Shown here in pieces: positions 1 through 64,000 of a DNA stretch of 64,000 nucleotides. Source of the stretch: Periconia sp. R9002. Its lineage: Eukaryota > Ascomycota > Dothideomycetes > Pleosporales > Periconiaceae. The position numbers were made by a program, and so were the translations under genes. The notes below the pieces were generated by a model, which saw only the letters and a list, made by a program, of their open reading frames with translations, had not been told where the DNA came from and made no database searches. The stretch spans positions 415,902 to 479,901 of the forward strand of contig JAMAHW010000023.1 in assembly GCA_023627715.1 (NCBI GenBank), given 5' to 3'. Position 1 is the first letter of the stretch; the number at the start of each line of letters is the position of its first letter.

Positions 1-252
1 TGGACGTATCACGGCGTGATCCTACAAAAGGACGTCGAGAAGGGCATTTTGGGAACGGGACATAGCTCCATTGTTAACGTGCCGGGTACCGACGATTGGT
101 ACGTTGCGTATCACCGGTTTCGGATCCCCGATGGGGATGGGACACATCGCGAAACGACAATCGATAGGCTGTATTTCGATGAGGAGACGGGGTTGATAAG
201 GGCAGTGGTGCCGACGTTGGAGAGCGTGTCGCCGCAGAGGGTACCGGCGTAG
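1..252 (+). CDS. Glycoside hydrolase family 43 protein, 3' end only
   Basis: The reading frame is open from base 1 and stops at 250-252, giving the last 83 residues of a protein whose start lies outside the window. The segment has the typical end of a GH43 five-bladed propeller: a TGHSS stretch, then DWYVAYHRF, then a Thr-Ile-Asp-Arg-Leu-Tyr-Phe strand and a short tail ending in VPTLESV. GH43 enzymes are usually secreted arabinofuranosidases, arabinanases or beta-xylosidases acting on plant hemicellulose. The catalytic Asp/Glu residues would lie upstream, so activity and exact substrate cannot be judged. The internal GTG at 16 is not a start. The family call is from remembered motif similarity. 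Confidence 0.72.
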   Translation, partial: WTYHGVILQKDVEKGILGTGHSSIVNVPGTDDWYVAYHRFRIPDGDGTHRETTIDRLYFDEETGLIRAVVPTLESVSPQRVPA

Positions 253-644
253 CTCGCCTGATTGAAAGATGGAGAGGAGCCATTGCTGAAAGAGAACACT
301 GTTCAAAAGTTCAAAGAAAAGTAAGTCTTGAAAGGGGAGTGCTTTTTCTTGGTTGCTTATCCTAATTGTCTAAACCGCCCGCCTTGTGTATTGCATCTCT
401 AAATTCTTTGTCCTCTGTTCATGTAGAATGCTTCCGAATAGTTGAGTTTACAACACAATTTCTTATGGTTGCTACACGATGATACACAGTGTTTCGGTGG
501 TAACTTCACAATTAGTATAAATTAGATGGTTTTGACTGTGGAAAATTTTAATCATACAATAACACTTCTCCATTCTTTTCCAATAACCCGCGGCCATTTC
601 CAAATCTTCTCTAATCGAAGGCTACGTTGCTGCATTCATTGAAA
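253..644. other. Intergenic region between GH43 and F-box genes
   Basis: No credible coding sequence. It holds the 3' flank of the GH43 gene and the AT-rich promoter of the F-box gene. Weak TATA-like AT runs occur near 515-560. Nothing else stands out. Confidence 0.6.
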
Positions 645-2213
645 ATGACTTCAAACAGCCAGACTTCGATCACAAGGCTCCCCCAGGAAATTTTTGACGA
701 GATTCTGTCCTACATTGATGATAGCGCCGACATTTCTCGTCTTTCTAGGACCTGCAAAAAGCTTCGCTCACTTACTGTACACCTGGTTTTCGACAAAGTA
801 AATATGTTCTGGTATGATCCTGAAGGAATCACAGACGCCAAAACAGGTAGATGGGAATACGATCCTTCAGCAGTAGAGCGTTTCCGCAAAGAAAACCCCA
901 AATCTACGACAGCAGACCAGCAGGGTGTGGAATGCCCAAGGCTAGATTTGCTCCTCCGCTCGGTCTTGGAAAACCCAGGATGCGGTCAACTGGTTGAAAC
1001 AATCAATCTACAGTGTTTTGGATACCGCTTCGACGAGTTGGGCGAAACCAAACCTAAGCCTAAGCTAGCCTCACCTTCAAACGCGGAAGAGTATCGCGAC
1101 TTACTCCTCACCACGATGGTAAAGTATGGATTAGACCTGTCGCCGATAAAAGCGATAATTGAAACTGAACTCCGAGCGAATCAAATCGACTTTATTGTCG
1201 GGATGCTCCTTCTTTCGTGCCCCAATGTCACCAGTCTGACGCTTGGAATGGAGTTTCTGATCGAAAACCCACTTCTCGATTTAATATTCCAGAACTGCGC
1301 TTCGCGACTGCAAAACCTGACTCATATCAAACTGGGTGCTAGTCTGGAGACCTGCACTATGCCGCTATTTAAACTTCCAATAAGCTGGATGTCCACTGAA
1401 GAGATGATCTTGAACCAAACCTCCTATCTCACGCTTTTATCCCTGCCAAAGCTAGAACATGCCGACATTCCTATTCCTTTCCTATGGTGCTCACCGCGAT
1501 TCGTCGGCTGCAAGCGGAATTTTGACGAAATGTTGGCTTGGCCGGGAGGCGCCCCACCATCCTTGCCGTCGCCTATTAAAACCCTACTTCTACCCGACAG
1601 TAGTATAACGCCAATTCACTTACGGAAGATTTTGCAATGCACACCTAATATCACCCGTTTGGAATATGCTTGGAGGGACCATAGTCCATCCACTCACCTC
1701 AAGTGGAATGCAGAAGAATTAGCTTCTGCGATTTTGTGTGTAAAGGACACACTGATGCATTTCAAGTTCGATATTTACCAATGGTGTGATGCGGACGACA
1801 CCATAGGCGAGGCCGCATGGGACACGGGAGATCGAGATTATGAGTATATAATCCGGCATTGTTCGCTGAAGCAATTGCACAAGTTGGAAACGGTTACCAT
1901 TCCCTCTTGCGTGCTTCTTGGATGGCAGAACTGCAATTGCCCTAAACTGAAGGATGTCTTGCCAATGGATCTTATTTCTCTCACCCTCACGGATAATCAC
2001 TGGTCGTATGATACGTTTCAAAAGGCCGAAAAGCACTTGATGCCAATTTTTCAGGGCCAATTAAAGGGCTGGAAAGAGTATCTTCCGGGATTAAAGGAAG
2101 TTAACCTGCTATACAGGTATTGGAACAAGAAAGAAGAAACCATGACTTTTTTCAGGCAGCATGGCTTGCAATGTCAAATCCTTGATCGGAAAGATCCTTG
2201 GCTTAACTACTGA
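645..2213 (+). CDS. F-box domain protein
   Basis: Single-exon gene for 522 aa. The first ATG in frame is at 645, with A at -3; the upstream TTG at 627 is not used. An F-box is clear at about residues 11-55: a LPQEIFDEILSYI helix followed by LSRTCKKLRSLTVHLVFDKV. F-box proteins are substrate receptors of SCF ubiquitin ligases and bind Skp1 through this segment. The remainder is Leu-rich with scattered Cys and resembles the divergent leucine-rich substrate region of the large fungal F-box families, but no clean repeat period can be read by eye. The stop is TGA at 2211. Neighbours (a Cys-signature gene and a HET gene) suggest a variable genome compartment, not a pathway. Confidence 0.82.
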   Translation: MTSNSQTSITRLPQEIFDEILSYIDDSADISRLSRTCKKLRSLTVHLVFDKVNMFWYDPEGITDAKTGRWEYDPSAVERFRKENPKSTTADQQGVECPRLDLLLRSVLENPGCGQLVETINLQCFGYRFDELGETKPKPKLASPSNAEEYRDLLLTTMVKYGLDLSPIKAIIETELRANQIDFIVGMLLLSCPNVTSLTLGMEFLIENPLLDLIFQNCASRLQNLTHIKLGASLETCTMPLFKLPISWMSTEEMILNQTSYLTLLSLPKLEHADIPIPFLWCSPRFVGCKRNFDEMLAWPGGAPPSLPSPIKTLLLPDSSITPIHLRKILQCTPNITRLEYAWRDHSPSTHLKWNAEELASAILCVKDTLMHFKFDIYQWCDADDTIGEAAWDTGDRDYEYIIRHCSLKQLHKLETVTIPSCVLLGWQNCNCPKLKDVLPMDLISLTLTDNHWSYDTFQKAEKHLMPIFQGQLKGWKEYLPGLKEVNLLYRYWNKKEETMTFFRQHGLQCQILDRKDPWLNY

Positions 2214-2607
2214 TTGTGCTGTGGCGTAAAGACATCCATTAAAAAGTTTCCGTTTGGAGCACATGCTAACGAGATCGCCAGATTCATGATAAAGCCACGT
2301 GGGTTTCCAGAGCGAGCGGTGATATATAATGGTGCCACAATGTTTAGTTAATCTTATGCAGGCCATGCGGCCGGCGTACAATGACGAAAAAAAAGTATGG
2401 TAATATTAGTAAGCCCACCCTTTCTTGCGTATAAAAGTTAGCATTCTATAAGAGTCCAGCATGAACGTATAATGTTGTGTAGGTAGTAGGTATATCGCCT
2501 GCCGAGAATTTTTGAACAAATGTGATATATACATGGCTTGCGGAAACGCGGTTCTGTCAGATACTGTGCAGGCTATGATAGAATTATATAGAAGGGTTAT
2601 AGGGGCC

Positions 2608-3415
2608 TCACCGAAGGAGGAGGAATAGGATAAAGAGGAGGAGCAGGAGGAGAAGGAAGAGTAAAAGAAGAAAAAGAAGAAGAAGAAAATATAACACCCA
2701 AAAAACCCCGGTTATGAGGTACCATATTACTACGTACCACAAGTGGAGTAGCGTCTGTTTATTCCCACATAGCAATTGGATATCCAACATTTGAGCCTTA
2801 ACTTTTGGCAGAGAAAATCCTTCATCGAACGATTTTTCTGGCCGGGCAAACCGATTTTCGATGCCTAAAAGTTCTAGGCATTGGCAGCAACCAAAAAATC
2901 TAGGTTGTTTTAAACCAAACTGGTCCATAGCGCAGGCGTTGAAGCGTATGATTTTCTCATAGCTAAGTGGCTGAGGTGTGTCTGGATTTTCATTTTGAAT
3001 ATCCAACATACATTGTTTATAATCATCAAAATTAAGGTGAACGGAAACAATATGACTTTCGCAAAGCCAATTAATTTCTTTAGCTGGGTGATCACTAAAA
3101 TACAGGGCTAGCGCCATCATTTCGCCCTGTTCTCAATTCCTCAGTAAACTAGTTGGAGGCAGATGGGAGGAAGAGAGCACTTACACAACAGGCATTATTG
3201 TAATGGAGTGGCCAATTAGGCCTTGCACCCTTCGGTTTGAAAGTTGGATCCCTTTCTAGATCAGCTTTCCAATATTGCTTCAAAACGCTTTCGCATTGCT
3301 TTAAAGTGGTATACATTGGATGTTTCTCGCTAATGTTATGTGGGAGGAACTTTGAGTTCGAATGTACAAGGGAACTTGCGAGGTATAACGTATTACCAGC
3401 TGCAAATGCAGTCAT
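2608..3415 (-). CDS. Uncharacterised small protein with deaminase-like Cys motifs
   Basis: Two exons on the minus strand, 3415-3185 and 3126-2608, joined in phase 0 by a 58-bp intron (GTAAGT...GAGAACAG); 249 aa. ATG at 3415 is the first in frame. The splice restores a continuous Cys-Gly-Glu (residues 77-79), and a Cys-x2-Cys follows at 157-160 (GCCQC). A C/H-x-E plus CxxC pair is the zinc signature of the cytidine-deaminase-like fold, which has uncharacterised fungal branches; that link is inference. The C-terminus (about residues 200-249) is almost pure Leu/Phe because it is read antisense through a GA-rich tract, so the true end may differ. No secretion signal is evident. The gene could also be an orphan or decaying. 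Confidence 0.5.
2612..2690 (+). repeat. GA-rich polypurine tract
   Basis: About 80 bp almost entirely of G and A on the plus strand (GGAGGA/GAAGAA units). It encodes the poly-Leu end of the overlapping minus-strand gene. Simple-sequence origin is likely. Confidence 0.8.
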
Positions 3416-4010
3416 CACTTTAGGCAATTTTTCCGTAGTGTCGCCCTCCTAGGGGTTCTGGGATTGAACCGTGGGTGCTTGGCAGTAGCGATTCCCAATT
3501 CGGTATAGAACCACCCATTCAGTATTACGCCGACGGTAAGAGGTTCTAGGTAGCAATACGACCCTAAAATAAAAAAAAGGAATATACCGCACCTCGAACC
3601 GAAACCACAAGGCTCCATTCAAACGAAAGGCTGACTTTCAAGCCTTCCGATATCTGTCTCGATTCGCTTACCCTTGAAAAGTAGGCGGCTTTCTCGACTC
3701 GTGTACACCTTCCTCGTAAGTAGCTGAAGTCCCACTGAGAGGACGTGTGGAAAAACAAATGATCGTACAGTGGGCTAGATCGAATATAGACAGTATTATT
3801 GGAATAGAATGAAGTCAGTAATTCGGCCCGAAATGCCCCATTTGGAGTTGACGGGCTGGTGCTGGAACGACTCGATCCTCAGCTGAGGCAATGAGCCTTA
3901 TTGAAAGCAGCCGTCGCACATGACGAGCTCGGTTTAATGCTTCTTTGCTCAACTCATTTTCGTCTTATCACCTTTCTCATTTCGATTGCGTATCTATTCA
4001 ACATTTCACA
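3416..4010. other. Intergenic region with a pol III box B-like motif
   Basis: No supported gene. On the minus strand, 3470-3460 reads GGTTCAATCCC, close to the tRNA/SINE box B consensus, with a box A-like TGAATGGGTGG about 51 nt upstream. No cloverleaf can be drawn, so this is not called a tRNA. The remainder is the promoter of the HET gene. Confidence 0.4.
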
Positions 4011-6185
4011 ATGTGTTTCGGTAAAAAAGAGAGGGTCGGCCTTCAACTTCCAAACGTCGAGCCAGCGCCAGTGCCGACCACACGTAAGGATGCTATTACA
4101 CAACAGTCCATCACCTCACCCCTCCCTGAGAGACCATATATATACGAAAGCCTCGAGGATGGTTTCATCAGACTCCTCCAAATTCAGCCTGCAGCCGGTC
4201 AAAATACCCCATTAAGAGCCACGCTGGTGCACAAGAAGCTAGTAGAAACTGGGGACTCGGAGCGGCCTCGATACGAAGCTCTGTCTTATGCTTGGGGGGC
4301 AAATGTCTTCTCCCAGAAGCTATACCTCCCAACTGGTGTTCTGAACATTACAAATGACCTGGCAAGTGCGTTGATTCGGCTGCGACGCATCGATGTAGAG
4401 CGAGTTCTCTGGGTCGACCAATGTTGCATTAACCAAAAGGATGGCGAAGAAAAAGAGCGCCAGGTTCCAATGATGGATCGAATATACAAGAATGCTGTGT
4501 CTACTATCATCTGGCTAGGTGAGGAGACTGCGCATACACGCCAGGCACTGGACGCTATTGAGATTGCTGCTGATAGGTATGGATTCCGATCGACTATGGA
4601 GGGCTACGACAAGTTTTGGTGGCCAAACATCCCCATCCTTAAAGATGATAACGAGGAAGCTCAAATGAGTTTGAAGTCAATGAAGGAAGAGAAGATCCGA
4701 GAAATCTACGACAGGCCCTGGTTCACCCGCGTGTGGATCGTACAGGAAGTCATCTTAGCGAGAAAACCTGTCATCCAGATCGGGGGGTTTGAGCTAGCTT
4801 GGAGATCTTTCATCAACGCAACAGTCTTCTTTCGGGCAGCGCAATTGTCCCCACGAGCCCCTATCGATAACGACTTTCTCGAGCTTGTGGAAAGAGCCGG
4901 TACGCTCATTGACATCCGGTGGCAGTGGGGAGTCATCAACGAGGACCAACCCACAATGATCCTAGAAAACTACCAGCATTGGGGCATCTACATGTCCAAA
5001 CTCCGGAAGCAAAATTGCAGTAACGATCTCGATCGCGTCTATGGAATGCTTGGGCTTCGTACGTATGTGATGGACATTATCACCCAGCAGAATCAAGGTT
5101 CCCTGGTAGATATCACTGTCGATTACAAAAAGAAACCGTTCCAACTCTTTCAAGAATGGGCCGTATCAATGACCGAGACCGGTACTCTCAGCTTTCTGAT
5201 CGACGCCGGTGTCTGCCACCGCGATGTTGTTATCGAGGAAGGCAGTAGGATATTTCACAATCAAGACCCCAAGTGGAGGAAGGGATGTGTCTACTATGAG
5301 GACGAGGTTGATGAATATGGTGTTGGCCATGCCGAGACCATTAGAACTCGCGCCACGAGCGGCAAGTCATCCGCTCGAATGCGAATTGACCCATCCGTCC
5401 AGCAGCTTCCATCTTGGGTCCCGGAACTGAGTAACAAAAGTAAAAAAGTAATAACCATGCCTTGGACAAATACGTTCGGCCATGCTGCTTTCTGCGCCCG
5501 AAATGAAGGTGTCCAAACAAGGTTACAGAGCGTCTTACACGACGAAAAGATTGCTCCTGGGACGTTGGGCGTCAAAGCCGTCCTCTTGGATCAGCTCAAA
5601 GTGTGCTTTGCTCAACATGAATGGGACGATTCGCAGCCTTGCACGCGAGAAGACTACCTACGATCTGTGCAACAGACACGTCGGATGGTTTTCGATCAGT
5701 ACACGAAGTACATTTGGCCTCTTGAGGAGCAAAGAAATGACGCCTTCATCAGGACCTCGTTCGCAGACGGCTGCAGTACTCGTTGTCAGACTGTTGCATT
5801 CCAAGGAAATTTTGACGGGCAGGGGGGTCCCTACGTACCACTCTCCATACTCCAAGACATGTATCGCGCATTTGAAAATACAGGCACTGCTGCCAGAGGC
5901 GCAAAGATACCCGTTAGAGTTATACAGGAGATACTGTCCGAGATACACGAGGGGACCGCATTCTTCGTCACCGAGAAAAGATATATTGGACTGGCGCCGT
6001 TGATTGCAAAAGAGAACGACGTCGTCGCCCTTATCGACTCTGTGCGAGTTCCAATGCTGCTTCGCCCAAGTAAAACCCCTGATGGTAGCAAGGAAGGTTT
6101 CATGGTTCTTGGACCTTGTTATGTGCATGGAGTCATGTATGGAGAAACGAGTAATACCAAGGCAGAGTATATTGCTTTAATCTAG
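4011..6185 (+). CDS. HET domain protein (heterokaryon incompatibility type)
   Basis: Single-exon gene for 724 aa. The chosen ATG at 4011 has the context CACAATG; the upstream in-frame TTG at 3945 is not a start. The HET domain is textbook: YEALSYAWG at about residue 88, then LRRIDVERVLWVDQCCINQ, ERQVPMMDRIYKNAVSTIIWLG, and the later RPWFTRVWIVQEV. HET proteins trigger programmed cell death when genetically unlike fungal cells fuse; many paralogs have no known partner. The C-terminus carries the usual close (FMVLGPCYVHGVMYGE). No NACHT, ankyrin or WD repeats are attached. No frameshift is seen, so it is presumably intact. Confidence 0.93.
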   Translation: MCFGKKERVGLQLPNVEPAPVPTTRKDAITQQSITSPLPERPYIYESLEDGFIRLLQIQPAAGQNTPLRATLVHKKLVETGDSERPRYEALSYAWGANVFSQKLYLPTGVLNITNDLASALIRLRRIDVERVLWVDQCCINQKDGEEKERQVPMMDRIYKNAVSTIIWLGEETAHTRQALDAIEIAADRYGFRSTMEGYDKFWWPNIPILKDDNEEAQMSLKSMKEEKIREIYDRPWFTRVWIVQEVILARKPVIQIGGFELAWRSFINATVFFRAAQLSPRAPIDNDFLELVERAGTLIDIRWQWGVINEDQPTMILENYQHWGIYMSKLRKQNCSNDLDRVYGMLGLRTYVMDIITQQNQGSLVDITVDYKKKPFQLFQEWAVSMTETGTLSFLIDAGVCHRDVVIEEGSRIFHNQDPKWRKGCVYYEDEVDEYGVGHAETIRTRATSGKSSARMRIDPSVQQLPSWVPELSNKSKKVITMPWTNTFGHAAFCARNEGVQTRLQSVLHDEKIAPGTLGVKAVLLDQLKVCFAQHEWDDSQPCTREDYLRSVQQTRRMVFDQYTKYIWPLEEQRNDAFIRTSFADGCSTRCQTVAFQGNFDGQGGPYVPLSILQDMYRAFENTGTAARGAKIPVRVIQEILSEIHEGTAFFVTEKRYIGLAPLIAKENDVVALIDSVRVPMLLRPSKTPDGSKEGFMVLGPCYVHGVMYGETSNTKAEYIALI

Positions 6186-6368
6186 TGACCAAGATGTGTT
6201 TGCTTCTTGTTAAAGGTGTTTTCTTCCTCGCAATTGATTGGTGTAGTGTTTGCTTCTTATTCTTGTTTGGGTGACGCAGACAAAGCTTTCACAGTACGTT
6301 TGTAAATTGTCAAACAACGGCTTTTGTAATGAATTCTGTCCTTTCAATGCCATGTTTGCGAGCTTCGC

Positions 6369-6480
6369 ACCCTTCGAAGGGTTCGCTGCGTCGCAAACGA
6401 CGCATTGTTTCGCATTGGAGCTAGATGGTGGCACAACGGTAGGTGTGAAACTCGGTCGGGTTTAAATGCGACAGCCCGAC
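6369..6480. repeat. Cluster of short palindromes downstream of the HET gene
   Basis: A perfect 14-bp palindrome (ACCCTTCGAAGGGT, 6369-6382) is followed at once by a perfect hairpin of 7-bp arms and 4-nt loop (TGCGTCG-CAAA-CGACGCA, 6387-6404), then a 6-bp inverted repeat GTCGGG/CCCGAC within 6450-6480. This could be the terminator zone of the HET gene or remnants of an inserted element, since a MITE lies 120 bp further on. Confidence 0.5.
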
Positions 6481-6599
6481 GGGAGAGAGGAGTATGGTGA
6501 GCCGTCCATTCAGAGAGGTACTACTCTAGAGTATTAAGGGTAGCAAGAGCTACACCGAGAATCACGTTCAGAGACACAGCACAAGGGTGTTGTGACCTA

Positions 6600-6765
6600 C
6601 AGAGGGGTGACACGCCGGGAAGTCCCATATTAGGAGGACTAATAGGTTCTACAAATTAGAAGCTCTATACCCTAGATAGTATGTCTAGTATAGTTATCTA
6701 ATTTAGAAATAACGCCTAGTACACTAGCTACCTAATATATAACCTCCTGGCGTGTCACCCCTCTG
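6600..6765. mobile_element. MITE with terminal inverted repeats and TA target duplication
   Basis: A 166-bp element is bounded by inverted repeats: TACAGAGGGGTGACACGCC at 6598-6616 is the exact reverse complement of 6749-6767, so the outer TA on each side can be the target duplication. The interior is AT-rich, has no coding capacity, and shows further imperfect inverted similarity inside the ends (AGGAGG blocks). Size, TIR and TA duplication fit a non-autonomous Tc1/mariner (pogo/Fot1-like) MITE. The TIRs are still identical, which argues for a fairly recent insertion. Confidence 0.8.
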
Positions 6766-7055
6766 TACTATAACTTATCAAGTCTTTACTTTCGAGAGGG
6801 CGGGGTAAAAAGTGCGCAGCCTAGAGTGCGGCGCGACAAGGCTGACATGCACAGTACCACGCTAAAGTGGAGATCAAAACCTGGTTGACAAAATAAGAAA
6901 ATCTATATTCAATCTATCTATTCAGTCTCGCGTGACTATGGGTCAGTTTCTATGATTTACAGCTATGGAACGTTGATACATTATTTACGGAGTGGAAAAA
7001 AAATAGAAAAAGTCGCTTTCAATCAACTGAAAGAGTGAACAGGGCAATCTGTCAC

Positions 7056-10000
7056 TTACTCGGCCTTCTTCGAAGTCTTGGTCCTCAACTTCATGAGAAC
7101 ATATACCAAAGAATAAGAACTAAATGCGAAAAGAATGCAGATGCCAATATCCCTCCATCCCTCAGAGTATTCCTTGATGTTGACAGTGTACAAATAATCG
7201 CTTCCTCGAGTGTACTGACAGACTCTGCAGTTTGACACTGCATCTGGATTGACCAGGTTGGCTGCTCGTCCCAACCCGGATAGATACGGTGTAAGGTACT
7301 CCGAACAAGTCTCGTTGGCTGGTGGATCGAAGACGGCGAACTCTGAATCCTTGCAGGTGATATCTTTGTCGTAAATAGTGAATGTGAGAAGGCCGCCCAT
7401 GAGATAGGTGAACGGATTCAGATAGTACATCCAGTATCTCCAAAACGCTTGGATCTGGCTGTAAGGAACCAAGACGCCGCAGAAGGAAACAAGCATGGTG
7501 ATGACGATGGGATTTATGAGGGATGCTGCGATGGCATTAGGGGCATACGCGGCGACGAACTGGCCCATGCCAGTGTAGATGAACTCATAGATGAGCATGA
7601 TGAAGAACACGGCACCTGCTTTGCTGGAATCGGACGGAAACCCAACCGTGTAGTAGAAGCAGACAAAGTAAAGTACTGCGCAGAGGATGAGGTAGGGAAA
7701 TTCGCTGACGATCAAGCCGGTCACAAAGGCTATCCACGAGTACATTTTGCTCTTTTTCTCGCGCGCGTCGTAAATGTCTCTTCTTTCGATGAAAAGCGGC
7801 TGCAGTTGAGCGAACACGCCGGGAGCGACGAACAGGAATTGGAAGTTGGCGAAGAGAGCAAGTTGAAGCTCGCCGACGGAGCCGCCTAGCATCCAGAAGG
7901 AAAATCCAGTAAACAGGGCGGACCCAATATGAAGCGCCATTTTGTTATTGATGTAGTCAACGTTCCTGTAAAGAGAGGTGTTCATACGGCGTGTAACCAC
8001 CGTTATCTGGTTCCATAGGCCAGTGGCAAATTCTTGACCATCGTCCAACGTCTTGGGTGGCTGCGATGATGCTTCTGATATGATGCGATCCAGCTCTTCA
8101 GTGACTCTCTTCTTTTCGTCAGATTCAAGCCAAACCTGATTCCAGTTTCTTCCCTGTGAAAGAGACCCCGAAACAACATCGATCATGTGCTCCGCAGGAT
8201 TGGCCTCCGGCGGGCAAGGTGCTCCTTTACGGTGGAAGTAGTCTTTGATGGTACTTGCGTTGTCGCCGATATCTCCAAAATAGACCGTCTTGCCCCCCTT
8301 GGTGAGTAGCAAAAGCGTGTCAAATTGGGCAAAAAGCTGAGCGCTAGGTTGGTGAATAGTGCAGAGGACAGCTTGACCCGCTCCTGACAACTTTCGGAGG
8401 AACCTAAGGGTATTGTATGCAGACTGCCCGTCGAGACCACTAGTAGGTTCATCAAGGAAGATGAGGATACTCGGCTTCGCCACGAGCTCCACGCCGATGG
8501 TCACTCGCTTTCGCTGCTCTACAGATAATCCAGCACCTGGCCGGCCGATGAGAGTATGTTCCAGGTCTTGTAACTCAAGCAAGTCAATAACGGTGTCAAC
8601 ATAACGGAGCTTCTCGTCTCGAGGTGTGTCTCTTGATTGGCGCAAGAGGGCAGAGAATTCAAGAGCTTCGCGGACCGTTGCATAGGGCTCATGCACATCA
8701 AGCTGTTCGCAGTATCCGGTAGATCTCTGGAAGGAAACAGGGAGCGGTCTTCCATCGACAAGAATAGAACCGTGAATTGTACCTTCAGTTTTTCGCTGTG
8801 CTAACACATCCATCAGGGTGGTCTTGCCGGCGCCACTAGATCCCATAAGCGCACCAAGCATACCTGGTTTGATCCAACCTTCCACGTTATCGAGGAGAAC
8901 ACGTTCCCCAGATGGTGTATTCACAGTGTATGTGAGATTTTTCCAGGTAAAGACCGATTCATTGCGGACGAGACCCTCGCTATCTTCACTGTTTTCTAGC
9001 CCTGTGGATGGGACAATGGTGCTCGCACTTGAGCCGCTAGAATTCTTCTCGGCCGTTTGAGACTCTTCATCTGCAATGGTAACCACTGATTTTGACACGT
9101 TCTCGCGGGGAATCAGTAGGGACCCGCCACCGGTAATAGTGTTTTCCCAGCGCGATGTGAAGAAGACGGTGAGAGTGGCGAAAAGAGCCCACCATGCCCA
9201 CAGGATTCCAAAATTTCTCCAGAGATGACCAGTAGCATACGACAGAGACTTGAGGTATTCTTCGCCGGTCAGAGAGTTGGCTCCCGCTGCCGCTCCAGCT
9301 ATGCCCGCACATGCATTGTTGGTACCATCGGAATAGCCGGGACCAGCTGGAATCAAATTGGGAATCACGCAGGCGATAACCTGGCCTTTGAATTCTGCAT
9401 AGAGGTTAGTGATGTTGAGACGGATCAAAAAACCAAAACGGAGAAGCTTACCATTTGCCATGAGAGCTTCGAATCCGTAAGCCAGTGGGTTGATCCAATA
9501 GATCCATACGAACCAAGGATGCATTTGTACTTTCGGAATCATATAGCCTGAATACATGATGAGGGCCGAGACAAGGAACCCGGAAATCTTGGACGCATCA
9601 TCAAAGTTTCCAGACGAGGCTCCAACCAACCGGAAGAGAGCCGTCATGCATATAGAGAGGGAGTAAAGAACGATCCAATATGTGAAAAAGGCGCCCGCGG
9701 TGAGTTTCAGCCCGACCATGAAATAAAGAATGAGGGAGTAAGTGGTGACTTGAGTGAAAATGATCGGAATGTCTGACGCAATCTGTGCAAAGCAAAATGC
9801 AGCTGGGTGATAGAGAGCGAAGTCTTTGTGTTTTGCAAGAACCGGCCGTCCGTTGAAACTATCAGTGACTTCTGACATTGCCATCAACCCGAACCCAAGC
9901 ACCGATACGAAAAGTGCACCGCCTTTTGTGAACAGTCCAGCAGAGGAACTCGGAGAATCATAAAATAGACTTCCACTGACCAAAGCTATGATGATGACTA

Positions 10001-11492
10001 AAGCTTGCTTTATGATAAAAGTTGCTCTATCGCCCCAGAGAATCTGGTATTGGCGGAGTACTGCTGTCCTAACCTGGGTGCCAAAAGAGACGGTGAACGG
10101 GGAATTCTTGGGTAAATGGCGAGATCTTTCCTGAGAAACGGCTTGAATGAACTTCTGGGTTCCAGTAACGGCAGCATCGGATTGAGGAAAGCCATATTCT
10201 TGCTGCATTCGCTGATAGATTTCCGAGTTTTGGTAGCGATCTCGGATGTCTTTGGCGGTCCGTGGGAATGACGCTTCATAGCCCTCTTTAATCGACCGCT
10301 CTGAAGGAACAGTGACACCGGTGAGGAAGTCGCCCACATTGGCGGATTCGTCGCATAGGAAGCCGAGCTGTTCCATAAAAGGCCTCGCCTCTTCGCGTGG
10401 ACCATAAAAGATTTCCTTGCCCTCATCGAGAACCAAAACCTTGTCAAACTGTTCAAAGATGCCATTGCCAGCCTGGTATAGAGTAGCGATGGTGGTGAGG
10501 TCCAAGATAGATGTCATAGCACGGATTGCCTTCGCCCATTCCAACGCTGTGCTTGCATCAAGGCCGCGAGTGCTATTATCCCAGCAATAAACGCTTCCAC
10601 GAGTAGCCATGCATTCGATGATGGATACACGTTTTCTTTCCCCGCCAGAGACACCTCGAATATACTCGTTTCCAACTTTGGTATCCTTGGTGTGCTCAAT
10701 GCCCATAGATCTGAGGAAGAAGTCTTTCATCTCTTGTTGATACTCGATCTCATCCGGTGGGTTTCGGACTTTGGCGTCGGGAACTTTCATCTTCGTCGCA
10801 AAATCCATGGTTTGGCCGACAGTGAGAGTAGGAAAAAAAATTTCGTCTTCTGTGTTCATCACGATTTGTCCCCGGTACCCGGAAGCATCCTCTGGTGTCA
10901 GATTTCCAAATCGAACGTCGCCCTCTATTTCGACAAAGCCAGCGCGCTTGTTAGCGAGAAGCTTGAGCAGTGTCGTGCAACCGCTTCCGGGACGACCAAC
11001 AATCAGAAGCATTTCTCCCGGTTTCACACACCCATGTGAATTGTCTAGAATGGTTCGCAAGTTCTTCGGTTGTCTGGACTCTTGTATTTTCTTTGGTATG
11101 TTGAATTGTGACAAGAAGTTCTCGTGGATCATCCCACCTTGGCCAGCGCCTTTGACGGTGAGGTTTGTCCATGTGACACCCAACCGTTTGGGTTCCTGAG
11201 CAGCATTTTGGGCATTCAACTTTTTCACCTCGCTGGTCATTGTCCATTCCCCGAATTTTTCATCTTCATCCGGCTCCTCGATGTCGAACACTTCTCTCTC
11301 ATGATCCCTCTCGGAGTATGTAGACCGCCTCGTAAGAGTCTGTATGATCTGCTCGCCAATTGTCTCTGATCCTCGGCGACGTGTATTGCCATGGCTCCGC
11401 ACTGAAGCTATCGAATGCCGCTTTGGATCCAGGACAGGCCTTTGAAGGGGATCGTCATTGTCGTGCATACTGTGAGTGCTTCGATCATGCAT
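7056..11492 (-). CDS. PDR-type (ABCG) multidrug ABC transporter
   Basis: Full-size pleiotropic drug resistance transporter, NBD-TMD-NBD-TMD. Start is ATG 11492; the GTG six bases upstream is not used. One intron, 9451-9395 (57 bp, GTAAGC...CACTAACC...GCAG), is a stopless multiple of three; removing it restores the conserved LMANEF junction and gives 1,461 aa. NBD1 has the fungal non-canonical Walker [10 protein letters not shown] (about 166), signature [10 protein letters not shown] and degenerate Walker [14 protein letters not shown]2 has canonical GSSGAGKTT, signature LSVEQRKR and Walker [13 protein letters not shown]. Hydrophobic helices follow each NBD. Such plasma-membrane pumps export fungicides, plant defence compounds or own metabolites. 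A Zn2Cys6 regulator is transcribed divergently 781 bp away, a likely controller. Substrate is unknown. Confidence 0.96.
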
Positions 11493-11845
11493 GTACACGA
11501 GGGTATCAAACTTTGTAGAATATACTGTGAAGGAAAGTGAACTCCAAGTAAGGGAGAATCGGAGGAACTCTCTGTCGTGTACATGGCGATGGGCTTATGA
11601 TATAGGAGAGACATTGCGTGCCTGGCCGATAAGCCTAACGTCGGTCGAATATTCATGCCGCGTGGCGTCTCGGAACGGCATATTTTATGTACGAAAATGA
11701 AAAGTGGTTGTGACTATTAGTGGATGGTCAGTGGTAGTGTCATTATTTGGTCTTACAAGATGAACGATGGGACGTTTCGGCCCCAGGGTCTGTAGCACAG
11801 TGGGTCATGATCTGTCAGTCTTGGTCTAGAGTGAAAACCAAAACA

Positions 11846-11907
11846 TCCGACTAGTTCCGAAACCGAAGCTTCCGATTATGTAAGCGGAAGTTCGGAACTG
11901 GTCCGGA
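11846..11907. promoter_or_regulatory. CGG-rich extended palindrome in the divergent promoter
   Basis: Between the ABC transporter and Zn2Cys6 gene, CTTCCG (11869-11874) and CGGAAG (11885-11890) form a perfect inverted repeat with a 10-bp spacer. Outer arms CTAGTTCCGAA (11851-11861) and TTCGGAACTGG (11891-11901) pair at 10 of 11 positions. Inverted or everted CGG triplets are the classic binding sites of Zn2Cys6 dimers, so this is a candidate operator for the neighbouring factor. Binding is inferred. Confidence 0.5.
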
Positions 11908-12273
11908 AGTGCTTTGCTCTGCTTCGATTTAGCGCATCCGCTACCAAGGTGATTACACCCATGTACATTGTATGTAGGCATCGATGTACACAGTACGATC
12001 GTTGTCCTATCCAGCTTTGAGGAAGACTCCGGAACGTGAGGAAGAGATAAAAGTCGAGTTCATCAGTTACATTGATCTGAGAAGGGACAGGACCTTCGTA
12101 ACGTATCGCCCCTGCCGCTTGATGCTGAGGGAAAATATCGTCATCATTTAGGAAACTGTCTTGGCGACGATTTTTAGCACTTTTCGGCAACGAGAACAAG
12201 ATTAGATCCGGCTTCCGAGATATTTAAATTTTCTTTCTTATCGATTCGTGTTCATCTACCCACTGGAGTATCA

Positions 12274-14633
12274 ATGGATAAAGACCAGCCTATCAGAAGA
12301 CCTAAGCCAAAGCGCACTGCCAGGGCATGCGACGTCTGCTATAGCAAAAAGGTACTCCGTTCTCATCACGCACACGGATCTGAACTTCCGCTTACTCAGA
12401 AATTATTCGGCGTCGTAGATCAAGTGCGACGCTGGATCTCCACGTTGCAATTGGTGTACCCACCAGGATGTGCCATGCACATACGAAAGGAGGGTTGTTC
12501 GGAAAAAATCCCAAAATAGGTACATCCATGAACGTGCAGTAAGACTGGCTCGGCTTAACATGTCCTAGCAAAGATGAGCGTACGCAGTTGCTTAATCGTG
12601 TCGATCGACTAGAGAAGCTTCTATCCATAACGCTTTCGCAGAATGCAACATATCCGTCACCATCAGGTACTTATCCGTTATACCCAACACGAAATCAATG
12701 ATAATGCAATAATATCCACGTGATCAACCCATCTAATATGCCACAGGCTCAACCCCAGAGAGTAATTTCACCAATGAGACACCTGAAGATGATCAGAGTT
12801 CTGTCTTTTCCTCGGGCATAGAGGACTTCAGAATTGGGCATTTTCCTCGCGCTGGCTGGCGGTTGGGAGCCGTCAATCCGTGCAATGGGATTCCCATATT
12901 TTCCGAAGAAGGCCAACGGTGGATGAGCCAGCGAACTGGCGACGAAGCATCGGCTAAAAGAATATGTGAATTCAGTAAGCGCTGGCATCGACAAGCGCTC
13001 TCGGGTTGGGATACGATGCCTAACGGGGTCAAGAATTTGCCGACTCAGTTACCGCCGCGGGAGCTAGTTGAAGAATATCTCGGCTTGTATCACCGATCAT
13101 TCGCATGCCATGCTTTCCCAGTAGTGGATCCATTGCTTTTCAGAAGGACTATCAACGCAGCTTATCGAGAGACCTCAGATGAGAGAACTGCAATTGCGCA
13201 GGCTTGCGTTTATGCATTCATGGCACTAATCGCATGCATGCACATTGATGATGGTAAACCGGAACCTCTTGATACGGAAGAGTATGCCCAGCAGGCCTAT
13301 CGCAGATTAGTTTTTTGCTGCGTTGATGTTTATGTCGAAACTCTGCAGACCACGATTATTTTGGTAATAAACCCAGGACGTGTCTCTCATCAAATTAACC
13401 ATCATGCTAACAACAATTGAAAGGAAATTATCCATGTATTCCTCGGCAACTTCCAACATGCTTTGCTCCAAGCTTCCATTAGCGCACGAACAGTTTATAT
13501 GCTTGGAGCGCATATGATTGACTATCCGGATTGCAGAGACCCAGGTGTTTTATCCACAAATATGGAATATCGTCAACAATACTTGCTAAGAAACCTATTC
13601 TGGGTGTGCCACAGCTGGGTATGTTAAACTCCAGGTACAGAGTCGTTTATTACCGAGACAGCTCATGGTGTGGCGTACTAAGACCCTAATAATGTACGGT
13701 AACCACCCTAGTTACATTTCACTAACTTTGTACCCGCGATATAGGACACAGAACTCTGTATCCGCACAGGCCAGCCACCAGCTTTACAGGACGAAGACTG
13801 TAACACCACTCTGCCTCCGCTCCATGTTTATCAACTATACCCCAAGATCATTGGCTATCAGGTAGATGAAGAAGATATACCAGTGCACCTGTTTCACCGA
13901 CCACCGCGACTGAGCATCATAAGGTCGAAGTTGTACAGCCTTTTGTACTCGCCCCGAGCAGCCAAAAAATCAGTTGCTGAGATCCTCAAGGCAATCAGAG
14001 AGTTGGATGATGACTTGGAACAATGGCGACTATCTGTATGTTCGACACACAGGCCCACCTTTTCGTTTTCTAGCGACAATTTTCCCAAAGATCCAAAAAG
14101 TATGCTGTCTATCATACTTCATCTGGATTATAACTACTGCGTCGCCGCAATTCACAAGACAGCAAGCCAATGCAAATTACCAGGCATCAGCGAGTATGAA
14201 AGTGAGTTCATGGGCGTTGAGTCCAGCCTAGCACTCTCTGTTGAGGCAAGTCGATCGTCCCTATTGTACTTGCAGATGGCGTACCGCATGCTGCCCCCCG
14301 ATATTTTCTGGTAGGTGCCACCTTCTTAACCTCCACAACTCTGAACATGTAGCTAAATTGTCGGCAAGGATGCTTCTCTACTACCCGATGTTGGCAGTTC
14401 TTTCGCTTTTCTATAATATCCTGAACAGCCCGCTTCATCCGCAGTCTCTGAAGGATCTCGAACTCCTCAGCAGTGTCCCCGATATGATTCGCAAATGGCC
14501 AATGGGACGGGTTGGTGAAAAGGAAACGGAACAATTGAGATTAGTCGATGAACTGGTCAGCGAACTGACGCACCTGGGGCGTGGTGCTGTCAATAAAGCC
14601 ATGTCCGAATATCCCTCCCCATATACTGTCTAG
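12274..14633 (+). CDS. Zn2Cys6 transcription factor (fungal-specific TF domain)
   Basis: Seven exons: 12274-12351, 12419-12519, 12569-12666, 12747-13363, 13424-13618, 13745-14310, 14369-14633; 639 aa. Splicing intron 1 completes a perfect zinc cluster C-x2-C-x6-C-x6-C-x2-C-x6-C at residues 19-46, and exon 3 adds a linker/coiled-coil segment (NRVDRLEKLLS). Exons 4-6 carry the fungal-specific middle homology region, including the conserved FW.C...(D)TELCIRTGQPPAL motif, which is split by intron 5. Intron 5 (126 bp) is twice the size of the others and is one of two near-identical introns in this window. The last donor/acceptor pair (14311-14368) was chosen because it alone keeps the frame. Its position next to a PDR transporter suggests it regulates efflux. 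Confidence 0.9.
13619..13744 (+). mobile_element. Introner-like element, copy 1 (intron 5 of Zn2Cys6 gene)
   Basis: A 126-bp intron from GTATGTT to ATATAG with branch site CACTAAC, in phase 0 between codons 363 and 364. It matches 22779-22904 over its full length with no indels (110/126 identical by my count; 11 of 16 differences are transitions). GGTACAGAG (13634-13642) can pair with CTTTGTACC (13726-13734; one G-U), bringing the ends together. Flanking exons are unrelated to those of copy 2, so similarity stops at the splice sites. Confidence 0.85.
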
Positions 14634-17600
14634 CCGTAAGATTTGGAGACAATTATGACTCCCGGATATTTTTATATTTGGTGTGGTATTAAAAATTCCA
14701 GATCGCAAAGGCATGTCCGAGCTCATAACTGAGCATATTCAATGACCTTTTTTCAAGATCATTCTGATCAAACAAAATCAACAACTTTGTAATGACGTGC
14801 AAGATTTGAGATTGACATTCTTCGGACATTCCTAGAATTTGCCGAATCCAGGTGGCCAACTCTAATTGTTCGAGGAGACTAAGAGTGTCCCCGAAAGCAA
14901 GATCTTTCATGATAATGGAAATGATACACTTAAGCGGTTTAATGATGATGAAAGGAGAGACTGGATTACTTGTTGCATTGTTTCTAATGATCCTCACCCG
15001 TGAGCTAAGGTAGGTAGTTATGTACCGCGGCATGGGCTTGGAATAGAAACAAAGTAAACCTGCATTTGCAAAGTGGTAGAAACCTCAAGCGGGCTAGAGG
15101 CATGAAGTGTATATCCCACATACTGTAATGCTGTTTTAATGCGAAATGTGCGAGACTGCGGCCTTTTCATTATCTTTATGTATACAATAGCCAAGATTGG
15201 CTATTAAATACAACTACAAGTCCAGGAAAAAATGAAGCTGACCATCGCAGAGCAATGGATTACTTGCGGTATCATTAATCAACATAAAGTTCTCACCCAG
15301 GTCGTGCACACTGTGTGAAACCATAAGTATAAGTATTAGGCACTTTTAATAGTAATAACTACCTAGGTTGCCTAGGCCTAGTGTGAAAAAGTTGGTTAAA
15401 AAGTATTATGTAAAAAGCATGCTACACGTTGATCATGATTGTTCTAGACGTGATTTAGATGAAGTACACAGTAAAACAAAAATCCAAAATATAACAGCAA
15501 ACTCCAGACAGAGGCAGCAGAGCCAACTCATCTTTCCTAAGCATATACAGACAAATGCGCATGTAGCAAACATTGAATGATCTTGTAGTACCTACATCAG
15601 AGCGGGGAGACCTCACAGTTAGGTAAGAAACTTAGTGTTCCCGACGTTGAGCAGCTGTCGCGGCATTGAACAGTTTTAGGAGGGAATGATTCTATGCGCT
15701 TAGTACCTACCTAGACAATGGTGTTGTATTGTTTCAGCACATTTTCTGGCGCCCCGGCTCCGCGAATCGCCCAACCCGAAGTTCTCCCCGCGACGCCACC
15801 ACAAACATGAAAGCAGACCCACAAAGGCGCCAGGGTCCGGGAAAGAAATCTACTACCTCGTCGTATCCCGCACTTCAAACTCCATTTACTAGGGTCAAGT
15901 GGCCCCTTTTGTACGGCGGCTAGTACTACGTGACCAAGCACATCAAACAACAAGCGGAGCCGGACCGCGTCTCTTCTTGAGTCGAAAATATTACCAGCCA
16001 CCTCAAATGGCCCGTTTGGGGTTCTGGCAGCCTTTCGCCATCATTATAAACGTTTCTGCCAAGAGATAACTCAGTTCAATAATTAAATCCCAGGCCAAAC
16101 GGTTTGACTGACAAGCTTTTGCATAGTTGTTTCCCCTCCTTGGGAGTGCGGATCTTCTGTCATATCTTTCTCCATTCTCAGGTTGTCTAGTTATCAATAC
16201 TGCAATTCTCTGGTGACCTCAGGTCACCTCAGACATCCCTCACCATTCGACGCGAAACCGCGCGACTCGCCATATGGATATCTGAGCCATTGCGACTAGT
16301 ACCAAAGCTTTAATGTGCGTGCGCACTCTCCCACCGCCGCATTCTTACAGCGGCTGGCGGCGTGTAGCGTGAAACATTACACGCCTGTCAAGTGTCACTC
16401 GTATCAAGAAATTGACGAGAGGTTTTATGTCATTTCTCCCAGCATTACAGAGAAGGCAAGGAACATGTCTGTTTACGGTTAGTATGCCCTTGTTAACAGC
16501 GTTTGACCACTGCGTTTCAAATGGGCTTTTGACGTTTCCTCCGCCAGTGCAGAAAAGAGAGACACAGGTTTCTCTTTTAGGCCAACACAAGACGTCGATT
16601 CAAATTTCCACTGCCGCTCAATATTCAAAGCCCGGTGGACATAGCACGGCCCAAGAGTTCTTCAGCCCAACCTGGGCCGAAATCAATCGTGCGGTTAAGA
16701 TTAATTAAGCATTGCCGAGGCCAGCGTTGAAGCCTTGGAGGGGCATGAACATTGCGAAATCAAAGCTTCAGCCACACTACCGACATACTGTAGCGAAATT
16801 TTCCTTGCTCTGTTTGAACTGTTTGATTGACAGAAAGGTGTCACCAAGCGAAAACACTCTAGATAAGCTTTCCTTAATGCCTCGGCGCTGTGTAACGTTT
16901 TGAGACGTCTCGCAAACTGACTAGCGTAGCGGACTGGGGACTGGGATACCGTGCGCCTTCTCGACGGAAAGCGGTATAGTGCTTGCCTGTATTGGTGTTC
17001 TGTGCAATGCATGTTTTCTAGATCTGTAGTCGCGTTTATTAATTGGCATAGTATTATCTGTGGAGTGTTGTCGCTGTTTGAATCAATGTAGACAAGAGAA
17101 AACATCATCAGGAAGATAGAACACAAACGTTATTAGTACGGTTTGAAGGCAGATTCTGTCCAATAAGATGGTTTGCTGTACGTGCAGTATATCGAAGCAC
17201 TCCAGCGCTTTTTCGAAACCCTTTCGCTCATCAAAACTAGCAAGGTGTGATAGATGGTGGTGTAGGGCAAGCGCTAGTGCTAAGCGCCGATATGAGAGAA
17301 CCTTCCCTGACCTCCTTTCGACGCACAACTACTATCAATTGATGCCATTAAGGTTGAGCATGGGAATGTTCGTGTCGATTGAAAGAGTTTTTGGATGAAT
17401 TAAAGCCGAGCGCAAGGGACAGGAAATAATTGACTGAGGAAAACAAAAATACCTAGGCGCTGAAACCTAGTCACTTTCGGCAGATAGACTAGCTCCTCAC
17501 TCGCCGCACCCCATCATCGTAACTGTGCTAGTTGTGACAGGCCTGTAGTACTGCCTGGCACGGCGCTTAAGCCTAAGTAGGATGTCTACGAAACTGAAGT

Positions 17601-18479
17601 GATCATTCAGCTAGAAACGATGAATAAGGTAGGGCATTGGTGGTGGTGAATGGTAGAGCTAGTTAGTGGGGGCATTGACTACCTAACGTCGCAGTCTCAG
17701 ATGTGGGCGTGAAACTGCTTCGGGCCCCGCGCACTACAATGGGCACAAATCCTGCCTGCTTCGACCGGGAAAAACAAAGAAACACACTGTTTTGATTACT
17801 ATGTGATTTCTGAATATGCGTTGTTGATGTTCTTACTGCACCATGATGATAAAAGTGATAGGATGATGTACATTAGCACATTCTTTTGAACCTTTGCGAG
17901 AAAGGCTGGTTCGAAATACAAAGCAGCTTTAATTCACTGTTGCAGTAACCTACTTACCACCGTACTTTCGAAAACTCTCCGCCCCTGCCCCCTGCCCCTT
18001 TCGTGTTCATGGACGCGCCCGAAGATGGCCGTCCCTAGCAAACCGCTAATACTTTCCGTTTGGCCTAAAAACCTTAGCCCCGGTTTGCCTGCGGAGTCAA
18101 CCATAGCGCCGGAGCATCAAGCGATCAGGAGTACTGCGCGATGGTGAAGCAGATGGGTGAGTTTGAGAACAGACACGCGAAGCTGTTTGTAACCGCTTGA
18201 ACAAAAAAAGGCAGTTAATAATGGTGAACACCAACCTTATATATAGAGGCACGTAGACGCCTGAATATGAAGTTTTTTTCATCATCAGCATCTTCTTCTT
18301 CGGTTCGCTTCTACAGTCCGGCTTTCTATTCTTCTCATCGCTCCGTGAGCTTGATCTTTATCCTACAGCACGATTGATTCGTAGCCAGCCTACTCCGTTC
18401 TAAACAACGATATATTCTTAAACCTATTCCTTACTCTCAAGCCACTACCCTTTTCGGATCCTTCAAGAACAAACACAAA
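14634..18479. other. 3.8-kb intergenic region
   Basis: No supported gene. Reading frames here lack codon continuity, splice logic or recognisable motifs. Seen: several CCTAGG-type short palindromes (15362-15380), a GGTGACC/GGTCACC inverted repeat near 16211-16227, and a pyrimidine-rich stretch before the next gene. A decayed gene at 16.7-17.4 kb cannot be excluded. Confidence 0.5.
18237..18248 (+). promoter_or_regulatory. TATA box of the Egh16-like gene
   Basis: TTATATATAGAG lies about 235 bp upstream of the ATG, followed by a CT-rich leader and the context CACAAAATG. A strong TATA box suits a highly induced gene. Confidence 0.5.
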
Positions 18480-19415
18480 ATGCGTTTCTCTACTATCGCC
18501 ATATCCTCCCTCCCCATTCTCCTCGTTTCCGCCCACGGCAAAGTCGCTGCCGTCGTCGGAGACGCTGGCGGCAACGGAACTGCCCTCGGCATCATGGGCG
18601 GTATTGTCCCCGGCCCAGGCAAGAACAAGGTGACCGAGGTCGACACGACTGTTTTCGGCAGCACCAAGATTGCTACAGACGGATTGGGTAAAACCAATGC
18701 CGGTGGCAAGAACCAGGTCGCTGATGTTGCGGGAACCATGGCCCAATCTGGCTCCACGCTGCCACAGGTCAGCGCCAACGGAGGTACCATCTCTGGTACT
18801 TTCCACATTGTTACCACGGACGGTGCGGGCCCTGTTTCGGCCATGATTGATACCGGTGCTACCGGCGCGTTCTCCAACGGTGTAAAGGCCAATGTTGTCA
18901 CTGGTGAGTCCTAGGTCATCGCCTCACATGCAGAGCAATACTAATCCTCGCAGATGTTCCTGGTAACAACGGAAACATCAAGCCTAACGGTTCCGTCCCT
19001 CGCGGTCTTTCCTACTTGGCTCTTCGTGCTCGCAGCATAGTAAAGCGTGCGGCCAACGTCAACCAGGATCACCCTATCAAGATTGAAGTCCCAGCCGGAA
19101 CGACCTGCTCGGGTACCGCCGCGGGACAGTCCAACGTCTGCTTCATGAAGATTGCAAACTGTAAGTCGAATTTCACTATTGAATTGAACGAAAAACAATC
19201 AGCGATACTAACATCCCACAGCTAACAAGGCTGGTCCTTTTGGAGGTGTCATTGCTTTCCAGATGGCTGGTACCGGAGCAGCTGCTGGAAATGCCACCGC
19301 CGCTGCTGCTACCACTGGTGCCTCTACTGCTGGTGCTACCACTGCTGGCGCCGCTACTGCCGGCAAGAAAGCTACAGGAGCCACCAAGCTCACCGCTAAG
19401 AGATTCGCCGCGTAG
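18480..19415 (+). CDS. Egh16/Gas1-like secreted protein
   Basis: Three exons, 18480-18903, 18954-19160 and 19222-19415, encode 274 aa. Introns of 50 and 61 bp have clear ACTAAT/ACTAAC branch sites. Residues 1-19 form a signal peptide, with the mature protein starting at or after HGKVAAV. The body carries family hallmarks: VVGDAGGNGTALGI, VPGPGKNKVTEVDTTVF, and GTFHIVTTDGAGP. The family includes Blumeria Egh16 and Magnaporthe Gas1/Gas2 (MAS3), expressed in appressoria, with a role in penetration for Gas1/Gas2. After the last intron, a low-complexity Ala/Thr/Gly tail (about residues 225-262) ends in KRFAA. Function in this organism is inferred. Confidence 0.88.
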
Positions 19416-21283
19416 GCGTCTCCAGGCGTGACCTAATTCCCTCTTTCATGATGCGAGTCGGTCTGGATACCAGACTTCTGATTGATGAATATGGTCACTT
19501 TCACACAGAAAAGATTAGAAACGCAGTCATACCCTTGGTTGAACAGTCATATAGCCCCGGCGTCTTCTTACTTGTAGGAAACGCTAATGGGTATTGGTCG
19601 AGTTGTACATAGATACACATTTCTTTATTTTGTCAATGTAAATAGTTGAAGTTGGGTTGAATTCGTCAGAATTATAAACATTTTCAGGTGAACACGTCAT
19701 TTTCTGATATCAAGTTGCGCAAGTACTGACATATATAGAAGAGAGATGCATGAATGTTTGCAATATGCCATGCACGATAGTATCACAAGTCTTCGCTGCA
19801 TCGATTTCTTGAGGAGACCTAAATCGCAGTAGTGGGCCTCGTCGACATTCTAACATTAGAAACTCCCTGTTTGCAATACCTCCATCTTTTAATGTTTGCA
19901 TAGCGAACTGTTATGCGGAGAGCCACCTCGACAAAGTGCCCCGAAAATCAAGAAACCAAAAGACTTTAAAATAAAGGAGCAAAATAGTAAATAATGGATG
20001 GCGACCTTTGCAACAAAAATTTAGGCGTGAAAAAATAGAACGAGTACCAAAGTAATCAGAATACGATAGTGACACCCATCATTTCATAATATTCCGCTTC
20101 CACCTCAAGGCTAGTTCAAAATGGCGCTCAATCTCCCCCCTCCCCTTCACCAACACCAAAGATAACGATAGCGCCAATGCAGACTTACACTCCTACTCTA
20201 AACATAAAGATCTATCATCTAGTGGAAAGACAGTGCTCTACCGCAAATACCAAGCGGCCCAAAAAATAACTTATCAGAAGCAAGAGTGTATGATAGCCGA
20301 CGGCCGCCTAATCGGATTACGAGTTTGACTTCTGCATCATTAGCAAAACCAGATAAGAGGAGGGTGGAGTGGACCCGGGAGGTGGACGTGGGTTGGGACG
20401 GGCCGTAAAAGACGGCGGAGGATCGGGAGAGTCTTCTAGGTACGGCGTGGGGGTTGAATGAGGTTTTTTCTTCCCCCGTTTGTTACGTTTTGTAATGGAT
20501 ATATGTGTGCTGTTATATGGCCCGCATATTACCATACGTTAGTCCCAACAACTGTGTGTCCATACATTGGAAAGGGGTCTCAGGTCTTGGTCTATGCATT
20601 TGTCAAATTAATAAGCTATAGCATAGGCAATAAGAGCAATGACCTTATATTCCCTTGCCTTAAAAAGAGAAAAAGTAGTATTGGGTTCTACTATTTGTTG
20701 GCCTATCCTATCCGTCAATCTGAATGCGGTAGCTTTACATGCTTTAGAATGTAGTAACCTCATTCTCCATCAATCGATGTTAGTGATTAGTTTCAGAATA
20801 TTGTAGTGAAAATTTTCATATTTGAATGTCAAGTTCATGACTTGCCCAGCTAAGTACGGGTTTTTTTCTTACCTTTTTTTGTTGAATCGCAGATGTTTGC
20901 GAGGGGCCATAATCGGACCGAAAAATCGCTTGGTTTAGCGGAGCCCCAGATATCGGAGGCCGAGGAGACCGTGAGCGTGCTTACAAAGGTGGTTAGCTTA
21001 TCGAACAGCAACTACCATAGATACTCGGAAAATTGGATGCGGGATATACAACAAAAGACCTGCCTATACAGTCTGTATTGACGATAGTATTCGTGGGGGA
21101 TCTTACGACAAATTGAGTCAGGTACAGTCGGGGGATAGTCACTACGTGAAAGTATACAACTTAGCGACGATGTAATTATGTACATAAAAGGCCTGAGTTG
21201 GCTTGCCAGCCATTTTTCTTACCACGCAAATATTGTCTCGCTCCAGCTCAAGAGTTGCTGTCACAGGACAGCGGTTACCAACA
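19416..21283. other. 1.9-kb intergenic region
   Basis: No coding sequence supported. The first 250 bp is the 3' flank of the Egh16-like gene, with several T-rich runs near 19620-19635. The remainder is AT-rich with no repeat or conserved frame that I can see; the last 150 bp is the promoter of the amine oxidase gene. Confidence 0.5.
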
Positions 21284-24200
21284 ATGCGTTTCTCCAGCGT
21301 CATCCTCGCGACCTGCCTAGGGCTCATCATCCCGGGTGATGCCTTCTCGGAAAGACGGTTCGACAGGAGCATTCTTGAAAAGAAAGAGGAAGTTTCATGT
21401 TCAGGAGAACAGCCCTCCTCCGTTGCTCCACACAAGAACTTTTGGGGTGGTTTGACGAAGGCAGAAACTAGGGATGTATTGGCTTTTCTGCACAGTGACG
21501 CCGTCGGATTCAATTTGACGAATGCAAACAATGCTACAAGGTACGCTGGACCTAGCCAAAAGTTTGCGAAAAAGACACTACTAACTCAGCATACAGTCGA
21601 GACAACAAAATGTATGTGTGAAATATATCACCTGCTGCGCACCCAGCTGATGAGACTGACCGGATTTGCAGCATGTCAGTTGAGCTCATGATGCCCAACA
21701 AGACAGACATCCTTCCTCTGCTATCCAACAGTAACGGGACTCCAACTAGGTACGCTTTGGCTGCGGTGATGTTCGGGGCTCCAGAAGAGGCATATCTGCA
21801 GGAGTTCAAAGTCGGCCCTCTGCCAATCACCAATGCGTCGGCTGTGGTACCCTTCACTTTCGCCAACACCAAGAAGAACCCAAAGATATCAGTCGTAAAC
21901 CCAGACACGGAGGATTATGCTACTTTTAACCTAAAGAACATGAAGGATGCGGAAGATGTAACAAAGAAGCTTTGGAACCTCGTGAGTTTGATGTGATCCC
22001 CCACCTTTGGACCTAAGTGGCTGATTCGAGCTTATAAAGACGGTCGATGACGGCCTTCAAGTACCCCTAGCTTTCGCTGCTCCCATCACGGTGTCTGAAG
22101 GCAAGGTCATCATGTGGCAAGGCTTTAATTCCCCAGTTACAAGCATTTACGATCCGATATCTCTTCTGCCGCTTGGCCTCTACATGAGAACGGATATCAC
22201 CGGCCGCGATCCCAGCAAATGGAAGGTGACTGGCTGGGTCTACAACAACGAGTTCTACCCGACCCTGGATGACTTCCGCAAGGTTATCAGTGACCCGAGC
22301 TTTAAGTCTTTGGGAATGAACGTAGATGAGCCTTGGGCTCATACGCGAAAAAACACCGACTCTATGCCTCTTGATGATGTCCCACCACCCGCGCCGGTCC
22401 AAGCAGGCAAGGAAAGATTTGCTGTCAATGACGAGGAAAATTACGTGACCTGGAGTGAGTTATCATCTAAGCCTCGCATACATAACTCAGATGTCTCTAA
22501 TTATTTTCTAGTGGATTTCTCATTCTACGTTAGCATTACCCGCGACAACGGCCTGCGCCTCTACGATGTCCGTTACAAGGGTAAGAGAATCCTCTACGAG
22601 GTAAGCTATGCTTTCACATCATATATTTGGTAATTTGGCTGAATGATATATAGCTTGGAATGGACGAAGCCATCGCACACTATGCGTAAGCCATTACTCG
22701 ATGCATAATCACTTTCACAGCATTCTGAAATGCTTACTTGCTGACTAGGGGAATCGATCCGGTACAGTCAGGCACATGGTATGTTGAACTCCAGGTACAG
22801 AGTCGTTTATTGTCGAGACACCACGTGGTGTGGCGTATTGAGACATTGACAATGTACTGTAACTACCCTAGTTGCATTTAACTAACTTTGTACCCGCGAT
22901 ATAGGTATGGCTTTAAAGTCTCTGATGAACACGTACTTCTGCTAAAAGGATCGCCTCAGTTACTTCGACAGCATGAGCGGCTTTGGACCCCCAATGATCT
23001 CCCTTGTCAAAGGTGAGGACCAAGACAGTGGATGAGCTATTGAACATAACACTGATCTTGGTCCCTTTAGGCTACGACTGCCCAGCCTATTCTCACTTCC
23101 TTAATGTGTCTCAAACTACGGGTGAGACTACATACACGCAGAAGGATGGCCTATGTAAGCCGCACCTTAGAGATTGAAATGAAAGTCACACTACTAACCG
23201 GCTAAGGCATGTTCGAGATTGACAAGGGATTCCCCATCCAGCGTCATTCTTGGGCTGGACACACGACTGTCACCAAAAATATTGCATTCAACGTCCGGGC
23301 TATCTACACTATTGGCAATTATGACTACATGACCACCTATCAGTTCTCCCTGGATGGCTCGATTGAAGTCTCGGTTCGGGCCTCGGGGTATATCTCTTCC
23401 GCCTTCTACGCCCAAAATGAAGACTATGGTTTCAAGATCCATGATAGCCTCTCCGGGTCCTTGCATGATCATGTTATCACCTTCAAGGCTGACTTCGACA
23501 TCTTGGGAGAAGCGAATTCACTACAGAAGGTTGCTATTGTACCGACCACTGAGATGTATGATTAATTTCCTCACCTCCCAAGCATCAAACGAGCCGTATT
23601 GACTTGCGCAAAGGTACAAATGGTCTGAAAATCGAACGCACAAGACAATGAAGGCTGTGAAGAGCTTTATTGAAAATGAAGACGAGGGGAAGATCAACTG
23701 GTCGTCTAATGGTGGCACTATGTATGCCGTTGTCAACAAGGACGCAAAAAACAAATACGGCGAATTGCCTGGTTACAGATTGGTCCCAGCGTCCGGTGTC
23801 GCCTATCTGACGGTCGAGGATTCGGACGTTACTAAAAATGCAGCTCACCACACCAGCCATCACTTCTACGTTACCAGACAGAAAGACAATGAGATGTATG
23901 CGGTCGGAGCATACAACTCTCTGACGCCTGAGGACCCCCAAGTGGACTTCAACGAGTACTTCAATGGAGAATCTCTCGTGCAGGAGGATATGTGAGAGAA
24001 ATTCCTTTCTTTGCAGAATATCACGATCTAACATCATCAGCGTGGTCTGGTTCAATCTGGGCATGCACCACATGCCTCATACTGGCGACCTCCCCAACAC
24101 TGTTTTTTCCACAGCACATTCTGCCATGACCATTGAGCCCTTCAACTATCTGCTGGGTGACCCTTCACAGGCGAGCACTCAGCAGGTCTTGATAAAAACG

Positions 24201-24411
24201 ACCGAAGGCCAAGCAGAGATAACTCGTTATGGTGCGCAAGAAACTACCTGTCCGGTAGACCTTGTACGTTACTCCAGTGCGTTTTGGACAGAAATGTATG
24301 CTGACGATCCTGCTTCTACAGAACCAGTTGAGCCCCGATCTCTCCGACTACTCAAATAGTATCAGTGTACTGAAGTTCCCATTCGACGGATCGAAGCCGG
24401 ATCGCAGTTGA
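21284..24411 (+). CDS. Copper amine oxidase, secreted type
   Basis: Thirteen exons, 774 aa: 21284-21540, 21597-21611, 21672-21981, 22040-22454, 22512-22600, 22654-22685, 22749-22778, 22960-23012, 23071-23154, 23207-23555, 23614-23991, 24041-24263, 24322-24411. Oxidatively deaminates primary amines to aldehyde, ammonia and H2O2. The topaquinone precursor Tyr is in GNYDY (about 467). Copper ligands are the HDH pair in exon 10 and the His of MHHMPHTGD in exon 12. The catalytic-base Asp lies in YFDSMSGFG (about 386). Residues 1-22 are a likely signal peptide. Exon 2 is a 15-nt microexon. The intron between exons 7 and 8 is composite: a 126-bp introner-like element joined directly to a 55-bp ordinary intron. 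Every junction keeps frame and family motifs, so the gene seems intact. Confidence 0.93.
22779..22904 (+). mobile_element. Introner-like element, copy 2 (copper amine oxidase gene)
   Basis: A 126-bp unit from GTATGTT to ATATAG with branch site AACTAAC, 87% identical to 13619-13744 and of the same length. GGTACAGAG (22794-22802) pairs with CTTTGTACC (22886-22894). Inside is a perfect 14-bp palindrome, ACACCACGTGGTGT (22818-22831). It sits in phase 2 inside a Cys codon, immediately before a second intron. Confidence 0.85.
22905..22959 (+). other. Ordinary intron abutting the introner-like element
   Basis: GTATGGC...TGCTAAAA...CCTCAG, 55 bp, is the size of the other introns in this gene. Removing it with the upstream element restores GTC-YFDSMSGFG; leaving it in disrupts the conserved catalytic-Asp region. 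The exon between the two introns has zero length. Confidence 0.75.
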
Positions 24412-24569
24412 AGTACTTTATGAAATGGAGGCAGGATGAAGGTGGGTATGAGTTTTTAGATTGTTGGATATGCAGCTATGACTGTCTCTCGAATTGAGTC
24501 CCAGCCCAGTTCTGTCATAGAATAGTGGCTTCATGTCCTTGCACCGTTGTACTTGCCATTGAATCCGCG

Positions 24570-25531
24570 TCACAATCCGTGCTCGTAATCACGCTCTCCC
24601 ATTCCTTTACTATTTCCAAATAGTTCTCGTATTTTTACGCAGTGTATCCAGAGCGTCTTTTCCAATTGGCAAACGCAGAGGCTCAGTCTTGCCCTCAGCA
24701 CACCTTCCCGCTTGACAATATCAATCATGATTTCAACTGCCTTCTCAGGATCACCCGGCTGCTTATTGTCTGCTTGCCCCAGGAATTTGTATATCATGTC
24801 ATTCATTTCCTTGTACGCTTCGACAGTGCGCGGAACAGGTTGTACTCTATTAGAGTTGAGGATATTCGTGCGGAAGTGACCAATTGGAAACAAATGCGAC
24901 CTGATGCCAAAAGCCTCTGTTTCAAGCTTAATGGATTCGGCAATACCTGCCGTCAAGTCAGCGGATATTTCACTACTTCCATGTCCGAATGCATTACCCT
25001 CGAGAGCAAATTTGCTTGCACAGTAGGCCGCACCACCAACTTCCCCTGCAATGCCACCAATTGAACCTGTGTAAACGATGACGCCAGATTTCTTTTCTCG
25101 GAAATGTGGCAAGAGGGCGCGAGTGACATTGACGACACCGAAAGTATTTGTGTTGAGTTGGGCGATGAACCGGTCATTACTACATCAAAATGGAGTATCA
25201 GCAAGAGAAATACGTTCGAGTGCATATGCTATGTATCATATTACGCGATTTCTTCTCCTATGCCGGACTCGATATATCCAGCGCTATTCACAACGACATC
25301 GATTCCGCCATAGATAGCTAAGGCTTCTGCTACTTTCGCGTTAATCTCACTCTGGGGAGCCGTTACGTCCAGCGAGAGAACAGCAGCTCCAGCATACTCA
25401 AGCAGAGCCAGGCGTCCAACATCACAGCGAGCAGTAGCGATTGCTCGATCACCTCTTGCGAGTACATGGCGAACGAAAACCTCCCCAAATCCAGAGGAGC
25501 AACCGGTTACCAACCAAGTAAGCTGGGTCAT
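24570..25531 (-). CDS. Short-chain dehydrogenase/reductase with frameshifted C-terminus
   Basis: Three exons, 25531-25245, 25179-24998 and 24946-24570; introns of 65 and 51 bp, the latter a stopless multiple of three. Classical SDR motifs: TGCSSGFG cofactor loop (residues 9-16), NSAG, and the catalytic Tyr-x3-Lys in YCASK. This suggests an NAD(P)-dependent oxidoreductase of unknown substrate. Near 24690-24702 the frame breaks: the annotated frame ends in an unfamiliar tail, whereas another frame from about 24697 gives the expected family end (PLRLPIGKDALDTLRK) and stops at 24610. A one-base deletion, real or from sequencing, explains this. The catalytic core is unaffected, so the protein could still be made. 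It diverges from the GNAT gene across 279 bp. Confidence 0.85.
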
Positions 25532-25810
25532 TGTGATATATAGAAAAAGTCGGGTGTTGCTTAGAGAGATAGTTGAGCGGTTGTCTAGGAAGGCTGATTA
25601 ATGAGATAAGCGAGTTGGTAAGCCAGCTGGCCCTGCATAGATACGATACGGCAAGTCTGATCGATGACGCATTGCATGCTCGATGGTCTACGGCTATTAG
25701 AACACCTACCAGGTACAAAAAGCCCACCTGTCAACTTCCAAGACCAAACATTCACGTATCAACACACTACACATCATTTCACATATATTCTTCATCTAAT
25801 TTTGATTACT

Positions 25811-26440
25811 ATGGGAGACCCGAACTTCTACATTGACACGCCGCGCCTCGTCCTTTCGCATTTTGATGGATCGATGGATTCCCACTGCGACCTCCTTCTC
25901 GCAATCCACCATAGCCCTGAAGTGCGCGCAGCTAATGGGGGCTTAGCATTAGGCCTCCCAGATCGCCAAGCCGCGCGTAAAAACATCCAAGAGAACAATG
26001 AGCGGATTCTTTCCACCGGATATGGTCGTTACATGGTTTCCCTCAAGCCTGAATCGTCCCGAGCGGACAGCGAATCTATCATCTCAAACATTGAATCGTT
26101 TACCAAGATTGGCATAGTAGGAATGAAGCTTAGGTTTGGCCCTGGTGCTCCGACACTGCCGGATATTGGATTCTCTCTTCTCGGAGATTTCAGAGGTCAA
26201 GGGTACGCTGCCGAGGCTGCGAAAGGGTTAATTGAATATTTCCAAGATGTGAGAAAGCAGAAGCAGTTTCTGGGATATTGCGATCCGAACAATGAAAGAA
26301 GTGTAGGCATGTTTAAGAGGTTGGGATGGAGGGACAGGGGAATGAAAGAAGTAAGGGGGTTAGCGAAGGATGGAAGGGGGATGCAGCTCAACGTTTGGAG
26401 CTTCAATGTTGAGGAAGATTTGGCACAGCATGGCTTGTAG
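25811..26440 (+). CDS. GNAT family N-acetyltransferase (RimJ/RimL-like)
   Basis: Single-exon gene of 209 aa. The ATG at 25811 is preferred over upstream in-frame sites because the family start (IDTPRLVL) follows directly. The acetyl-CoA binding segment is the GDFRGQGYAAEAAKGLIEYF stretch in the second half (about residues 125-146), followed by CDPNNERSVGMFKRLGW, the usual beta-strand/helix close of the fold. Such proteins acetylate small molecules or protein N-termini; the substrate cannot be read from sequence. It shares a short divergent promoter with the SDR gene. Confidence 0.88.
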   Translation: MGDPNFYIDTPRLVLSHFDGSMDSHCDLLLAIHHSPEVRAANGGLALGLPDRQAARKNIQENNERILSTGYGRYMVSLKPESSRADSESIISNIESFTKIGIVGMKLRFGPGAPTLPDIGFSLLGDFRGQGYAAEAAKGLIEYFQDVRKQKQFLGYCDPNNERSVGMFKRLGWRDRGMKEVRGLAKDGRGMQLNVWSFNVEEDLAQHGL

Positions 26441-26980
26441 TACAAAAATTCGATATTTTGACGATCATCTTCATTGTCCACGTAGGTTTGTCTATCTAGT
26501 CAAATGATAGACCTCGCGCGCACGCCTAATAGGTACTTTATTGATCGACATTATGTTGACCATCATCCCACCTGATGTAGTTTGGCATTCACATACTGGT
26601 GCAATTAGTTATATGTATATATCGTGAGTATAAAGTTTCATAAAACCAGTTATTCTTCTGGATGTGCTTACACAAGCGGACGGTCGAGCTGACCGCCAGT
26701 AATACCCACTCAAAATGGATTATTGCACGCAATTGGGACATTATAAGCTTGTACTCATTCCGCCGATTGTATAAAAAACCGTGAAATCTCTTTAATATTA
26801 ATTTTTTCATGTAAATTGGATAAATAACTTGGACTTCATTTCGTGTATTACCTAGTCTACTACATGAAACTACCAAAGTGATAGTATGAAGATAAACTCA
26901 AAAGTAGAAATTCAAACATAAACTCGGAACAGAGAAATGAGGGTACCGAACATCATCCAACGACAATCTTTCGGCTGATG
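26441..26980. other. AT-rich intergenic region
   Basis: Convergent 3' ends of the GNAT and membrane-protein genes. AT-rich, no supported gene, no repeat recognised. Confidence 0.6.
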
Positions 26981-29138
26981 TTATGAGCGCGATCCAGTCC
27001 TCGTCGACGGTTCATTACCCTCGGCAAAAGCCGGCAGTATGCCTATTAGTCTATCCCATTCTTTTCTGTTCCCTGCTTCTCTTAGCAGTTCTGCGTGAGT
27101 CACACCCATCCTGACCATAACGTCCGCCCCGAGACGGGCCGCTGGAAGACTGTAGATTAGATTGTACACCGATAGGACCAAAAGCCCAAGAAGATGTAGA
27201 CCCAGCAGTGTTGATCCCACAATGATACCAGCCCGACTGATCTTTGGCCTGATCGTTTTGAATCCTTCGTCAAAATAAATAGTAACATATCTCTTTTGAC
27301 CCTCCACGTCGTCCAGGGTCCTGCCCGTGATGAAAAGGTAATTTGTTATGTTTAGCCCCTCGGCAAGCCACTCTGCACCATTCTTGTCAAAGGACGTCAT
27401 ATAATCGAAAACGCCAGCGGCTACATCAGTCTCATCATATTGGGTAGTCACACAAGATGATGAGAATGGGGTCATCTGTGCGCAGTTTTCATCTTTTTGA
27501 GCCATGTCAGCGGGCCATTGCTCTCCGGTCTCAGTGAAGGACGTAGCGTTGCGCATGCGCGCGCCTACGAAGGAGCGGTAACTGAACAGGGCAAGCCCGA
27601 GGGATGATAATGGTCCGAGGTTGCGGGTGTTGACAAGGTTACGCTCTGTTGCTGGTACGGCAGGCGAAGATTCTGTGTTGTTTTGGTTTGCGCGTTTCCA
27701 ATTGTTAATGGCGCCTCCTAACTTGGCGAAGGGGTCATTGTCTAGGAGTGGTCCCGCTTGGTATCCATTTAACCTGCTGGCAAGTTCAAAATATCCGAGC
27801 GTCGTCTTGGCGCTGACTTTCCGATATATCGACGTGTCCGGGGGGCTCACCGCAGGTTCCAAAATGTTTGAGACCAGCGAGAAGTACAACGTCTCGGAAA
27901 TGTCCTGGCGATTTCGCGTGTTATTCCATGGGGGTTGTTGCAGGTTCCCTGTAATGCAGATTTCGATGTTGAATCCGCCTGCATATGCTCGGTGACCTTG
28001 CGAGGCCTGAGCGTAAGTGTAGTTGGCGTAGAACGCGCCGTTCTCGGTGTCATTGCGACATTCGCGTTTGAATGTTTCCTGGGGGATAGAGTCGAATTGG
28101 AGCGAGGTATTGATGCGTGGTGAGAATTGTGGGGCGTAATAGACGCCAGAGCTGAAATTCGCCACGAGTGGCGTAATGTAATTGATTCGACGGCCTGAGC
28201 TCTCTTCCCTTCTATTACTCAGGCTGCTTCCCGGGAAGGTTAATAGGCCACAAGACGTGCGATCTTCGCACTCGCTCCACCTGTTGCGGTCGTAAAGGCT
28301 GCCTCTGCTGCCTGAGGCAATTACGTCTCGCAGCCGAAGGACGTAGCGACCGCTGTCATTATTATAGTTCGGCGGTTCATCCGTATCTGGATAAAGCGAT
28401 GGTTTGGTGTGAAGGACATCGATGAAAGATGTGGTGTCACGCGTATCGGGTGTCGCCGCTTGGAATGTCTCTTGTTGTATGAAACCGCTCTGTAGAATCT
28501 GCGATAGAACGCCTATGAATGTTAAAATCCAAATCTAGGCCTATTTTGCAGCTTGTCTTACCTAGAAACATCAAAGAGAAGCCAATATATAACATTAAGC
28601 TACCAGCATGTACCCAGGCAAAGGGACTTGCCCAACGCTGATCAGCCACAGCCATACTTTGTTTGAGTGTGAGCCGACTCCCAGTAGCATTGCCCTGTAG
28701 ATATGACATCGCCACTACTGCGCACACATAGCCCGTGACTGGTATTATGAGAGAAGTTACTATTGATTTAATCATAAACATGGCTCTCATGTAGCGCTCG
28801 TTAGTCCGCAACTTAGAGACCTTCGGCTCTGGCTCAACACCATTATGAAATCTACCCTCAAAGTAACTCTTTAGCCCGTACGGTTTGTACGTCATCTGAC
28901 ATAAAATAATCCAGTAGACGAGTGTCAATGCAATGTACCAGAGAACAAGAAGAAACTGGATACGGTTTCGCTTCTTTTCAATGTATCGTGGTTCGCGCGC
29001 TGTGATGGATGAGTGCATCGAGAGTGGTCTTTCGGGCTCTTCAGCCTGCGTGGTAGACGGTGATTTCGGCTGTGCGCTAGAATGTTGAGGCCGTGGAGAG
29101 CCAGGTGTAGTGCGCATCTCGTAGTCGTTGGAAGCCAT
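26981..29138 (-). CDS. Uncharacterised fungal integral membrane protein
   Basis: Two exons, 29138-28562 and 28512-26981, with a 49-bp intron; 702 aa. The N-terminal 50 residues are Ser/Pro-rich and cytosolic-like. Hydrophobic segments: FLLVLWYIALTLVYWIILC, then SIVTSLIIPVTGYVCAVVAM, then WVHAGSLMLYIGFSLMFLGVL (completed across the intron), and a last one at IIVGSTLLGLHLLGLLVLSVY. Between the third and fourth lies a loop of some 400 residues with many N-x-S/T sites and Cys, as expected of an extracytoplasmic domain. This is a four-TM layout seen in families of unknown function in Pezizomycotina. I do not recognise a catalytic domain. Confidence 0.85.
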
Positions 29139-29633
29139 TGCGTTGTTCTGCGCTCATTTCGCACCGGACGAAGAGGCATTAATATGTGTATACCTTCGCG
29201 GCGTAGTTGTACTAAATGTAGAGCGCGGCACAGCGAGGCTGCCACCCCCATCCAACCTCCAATAACGTTGTTTAGGCTAAGACACGATGAGACACTGGGG
29301 GCCGAAAAGCAGTCAAGGTAATGGAGCCGTAGGTTGGAGTCTGGACTACCCACGCCTCAAGTGCTAACTGTTTTGGCACTGGCCCTCAGTACGGGCACTA
29401 ATCATGGCCCCCACCTGTGAGATTGTGGAGAGGAGGTGAGTTGAGTGAGCCATTATCGGATCATTCGCATTGATTTGTTCTCGATGGACGCATGTGCTAG
29501 CTATATATCATCTACATTCGCTCCACGGAAGACATATAGTTGGTGGACACCATAGGCTCATAGGGTACGAGCAACAAATGTGCGCCTTTGAGAGTTTTAA
29601 TGCAACCCTCCGACACTCATAGATCTGGAGCTA
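29139..29633. other. Intergenic region
   Basis: Promoter of the membrane-protein gene followed by spacer. No gene or repeat supported. Confidence 0.5.
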
Positions 29634-30180
29634 TTATGAGTCTCTGGCCACTTGTCTCTCCATCTTGGATGCGTCTTGTACCTTATCCAGGCCACCAATG
29701 ACTTGAACAGGCATCAAATTTGGTCGACCGGATTCGATTACATTTTCCAAGTAATTCCACCATAGCTATTGATTAAACTCTTGATTTTTAGGGTTAATCT
29801 AGTCGCCCAGAAACGGTGCGAAGAACCCCTTCACGCCTGAGGGAAGTTTGACACCCGGCTGCACACCCATTGTCGAAAGAAAAGACCCCCTCCTTGTGCA
29901 GTCAAAACAGCACCCAGAACTACTTGGTCTCCCGCAGAGTCCTTGGCAGCTAACACAGCTTCGTAAGGGCCTGCATCGACAAGTTCCTGGGTCACTGTGG
30001 TCGAGTTCCTATTGGCGAAGTGTGCGGCGCTAAAGAAATTCACGAGTTCAGCGCTTTCGGCAGATGCGACTCCCACCACGCTATAGCCAGCTTGAGTACT
30101 AATTGATTAGCATATGCGCTGAAGGAAGAGGAAGCGCCCTAGATGAGAACCTTTTTACTCTTGTTATTCGGGTTAAGCTC
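29634..30180 (-). pseudogene. Zinc-type alcohol dehydrogenase/quinone oxidoreductase (MDR) remnant
   Basis: Minus-strand translation in shifting frames gives the C-terminal half of an MDR protein: a KKVLI-stop-GASSSFSAYANQLV nucleotide-binding start, GYSVVGVASAESAELVNFF, a GPYEAVLAAKDSAGDQVV core, then STMGVQPGVKLPSGVKGFF and the family end (LWWNYLENV, GGLDKVQDA). Stops at 30139-30141, 29799-29801 and 29766-29768 and at least two frameshifts (near 30090 and 29880) break it. At two of the stops the family normally has Trp, so TGG became TAG, a C-to-T change in a CpA context on the other strand. The N-terminal half is absent. Confidence 0.75.
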
Positions 30181-30666
30181 ATCCGATGGTCTCTCGCGTA
30201 AACAACGCGTAATATTCGGGTAATCTACGCGATTTTACGCGATTTCCCGCGTCTTTACTTAATATGTTACTATGTAAATAGATTTAGAGGTGTTAAACAG
30301 CTTCGCGGCGTCGATAAGCCGCCTGCCTGCCATAACAGCCGCGTGTAATGTCTAAATTATCGAATTGACGAGTTCTTTGCATGGATGAAGGAATCGTGGA
30401 CATCAATGCGCTACGACAACGGGTCCGGTATGCCCGTCGATGTTCCAATCCACCGCCAATCATCTTCGGCACCATTATGCATATGCAATGATAATGCTGT
30501 GCCACATTATGGACCTCTGGTAGCCACTCGTTGCGTGACATGTAAAAGTCTGCTGTACAACCCCGCATCTTCTATCAGGTATCCTGGCAACGCGCCACCA
30601 TGCCCAAATATATAAAACGAAAGTTCACTATCCTACTGATGCATTGCTCTATACATCCAGATCCAA
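30181..30666. other. Intergenic region upstream of the BTB gene
   Basis: Contains near-repeats of the type ACGCGATTT/TTACGCG (30190-30255). No gene supported. Confidence 0.45.
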
Positions 30667-31663
30667 ATGGCGGCCACTTTTGAAGAGTCAGTTCGCACTC
30701 CAATATTTCAATGTCGCCAGAGTACAGCTAAATTCCTACAGTTTCATTCAATCGCCCCAATTTACCTTCCTCGTCGGCAGTGAAGGAAAACCTATCGTGG
30801 TACATGCAGCTGCCATAGCTGCAACCAGTCCGCAGCTAAATGCACTCATCAATGGTGGAATGGAAGAATCCGAAAAACGGTGTGCACGGATGGAAGATGT
30901 CGAGGTCAACGATTTCATCCGATTCTGCGAGTATACCTATCGAGGGGATTATACGATACCTCCATGTGAAGAGCTCCCCCCAGAAAAGAGCTCTGCATTT
31001 GATTAACACCAGGATGGAAGGATCGAAATGCCGGACGAGGAATGGGCCCATACATCCGCAAAAATAAAAAAGAAAGGAAAGAAGGGTAAGAAGGGCCCAC
31101 TAATGGAAGATCTCGATCCATGGATTGTTCAAGAACCGGTACACCATGAGGATACCCCCAAAGGGGCAGAAGATATCCCCAAAGGGAGAGTTGCAAGAGT
31201 CTTGTTACGATCTCTGTTCAACAGCCGAAAATATTCAAGCAACGACGATCCCAAGGCCCTGATAATACAGCGTTTCGAACCCAGACCCAACAATACCGAA
31301 AATGAGAATTTCACCCCAGTCTTCCTCGCCCATGCACGCCTCTACTGTTTTGCGCACTTACATCTCATAACGCCACTCAAAGCGCTGACCCTCGAGAAAC
31401 TACACAAAACACTCGTAAGCTTCGAGCTATATCCAAAGCGAATTGGAGACATTGTTGAATTAGCAAGATATGCATATTCAAATCAAAATCTGCCAGATAG
31501 AAACAATGATGGCACTATTGACCAGCTGAGAGGGTTGGTAGTTGAGTATATTGTGTCCGAGATTGACAGTATGGGAAGAAATGATGTATTTGTGAACTAT
31601 ATGGAAGAAGGTGGCGAGTTTGTGGGTGACTTCTGGAGAATGATGAGAGACTATATGGGTTGA
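30667..31663 (+). pseudogene. BTB/POZ domain protein with one in-frame stop
   Basis: Exon 1 is only 20 nt (30667-30686); a 55-bp intron (GTCAGT...CAGCTAAAT...CTACAG) leads to exon 2 from 30742. The spliced start MAATFEDFIQSPQFTFLVG is a typical fungal BTB opening, followed by VHAAAIAATSPQLNALINGGMEES and FCEYTYRGDY. BTB domains mediate dimerisation and often link substrates to Cul3 ligases. The frame hits TAA at 31004, yet the same frame continues without further stops to 31663 with a sensible Lys-rich linker and the helical C-terminal half. No phase-correct intron removes the stop. A CAA-to-TAA (Gln to stop) change fits. Either a recent pseudogene, a truncated BTB-only protein, or a sequencing error. 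Confidence 0.7.
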
Positions 31664-31877
31664 GCAAGGAGGGTTTTTGTGCGAACGAAGGAATACTCGA
31701 AACATGGCAAATGCACTGTATAAGGAGATGTGCCTCGTGAAGCCTTTTCAGCATTGAAATGATTGCAATCAATACTGAACCTTCTCATTTCAAAGAGTCT
31801 ATAAGAGATGCTTTCGTTTCCATGTCCACAAAGTGGAATCTTCCAGCAAACTGCAGATACCGAAACCCTATGCGCTA

Positions 31878-34034
31878 TCAATCTTTCGATAGCCAAACGT
31901 GCTGCGACAGCCTCATGGCGGTTTGTATTGTCTCCAAGGTCAGTGGCTTCCCACGCTTAATCGCTACGGTTTGCGCAACGCTCATAGCATTCTTAATCTG
32001 CCTCCCGTTCAGCTGCAGCCCAGCCAGTACCTCTAAAGCCTCGTCACCAATCTCCATCTTCAACTTCTCTCTCTTCTCAGCAAGCGAGATGAAGTTCTGC
32101 CAAATCGCTCTCCGTCCATTCAGATCCAAATCAGGATACTGTAGCGAGAAATGGATGCGACTTTGAAACGCGGTATCAATAGCCGTAGCCCTGTTCGTGG
32201 TGAGGATCAGGATACCCTGGTAGTACTCGAGTTCGCGTAGGAACACGGATACGGTGGCGTTGCGCGATAGATCGAGATTATCCCGTGCCGCCAGGAAACA
32301 GTCAGCCTCGTCGAGCAGCACCACAGCGTCCCAATGCTCCGCTAGTTCCAGAATTTCCGTCAGATTCTTGTGGATGTCTTCGGGGAGGTGACCGAGCTCG
32401 CCCGAAGAAATCACGTATAAGGGACGCTTGCTGATTTCGGAGATGGCTTCGGCAGTCAATGTCTGGGACGTGGAGTTAGTACCAAGTATACGAACTAATG
32501 ATGGAATCAATTTAAGTTCTTACCTTTCCAACACCTGGAGATCCCGCCAGCAAACCTATCAAGCCTTTGCCCTTGTCGCGAACAATATCGTCAAAGGCTT
32601 TGGTATCGCCGGACTTGTGCTCGGAAACCAAGTCATGTACGAATTCCTTGACGTCTGGATCCAGAACCAATGCTTTGAAAGCCTCCTCGTTCCATTTGGT
32701 GTCAGAAGTCTGAGATACAGCAAACATGCCTATGAAATCACGTATTAGTATCAAATATCGAAATGAGATGGATAAGTAACACTTACCCCACGTCTTATCC
32801 CCCAGATTGTAGCCATAGACCAGGCTGTTCAGAAGCATCAGTTTCTCTTCATCCTCCATCAAGGATTTCGATGTGATGGCGTCGACCGAAGGAACAGCGC
32901 TGTTGCTTGGCTCTATGCGCTCCCATGTCTCCGGATCTAACATGACACGTCCGTGCGGCTAAACATATTCGTCAGCTACGAATACAGATGTTGAGAAAAT
33001 CTTGGTCTCACATTAAATCTCATCCAACCGTCTCTGGTCTGGCGCAGGGCACTGCCGTGGTATTCCACTAGTTGCCGACCATGCCTCTGCACTGCCTTCT
33101 TTCCATTCCCAATCAATATTGCGCGAACCTTTTCTGGATCGATACCCAAATTCAGTGGTGTATGGCGAAGCGACCATATCGACTTAACTCCGGTAAACCA
33201 GGGGATTTTGAGCATGTGGCCCCGGACCCAGCCGACCTTTGTGCCATCAGAATCTATGTAATCTGTGTCTAGATAGACCCAAGGCATGCCGTTTTTGTCC
33301 GTCGTTTCATGGCTAGCTCGGACCTTGAAACCTCTGAGGTTGTCAAGGGGATCTGAGCAGCAAACGATGGTGTTGGGCGGGTACAACGTCCAGAGGTTTT
33401 CAAAGTTGATTTGGTTATTTGGGAGGAGCGTGCGCAGCGAGGCAAAAGTGCTCGCAAATTCTTGGTGCACGAACTCAATTCCAGCTTTCAACTCAAAGAT
33501 CTTTTCTGCGTTCGGGGCGGGATCGTTTTCGGCCTCGGCGAGAAGTTTTTCAAGGCCATCAAGAGAGTGAAAGAAAATGCGCTTGTCGATCGTTGGGGGA
33601 TCTTTCTCGAACCCGAAGCCTTTTGTATCCTTGTTAAGCTCGAGTAGCGCCTTTTGCAGTCGCGGGCCTCGAACATCGACTTCGGTTCCTGTGGGGAAGC
33701 CGTTTTTGTCAATTTTGCGCCGCACCACGATGACATATTTAGTAAACCGGAAGGTATCGGGGTTTTGACTCCTGGTTTTGCGGTACTCGTACCGACGTTT
33801 TTCTCTGTGTAAAGGCTAGTGTCAGTCTAACAGGACATGAGGGAATAGACTGGCTGCTTGACTAACTTATTGTATCTGTTTTTGTTAGCATTACTGTACA
33901 ATTACCTCACAATGCGGGATTGTAACTTACACCTCATCAGTTCTGCCTATCATTCTGCGTTCAGGCCTTTTCAATTGTTTGACATCCTCGCCCTTGATCT
34001 CCGCCAAGGCAGCTGCTTTTTCGGTATCAGCCAT
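31878..34034 (-). CDS. AAA+ ATPase of the fungal DUF7025-AAA type
   Basis: Six exons, 34034-33931, 33875-33867, 33804-33012, 32958-32787, 32729-32524 and 32462-31878; 622 aa. Exon 2 is a 9-nt microexon flanked by two introns (55 and 62 bp) with perfect branch sites. The N-terminal half resembles the domain that precedes AAA in many Pezizomycotina ATPases. The ATPase core has Walker A GSPGVGKT (about 422-429, completed across intron 5), Walker B VVLLDEAD (about 479), sensor-1 LTTNR and the arginine-finger-like FQSR. These proteins are thought to remodel protein complexes; the client is unknown. The 32730-32786 intron is a stopless multiple of three. The promoter is shared with the divergent ZZ-HET gene. 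Confidence 0.88.
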
Positions 34035-34566
34035 AGTACTTGGACTTTTAAGCCAATTGATAGAACGAATGCGAAATTAAATTTGTCGAATGCGATGATA
34101 AAATATAAAAACGCTGCGAGATGTGCCTCTTTTGAATCTCAAGGATCAGACATCAAGGCAAACCGCCCCCACAGGTGCATGATGATCCAACAGGGATGTT
34201 AGGCAGCAGATTGTGGCTGGTGATGCGGTTACGGCCGTAATTAGCGAAGCTTGCGAATCTCATGCCCTCCATCATCTCAATAGGGACGTCACATTGTGGC
34301 GAAGGCGACTAAACTTCCTAGGGTGATAGGCGCAGTAAGTAGGCATGAAGGCAATATGTACCTAAACAGTTCAATTAGGCAGCAAGTTACAGCGTAGCGA
34401 TCCAACCTCAGGCCAAAGAAGGGGCGAAGCAAAGCTATCGGCCGATAGACCGACGATCGCATCCTGCTTGTTATAAGATATCATGAAATATCCCCTCCAA
34501 GAGGGAAATTGGAATCAAAATCGAATTTCACTCGCCCCTTGTCCTCGCCGCAACAACAAGTGAACA
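34035..34566. promoter_or_regulatory. Divergent promoter between AAA ATPase and ZZ-HET genes
   Basis: 532 bp with both start codons pointing outward, so regulatory elements for both genes must lie here or be shared. No strong TATA box or obvious palindrome was found. Confidence 0.5.
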
Positions 34567-37500
34567 ATGGACAATATCAAGACCTTTCAGTCAGCACCGC
34601 CAGCGATTGTGGATGAAAAACGAGGAATCGTAATGGACTCTAGAATTTCATCAGACGGCTCCACGCTGTGCTACTACACGTTAACACCTGAAAAACACGG
34701 AGAAGGTCAAATCTCTACAATCGAACAATGGGATTTGTCAACAGAGACGGCCCGTTTAATCAAGCGAACGCAACTCAAAACGAACAATACAAGCGATCAA
34801 ACATTAACTGGCACATTACCACATGACCGATTGGCCGCTTCGCAGATCTCGCTCATTCCTTGCAAAAACTCTGCCTTGCACTCGAATCCAGTTCAATTCA
34901 TAGGTACCGGCAACTTTTTACGTGTCGAGACCCATCTTCAAGAAATCGATTTTGGGTGCCCGCCTGAGAACCGTCCGACAGAGCCCAATTTCTTCACTGA
35001 ATATTGGGAAGGCGCCGATCGCCGCGGAACATTCGTCGCTGTCAGTCGAAGGAAACAACCCCAAAATAAAATGAAACCGGAGGAGGAATCTGATCGCCAA
35101 AAGCACCTGATGGACAGGATAGAGGAACACTATAAAGTATGGTTTCCGGATGGAAGACCGTCCCGCACGCCCGCTACGTACAACGATGACATGGACTTTG
35201 ATTATTTGGCTGCATCAACTGGGGATTTGCCAACTAGAGATGACTCCAGCAACTCATGCGTTTCTGAAAGCGAAGAGGAATCTATAGCGGCCTCCAGCAT
35301 CCATACAGAATCCTTTTTCTCCGACAACGACGACGGAGAGGGTTCCGAGGCCCAGAGTCAAGAGGATAATGAAGATTTGCAGAGTTTTAGTGACTCGGGG
35401 AGTGAAAACTCTTTCACCAGCCAGTTAACTTCCTCGTCCTTCGAAAGTTCTTCTACAATGAAAAGTACCGCGAGTCTCGAAAGGTTACGAACCTTCGATC
35501 TACTCGACACTTCCGGCAACCCGGCTCATTTTGATCAGCTTATGAAGCAAGACCATGAAAGATACTGTGACGAATGCGGAAAAAAAGTGCGCCATCAATA
35601 TCATTGTTTCATTTGCCAAGAAAACGATTTTGATCTTTGCATGGATTGTATTGCGCAAGGACACTGGTGTCTCGACAAGTCTCATCAGATGCTGGAATCT
35701 GATGAAGAGGGACCTGTAACTTTTCGGAACTATTCGAATTGGCGCCTTTTGCATGAGTAAGTCCTGAGTGCAATGGAAGATAAAGCGCAAAGACTGACAG
35801 TCCCGTAACAGACTTCGGGTTTACGACACAAGAAATGGTGAAGAGTGTGTGTTGGAGTTCTCCATGAAAGGCGAGGGTTTCCTCCACGGATCCGGACCAG
35901 TTCTTCATCCGACACTGCCGTTGGTGGCGTGGCCCATGAGTTCTACTAAGCTTCTAATTTCATCTTTCGATGACGCCTCGGATCGAGTCATTCAGCGATT
36001 GAAGCCTTCTTCTAAAGGCGGTACGTAATTATACTACTCGGAAGAAGTCTTAAGTTTTTACTAACAAGACGTCAGGACGCATCATTTCGTGTGATCTGCG
36101 ATTCTCGCCGTGTGGCTCTTACCTCTTTGTCGCCAGCGTAGAAGCGGCGCCCAGCAGCGCGAAACACACCATCCGCGGTAATGTGGAACCCAGAGGCCCC
36201 GATAATAAAACTTTCGATCTCTCTGCGCAACTATCTCTGCTTCAGCTGAGCTTTAAGGATGGTGCTCTGTGCCACCCCGTTCAAATATGGCAGAAGAATA
36301 TCAACACGTTAGTGGCAGTATCTTCTGTACTATCGTCTTTACCCTACACTTGGACATGGACATCCTCAGAAGTTCTCTTCACATTGACTGGGAAGAAGGT
36401 AACACTCTTTAAATTACCAATCATCGAAGCAGCAGGAGGTCAACCTCCAACACTCGGCTGCATAGAGAAATTGACCGTAGATGCACCGATCGGAGACAAG
36501 TTCAAACAGATGAAGGGTCAAGCGGTATCTGGCAAGCAGCAACAAAAGCCGTCATTAGTTATTTTTCCAGTGAATGGATCCTCGGCAGTGAAACCAGAGG
36601 TCCAACCCATCTCCAGCAACTGGGAAACCGTTGATACCCACAAAGACTCCCGTGCAGCAGCGGAAGAGCGAAATCAATTCTACATAACACCATCACAAAT
36701 AGCCTACGACGCCAGCCCTTCCGTTTTGAACAAAGTACGCAGTGAGATCCGCCTCCTGTCTCTTCTACCAGGCAAAAAAGGTGATATGATAAGGTGCAAG
36801 CTCTCAAAGGTATCTCTGGACGATCTCGAAAGGACCAGGGAAAGGTTAAATGCGCTCATCTCCGACATGTATGAAAGAAAGGAGGAAACAGCAATGACCA
36901 ACCGGCGTAGAGACACAAGAGACAAAGAAGAAAACGAAGATGGACAGGTGGAAAATCCCGATTTCACGCCCAAAGAACTCACTCGAATGGACAGTTCCGA
37001 TTTCCAAGGTTCGGAGTTCAGCATGGTGGATTTGATGGGTCAAGCCGTACGAAAGGTTGCGGATGAAACCGGGCCGGGAACGATAAACAAGATTGGTTTT
37101 AAAGTCATTGATCCAAAAACGAAGGCCCTCATCGAAATGATCTTCAAACAGGACGATGAAAAAAAGCACCAAAGATTCAAAGTATCCCTACCGCCACAAT
37201 ACAACTACGAAGCGCTATCATACGTCTGGGGAAAATCGACCCAGAACCGGACCATAATACTCGATGACAACAAGAGATTCCCTGTCACAGACAATCTATA
37301 CGCTGCGCTTGGTCGACTTCGTCGTCCGGACAAAGCGAGGACGCTGTGGGTCGATTCCTTGTGTATCGACCAAAAGAACACAGCTGAGCGAAACCATCAG
37401 GTACACATGATGGGTCGCATATACAACTCAGCAGCATCCGTTATTGCCTGGCTGGGAGACGCAGATGATATCCCCAGGCCCGTAGTGCCAGAACCGGTCA

Positions 37501-39125
37501 CTCGGATCCCCGAATCCGGCCCACCTCCAACAACAACCGATGGTAAAGACACCACCGATGCCGATCCCGAGAAAGCTCTTAAGGAATGGCACACTGCTGT
37601 CCTCCGCGATACGCTACGCAAAGCATCGCCTCCCTGGTGGAAACGAGCCTGGATCACACAAGAAATAGTCCTCGCGTCCGAAGTCAGCATCGCTTTCGGC
37701 GAAGTCGAACTCAGCTGGGCTCAATTCTACTCGGACATGCTCACGACCTGGCGCGAGATCTACGAGCTTAGCCGGTTGTTTTCGATGCGGCTGAACCGGC
37801 GGCATTGGCAGTACAAAGGCAGTCTTGGGGAGACGGCGCAGCTCGCCCGACACTGCGCGGCCACCGATCCGCGCGATAAAGTGTACAGTCTCCTGAGCCT
37901 TGTGACGCGCGCACAGGCCCAGCGCATGCCGCCTGACTATGCACTCGATCCATCTGACATCTTCATTCAAGCTACGTACGTCGACTTGTGGTGTAACTGC
38001 AATAGCGACGAAGTCTACGCGGAATCTGTTGCATCAGAAAAGGCAGACAACAGTGGCTTTGACAGACGCGCGCCGCGATATCCCGTCTACAGTAGCTTCG
38101 GAGACGATTTGACGGTAAATACGGGCATGCGACCGGATCGTTTTCGCGTACTGAACTGGGCAAAACCCACGTCGCGGCGGATGAAGGGGCTGCCGACTTG
38201 GGCCGTGGATTTCTCGGATCCGACTTGTTTCACAGAGGACGCGCATTTTCGGTACGGAAATGAGAGGTGGACATTCGATGCAAACAGGGACTTGTACAAG
38301 CGCGCCGAAGTAGATCTTTTGCAAGATGGCAGGACACTTGCGATTCGGGGTATGGTGCTGGACGTTGTGGACAAGGTCGTGACAGATGTTCCTATCCGAG
38401 CGTACAAATCTTGCGCAGCCGATACGACTCCCGATCTCCAAAGCATCTTCAAAAGCTTGCCGCGGGAGAACCCATATATCACAGCTACCGGCGTCACTGG
38501 TGAGACGCGGCTTCGCACGCAGAACCTCCGCAAAGTGATGCGCCCCAAGTGGATTATCACGCAGACTAAACCAGACACCATCGAGATCTCGTATGAAGAT
38601 GTCGTAGAGCAGGTTCTTCAGAACTGGAATCCCAACGAGGCATCGAACGTGGACTGGACGGATGTTGAGAGTGTCGATTACACCCAATGCGAAATCGAAG
38701 GGTGCAGATGTGGTCCCTCAAGGCTCTTTAAAGCCTGGGACAAATGCGTAGGGCTGCCGGATCGCGCCCGCAACTTGATGAACCACGATGCCAGCAAAAA
38801 GACTAGTCCGTGGGATGCATACTGCGAGAAATTACGGAAAAAGGATGAGGGTAAAAGCGAGGATCCGCTCCGCGAAGAAGATATTGGGTTTTTGTTGACC
38901 ACTCAACGAGGGTTCCTTGGAGTAGCAGGGGATAGCGTTCGGTCGGGGGACGTCATTGTTCTTTTCTACGGCAGTGATGTTCCGGTAGTGTTGCGTCCTC
39001 AAAGTGGTCCTGTTACGCGGTACATGTACGAAGGCAGGGCGTGGATCAATGGTATCATGCAAGGCGAGTTGTGGAATATCTTTGAGGATCCCATGTTGGA
39101 GTCGCGCAGATTTGAAATACGGTGA
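34567..39125 (+). CDS. ZZ zinc finger / propeller-like / HET domain fusion protein
   Basis: Three exons, 34567-35756, 35812-36020 and 36076-39125; both introns are 55 bp; 1,482 aa. An acidic Ser-rich stretch (about residues 225-305) precedes a ZZ-type zinc finger (about 332-376: YCDECGKK, CFICQ, DLCMDC, then H-x-x-H-type ligands). Then comes a segment like fungal beta-propeller proteins (FSPCGSYLFVAS). The HET domain begins with SEIRLLSLLPGKKGDMIRC (about 690) but YEALSYVWG comes only at about 843; in ordinary HET proteins these elements are adjacent, so about 110 charged residues are inserted. Later HET motifs are intact (LWVDSLCIDQ, MMGRIYNSA, WWKRAWITQEI). HET proteins trigger death on non-self fusion; the ZZ/propeller half may act as sensor. 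The frame is continuous, so fusion is not an assembly of separate ORFs, though transcript proof is needed. Confidence 0.88.
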
Positions 39126-39357
39126 TTAGAGATTAGAGAATAGAGAATAGAGTCTAGCATATAGTGAGATGCAAACTCTGGCATTGTAATATTGTACCTT
39201 TTTTAAACCAATATTAGACGGTTTGATGCCTATTTTCACCAGCTTATTTTACAATTTTTCGGCTCTTTTAGGCACATCTGTAAAAAGGGGAGCAAAATAC
39301 TTACAGCGCTGGGTGTAACGCGCAGTAAGCGCTGGCCATCCAAGAATGAAAACTCGT
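39126..39357. other. Convergent 3' region
   Basis: Contains a small tandem run of GATTAGA/GAATAGA units at 39123-39155 and the 3' ends of two convergent genes. Nothing else seen. Confidence 0.5.
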
Positions 39358-40563
39358 CTACACCTCCGAGAACCCAAAAGCTCTTATGGCGTCGAATCCT
39401 TTACACGGAACGATGAGAAACTTCTCAAACTGGTGCAGTGTCTTGTGCGTGGACATCGTCCATTCACGCGTGTACTCTTCATACGACAACGTCCGCTCCC
39501 CCTCATTCTCTGCGTCGCTGGAAAGTAGATGTGCATCTTGCGTCTGCCAGGACTCGGATGACGTCGATACAGGGAGTTGTGCGAGAGTGGCAAAATCGAC
39601 ACAGACGCCATGCATCGCCATCGAGTACACGTTATAGAGCATGTAGATGACCAAAACGGTACGGCGCACGCTCTCCGCGACGATCCACGTGTGCCAATCT
39701 TGCTTTGGAGAGGGGGCGTGACCGAGTTCGATTCGTGACCGACTGAGTAATTGTAGCGCTCGCGTCGTCAGTAGGCCTTTCTGGAGGTCTACAGTAGCAC
39801 GCTGCTCGATTCCGCCTGAGAACAGTCGTATCATTTGGTACAAAGCAAAAGCTTGCAATCGTGCTAGTTCTTCGAGAAGACTAGGTCCAAGGTGGCTTTG
39901 ACTTTCTGTTTCTGTTATCATTGGTGGGGGGTTGTTGATCAACTCTACAACTTCTTCATCGACCATACGCAGCATGGTGTCTCGGTTGTTCTCGTTCTGG
40001 ATGCAATACATGGCCGATATGCCCATTGCTGTTCGAATCGCCGCAGGCATCACGTCGCGATACAGCAGCTTGTGCAGAAACAAGGTCTCGCCGCGAATGG
40101 CCAGGTCGCGGGGACACCGTTTGAATTCGCTGATCAGCCACTGCCAGCTATCTATGGTGCCCTCGACGCGCTGCAACTCGCCGAAGCCGCCCATGGAGTT
40201 TGGTATGCTCGACGCTAGCAACGGTGGATGTCCATGACGTTCTAATACTGGCGGAGGGCTTGTTCGTGTGTTTCCGGAAAAAGATGCAAATAAATCGTTT
40301 CCAACATCAAGGATATCAGCAGTAGTTGGGACAGGGCCCAGTGTTGCATCGCTAGTAGATATCCTTGTCCGTGACGAAAAGTCGTTGAAATCTACGGACT
40401 CCACAGGAAGAGTGTCGCTAGTCACGCTGACTGGATTACTCGGTGTATACACATAGTTACACTCCTTCCTGTTCCTCCGGCAGTTTCCGCAAGTAGGCTG
40501 GGAACGGTCGCATTTTCGGCGGCTCTTGAAGCAGGCGTTGCAGGATTTACGGCGTAAGGACAT
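39358..40563 (-). CDS. Short Zn2Cys6 transcription factor
   Basis: Single-exon gene of 401 aa, ATG at 40563. The zinc cluster is at the very N-terminus: Cys 8, 11, 18, 25, 28 and 35 (C-x2-C-x6-C-x6-C-x2-C-x6-C). Residues 36-120 are Ser/Thr-rich linker. The C-terminal part is helical and resembles the shortened regulatory region of fungal factors that lack the full middle homology domain. An NmrA-like gene on the same strand lies about 290 bp upstream of it, so the two may be co-regulated. Target genes are unknown. Confidence 0.88.
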   Translation of the reverse strand: MSLRRKSCNACFKSRRKCDRSQPTCGNCRRNRKECNYVYTPSNPVSVTSDTLPVESVDFNDFSSRTRISTSDATLGPVPTTADILDVGNDLFASFSGNTRTSPPPVLERHGHPPLLASSIPNSMGGFGELQRVEGTIDSWQWLISEFKRCPRDLAIRGETLFLHKLLYRDVMPAAIRTAMGISAMYCIQNENNRDTMLRMVDEEVVELINNPPPMITETESQSHLGPSLLEELARLQAFALYQMIRLFSGGIEQRATVDLQKGLLTTRALQLLSRSRIELGHAPSPKQDWHTWIVAESVRRTVLVIYMLYNVYSMAMHGVCVDFATLAQLPVSTSSESWQTQDAHLLSSDAENEGERTLSYEEYTREWTMSTHKTLHQFEKFLIVPCKGFDAIRAFGFSEV

Positions 40564-40854
40564 TGTGGTAGTTACAACAAATGATACTTACTCATTTGTG
40601 TGTCAGAGAACGACTCTGTGGGGAGGAGAGCGGTTATCACTGCTTATGCCAAGCATGGAGGGGCAAGGGGTAGTATGGTGGAATTCCCCTGAGTCATTCG
40701 CCACTGCGCGGGCGTGGCTGACAAACTCCACTGCCGACGATAGTTAGTCTGATGGTTCTCCTCGAACTAAGACAAGTCAAAGAATATTGTAACCGGAAAA
40801 TTTGTATTTGTTATCTAGATACAACATCTGCGGACAGGAACTACCTTGGAATGC

Positions 40855-41823
40855 CTAATTGAAAACTTTCTTCGCGGCAAAAACCTCAGCCATCCCCACC
40901 AAGCCTTTGATTCCAAGGTCATCCTTCGACAGTACTTCGTGATCGACACTGCTGAACCCGTTTTTGCCCATAAACTCATAGTAATCATTTGAAATATCCA
41001 TCATATCACCCCAGACAGGCCAGAGCCGGCGATAGTCCTCCTTGGAGATCTGCACGACCTGCGCCTTGATGCCCTGCGCTGCGCCATAAGTTTGCACCAT
41101 CTCGCCGTAAGGCAGCTGTTCGTCGACGCCCGAAACAGCTTTGCCTGGGAGAGTCTTCTCGGGTTGGTCGAGGATTGCTTTTGCAAAAAGCCCTATATTG
41201 GTCTGTTCGTCGCCGAGGGCTGGGACATAGACTGAGGGTGGCACGCCCAACAGCTGAACGTACATTTTCCTCCCGTCCACAGTCTGAGTCTCGCTTGGTT
41301 TGAACCAAGGGTAATTCATGTTACTGGCATACCACCCGACCCACAGGAAAGTAGTTTTGCTCAGCAACTGCTGGTTCCTCTTGATATGGTCATCGATTCG
41401 GTTCTTGCTCTCGTAGTATGGTACCACGACCTTGCCGTCAGTGTTTTTGCGCGAGTTGGGCAGTGTTGACCAGACGTAGTGGGCCAGAGACTCTGTAGCA
41501 GCTGCTGCGTCTGCGAGATTGATTCCCAGCTGGGTTTCAACCTCCATCGACTTTTCGATACTTGCTCCCTTCATGACGCTTTCGAAGAAATTGGTCACAG
41601 CGAAGATGGCGTAGCTACCCTTGAAAGCTGCACGGAGCGAGTCTACACTGTTGATGTCGGCCTGAACAACTTCAACACCACGAGATATCAAAGTCTTGGA
41701 AGCATCGCTGCTGGGTTCGCGCGTGATAGCCCGTATGGAGTATTCTGGGCTATCCTGAAGGGCTTTGACAACTGAGCCACCTTGGATGCCAGTGGCACCG
41801 ACAACAGTGACAATCTTGGACAT
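40855..41823 (-). CDS. NmrA-like NAD(P)-binding protein
   Basis: Single-exon gene of 322 aa. The N-terminal Rossmann motif is GATGIQGGSVV (about residues 9-19), typical of the NmrA branch of atypical SDRs. VVQADINS and the YAIFAVTNFF strand follow. The catalytic Tyr-x3-Lys of classical SDRs is not where expected, although YYESKNRID occurs; NmrA proteins mostly sense NAD(P) and bind partners such as GATA regulators, while relatives act as reductases. The role here is open: redox-sensitive regulator or oxidoreductase. Neighbours are a Zn2Cys6 factor and a secreted protein. Confidence 0.88.
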   Translation of the reverse strand: MSKIVTVVGATGIQGGSVVKALQDSPEYSIRAITREPSSDASKTLISRGVEVVQADINSVDSLRAAFKGSYAIFAVTNFFESVMKGASIEKSMEVETQLGINLADAAAATESLAHYVWSTLPNSRKNTDGKVVVPYYESKNRIDDHIKRNQQLLSKTTFLWVGWYASNMNYPWFKPSETQTVDGRKMYVQLLGVPPSVYVPALGDEQTNIGLFAKAILDQPEKTLPGKAVSGVDEQLPYGEMVQTYGAAQGIKAQVVQISKEDYRRLWPVWGDMMDISNDYYEFMGKNGFSSVDHEVLSKDDLGIKGLVGMAEVFAAKKVFN

Positions 41824-42690
41824 TTTGTCTGGATGAAATAACTTCTCAAATTTTATGAATGATATTTAGAATATACTTCGATTGGAAAGATGTGTTCGAT
41901 GGAATAAAGCTGTGTTTGGTGTTCACACTGGTCGTCCGGACGGCACATTAAATACTTGCAGTGTCACCATACTGACTGCAGCCCGCCAGCAAGAGACTTC
42001 TGCATAACATCGTGACTTTTTTTTTGCCTCGTGTGGAGAAAATTGTGCGGTGCGGTGTTGCGGTGGTTTGACTTCCAGGACATAGAAACCAGTGCGGAGG
42101 TCGGGCGGTGATGCGGTCAAAAGTGGGTCCCGCCAATGTCAGCACCGCATTACATAACCATCGTATCCTGATTTGCATGAACAACTCGTATCAGCGGTTT
42201 TCAATAATTTTAGGACCAATCCACCTACGAAAAAGCAGAAACGTCTAGATGTTGCTATAGTGTTCTTAGACGGCTTATGTACGCGGACGCGTTATATCAA
42301 AAATGCTTTCTTCTTTGCAGTTGATTGTTGTAACGAACGCGTTATGTATTGATATCAATTGATCTTGCAGTAGTTTGCAAGCATTTTGGCATGTTATGCA
42401 GGAGGTAAAGTGCGAGAAACAAAGTCTATTGGGATTTATATGACCATGGGCGGTGGCCTGATATGTACATATTATGAAGAGCAATGGTCATCCAGTGTAT
42501 GAATAAAGTACACCAAGATGAGAAAATGCAAGCCCCAACAAAAGCCCATCCACCGATCCATTGAAAAATTAGAGAAATTCACGAAAATCGGCATGCCTGA
42601 ATGTCGTCCCTCGAACGAAGTTTACCACGTAAGCGGGAACAAAAAATCACTCAACCTCACCCCAAAGCTCTTCTACTCTCAGCGGATCCT
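41824..42690. other. Intergenic region
   Basis: Promoter of the NmrA-like gene, then spacer with no supported gene. Minus-strand frames here lack coding logic. Confidence 0.5.
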
Positions 42691-43297
42691 CTAGGATCGT
42701 CCATCCTTCTTGATGGCACGGCACTTCTCGGGCTGTGCTACACTGAATCTGAACGACTTAATAGCATTGACGCCCGGGCCCTTTGGCATGAGATGCCTTT
42801 CGCAGATACCATGAGCCGAAAGTTGCCTCACGATAGGACTGTTGCATCCGGAATCGGCATAAATCTCAAAAATGCCACCGGCGACACCTATTAAAGATTA
42901 ACAACAGTCACAATGTGTGCCGGGAGCGTGCATAGAGATGATGATGGGGGGCAGGTGATGTAAGCGACTTACCTTGAACAAGCGGGGTCTTCACCTTGAT
43001 GCCCTGCATATCGGATTTCGAAGTGACTTCCTGGCATCTGCCAGAGTAGCCCTCGGGAAGCGGGTAGTTGACGATGTCGGTTCTTGTGGCGCTGCCTTCG
43101 CACATTCTACTTTTGAAGAGTTTGATTTCGACGCCCCGTGTGCAGGGGTATGTGGTGAAGAGGCCGCGCTCCTCCACGTTGGTGGAGTTGTAGTCGGAGT
43201 CGTTTTCGATGATGGCGTCGGTGAGCGGTCCACTAGGGAGGGCGGTGGCGAGCTGGAAGCTGGCTAGGGCCAAGGTGGCTGCAAGGGAGAACTTCAT
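42691..43297 (-). CDS. Small secreted cysteine-containing protein
   Basis: Two exons, 43297-42973 and 42887-42691, with an 85-bp intron (GTAAGTCGC...TTTAATAG); 173 aa. Residues 1-19 form a clear signal peptide (MKFSLAATLALASFQLATA), followed by a propeptide-like stretch with an acidic NDSDYNST segment and an ER-G-L site at about 43-46 that could be cut by a Kex2-like protease if basic enough. The mature part has six Cys (in TYPC, RMCEG, GRCQ, SGCN, HGIC and EKCR), compatible with three disulfides. No family is recognised; size, secretion and Cys pattern make it a candidate effector or antimicrobial protein. A TATA box lies about 100 bp upstream. Confidence 0.82.
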
Positions 43298-43395
43298 AGT
43301 GATGAATGTGTGTGTTGGAATTTGAAAATAATGTTGAGTGTGTGTAATGGAGTCTGGAAATGAGAGATAGTTTTATGTTGAAGTCGTGCTGCACT

Positions 43396-43407
43396 GATAT
43401 ATATACA
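43396..43407 (-). promoter_or_regulatory. TATA box of the small secreted protein gene
   Basis: Minus-strand TGTATATATATC about 100 bp upstream of the start codon, a good distance for a strong TATA promoter. Confidence 0.5.
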
Positions 43408-44040
43408 CGATACATCAAGAGGTCGACGAGGTGTGCGCCCATTGCTTTCCGGGCCCATAGGACTATACTACGGTTACCGAAATTGGCCCCGATTTAAATG
43501 TTGTTGTATGTCACTGGCTGCGCTAGCCTTGTCGCACCAGGTTAAACGATATGGGATGCCTATTTTTTAAATGCGCAAAGTACTAAATTGTAGATTGGTC
43601 AGTCCTTTTGATTGGACCTTGATGCTACGCGCCGCTCGGAAGTCGGAGGTGCGTAGCCCAATTCCCCACTCGGCCGTGAGCTCATAGCAAGGCACAAGGC
43701 TGATTTTTGAGTGAACATCGCCGACCGTTGTTCATACGATGCCAATAGACAGATCATAAAGGTCGGCAACCAAAGATATTCTAATTAAGATCATGTCAAA
43801 AGACCCTCAGTTGCCGCGCTAGTGACAAGGCCTACCTACTCCTGTATGGTTGCGAGTCGCCAGTGTTGTACATGTGAACATCAATGATTCTTCATCGGAG
43901 AATGTATTTTGTCGGATGGGAGGTAGTGGCAAGCTACCCGGCACATTGGTGGGTTTGGGTTGGCATACACCATTATTGGATATGTAACCCTGTGAGTAAA
44001 GTCGATTATCAAATACCCAAGCTATAGGTTCGGGGTCCCA
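43408..44040. other. Gene-free region
   Basis: No coding sequence or repeat that I can support. Confidence 0.45.
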
Positions 44041-45430
44041 GTTTAGAGGACGCAGAAGTGTTCAATGTCGGTGCTCCGAGTATAGTTTCCCCATATATTG
44101 AGGTGACATTGCGAGGAGTTAAGCCGCAGGAGGCAATGCCTTATATACATGTACCCAAGGGAGAGGTGGTTGAATTTAAGAAGACTTACAGATCGTATTG
44201 AACCTAGCAGATAATAGCGAGAATTGCGCCATCGTGTCTCTTATGGAGAGTGGGTATTGCGAGACCACTGGATCTCCAACTATCCGGCATATTTAGTGTG
44301 TTTTCAATTCAGGGCGTGATTCGGGTGTTCGTACACCGTGCAAATACTCCGATCTTGAAATCGCTGGAAAAGTCCGACTCGGTCCGCATCATGAATGATA
44401 TAGCGTAGGGACTCAACCATTTGAGAATTTAATTTCCTTGGACGCCTTTCATCTGGGACGTGGATTGGACGGTATAGCCTGTTACGGCAGTTGCCAGCGA
44501 GCTGAAGGACAGTATGAAGACTGAACTAAATATGATGAACATCGTAGCGAGCCTGTAACGCAAGCTCTTCCGAGTTCTCAAATTTTATCATTCTACGCTA
44601 TGTTTGTTTCACTGGATATAAACAATATGAAACAAACAATTGACTACTGACTCTAGCTATGGCAACCATTTTGCTGTAATATCCATCAGCAAGGGCTCAC
44701 CGCCGGAAGACTATTTGATCCGACGTGCCGGTGGTGGTCTTGATCAAGTCGGAATAGGTATACACTACTCCTGCTGTGGTATCCGCTTACAAATGTGTGG
44801 TTTCATATGCAACGACCTCAGGTATCATGCTCGATCGTATCTCCCTACGTTGGCGTACCACGGAAGGTACTGCGACCATAAGCAGATATGAAGACCAGAC
44901 TTCCGTCAAAACAGTTCCCCGCATACTATCTCAGCCCTTTGCTGTACATACACTTAGACTGTCACGTCCCCTCATCGACACTTCTAACGCCACAGACGGA
45001 ATCACGGACTATCCAGATCTGCTGGCCAATATTGGACAATACCACCAACTAGACGTATTTTCAGACCGGTACCGAGTAGCTTCTAATCTTGGCATTGCTG
45101 GTATCTTACTTCCCTGTTCCTGGAATCAACCTATCCACTGCTGTCATCGCAGAAAGCGCAAGCATCTCCGCGGCTTACTTCCAAAACTTGATGGAAGTAG
45201 GTAATAAATGGGTCATCATCAAATTGAGATGTCAAGGCATCTTCTATATTGCATGCAGCTGTCGAGCCTCTCGTCCACTCCATGGCTATTTGGGCTTAGT
45301 GCGATCTGACAACCCCTTCATCACGAACAAACGTGTCAACTTGATTTCGGGCGACATCGCCATTTCTCTTCACGTTCTTTGGCAGACCTCCGATCAAAGT
45401 GACCAGGTTCTAAAGTTTGACCGTGCATGA
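44041..45430 (+). pseudogene. Decayed coding fragments of unknown identity
   Basis: Stretches with protein-like translation appear in different frames: 44044-44200 (EDAEVFNVGAPSIVSPYIEV, ending at a stop), 44764-45120 (VSAYKCVVSYATTSGIMLDRI, then TDYPDLLANIGQYHQLDVFSDRY) and 45089-45200 (a hydrophobic SYFPVPGINLSTAVIAES helix). Stops and frame changes separate them, and no intron set I tried joins all of them. They may be one or two decaying genes. I do not recognise the family. Confidence 0.3.
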
Positions 45431-48176
45431 GACGGACCAATATCTGGTGCCTATCTAGCTGGGCAAGTACGTTATCGGAGACCGAAGCATGCAGTTGAAG
45501 TTTGAAAATGGAAGCTTGGTGCAATATGTATGGAGATGGCGGCAATGCCGGAACCAGCGCAGCGAATGAGAGATTGTAGGTCCTACTGCAGCCTGGTGAT
45601 ATTTCTCCACCGGACAACTGGACAATCAAGTATGTTTACCCCTGGTTGCGTTTTATGACGAGTACATTTTGCCAATCATTGAGACCATAAACGCCATCAA
45701 CATTTGAGTGAGGTTTTTCTGTGGGTTTAATCTAGCAAAGGGGAAGGGTAGAAGTGCACGATTGCTTCCTATGTTTTAAGCATTCCAGCCGCAACTGTAG
45801 CATTGACTTAGTCCTATATTTAGTTTTCGACAGCAAATTACAAGGTGACTGCTGTACATGGATTTTCCTTGTCTGGTCTGATTGGTAGACATACCCATTG
45901 CGGCACAGCATCCGAACTAACATCATACTTGCATATAGTACTCTGCGAAAATTTGTTATACTTTTTATCCTATTTGTATATCGCGTGGATCTACTCGTTG
46001 CTAGATGGCTAAGATGCTACAAACAAGAAAAAAGTAAGCAAGAATAGTAAAAAAAGAGTCCGACGTACTTTGATAGGAAGGAAAAACTTCTTAATTCATA
46101 TGAAAGGATGGAGCTGAATCAACATTCGTTATTTGGTTGCCTTCGATTAATACGTGTCGTTTCATGCCAATTACTGTAGTTGCGTCAGATCACATGTCGT
46201 TGTTGTTGGTGTTAAATACACATCAGAAACTGCCTTGCACCAGTAGGATCACCATCAATAAAATATGATGCCCACGTATCTTCACGCGCTACAGTCTGTA
46301 CACGGCGTTACAGCTGACTCCCCCGCTTAGAGGGTTTCCTTGGAGTCAGCACAGGTTTCTGCCTCATCCGAACGTTTGGAGAGCTTACGAATCCTCGACC
46401 AATATTGAGAGAGCTCAGGCAAAGTGGTACGGATGTAAAGAGGGGTGAGGCAGGGCAACTGCTGTAACGGCCCCATGCAAGTATACTTCCCTTTTCAGAA
46501 GCAATGGAAAGTCCAACAACGCAATGCACAGTCTTAAAGGAACGCGGAGTTCGTATTCTTTGACCACTAAAAGACAATCTTTTATGCGTGCGTTGTACGA
46601 TGTAAGGGGAAATACGAACGTTTCTCTCACCTTTGCCCTGAAATACCGTGCAGTGGCGGTGATTCAAAAATTTTACCAACGGCTTTTTAACCGCCATGCT
46701 TCATGAGAATGAGATCTGGGTGACGTAAGATATAAGACGGCGAGAAGATGCGAAGAAGCTGAGGCATGAAACATATCTTACGCCTGGTAAGATTTTAGGT
46801 GGCCTGCCCTGTGTAACCATTCGTTTACATTCACGTATTACCCACCCGAATAATTTAATGATACAATGTCATCAAGTTAATTATTTAGGATGGGTTTTTC
46901 CCAGCATTGAATCGCTTTTGTGATTAATCTTTCATGGTAGATGCATGCGTGGTGCGGGCGGCGGAGTGGGTTCAGGCAACCGGGAAATACATCACGCTTA
47001 GGAAGATACGATATTTCTATTGAAAAAAATGCACGGTTTGCTGACCGCAGCACTGCTGCCCTGTTTCTGTCGAAAACGTGCTCGCAGGCGACAACAACAG
47101 CAAACCACACAAGAGCCACCTCTGAGATTTTCATCCTCCAGAAAAATTAAAGTAGTCTTCAAGTTATTTAGATTCTTATTGCAAATCAATTCAACTCATG
47201 AACGATCAGAGGAGGGAAGGGAGGGAAGGATGCAGCTGTTGCGCAAAGCGTGCTGTCATTGATCATAAAACAAATTCAACGGGAACGCCGCAAAGTCGCA
47301 GACACCAAGCATCACCGGAAACTTAAAATTTACCAACACGAACAATGCAACCGAGTCACCCGTAGGATTTCTACATACATCTGAATGGGTGCGGGCCATG
47401 CAGTAGCGCAGCTCAACCGATAAATCAAAACGGGATGAGTAAACGGACAATGGATACCTCGCGGTGTATGGCGATTAATGGCATTCTTAAAGTAAGATAT
47501 TGAAAGAGGCTAATGATTTGGTTCTAGAAGCTTGAAATGGAGATCTCGCGGCATCGGCATCGGAATCTCGCATCATACCGCTCGGCGCTGATCAAAGAAT
47601 GCTGCCTATGATCACGGATGCTATTTACGGTCGAGTGAAATGATTGGATATTTTGCAGCCGCCGTTGCGCTGCCTCGCTTCTGCAGGGAAATCCGTTCCC
47701 GGTTCTCATTCCCAAAGACCCGGTACTCTTACATTGGAGCAACCACCGTGATACCCGAGCTCTGATTATTTACCAATGCGAGTTATTGGATGGCTGCTTA
47801 CAATAAGCCACAACTGGGGTCCCGCCCCCGTCCGGGACTCTAACCGAAGACTCCACTCCCGAAACCATCAACTGCCAATCCGTCCAATGCCGCTAGGTAC
47901 CTGTCACACCAACATACTGATGCTGAATCCCCCCCAGGACTGAGTCAGGGCGATGGCGCAGTGGGAATCCTGAGAATTCGAGGACTACGTGTACAGTCAT
48001 CACGGCGTTTTCAAGTAGTAGCAGTCGTATCGACGACCTCGTAAAACTTTGAAAATGTATATAAAAGATGTGTGGTGGCACTGAGCATTCAAACTCCAGG
48101 CGCAACCTGAGCTCTTCTTTCTGAATCGATTAGAGCTGAGCGTTAGTTTGACACTCATTATTTCATTCTTGCCAAT
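45431..48176. other. 2.7-kb gene-poor region
   Basis: No gene supported. AT-rich with scattered short ORFs that overlap on both strands and show no motifs. The last 150 bp is the promoter of the peroxidase gene. Confidence 0.45.
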
Positions 48177-49953
48177 ATGTCGGTCGCACCGTTCAGTTTG
48201 GCCAACGTCCAAGGCGATGTCCTGTATGTCGTCTGGTCCCTTGGATGGGAACATGCTAACCTTCTCTCAGATTTGGCCTTCCAAAGCAGACTCAAAAGTT
48301 CCTGTTCTTCCGGATCGATGAGGTCGATGGCTTTCGCACCAATCTGACTAATCTCGTCCCACTCATCACAACCGCCGAACAGACGCAGGGAAACATCTCT
48401 GAGATTAGGCAAACCAAGGCGAGAATCGGATTAGCCACCCATGAGGGCGATGGAGAAACAGTTCACCCAGCTGTGGTCAATGTCTCGGGAGTCAACATAG
48501 CATTCTCAGCAACAGGTCTATCAAAAGTAAGGATAATCACTGTGCTCTTGGCAGGAAACATACACTGACAGACGGTAGATCAACTTGACCGAAACAATTG
48601 GAGACTTGCTCTTCCAGAAAGGTCAAAAGGCTGATGCAGGAGACCTTGGTGATGAAGGTACCGGGTCAGGCACCACATTCAAGCCCACCAATTGGGACTC
48701 GGACTTTTTACAAGAGATTCATGGCGTCGCTCTTGTCACTGGCGATAGTCCCGATTCAGTGGATGAGAAACTACAGTCTGTCAAAGACATCCTGTCTGGC
48801 TCGATCGAGGAACTGCACACAATCACTGGTGACGTTAGACCTGGTGACCAGAAGGGCCACGAACAGTGAGAGACTCGTCCCCATCCCCATTCATGGCCGT
48901 CACTAACGCTTTTCAGTTTCGGGTATAAAGACGGTATCTCGAATCCTGCAGTCGATGGCGTAGATACCTTGAAACCTGGACAGGCCACAATTGACCAAGG
49001 GTAATTAGGTATCCTACCAAGTGTCTCATGACTTTGATTTAACATGACCACAGAACAGCTCTGTTCGGAAGAGGCGCTGATGCTTCAATTTCACGTCCAT
49101 CTTGGACTTTGGATGGAAGCTTCATGGTATTCCGCAAGCTCAGTCAACAAGTACCTGAACTTGACAAGTACGTACCCTACGTTATCACAAAAAACATTGA
49201 CTTAACACTCTACCAGGTTTCTTCTCGAAACAGCAGGTAGCCAAGCGGGTGCCGATCTAATGGGAGCTCGCTTTGTGGGACGATGGAAAAGCGGTATGCA
49301 TTCCAAACCATCATACGACCCAGCACTTTCTAACAACACTACCTAGGCGCACCTCTGATGCTTGCCCCCACGGCCGACGACCCGGAGCTAGGCGCCGACG
49401 ACCAACGAAACAACGACTTTCGCTTCGTGCAGGGCGATCAATCGAAATGCCCTTTCCACGCACATATCCGAAAGACGCTCCCCCGAGGTGACGCTCTATC
49501 CGACGCCGTGCTCAAGCAACATATGATCCTGCGTCGAGGAATCCCATTCGGACCCGAGGTTTCGGACGCGGAGCGCACGTCAGGAACGACTAGCTCGGAG
49601 CGAGGCTTGCTCTTCGTATGCTACCAGACCGACATCGGCCAAGGCTTCAAGCTGCTTCAGCAAGGTAAGGACTGACTCTCGAGACGTAATATGAACGTGG
49701 AAGGTTTTCTAATGAGCATTTAGGATGGGCTAATTCTAAGACTTTCCCTCCTCAAAGTACGCCGACGCCCGGGATGGACCCGATTATTGGGCAAACGAAT
49801 CAGGAAGAGCCGAGGGTTATTACGGGTGCTTATGCGAACGACACTGCGAAGCCTTTGACTTTGCTTCAGCAATGGGTCGATGCTAAGGGAGGAGAGTACT
49901 TCTTCACACCGTCTCTTCCTACGTTGAGAGATGTTATCGCGAAGGCTGCTTAA
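48177..49953 (+). CDS. DyP-type heme peroxidase
   Basis: Eight exons: 48177-48223, 48271-48526, 48579-48865, 48917-49000, 49054-49167, 49217-49293, 49347-49664, 49724-49953; 470 aa. All seven introns are 47-59 bp. The DyP GxxDG motif is present as FGYKDGISNP (about 198-207) with the distal catalytic Asp; the proximal heme His is in CPFHAHIRK (about 327) and the conserved distal Arg in ILRRGIPFG. Dye-decolourising peroxidases oxidise anthraquinone dyes, phenolics and lignin-like compounds with H2O2. No signal peptide is seen, unlike many basidiomycete DyPs, suggesting an intracellular enzyme. A P450 follows 680 bp downstream on the same strand. Confidence 0.94.
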
Positions 49954-50631
49954 ATATGGCTCACACTTTTGGGTTTTTCGGGCTTCACTTCTTATAGAAT
50001 TTCATAGAATTTTCTGATTATGGTGTTCATCGTAGTTCACAATTTCATCAAGTTGTTCCACTCTGTGGCTTTCACTAACCTCGTGTGAAACTTAACCTTT
50101 GCGAGGTAATCACGCTCTTTTAACCTTTTACTTTGTCCGATGTGTATCCTTGTTTCAAAGATTCACTTCGTGTAGGCCAAGCTCCACGCCGTTTTTTGCA
50201 TGGTCGAAAACTCCCTTATAGAACAGAGGGATGTTAAATCAATACAACATATCGATAAACACAGAGTGCGACACAAATCTTACTGGATATAGTGAATATT
50301 GCGAGGGTAGTATTCTGTTATGTTGACTACCTGTGTAACTCAAGGGTTCGGCTGTGGTGCATCTGATCTAACTCGAATGAGTGCCTGCTCTGTTTCTCTA
50401 AACCGGTGAAAGCTGACCATTAGGGTTACATAATCGCCATACAGCACACATCGTTGATCACCGTCCAATAATATCCAGCGATTCGATGGTGGCTACGCCG
50501 CATAGCATGGGGGCCACCCACCTCAGAACTCAGATAAGACACTTTCTTCACATCAAGATCTATCGCACATCTAAACTCAAGCCACATCAACACACCAATT
50601 TCTTCAAAAGCTTTAGACTCGTGGTAATACC
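49954..50631. other. Intergenic region between peroxidase and P450
   Basis: 3' flank of the peroxidase and promoter of the P450. No gene or repeat supported. Confidence 0.55.
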
Positions 50632-52234
50632 ATGGAGATAAATCGAGTCATTTTGCTTGTCCTTTCAGTCATCCTTGCGCGATGGTTCCTTAACAAAATC
50701 AGCCTGCGAAAAACTTCAAAAAAACAAGGCGGTGCCGAACCCAAAACACTCCCATCAAAAGATCCCTTCTTCGGCTTGGACACAGTGTCAAAAGTCTTCC
50801 GTCAGATGAAGGAACACAAGAGGATGAAAAGTGTTCACGAGCTGTTCCAACACTATGGCCACACATTCCAATCATTCCCATTCGGCTATCGCTCCATATC
50901 CACTATACACCCTCAAAACGTCCGGATGGTCTTTACAGAGCATGATACATTCGGTGTTGCTCCACATAGAGAGCGAGCGACCGCTCCGATGATAGGACGA
51001 GGGATCGTGTCCACTGATGGCACAGCGTGGACTCACGCGAGGACCATGATCAAACCTACCTTCAACAAATCAGAGATTGCTGACCGCGAAATGTTCTCCG
51101 CGCACGTGAATAAATTCATGCGACTACTTCCGAGAGATGGTTCGGTCGTAGACTTGCAGCCACTGTTCGATCGTCTGGTGAGATCCATGCTCTTTTGCCA
51201 GAAAAATCGGGGCATGACGAACTAATGCACGACCGCAGATGCTCGACGCAAGTTCAGAGTTCATCTTCGGAGAAAGTTTCGGCTCTCTGGAGCAGAATTT
51301 CCCCGAGGAATCCCAGAGGTTTTTGGATTCGTTTAGTTACGCTCAGCAAGGAGTCGGGAAGAGAGTCATGCTCGGCAAGCTGGATTTCCTTATGCGCGAT
51401 CAGAAGTTTTGGACCTCCTGCGCTTTTATACATCAGTATACGCAGAAACACATTGACCGCGCGATCAAAAATATGGAAAACAACAAAATCCATGCGAGTA
51501 ATAGAAAAAATATCCTCGTGCAAGAACTAGTACAAGCTACGCAGGATCAAGCGGCTGTACGCGATCAGCTGCTCAATATGGTCTTTGCGGGTCGCGACAC
51601 GCCCGCCGTAGCTTTAACCAATATATTTTTCTGCATAACGCGAAGTCCTGGGACGTGGAGGAAGGTGCAGGATGAAGTCAAAGGGCTACAAGATGAGGAC
51701 CTGACATTCGACCGTTTGAAAAGTTTGCGCTACGTGCAAAACGTCATCAAAGAGGGTAAGTGACATCGCATATGCCCACAAATCGTGCAAGCCCCTTCTT
51801 GCTAAACTTATGAAGCCATGCGACTTTACCCGCCAGCAGCTCAGACATCCCGCTCATGCAAAGAGGCTGCCATCCTCCCCGTTGGTGGAGGCCCGGACGG
51901 CTCGCATCCTGTTTACCTCCACCCTGGTGATTCTGTTAGCATCAACATGTATTCGCTCCACCGCTCTGATTTCTATGCTCCTGACCCAGAAACCTTTCGT
52001 CCAGAGCGGTGGGGAACTATTCGTCCGACGTGGGAGTATCTTCCGTTCGGAGGCGGCCCTCGTCAATGCCCGGCGCAGCAGTTGGCATTATTTTGGGTGG
52101 CATACACTGTTGTGAAAATGGCGATGGTTTACCAAGAGGTGCAGAATCAAGATCCTGTGGAGGAGTTTGTGGAGAATATGAAGTTGAATATGGAGAGTTT
52201 GAATGGAGCTCGTGTCAAGCTTGTTGCGGCTTAA
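50632..52234 (+). CDS. Cytochrome P450 (CYP52-like group)
   Basis: Three exons, 50632-51177, 51239-51755 and 51816-52234; 493 aa. An N-terminal anchor (VILLVLSVILARWFL) places it in the ER membrane. The I-helix is FAGRDTPAVAL; the ExxR motif EAMR is formed across the second intron; the PERF-like segment is FRPERW; the heme loop is PFGGGPRQCPAQQLA (Cys about 439), where the Gly normally two after Cys is Ala. The AGRDT and heme-loop layout resembles fungal CYP52/CYP63-type alkane or fatty-acid hydroxylases, but the substrate is inferred. Intron splicing keeps the frame throughout. Confidence 0.92.
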
Positions 52235-53548
52235 GTAGGAGTCGTACGATTCACTTTCTCGTACGCACGCATGAGGACCGCGACGCATAGCTACAACCAT
52301 CTTTGTTTATCTTTTTGTTTTGCGTTTGTTCACCTGTGCGTAGATAGCCGAACAAAGCGGCGGACTGGCTTACAACTCCTTATTTTGATGAACTTGGAAA
52401 CCAGTCTATCCGCCACTATTTCTTGCGCTACGTAAATTAAAGACCGGGTTAGTTTGGATTCTTCACGGGGTGCTAAATATTAAAATTTTACTAGCAGCAG
52501 CGGAAGAAGAAGAGAATAGGGAGAAGAGGAAAGTGAGGGTAAAGAAGGAGAGAGGCGAGGAGGTCGTGGTGAATAACGAAGAAGATGAATAGAGAGGAGC
52601 ACCATTCCCGTAATGTGTGTTGTTGACTCTCTTCCGTTACTTTCAATATCATTGGCTCACACATCATCCCCCAGTCAAACCCTCAGGATTCGGGCGTGAT
52701 GACCATAGCTTTCCTTAATGTTTGTTGGATTTTCTCCCTTCATATATTTCGTTAATATTCTTAGAATTATTTTCTCAATTGATTACCCACGCACCTCGCC
52801 CATTCCAGTGAAATATAACTAGCTGATAACTTAGGTGGAACAAACACTCTGCATGTGCCTATGCTAGCCCTCTCTTTCTCTACTCGATATGGTCAGCAAC
52901 CCCCTTTTCACCACAGCTCTTCTCGCATCTTCTATCACTCATTCCTTGATAACTACCTCACTGACGTGTACCATTCAGGGCACACTTACAACACCGTCTA
53001 CGACTATGAACATGTTACGTTTTCTCTTTATGTTCCCCGGCGTTGCTAATTGCTACCACTTGTCATCAAAAAATTGGCCATCACGCTTCGAATACATTGT
53101 GCACATTTGACAACATGCCAAACAATAAAGTGTATCCACAACACCCTCCATACATTCATGAGCACAGAAGAACGTATTCACCACGCCTAGATTGTACTTA
53201 AACAGCTTTCACTTCAACCACTCCCCATCGAACAAACGCAATACGTTGGCAACGTGGTCAGTCTATACCACGGGACTAGTGTAGGCTACAATGTGCACAT
53301 ACACCGATGTCAACCAGTCTCTCACTTCTGGAAGTATATAAAGCTTCCGCAACGCTGGATGGAGAGTTTCAACTTACACTGCACTGCCAAAGTACGAGTA
53401 CAACCACAACCCAATACTCGAAACCGACTACCACCAAATACCGAAGACCAACTTCGACTCTTCCATCAAAGTATAACAAAGTCTTCAACACTGTTCCAAC
53501 ACACGCCAATTGTAACTCCTATTTGAAACCCGTCTTGAACCCCTCAAG
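52235..53548. other. Intergenic region with GA-rich tract
   Basis: A purine-rich run at 52496-52600 (GAAGAAG/GAGAGG units) lies downstream of the P450. The remainder, including a CA/AC-rich leader at 53380-53548, is promoter or leader of the next gene; no other coding sequence is supported. Confidence 0.5.
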
Positions 53549-54730
53549 ATGTCAAACCGACCCAACGTTCCCGGCGGGAACAACACCAACTACAAATTTG
53601 GCGGCTACTGGCAAGGAGACACCTACGTCCCATACACCCGAGAGACATTTCTAGACCGACCTCGCTACTTTCCCCCTCAATTGGCACGCCAGACATTGAC
53701 GCCGCGACCACCAAACTCGGAACCACAACCACCCCGATGCCTCCACCGTCAATACCCCCAGGTCCTCCCACCCTCGCGCCCCCTGACTGAGGAAGCCCTT
53801 CGGGCCCACCAACTCGCCCAGCCTGCAGACTCCTCCACCCAGATGGCGTCGTATGTACGCGGGTTGCCAACACTCCGTGGACCCCTGACATCCCCAACAC
53901 CAACACCACCAAAGCAACGCTCCCCTACTCCCGAGGTCCAACCCGCACCTCCCCCACAACAACAATCCTCCCGAACCTCCTCATCCCCGGAAATCGACCT
54001 CCAGGACCCCGCCATTCTACAAGCCCTTACAGCTCACATCGCCAACCAAGCTCGAGTCCCCACATCCTCTTTCAACAACAACTCGGGGGAGTTCCAATGG
54101 CATCAATTCACACCACCTCCTCCTTCCAACGGACAGCAAGTCGCCACCAATTCAGCAGGCCCGTCACTCACCACCGCTCCAACACCCCCCGCTCCCGGAG
54201 CCCCCGTAGGAAACGCCGACGACACCCGTTGGAACGCCCTCGTCGACGCAGCGTGTCTCCGGGCCGAGCAGGAAAACGCCGCGCGCGCGGTACGCGAGGT
54301 GTGTGAGCGGTATGGGGTGGAACCTTCGGCACTGCTTCAGCAACAGGTGCAAGTACAGCCGCAGACGCAGCCGCAGCCGCAGGTCGTACCATCCTCGTCG
54401 TCTGATCCGAATCAAGCCGCAGACGAGACGGCAGCTAGTCGAGGGGTGCTGAGTGTCATTAATGAGGAACCGGAGCAGTCTGAGCAGCCTGAAGTCACAT
54501 CACCCCGCGCCCGCGGCACTACCACCACACGCGGCCGTGGCCGTGGTCGTGCTCGCGGCGCAACGTCTATTCAGCCTCAGGTTCGAAGCACGGGGATGGT
54601 TACGCGTAGCTGCAGCGTCAAGAACCGCGACACTTCGGCATCGATTCACGAAGATGAAGGTGAGGAGGTGGTGGAAGTTCCACCAACGCCGCTTCGTAGG
54701 TCTGAACGGGTGAGAAAGATGTACATGTGA
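53549..54730 (+). CDS. Disordered Pro/Gln/Ser-rich orphan protein
   Basis: Single-exon gene of 393 aa, ATG at 53549 after a CA-rich leader. Most of the protein is low-complexity: Pro-rich (residues 40-150), Gln-rich QVQVQPQTQPQPQ (about 265-280) and an RGRGRGRAR block near 325-335. One ordered-looking segment, DDTRWNALVDAACLRAEQENAARAVREVCERYGVEP (about 222-258, quoted here in part only by its ends DDTRW and YGVEP), is predicted helical by eye. The basic C-terminus ends LRRSERVRKMYM. No known domain. The RG block suggests RNA or DNA binding, which is inference. It may be lineage-specific; the codon pattern over 1.2 kb supports a real gene. Confidence 0.6.
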   Translation: MSNRPNVPGGNNTNYKFGGYWQGDTYVPYTRETFLDRPRYFPPQLARQTLTPRPPNSEPQPPRCLHRQYPQVLPPSRPLTEEALRAHQLAQPADSSTQMASYVRGLPTLRGPLTSPTPTPPKQRSPTPEVQPAPPPQQQSSRTSSSPEIDLQDPAILQALTAHIANQARVPTSSFNNNSGEFQWHQFTPPPPSNGQQVATNSAGPSLTTAPTPPAPGAPVGNADDTRWNALVDAACLRAEQENAARAVREVCERYGVEPSALLQQQVQVQPQTQPQPQVVPSSSSDPNQAADETAASRGVLSVINEEPEQSEQPEVTSPRARGTTTTRGRGRGRARGATSIQPQVRSTGMVTRSCSVKNRDTSASIHEDEGEEVVEVPPTPLRRSERVRKMYM

Positions 54731-57700
54731 ATGAATCAATGTTGGATACATACCTAATGGAGTATGTAATTAGAGCAGCACTGGTTTTTGTCCAGGTAGC
54801 CAAGGCCTAGCCGGGATTTTTGTTGCTAGGAATTAGTGGATGAATGAATGGATGGGATTCCTACTAAAAGGAGACATAATCGATTTGAAATCTGAGGAAT
54901 TTGTGAGATTGTGCTTTTTTTTTGGTTTAGGGAAGGTGATGTGATGTGGTGTTTGTTCGTGAGTCGATCTTCCTAACGCAAAATTCAAAGTCGAATAGAA
55001 AAAAGGCGTGAGAGGAGTTTTGAGGAGAGAAGATAGATTGACTAGTTACTTGGTTTTTTTGGAAAGGACGTCACATTACCTATGTATGTACGTATGTATA
55101 GACGTACATATGTACCTAAACCTCTTTTCCCTACAAACTTCTTACTTCCCAAAGCATTTTCTGATTAAGAAAATGTACTGTACCGCGTACGTAATGACTA
55201 TTGTTTGATAGCTATACAGATAAACCAGAAATATGAAATAGAAAGAGGAAGTATATCGGTATTGGACCTGTCCAAAAATAAACGTGAACTTGTTAGCTAG
55301 GTTTTGATTTCGTTTTGAGTTTTAAGGTACCTAGTTAATACGTTTAAGAGTTTCTAGTTTATTAAAAATAATAGATGGGTGGACACTGTGATGGATTAAT
55401 TGTACGATCGTTTGAGGAAAAAAACAACGGACTACGTTCGATACTGAAAGAACCGCTTTCCTACAAAACTACGAATTCGAAGACGAAGCAGTAACGTACG
55501 TAACCAAATCCTCGCTTACATCCGTAAATCCATAAACCCGCTCAAATCCGCGACTGCGCTTACACATCTCCCTCCCCTATCCCTACCCTCACAAAAAAAT
55601 ACAAGTTTATTGATTAATCCATTTATTTTCGTGATTACATACATATCCAGCGAAACAAACCTCGCTTGTGCTATTAAATTGATGATGAGAAATCCGCCCG
55701 ACGCGGGTCGGTCGGCGTAACTAATCAACACCCGAGCCGACCCATCCCCGTACTTAACTAAGCGAAAGGAAGGATGCCAAGATGCGAAGCCGAGTTTCCT
55801 CCGTTTCCGTTCCCGCATTTTTTGCTGGTTTGGGGTAACGGTCTAGGCGTCAATGAATGGGGAAAATGGGAGAAGGGGGCGAAGTATTATTAACTGCTTA
55901 GGTGTCAATGTTGTTTGTAAGGTGCTTATGTGGTAAAAGGTATATGAGTAAAGGAAAGGGGTGGTTGATAGATGGATGTAGGCGAGGTGAGGTAAGCGTA
56001 GAAGCCGTAGACGCGCGCGCGCGCACCCGGTGAAGAGCCAGCTTCCTAGGTACATACGTACTTGCGTTTGCTTACTTTACCTACATAGGTAGGCTGTGCG
56101 TATATGTGTGTAATGTGATTATTTTTAGATTTCAGCGCAAACGCGTACATGTTTTCATTTTTTTTTGCCGCTGAGGTTGAACTTCCTTCTTGGGGAAGAG
56201 AGACTTGTTTGAGTACATGGGTAGGTAAGCGTACATTGTGATGCAAGTGCACCCTATATACCCTTTGTACGTTAGGTGGTTATACATGTATGCACGCGCA
56301 ATGTGTTAATATGGATTTATGAAGAGATTGCTGAGAATTGCTGTAAAGGGTATGTGGTGATGTAGTCGCTGTATGTTGCTGTATGCATAGATTGGGTGAT
56401 GACGCAAGGACATGTAAGCTACACATTACACGTGTGATAAGATACCTAGAGGACTGTAGGATGGACGGACCTGCTTTCTGAGTAGGATGTGGGGGTGAGG
56501 AAGCGGGATGGACGCCGGGACCCTTTTTTCTCTTACTCTCAGATTACCGTCATCTCACAGTCGCGAGGGACGACATGGTATCACGTCGTAATCTTTACAT
56601 AGACTCACTTCTCCAACATTGACTTCATTTCCTCGGAGGAAATTCGAGTAGCTCACGGTATGACGCCGATTCGCACAAGAGAAACGAGGTGAAGCAGGTA
56701 CTGTACGTAGTGGTTCCATTCCAGCACTTGGTTCGGCGGCCTCAGGCGTCATCGGCATCATGATCGGCGTGCCAGCTGCCCTTTTGCTCGCGATCCCTGC
56801 CCACCATCTCCACGGTGGTTATGCAGGGTAATTCTTGGCAGAGGGATGGGCGTGTGGTTATGCCTCTTTTTCTCCGCGGGCTGGTTTGGCCGGGCACGCG
56901 AGAGCCAACCAGGGCCGCGACGGAACCGGTTTTGTTTGCCCTGCATAAAAGGGTAGATTTGTTGGCGTGCAGGTTCCCTGTTGGCCGCGGCCATTGGACG
57001 CCCGCGGGGAGTTTCTTCGGGGAAACTTTCTGGGTGATGCGAGCTGGCCGGGTGTTCTCAGAAACAGTCAGGGCAGTACCGTGATGGTACCGTGATGGTA
57101 CAAAGGTAAATCCATCAACCAACTAGTTACCGTCCTTTGCTTTGGCGATTAAGTTGGTGTTGCGAATGCGAGACGAAACAGACGTGAAGAATGGGTGCGC
57201 TTGCAAAAGTTAGATCAATGTGCAGTTCCCGTTCCCCGCCCTGCTGCCGATCACCGTGTCGTCTGGCATCATCGCGCGTGGATGCCCATCGCAGCACGCA
57301 GGGCACGCGAATCAACGGCGCTGCCATTCAGACGACCAAGTAGAGAAAAGGGAAGGTGGGCAGACCAAGGTGAAGCAGCTACTGCTGCAGAGTCGCGCAA
57401 GAGGCTTGCCCTCCCCCGACTCGCCCTTTTTGTCTCGTTATTTTTATGTCTGGCAACAGCTGTTTGTGGGATGAGCATGACGGATGGGTGGGTGGAATGT
57501 GATGCCGGGGTGCGATGTGGTGATGTCATCCCACGTCGCGGCTTCGGGTGCTGCTTTGCAGTGTGGGCCGTTTCCATCATCATCACACTCGCTCCCTCAT
57601 CACGGTGGGTTTCCTTCATGCCCGGCCGTATGCCCCGCGTCATGGGATTGGGCGGATATTATCCGTTGGGGAAGAGGGGAGAAGTTGATGGATTGATAGA

Positions 57701-60356
57701 GAGCATGATGGGCGGTTCGGCGTCCGAGTTTTGATGCGTGTCGACAAGGGAGGGGAATAGAGGATGGATGGAAATAGCTCGCAGATACCGTTTACTGTAC
57801 AAAGTAGTCGATCGTGGCTGGAGCAGTGGCTAGTGCAGGGTAACGAAAGAAAAAAAAAGCTGCGCAACGGCACCCAATCAGAGACCAATGCAACGTTACG
57901 GTTCCCAATTCGACATCGGCGAGGCCGTCTCTTTGTCAGCACATACTGTGTATGCATAGCCACAGCCACAACGTTGAAGTGGCTCTGGACCCTGAAATCT
58001 GACAAGTGGATACTACTGTACCGATATCCTTCCCGCCGGCATCCCCTACTCCCACTAACACACTACTCTAACCGACTACTAGACCATCAACTACCGGCAC
58101 TACCAGACGAGGCGACATGGAACTGCTCCCGACCGACCAGTCTCGTCGCACTGCACCCAAGGCTATGCTTCTGCTGTGCTACTTCGCAAAGAAAAAAAGA
58201 ATAGGAAAAAAAAAAATTCTCCTGTTGAAACCTCCTGTTGAGCGAGCGCATGGTCCGCAATACCAAGATATGGCTTGGCTGTATTGATTTTATTGCCGGG
58301 TGGTGGGTGTGACTAAGAGATAACGTGGTGGTAACCTGACATGGTCGCTTGGACCTGATCTATTGGGAACCTCACGCAGCCATAGTGCGACGACGATTGC
58401 ATGCCCTGATATTGCCTACTGCGCTGATCTGTCCTGCTGTCGTTGGCATTGGAGTTACCAGCGCCCACCGTACTGGGTTGTGGCCGGGATCGAGAGACCA
58501 TCTCCTGTTTCATACCATTGCTGGAGTGGCTGAATGGGCATCATTTTTTTAAGCGATGCTTGGTGGTGTACGTGGAGAGCAGGCATCTACTGATAACACT
58601 TGTTGTTTCTTGTCGACATAGATACGGTTGATTGCGTATTCATCAACGTGTGTTTAGGGTTATTCCCGGACAAAGGCGGCCACGCAGCGCCTCCATGGTG
58701 CGCGTCCAGGGTTTTGGGACTGCTCAGCTGGAAGAAACAGCTTGTTGGCGGATACAAACAGCATTGTCTACGAGTCAACACTAGGTAGTTATTGAACAAA
58801 GCCAGCCAATGGTCACGCGGCATACCATGTGACGCGCGCGTACACACTCCAGAACCGTGGCTTTGACTCACTGGCAGTCATGAAAAGGACAGTCTAGGCA
58901 GTCAACGCGAATGCACTAAAGAGTATATCTCGCCAAGATATTGTACATACATAGCAAAGCAAGCGAATGCGGTTAGGTTGGCAACTGGTACGGGAGATTG
59001 GTTGAGTGAGGCTGCTACGCCACGGACCCTGGCGGTAGGGGATAGATACTGAGATCCGAACCAGATCTGATGCTGACCGTCCAATCTAACGACGGAGCGG
59101 AAATGCGGAGAAGAAGGGTAGGGAGCACAGCACCGACCGAGGGGCGGAGTCAGCGTGGGTAGACGGTAGAAGAGTGTTTTGCTTCATCCGTCCGCGAATG
59201 GATGCACAGACTGGCGGGATGCGGAGGTTGGTGCGGCCAGCAGCGGGTGTATGTTGACACGCACCACCACGTTTCGAGGCTCAAGAGACGGCTGGCCTTG
59301 CCGTATGCAGGGTCACCAGCACCCATTCGACAAAAGGGGAAATGTTGTCCTCTGTTGTATTGCTCGCTCTCGTACCCGATGGTGTATTCTTAGAAATGGT
59401 TGAGTAAGAGAATGATGGGCAGTGGTGACAGGTTACAGGTTACCTTGATAGAAACTGTATACGGTATGCAGAAACGAGGGCCCATCATTGCCTAGACGGG
59501 TGTCGGCAGTACCCATCGGATGGCAGCCGAGCAGGTTGTGCAATCAATCGTGTGCACCATGTCGGCGAGTTTGGGGTTGGGCAAGCCAGCAGGCCAGCAA
59601 AGAAAAAAAATTTTCCTGTTGCTTTGCAAGAATGTTGCATGCATGCTGCTCACACTGACTGGCATGTTCATGTTATCGGCAGGGCTGTGCACATGCAGAG
59701 CTGACAGGGGTTCCTCTACAGGGCTGATAGCGCACAAACTAGTAAAACGCTAGCAGGGTAGGCGGCAAGGACCAGGGCTTGGACTGGTGGCTTCTGGAAG
59801 AAGGGCACGATCTTCGGCCGACGGGGTTGCATACGTCATGGACGCGAGGTTATGAATGCAACCGGTCCCCCTCCCCCAAGCACCGCACCCACTATTGCTC
59901 CGCGCATCATCAGACCAGACGCAAAACCAGAATTACATTACATTGGCACTGACTGGCGTTACTGGCAATTGCACCGCTTCCGAGACGCCCGCCCAAACCT
60001 TTTTCCTTTGCTCACCATAGCATTTGCAACCAAGATTCATCCTTCATCACCTATTCACATTACTAAGGTTCCGGCCCGTTTCTTCAACCCGCACCGCCTA
60101 GCGCCGTTTAGTCTCGTCCATTACACGCTTAGCTCCGAGGCCCGCCGAATGAATACCTAAGCCTTTTTTTCCACTGCATTCCACCACAAAGAAACGAAAC
60201 CCAGACCAGTCCAGTCCAAGCAAGCTTCTTTGACTGAACAATACGGCCGGCCCTACCTGTAGAGTCATAGCCCGTCACTCTTTTCGACAACTATAAAGGT
60301 CGCCACCCGCTCTGGTCCTTGCCCTATCTACTCTACTTTTATCCTTCGGTCCCATT
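54731..60356. other. 5.6-kb gene-free region upstream of the RPN4-like gene
   Basis: No gene supported despite many short ORFs on both strands. Seen: alternating purine-pyrimidine run TATGTATGTACGTATG near 55082-55120, a (CG)7 tract at 56010-56025, several GAAAGAAAAAAAA runs (57846, 58205, 59602), and C-rich, A/T-poor patches at 56.8-57.7 and 59.8-60.3 kb. The last few hundred bases are pyrimidine-rich, like a promoter or 5' leader. It may hold a long regulatory region, an unspliced leader or non-coding transcripts. Confidence 0.5.
56010..56025. repeat. (CG)n dinucleotide tract
   Basis: ACGCGCGCGCGCGCAC, a short alternating CG run able to adopt Z-form; rare in fungal DNA because CpG is mutable. 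Confidence 0.8.
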
Positions 60357-62763
60357 ATGTTGGCACTACCACACAGACGTCAGCACTCTATTCATCATTC
60401 TTCGTCAACCACCACGACACCTACCACCACCGCACAACACTCGACTACGCTTCCTTCACCTCTATCACCACAACCCTTCTCCTTCGACATCCTTTCACAA
60501 CAACTCTCCGCACAGCAATTCGTTGACCAGAAGCTGCTCAACGACTACCTCGAGTCGCAACAGACGACCTACAACCCTCAGCTGGCCCTCGGCACCAGCG
60601 CGTCCAATCCTTTTATGAGCACCTCCTCCTTCGACTTCACCAACCCGCAAATCAGAGTCCAACAGTCGACCCCCATTCCGCAGCACAGCACGGCCTTTTC
60701 CGCCTCCCCCATGCTGTCCACGCACGTCGCCACCACTGCCACAGGCCTCGACGACTGGCCGGCCAATTCGTACAACGCTGGCCTGCAGGGCTCACAAACG
60801 CTCCAAACGCCCCAACAAAGTCGGTCAGAGAGGAATACTCATCAGCGCGCACCCTCGTCGTCGTCGATAGGGTCTGCCGGTTACCAGTACGTCGCCTTCC
60901 CCGAGGCATTGCCTCTCGATTCTACTCGCCCTGTGCGAGTTGACTCATCACCATCCCCCATGACCATATTGAACGCGTTGGCTGACCCATCTTCAAGAAC
61001 CTTCTCGAACGTCGCTTCGAACCATCTCCCAACCCCGACGCACACGCCCACACAAGACTCCTTTATGAGCAATAACAACAACAGCAACAACTTCAATACA
61101 TATACCCCACAGACTAGCAACATAGACTCCACCATGGCTGCTCACATGTCCATGAAGCACGCGCTCATGGACCAACAAGTCCCAGACGATGAGGTCCCGG
61201 GTTTTGCTCATTCAGCGCGGCATAGCGTGTCCAGTTACAATGGTCATGACTCACCGGCAACCCCCCACACGGCGCAAGGAGATGACACGGACTTCAAGCT
61301 GCCCCCCAACGGTGAGACCCTCCAGAAGGTCGATTCATGGCTGTTTAACCAGTTCATTACTTACGAAGACGAAGCAGACGTGCGCACCGTGCCCAAGTTC
61401 GAACGAACATACACAGACGTGGCTGCCGACTACTCATTTGACCCTAACAACATGGTCGTGCAGGCAACGTCAATACCCAACAACAAAAGCAACGCGCTGC
61501 TGTCACCGTACCGCAGTTCAAATCACAACGAACTCATCCAGCGAAGCCTCCAGGCAGCACAGATGGCACGGTCACAATCACCGTCAAGTTCGGCATCAAG
61601 AGGTGACTCACCGTTCCGCCGTGGGTCACCCTATAGGCAGCCCAGCAACAACAGCTTCTCATCACCGCGTTTGGCAGTAGGCACAGCCGCTGCAGCCCGT
61701 GAACAAAAATTGGCCGCCGATGCAGCGCACGCCATGAAGTCGCAAGTGACACCTTCAGAAGACAGCCAGGTCAAGACCATCTCCCCCAAGGACGCTCTGC
61801 TCGACTACCGGGACGCCGATGACGACTCCTCCAAGGTTCCCTTGTTCCCCGATGGGGGTGCGTCGGACTACAGCCAGCAATTCGACAGCGTGGACCGATA
61901 CAGGAACACGACTGCTGCCCAATCGGGGTTTGACACAACATCGCAAACATTCCAGCGCGACAACAGTTGGGCAACCCCTCAATTTTCGCCCAACTTCTCT
62001 CCGGCCGTGACAGGCTCTTCACTTCCAGCCTCTACCTACTCCTTCGCCTCCCCTCCGGTGCAGCGCAACAACAACAACATTCAAAGCCTTTCGTCCAATG
62101 CCACTTCGCAGTATCGAAACGTATCACAGATGAATTTTGCTCCGGATCAAAATCCAGAGTTCCCTGCGCATCTCACATCGATGGAATCGAGCTGCAGCGA
62201 AGCTGGTGGCGACCCGAGCAGTCAGTCGAGCGACCGAGCGGCGCACGCGCTGCCCAAGCCGGTCGACTCCAAGGCGGATTCTGGCACGTACACATGCACG
62301 TATCACGGGTGCACGCAGCGTTTCGAAACACCGCAAAAGTTACAGAAGCACAAGCGCGAAGGGCATCGCAACACGGCCAACCTGGGCATGGGCCCAACGA
62401 GTTCTGCCGGTGGGATGACGTCAGCGGCCCTGCTGGAGCGCAACTCGCAAGCGGGACCACACAAGTGCGAGCGCATCAACCCGACGACGGGCAAGCCTTG
62501 CAACACCATCTTCTCTCGCCCGTACGATCTGACACGGCATGAGGATACCATCCACAACGTGCGCAAGCAAAAGGTGCGCTGCGCGCTATGCGTCGAGGAG
62601 AAGACGTTTTCTCGAAACGACGCACTGACGCGGCATATGGTAAGCATCCACCATCGGATACCCGCACATTCCAAACGCAAGCTAACAGCAGTGACAGCGC
62701 GTCGTTCACCCCGAAGTTGATTTCCCCGGCAAGCACAGGCGCCGCGGAGGTGCTCACGACTGA
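60357..62763 (+). CDS. rpn4: C2H2 transcription factor, RPN4-like
   Basis: Two exons, 60357-62639 and 62698-62763; 782 aa. The 58-bp intron (GCTAAC branch, ACAG acceptor) sits just before the end: splicing adds RVVHPEVDFPGKHRRRGG, completing the last zinc finger, while reading through gives an unrelated tail. Most of the protein is Gln/Ser/Pro/Asn-rich activation region. Zinc fingers: CTYHGCTQRF...H (about 645-670), HKCERINPTTGKPC...RHEDTIH (about 702-735), and VRCALCVEEKTF...RHMRVVH (about 740-767). The second and third match what I recall of filamentous-fungal RPN4, the activator of proteasome and stress genes; orthology is inferred. The gene follows a 5.6-kb empty region. Confidence 0.85.
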
Positions 62764-64000
62764 TTTCCATCTTACGCACGTCCATGTTGGTGGGCCAGCC
62801 CTACGAGATGGCGCCGGGGCTAGCAATGCGGGCGGCTCCCGCCTATCGACCCGACACGATGCACCGCCAGGATGTTGTGTAGCACCCATGGCCACGACGA
62901 GGCCCGTCCAGAACCCTCCAGAATCACCGATGCAGTACACCCGTAAAAAGAAACCAACACCCCCCTGCAACAAAAAAAAATTGAAAAAGCAATGCGATCT
63001 CGGTCGAGATCGATTTGATGGCGCGCCCCTGTACGATATGTTGATTACGAAAGACACGCAAGACATGATGAGCAAGAAAAAAAATTTCCTCCTGCAGCGC
63101 ACCAACACAGCTGCATTCACCGTATTCGCACTGGATTTTGTTTCCCCTTTACCGTTTCTTGCATGGCTTGCGCGTTGAGAATCTTTTCGTCCTTTGCGCG
63201 CTTACTCTGATTTTCCTCAACAAAAATCTCGGGTGTACTCTAATTACCGGAAGCCGGCGGTCGGTCGGATAAGGCCCCCTTCCTTGGCGTTTTGTCTATT
63301 TTCCCTTTGCTCCGCAGGTTCGGATTTTGGTCGGAGGTTTCGGTTTCGTCTTGGTTTCGAGGTACCGTGTTTTGGCCTTGCGGACATTTCTGTTTTTGGG
63401 CGTTCTCCTTTTTTTTTATGCGATGATGGGACACATGGCTTTTCTTGGTTCATAGGGAAAATGGGGATTTCTATTTATTTTTTATGTTTGGGTAAAATAA
63501 GGTTACACCGTTGGATGGATATGGGTAATATCAAGACTTTTGTCGGGGAAGTACAACAGTACCCTTTTCCTCCGTTTTTTTTTTTCTTTTCCCTTTCTCA
63601 TTTTTGGATATCCGCGATCGATTCAAGAACACACACGATAGAATGTACCACAAACAAACAGCTGTATGTAAACTTAACGAGTAATAATACCAGTAGTTAA
63701 TCGTCTTTACTTGAAGAAAGAAACAAAGAAAGAGTGTGTTGAAATCACTTCGGACAAGCAGCTTTTTTTTTTCTATCTAATTCTTCTTTCCTCCCTATGT
63801 ATACCAACCTCCTACACAATATATATACTATTCATTAATAATACCAGCGCATTTACCTTAGCCCCTCTCAATGCCTACTGTTCTTTCCTAATATCCATAT
63901 CCTTTACTCTACTCTACCCTTACCCTACCTTCTTAGTAATACACACTCTCTTCTTACTTCCTTCCTACTGCCCGGGGCGCCCGGCCGGGACGAGGGCGGA
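62764..64000. other. 3' flank and gene-free tail of the window
   Basis: T-rich and CT-rich sequence without a supported gene. The first kilobase probably holds the 3' UTR of the RPN4-like gene. The last 30 bp (CCCGGGGCGCCC...) are abruptly GC-rich compared with the 300 bp before. Confidence 0.5.

Follow-up and report, generated by a model that had tools for sequence, protein, structure and literature searches.

Why should two unrelated genes carry nearly the same 126-nt unit, and can such a unit make introns? The question arises in a stretch of 64,000 nt of Periconia sp. R9002, here called the window, in which a transcription factor gene and a copper amine oxidase gene contain the copies W1 (13619-13744) and W2 (22779-22904), respectively. 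As the first-pass annotation had stated, both are 126 nt long and align without gaps, having 110/126 identical bases; they read GT...AG on the + strand, with 9160 nt (the 9.2 kb of that annotation) from start to start. No direct repeat family other than W1 and W2 was found in the window (seed 12, minimum length 40); the repeat is 128 nt long including one G per side, has 88% identity and stops at the element ends, as had been claimed for the splice sites. The match is far beyond chance, because W2 is recovered in the whole-genome BLAST with an E value of 7.5e-39. Local copying of W2 from W1, or the reverse, had been considered possible and was rejected: W2 ranks only 19th in nearness to W1 among the other 107 full-length copies described below, and the closest relative of W2, at locus L020, lies on a different contig in unrelated flanks with one core difference. 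Since a nearly identical copy is found on another contig, the element family has moved recently.

The unit belongs to a large family in this genome (42.9 Mb, 267 contigs). BLAST of the 126-nt unit gave at least 41 matches (the best 40 of 202 candidates scored), and patterns allowing up to three mismatches gave 454 matches for the 5′ end against 189 for the reversed control and 297 for the 3′ end against 20; a stricter 3′-end pattern gave 128 against 0. Because the pattern counts exceed their controls, the family size above control is put at about 265-277 copies, and the genome-wide count proposed in the first-pass annotation thus returned a multi-copy element. The first set of loci (L-numbers) comprised 90 loci, namely the 30 best BLAST loci and 60 of 76 further places from the 100 pattern matches listed, and yielded together with the window 105 distinct copies, of which 78 full-length copies were kept and 27 without both ends were left out. 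The second set comprised 40 further places, 24 picked for a non-T base after ...AGG and 16 with T, and yielded 39 copies, 30 full-length ones kept and nine left out. Duplicates, and copies that came within 40 nt of the end of a locus, had been dropped from both sets beforehand. The total of 108 full-length copies, picked by similarity and pattern, is non-random, and statistics on target-site duplications (TSDs) use the first set of 78 only, since the flank had guided the choice of the later one.

Similarity extends to the splice sites at both ends, in alignments of 30 copies with flanks and of 105 copies. Among the 108 copies, no pair shares more than 20/40 upstream flank bases, near-identical copies included, which agrees with the independent insertions into unrelated genes that had been suggested for the two window copies. 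The family thereby shows the mark of introners, many closely similar introns in unrelated genes (53/108 with GT-AG ends, in unrelated flanks). Two loci hold clustered copies: L012 has three on a single strand within about 1.7 kb (1314-1439, 1502-1627 and 2887-3018, -), and L070 has two about 350 nt apart (821-947 and 1298-1426, +), apparently in one mechanosensitive-channel gene.

Judged by protein continuity, W1 is a precise intron whose splicing is predicted. The complete GT...AG intron of 126 nt (13619-13744, +) is preceded by an open coding stretch of 66 codons (13421-13618, +) and followed by another of 189 codons (13745-14311, +). The junction FWVCHSW/DTELCIRTGQPP has no gap against five relatives, and the fungal-specific transcription factor domain PF04082 of the host gene spans it, which bears out the intron that the first-pass annotation had placed here. 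The 123-nt core of W1 (GTTAAAC...ATATAGG, 13623-13745, +), delimited by TSD analysis and by the core alignment of all 108 copies, is bordered by TAT on the 5′ side and ACA on the 3′ side, and W1 has no TSD.

W2 had likewise been called an intron of the copper amine oxidase gene, and this call did not hold: removal of 22779-22904 alone shifts the frame, which is kept only with 22779-22959 (181 nt) taken out. After the 181-nt removal the protein reads HYAGIDPVQSGTCYFDSMSGFGPP, ungapped against 3pgb and four relatives, one of which, a Fusarium xylarioides protein, has the same GTCYFDSM. The exon before W2 (GIDPVQSGT..., 22749-22778, +) and the exon after the removed stretch (...CYFDSMSGFGPPMISLVK, 22960-23012, +) enclose W2 together with a host intron of 55 nt (GTATGG...CTCAG, 22905-22959, +), all of them placed by frame and homologs. 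On this evidence, W2 is a copy that landed on the GTATGG donor of a pre-existing 55-nt intron and now stands in front of it, exactly at the host donor and not a complete intron by itself. Its 123-nt core (22783-22905, +), delimited as for W1, lies between TSD copies TAT at 22780-22782 (+) and TAT at 22906-22908 (+). Splicing of W2 and the host intron in one step or in two would give an identical product. W2 is not a [D1,2] stwintron, as it precedes the whole donor GTATGG and does not lie between donor bases 1 and 2. Additionally, over 74% of the query the amine oxidase fragment (window 22035-23565) shares 87% identity with a Fusarium xylarioides protein, with the next named relatives at about 60% or lower; this gene, with an introner inside it and in a pleosporalean host, is a candidate for horizontal transfer.

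Across the family, 53 of the 108 full-length copies have GT-AG ends and 55 do not. By a coding score whose training drew partly on ORFs from these loci, the GT-AG copies comprise 24 flanked on both sides by sense coding signal, 17 with one-sided or mixed signal, 10 with none and two antisense; the corresponding figures for the 55 others are three, 14, 37 and one, so that in this non-random sample no coding signal surrounds 37 non-splice and 10 GT-AG copies. The open frame across the spliced junction, measured on its shorter side, has a median of 43 codons in GT-AG copies against 17 in the others, and controls with shifted splice positions have medians of 24 and 29. At least 30 codons on both sides were found at 25/40 true junctions against 15 and 20/40 shifted ones, and at least 50 codons at 18 against 5 and 7 (n = 40); the controls are thus only moderately lower than the true junctions. 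Of 16 spliced products scanned, seven have a Pfam domain that crosses the junction (L079, L011, L084, W1, L054, L070, L025), and two more have one at the very edge of it (L026, L014). The product of L028, an acyl-CoA thioesterase, is ungapped through its junction against five relatives; over 87% of the query it shares 96% identity with the thioesterase of Periconia macrospinosa, and the best named relatives belong to the Pleosporales. Removal of the copy leaves a continuous protein at W1 and L028 and does not at W2 alone. The introner-like family proposed in the first-pass annotation therefore stands as to its many copies, its unrelated host genes and the precision of W1, but not as to W2 by itself or the 55/108 copies without GT-AG. 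The same annotation had counted against its own reading a unit lying mostly outside genes with non-splice ends, and half of this picture was found: 55/108 lack GT-AG, 37 of these 55 having no coding signal.

The aligned core of 123 nt (GTTGAACTCCAGGTACAGAGTCG...AACTAACTTTGTACCCGCGATATAGG) has the consensus GTTGAAC...ACTAACTTTGTACCCGCGATATAGG, with an end that reads ATATAGG, and the element ends are GTTGAACTCC... and ...CGCGATATAGG. The three bases before GTTG are repeated exactly after AGG in 41/78 full-length copies, against a mean of about 27 and a maximum of 36 in 2000 within-subfamily permutations, in the register that came out best for length 3 in a scan over shifted registers and TSD lengths of 2 to 6. 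In the copies without GT-AG, splicing cannot select the bases: 18/38 have an exact TSD against a permuted mean of 5.3 and a maximum of 13 in 5000 permutations, and their total of TSD mismatches is 26 against 57.6 permuted, with a minimum of 42. The duplications have a fixed length and differ among sites, as in MITEs, including TAT, TGT, TGC, TGG, TAC, CAT, ACA and ACT, and both sides are identical at, e.g., ACA/ACA, ACT/ACT, CAT/CAT, TGC/TGC and TAT/TAT sites. By position, the target in these 38 copies has T in 22, A or G in 33 and T or C in 35. The base preceding it is A in 15, T in nine, C in nine and G in five, whereas in GT-AG copies it is always G, by the definition of the donor.

The inverted ends are weak, consisting of a subterminal match of the GGTACA type at equal distance from both ends (17/45 in-register matches and a longest run of 6, with shuffling P values of 0.04 and 0.007). 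The element also contains a branch-like ACTAAC, the 3′ splice site ATATAG and a terminal G. GT-AG copies have slightly fewer changes in CTAAC (19/265 against 35/273 in the others; all sites 0.104 against 0.136), a difference too weak to lean on, and a comparison of acceptor constraint is circular, as AG defines the GT-AG class. In the middle of the 108-copy consensus there is a CACGTG near-palindrome (core positions 37-46, CACCACGTGG), which is no better kept than the remaining core (64/515 and 52/537 changes). RNA folding z-scores of -0.68 and -1.97 gave no support for a conserved structure; the consensus fold has -9.85 kcal/mol with a covariation term of -0.09 and two-sided change in 1/25 pairs, and no Rfam match was found in the window at the gathering threshold. 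A search of the genome for the transposase profile PF13359 gave 0 matches, as did PF02992 and PF04827, these last two giving 0 in every control genome as well, so that their result is uninformative.

Here it is proposed that the unit is probably a short non-autonomous, MITE-like DNA transposon that makes introns, with its splicing predicted and its transposase postulated. Because copies without splice ends carry TSDs, a transposon is put forward as the source of the introns, and the introner idea is not refuted by them. TSDs of 3 bp that vary between sites are what cut-and-paste movement with a stagger of three bases leaves behind. The postulated transposase would come from elsewhere and cut a TRY-type target with this stagger, and the element would bring the branch-like ACTAAC, the acceptor ATATAG, its own terminal G and the GT that forms donor positions 5 and 6. 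Where a G precedes the target, a good 5′ splice site would arise from target and terminus together (GTATGT, GTACGT or GTGTGT), the target giving donor positions 1 to 4 and the element positions 5 and 6. Once GTAT...ATATAG is spliced out, exon-G-TAT would be restored, the sequence before insertion, and the gene would be unharmed because splicing leaves the pre-insertion exon sequence. Sense copies within genes could then be retained as introns, and copies outside genes could persist as ordinary MITEs. With 126 bp, the unit may also be too short for the repeat-induced mutation of ascomycetes.

Of the rival explanations, the one that survives best, and is still unlikely, is a classical fungal introner-like element (ILE) copied through RNA only, by reverse splicing into transcripts, reverse transcription and recombination, which would be seamless and without TSDs. 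This has been the usual reading of fungal introners so far, according to the accessible part of PMC9860276, and the absence of TSDs at W1, L004, L011, L025 and L029 (two or three of three bases differ), among them the least diverged copies (0.041), speaks for it. So does the pair L043/L093, which shares the donor bases TAA and has no TSD, as if the whole intron had been copied. However, 55/108 copies lack GT-AG, 37 of them with no coding signal in either flank, the exact TSDs in 18/38 non-GT-AG copies argue against RNA as the sole route, and W2 sits on an intron donor, a site that is absent from spliced mRNA.

The copies without TSD may still hold a second mode of copying. In the first set, 8/40 GT-AG copies differ at two or three of the three TSD bases, and 6/38 non-GT-AG copies differ at two and none at three; the difference between 8/40 and 6/38 is not significant (Fisher p 0.77). 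For four of the eight GT-AG copies, L004, L011, L025 and L029, the absence of a TSD is not due to decay, because they are only 0.041 diverged from the consensus, and the TSD-less W1, L011 and L025 sit inside conserved domains. L043 and L093 have one core difference and unrelated flanks; in both, TAA lies to the left of the core and CAT to its right. Three readings remain for such copies: whole-intron RNA copying, mobilisation of the element with an old flank attached on one side, or, as the arrangement of W2 suggests, insertion at a donor after which the rest of the host intron was lost. Tentatively, one element might be copied in two ways, as a DNA transposon that builds a donor and as a whole intron copied without duplication, e.g., by reverse splicing. 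Products of the second way would be W1, L004, L011, L025, L029 and the pair L043/L093; since 8/40 and 6/38 do not differ significantly, this is a lead and not a result. If true, copying in two ways would bring the DNA-based and the RNA-based view of introners together within a single family.

A further explanation, judged very unlikely, is a MITE that merely lands in or at existing introns, decorating them and creating none. W2, on the donor of its 55-nt host intron, is exactly such a case, and loss of a host-intron remainder could yield a TSD-less copy like W1. Against it, W1, L028 and many other GT-AG copies are flush with coding sequence at both ends, homologs are ungapped across the junctions of W1 and L028, and a Pfam domain passes through seven of the 16 junctions scanned. 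Spread of the intron by segmental or tandem duplication of gene parts, to which the two window copies on one strand 9.2 kb apart and the clusters at L012 and L070 might point, is contradicted by the flanks, with at most 20/40 upstream bases shared by any pair of the 108, and by the confinement of the window repeat to the element ends, and can hardly be entertained.

A second, older related family is also present, with 34 genome matches, one of them the query and the rest at 72-83% identity, and a similar end ...GTACCCGCGAATTTAG. Its copies include L083:1041-1158 (-), L004:2407-2527, L023:941-1068 and L085:1723-1844. L083 holds one copy of each family, in a gene that we take to be that of the RNA polymerase I second-largest subunit.

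Tourist-like MITEs and other small DNA transposons are short, non-coding and multi-copy, have 3-bp TSDs and lie between genes. The Periconia family, read as an intron-making transposon, resembles them in all these features, including its intergenic copies, and differs in its poor terminal inverted repeats (TIRs), its splice signals and the 0 matches for PF13359, PF02992 and PF04827. Among introners, there is a likeness to those of Symbiodinium microadriaticum, in which, according to the accessible part of PMC9860276, a PNAS 2022 survey, the 3′ splice site lies in the element and the 5′ site stems from the TSD; as predicted for the Periconia family, the donor comes from the duplicated target and mRNA length is unchanged. 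The dinoflagellate elements are described there with 4-bp TSDs and clear TIRs, whereas the ascomycete family has 3-bp TSDs and a weak subterminal inverted repeat, and its element additionally gives donor positions 5 and 6. The same part of the survey reports DNA-transposon marks in many introner families and treats ascomycete introners as an outlier, without TSDs or TIRs and with a strong gene bias, read as RNA-copied. The TSD test used here follows the logic of that survey (PMC9860276), and the present family departs from its ascomycete pattern, with 3-bp TSDs above permutation, a weak TIR and about half of the copies read without splice ends.

Seamless or recent multi-copy introns are described in the accessible text of PMC4457414, PMC8469720 and PMC12403724. 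Similarly to the ILEs of Dothideomycetes (PMC4457414, with van der Burgt 2012 cited therein), the Periconia family consists of near-identical introns in unrelated genes, with recent copies about 99% identical and several families of differing age per genome. In Hypoxylaceae and Xylariaceae, the sister stwintrons and cropped introns (PMC8469720, PMC12403724) are likewise multi-copy, and near their termini an inverted pair of 10 nt occurs as it does here, the 3′ arm lying between the branch region and the acceptor; the pair is GGTACARAGT/ACTTTGTACC here and GUAUAAAAAC in the stwintrons. W2 recalls them by its nested arrangement at a donor, but does not separate donor bases 1 and 2, and the stwintrons, unlike the family here, are described in the accessible text with terminal symmetry and no site duplication. 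A literature search on fungal introners found no ascomycete introner with TSDs. Gozashti and colleagues (PNAS 2025) reportedly derive introners from diverse transposons, and their work may already hold fungal cases with TSDs.

An ascomycete family with TSDs contrasts with the reverse-splicing reading that the accessible part of PMC9860276 left for fungi. The origin of new introns is a long-standing question, and the copies between genes act here as controls for splice selection. The simple rule proposed for spliceable insertions, a G before TRY, would make intron origin testable in a culturable fungus.
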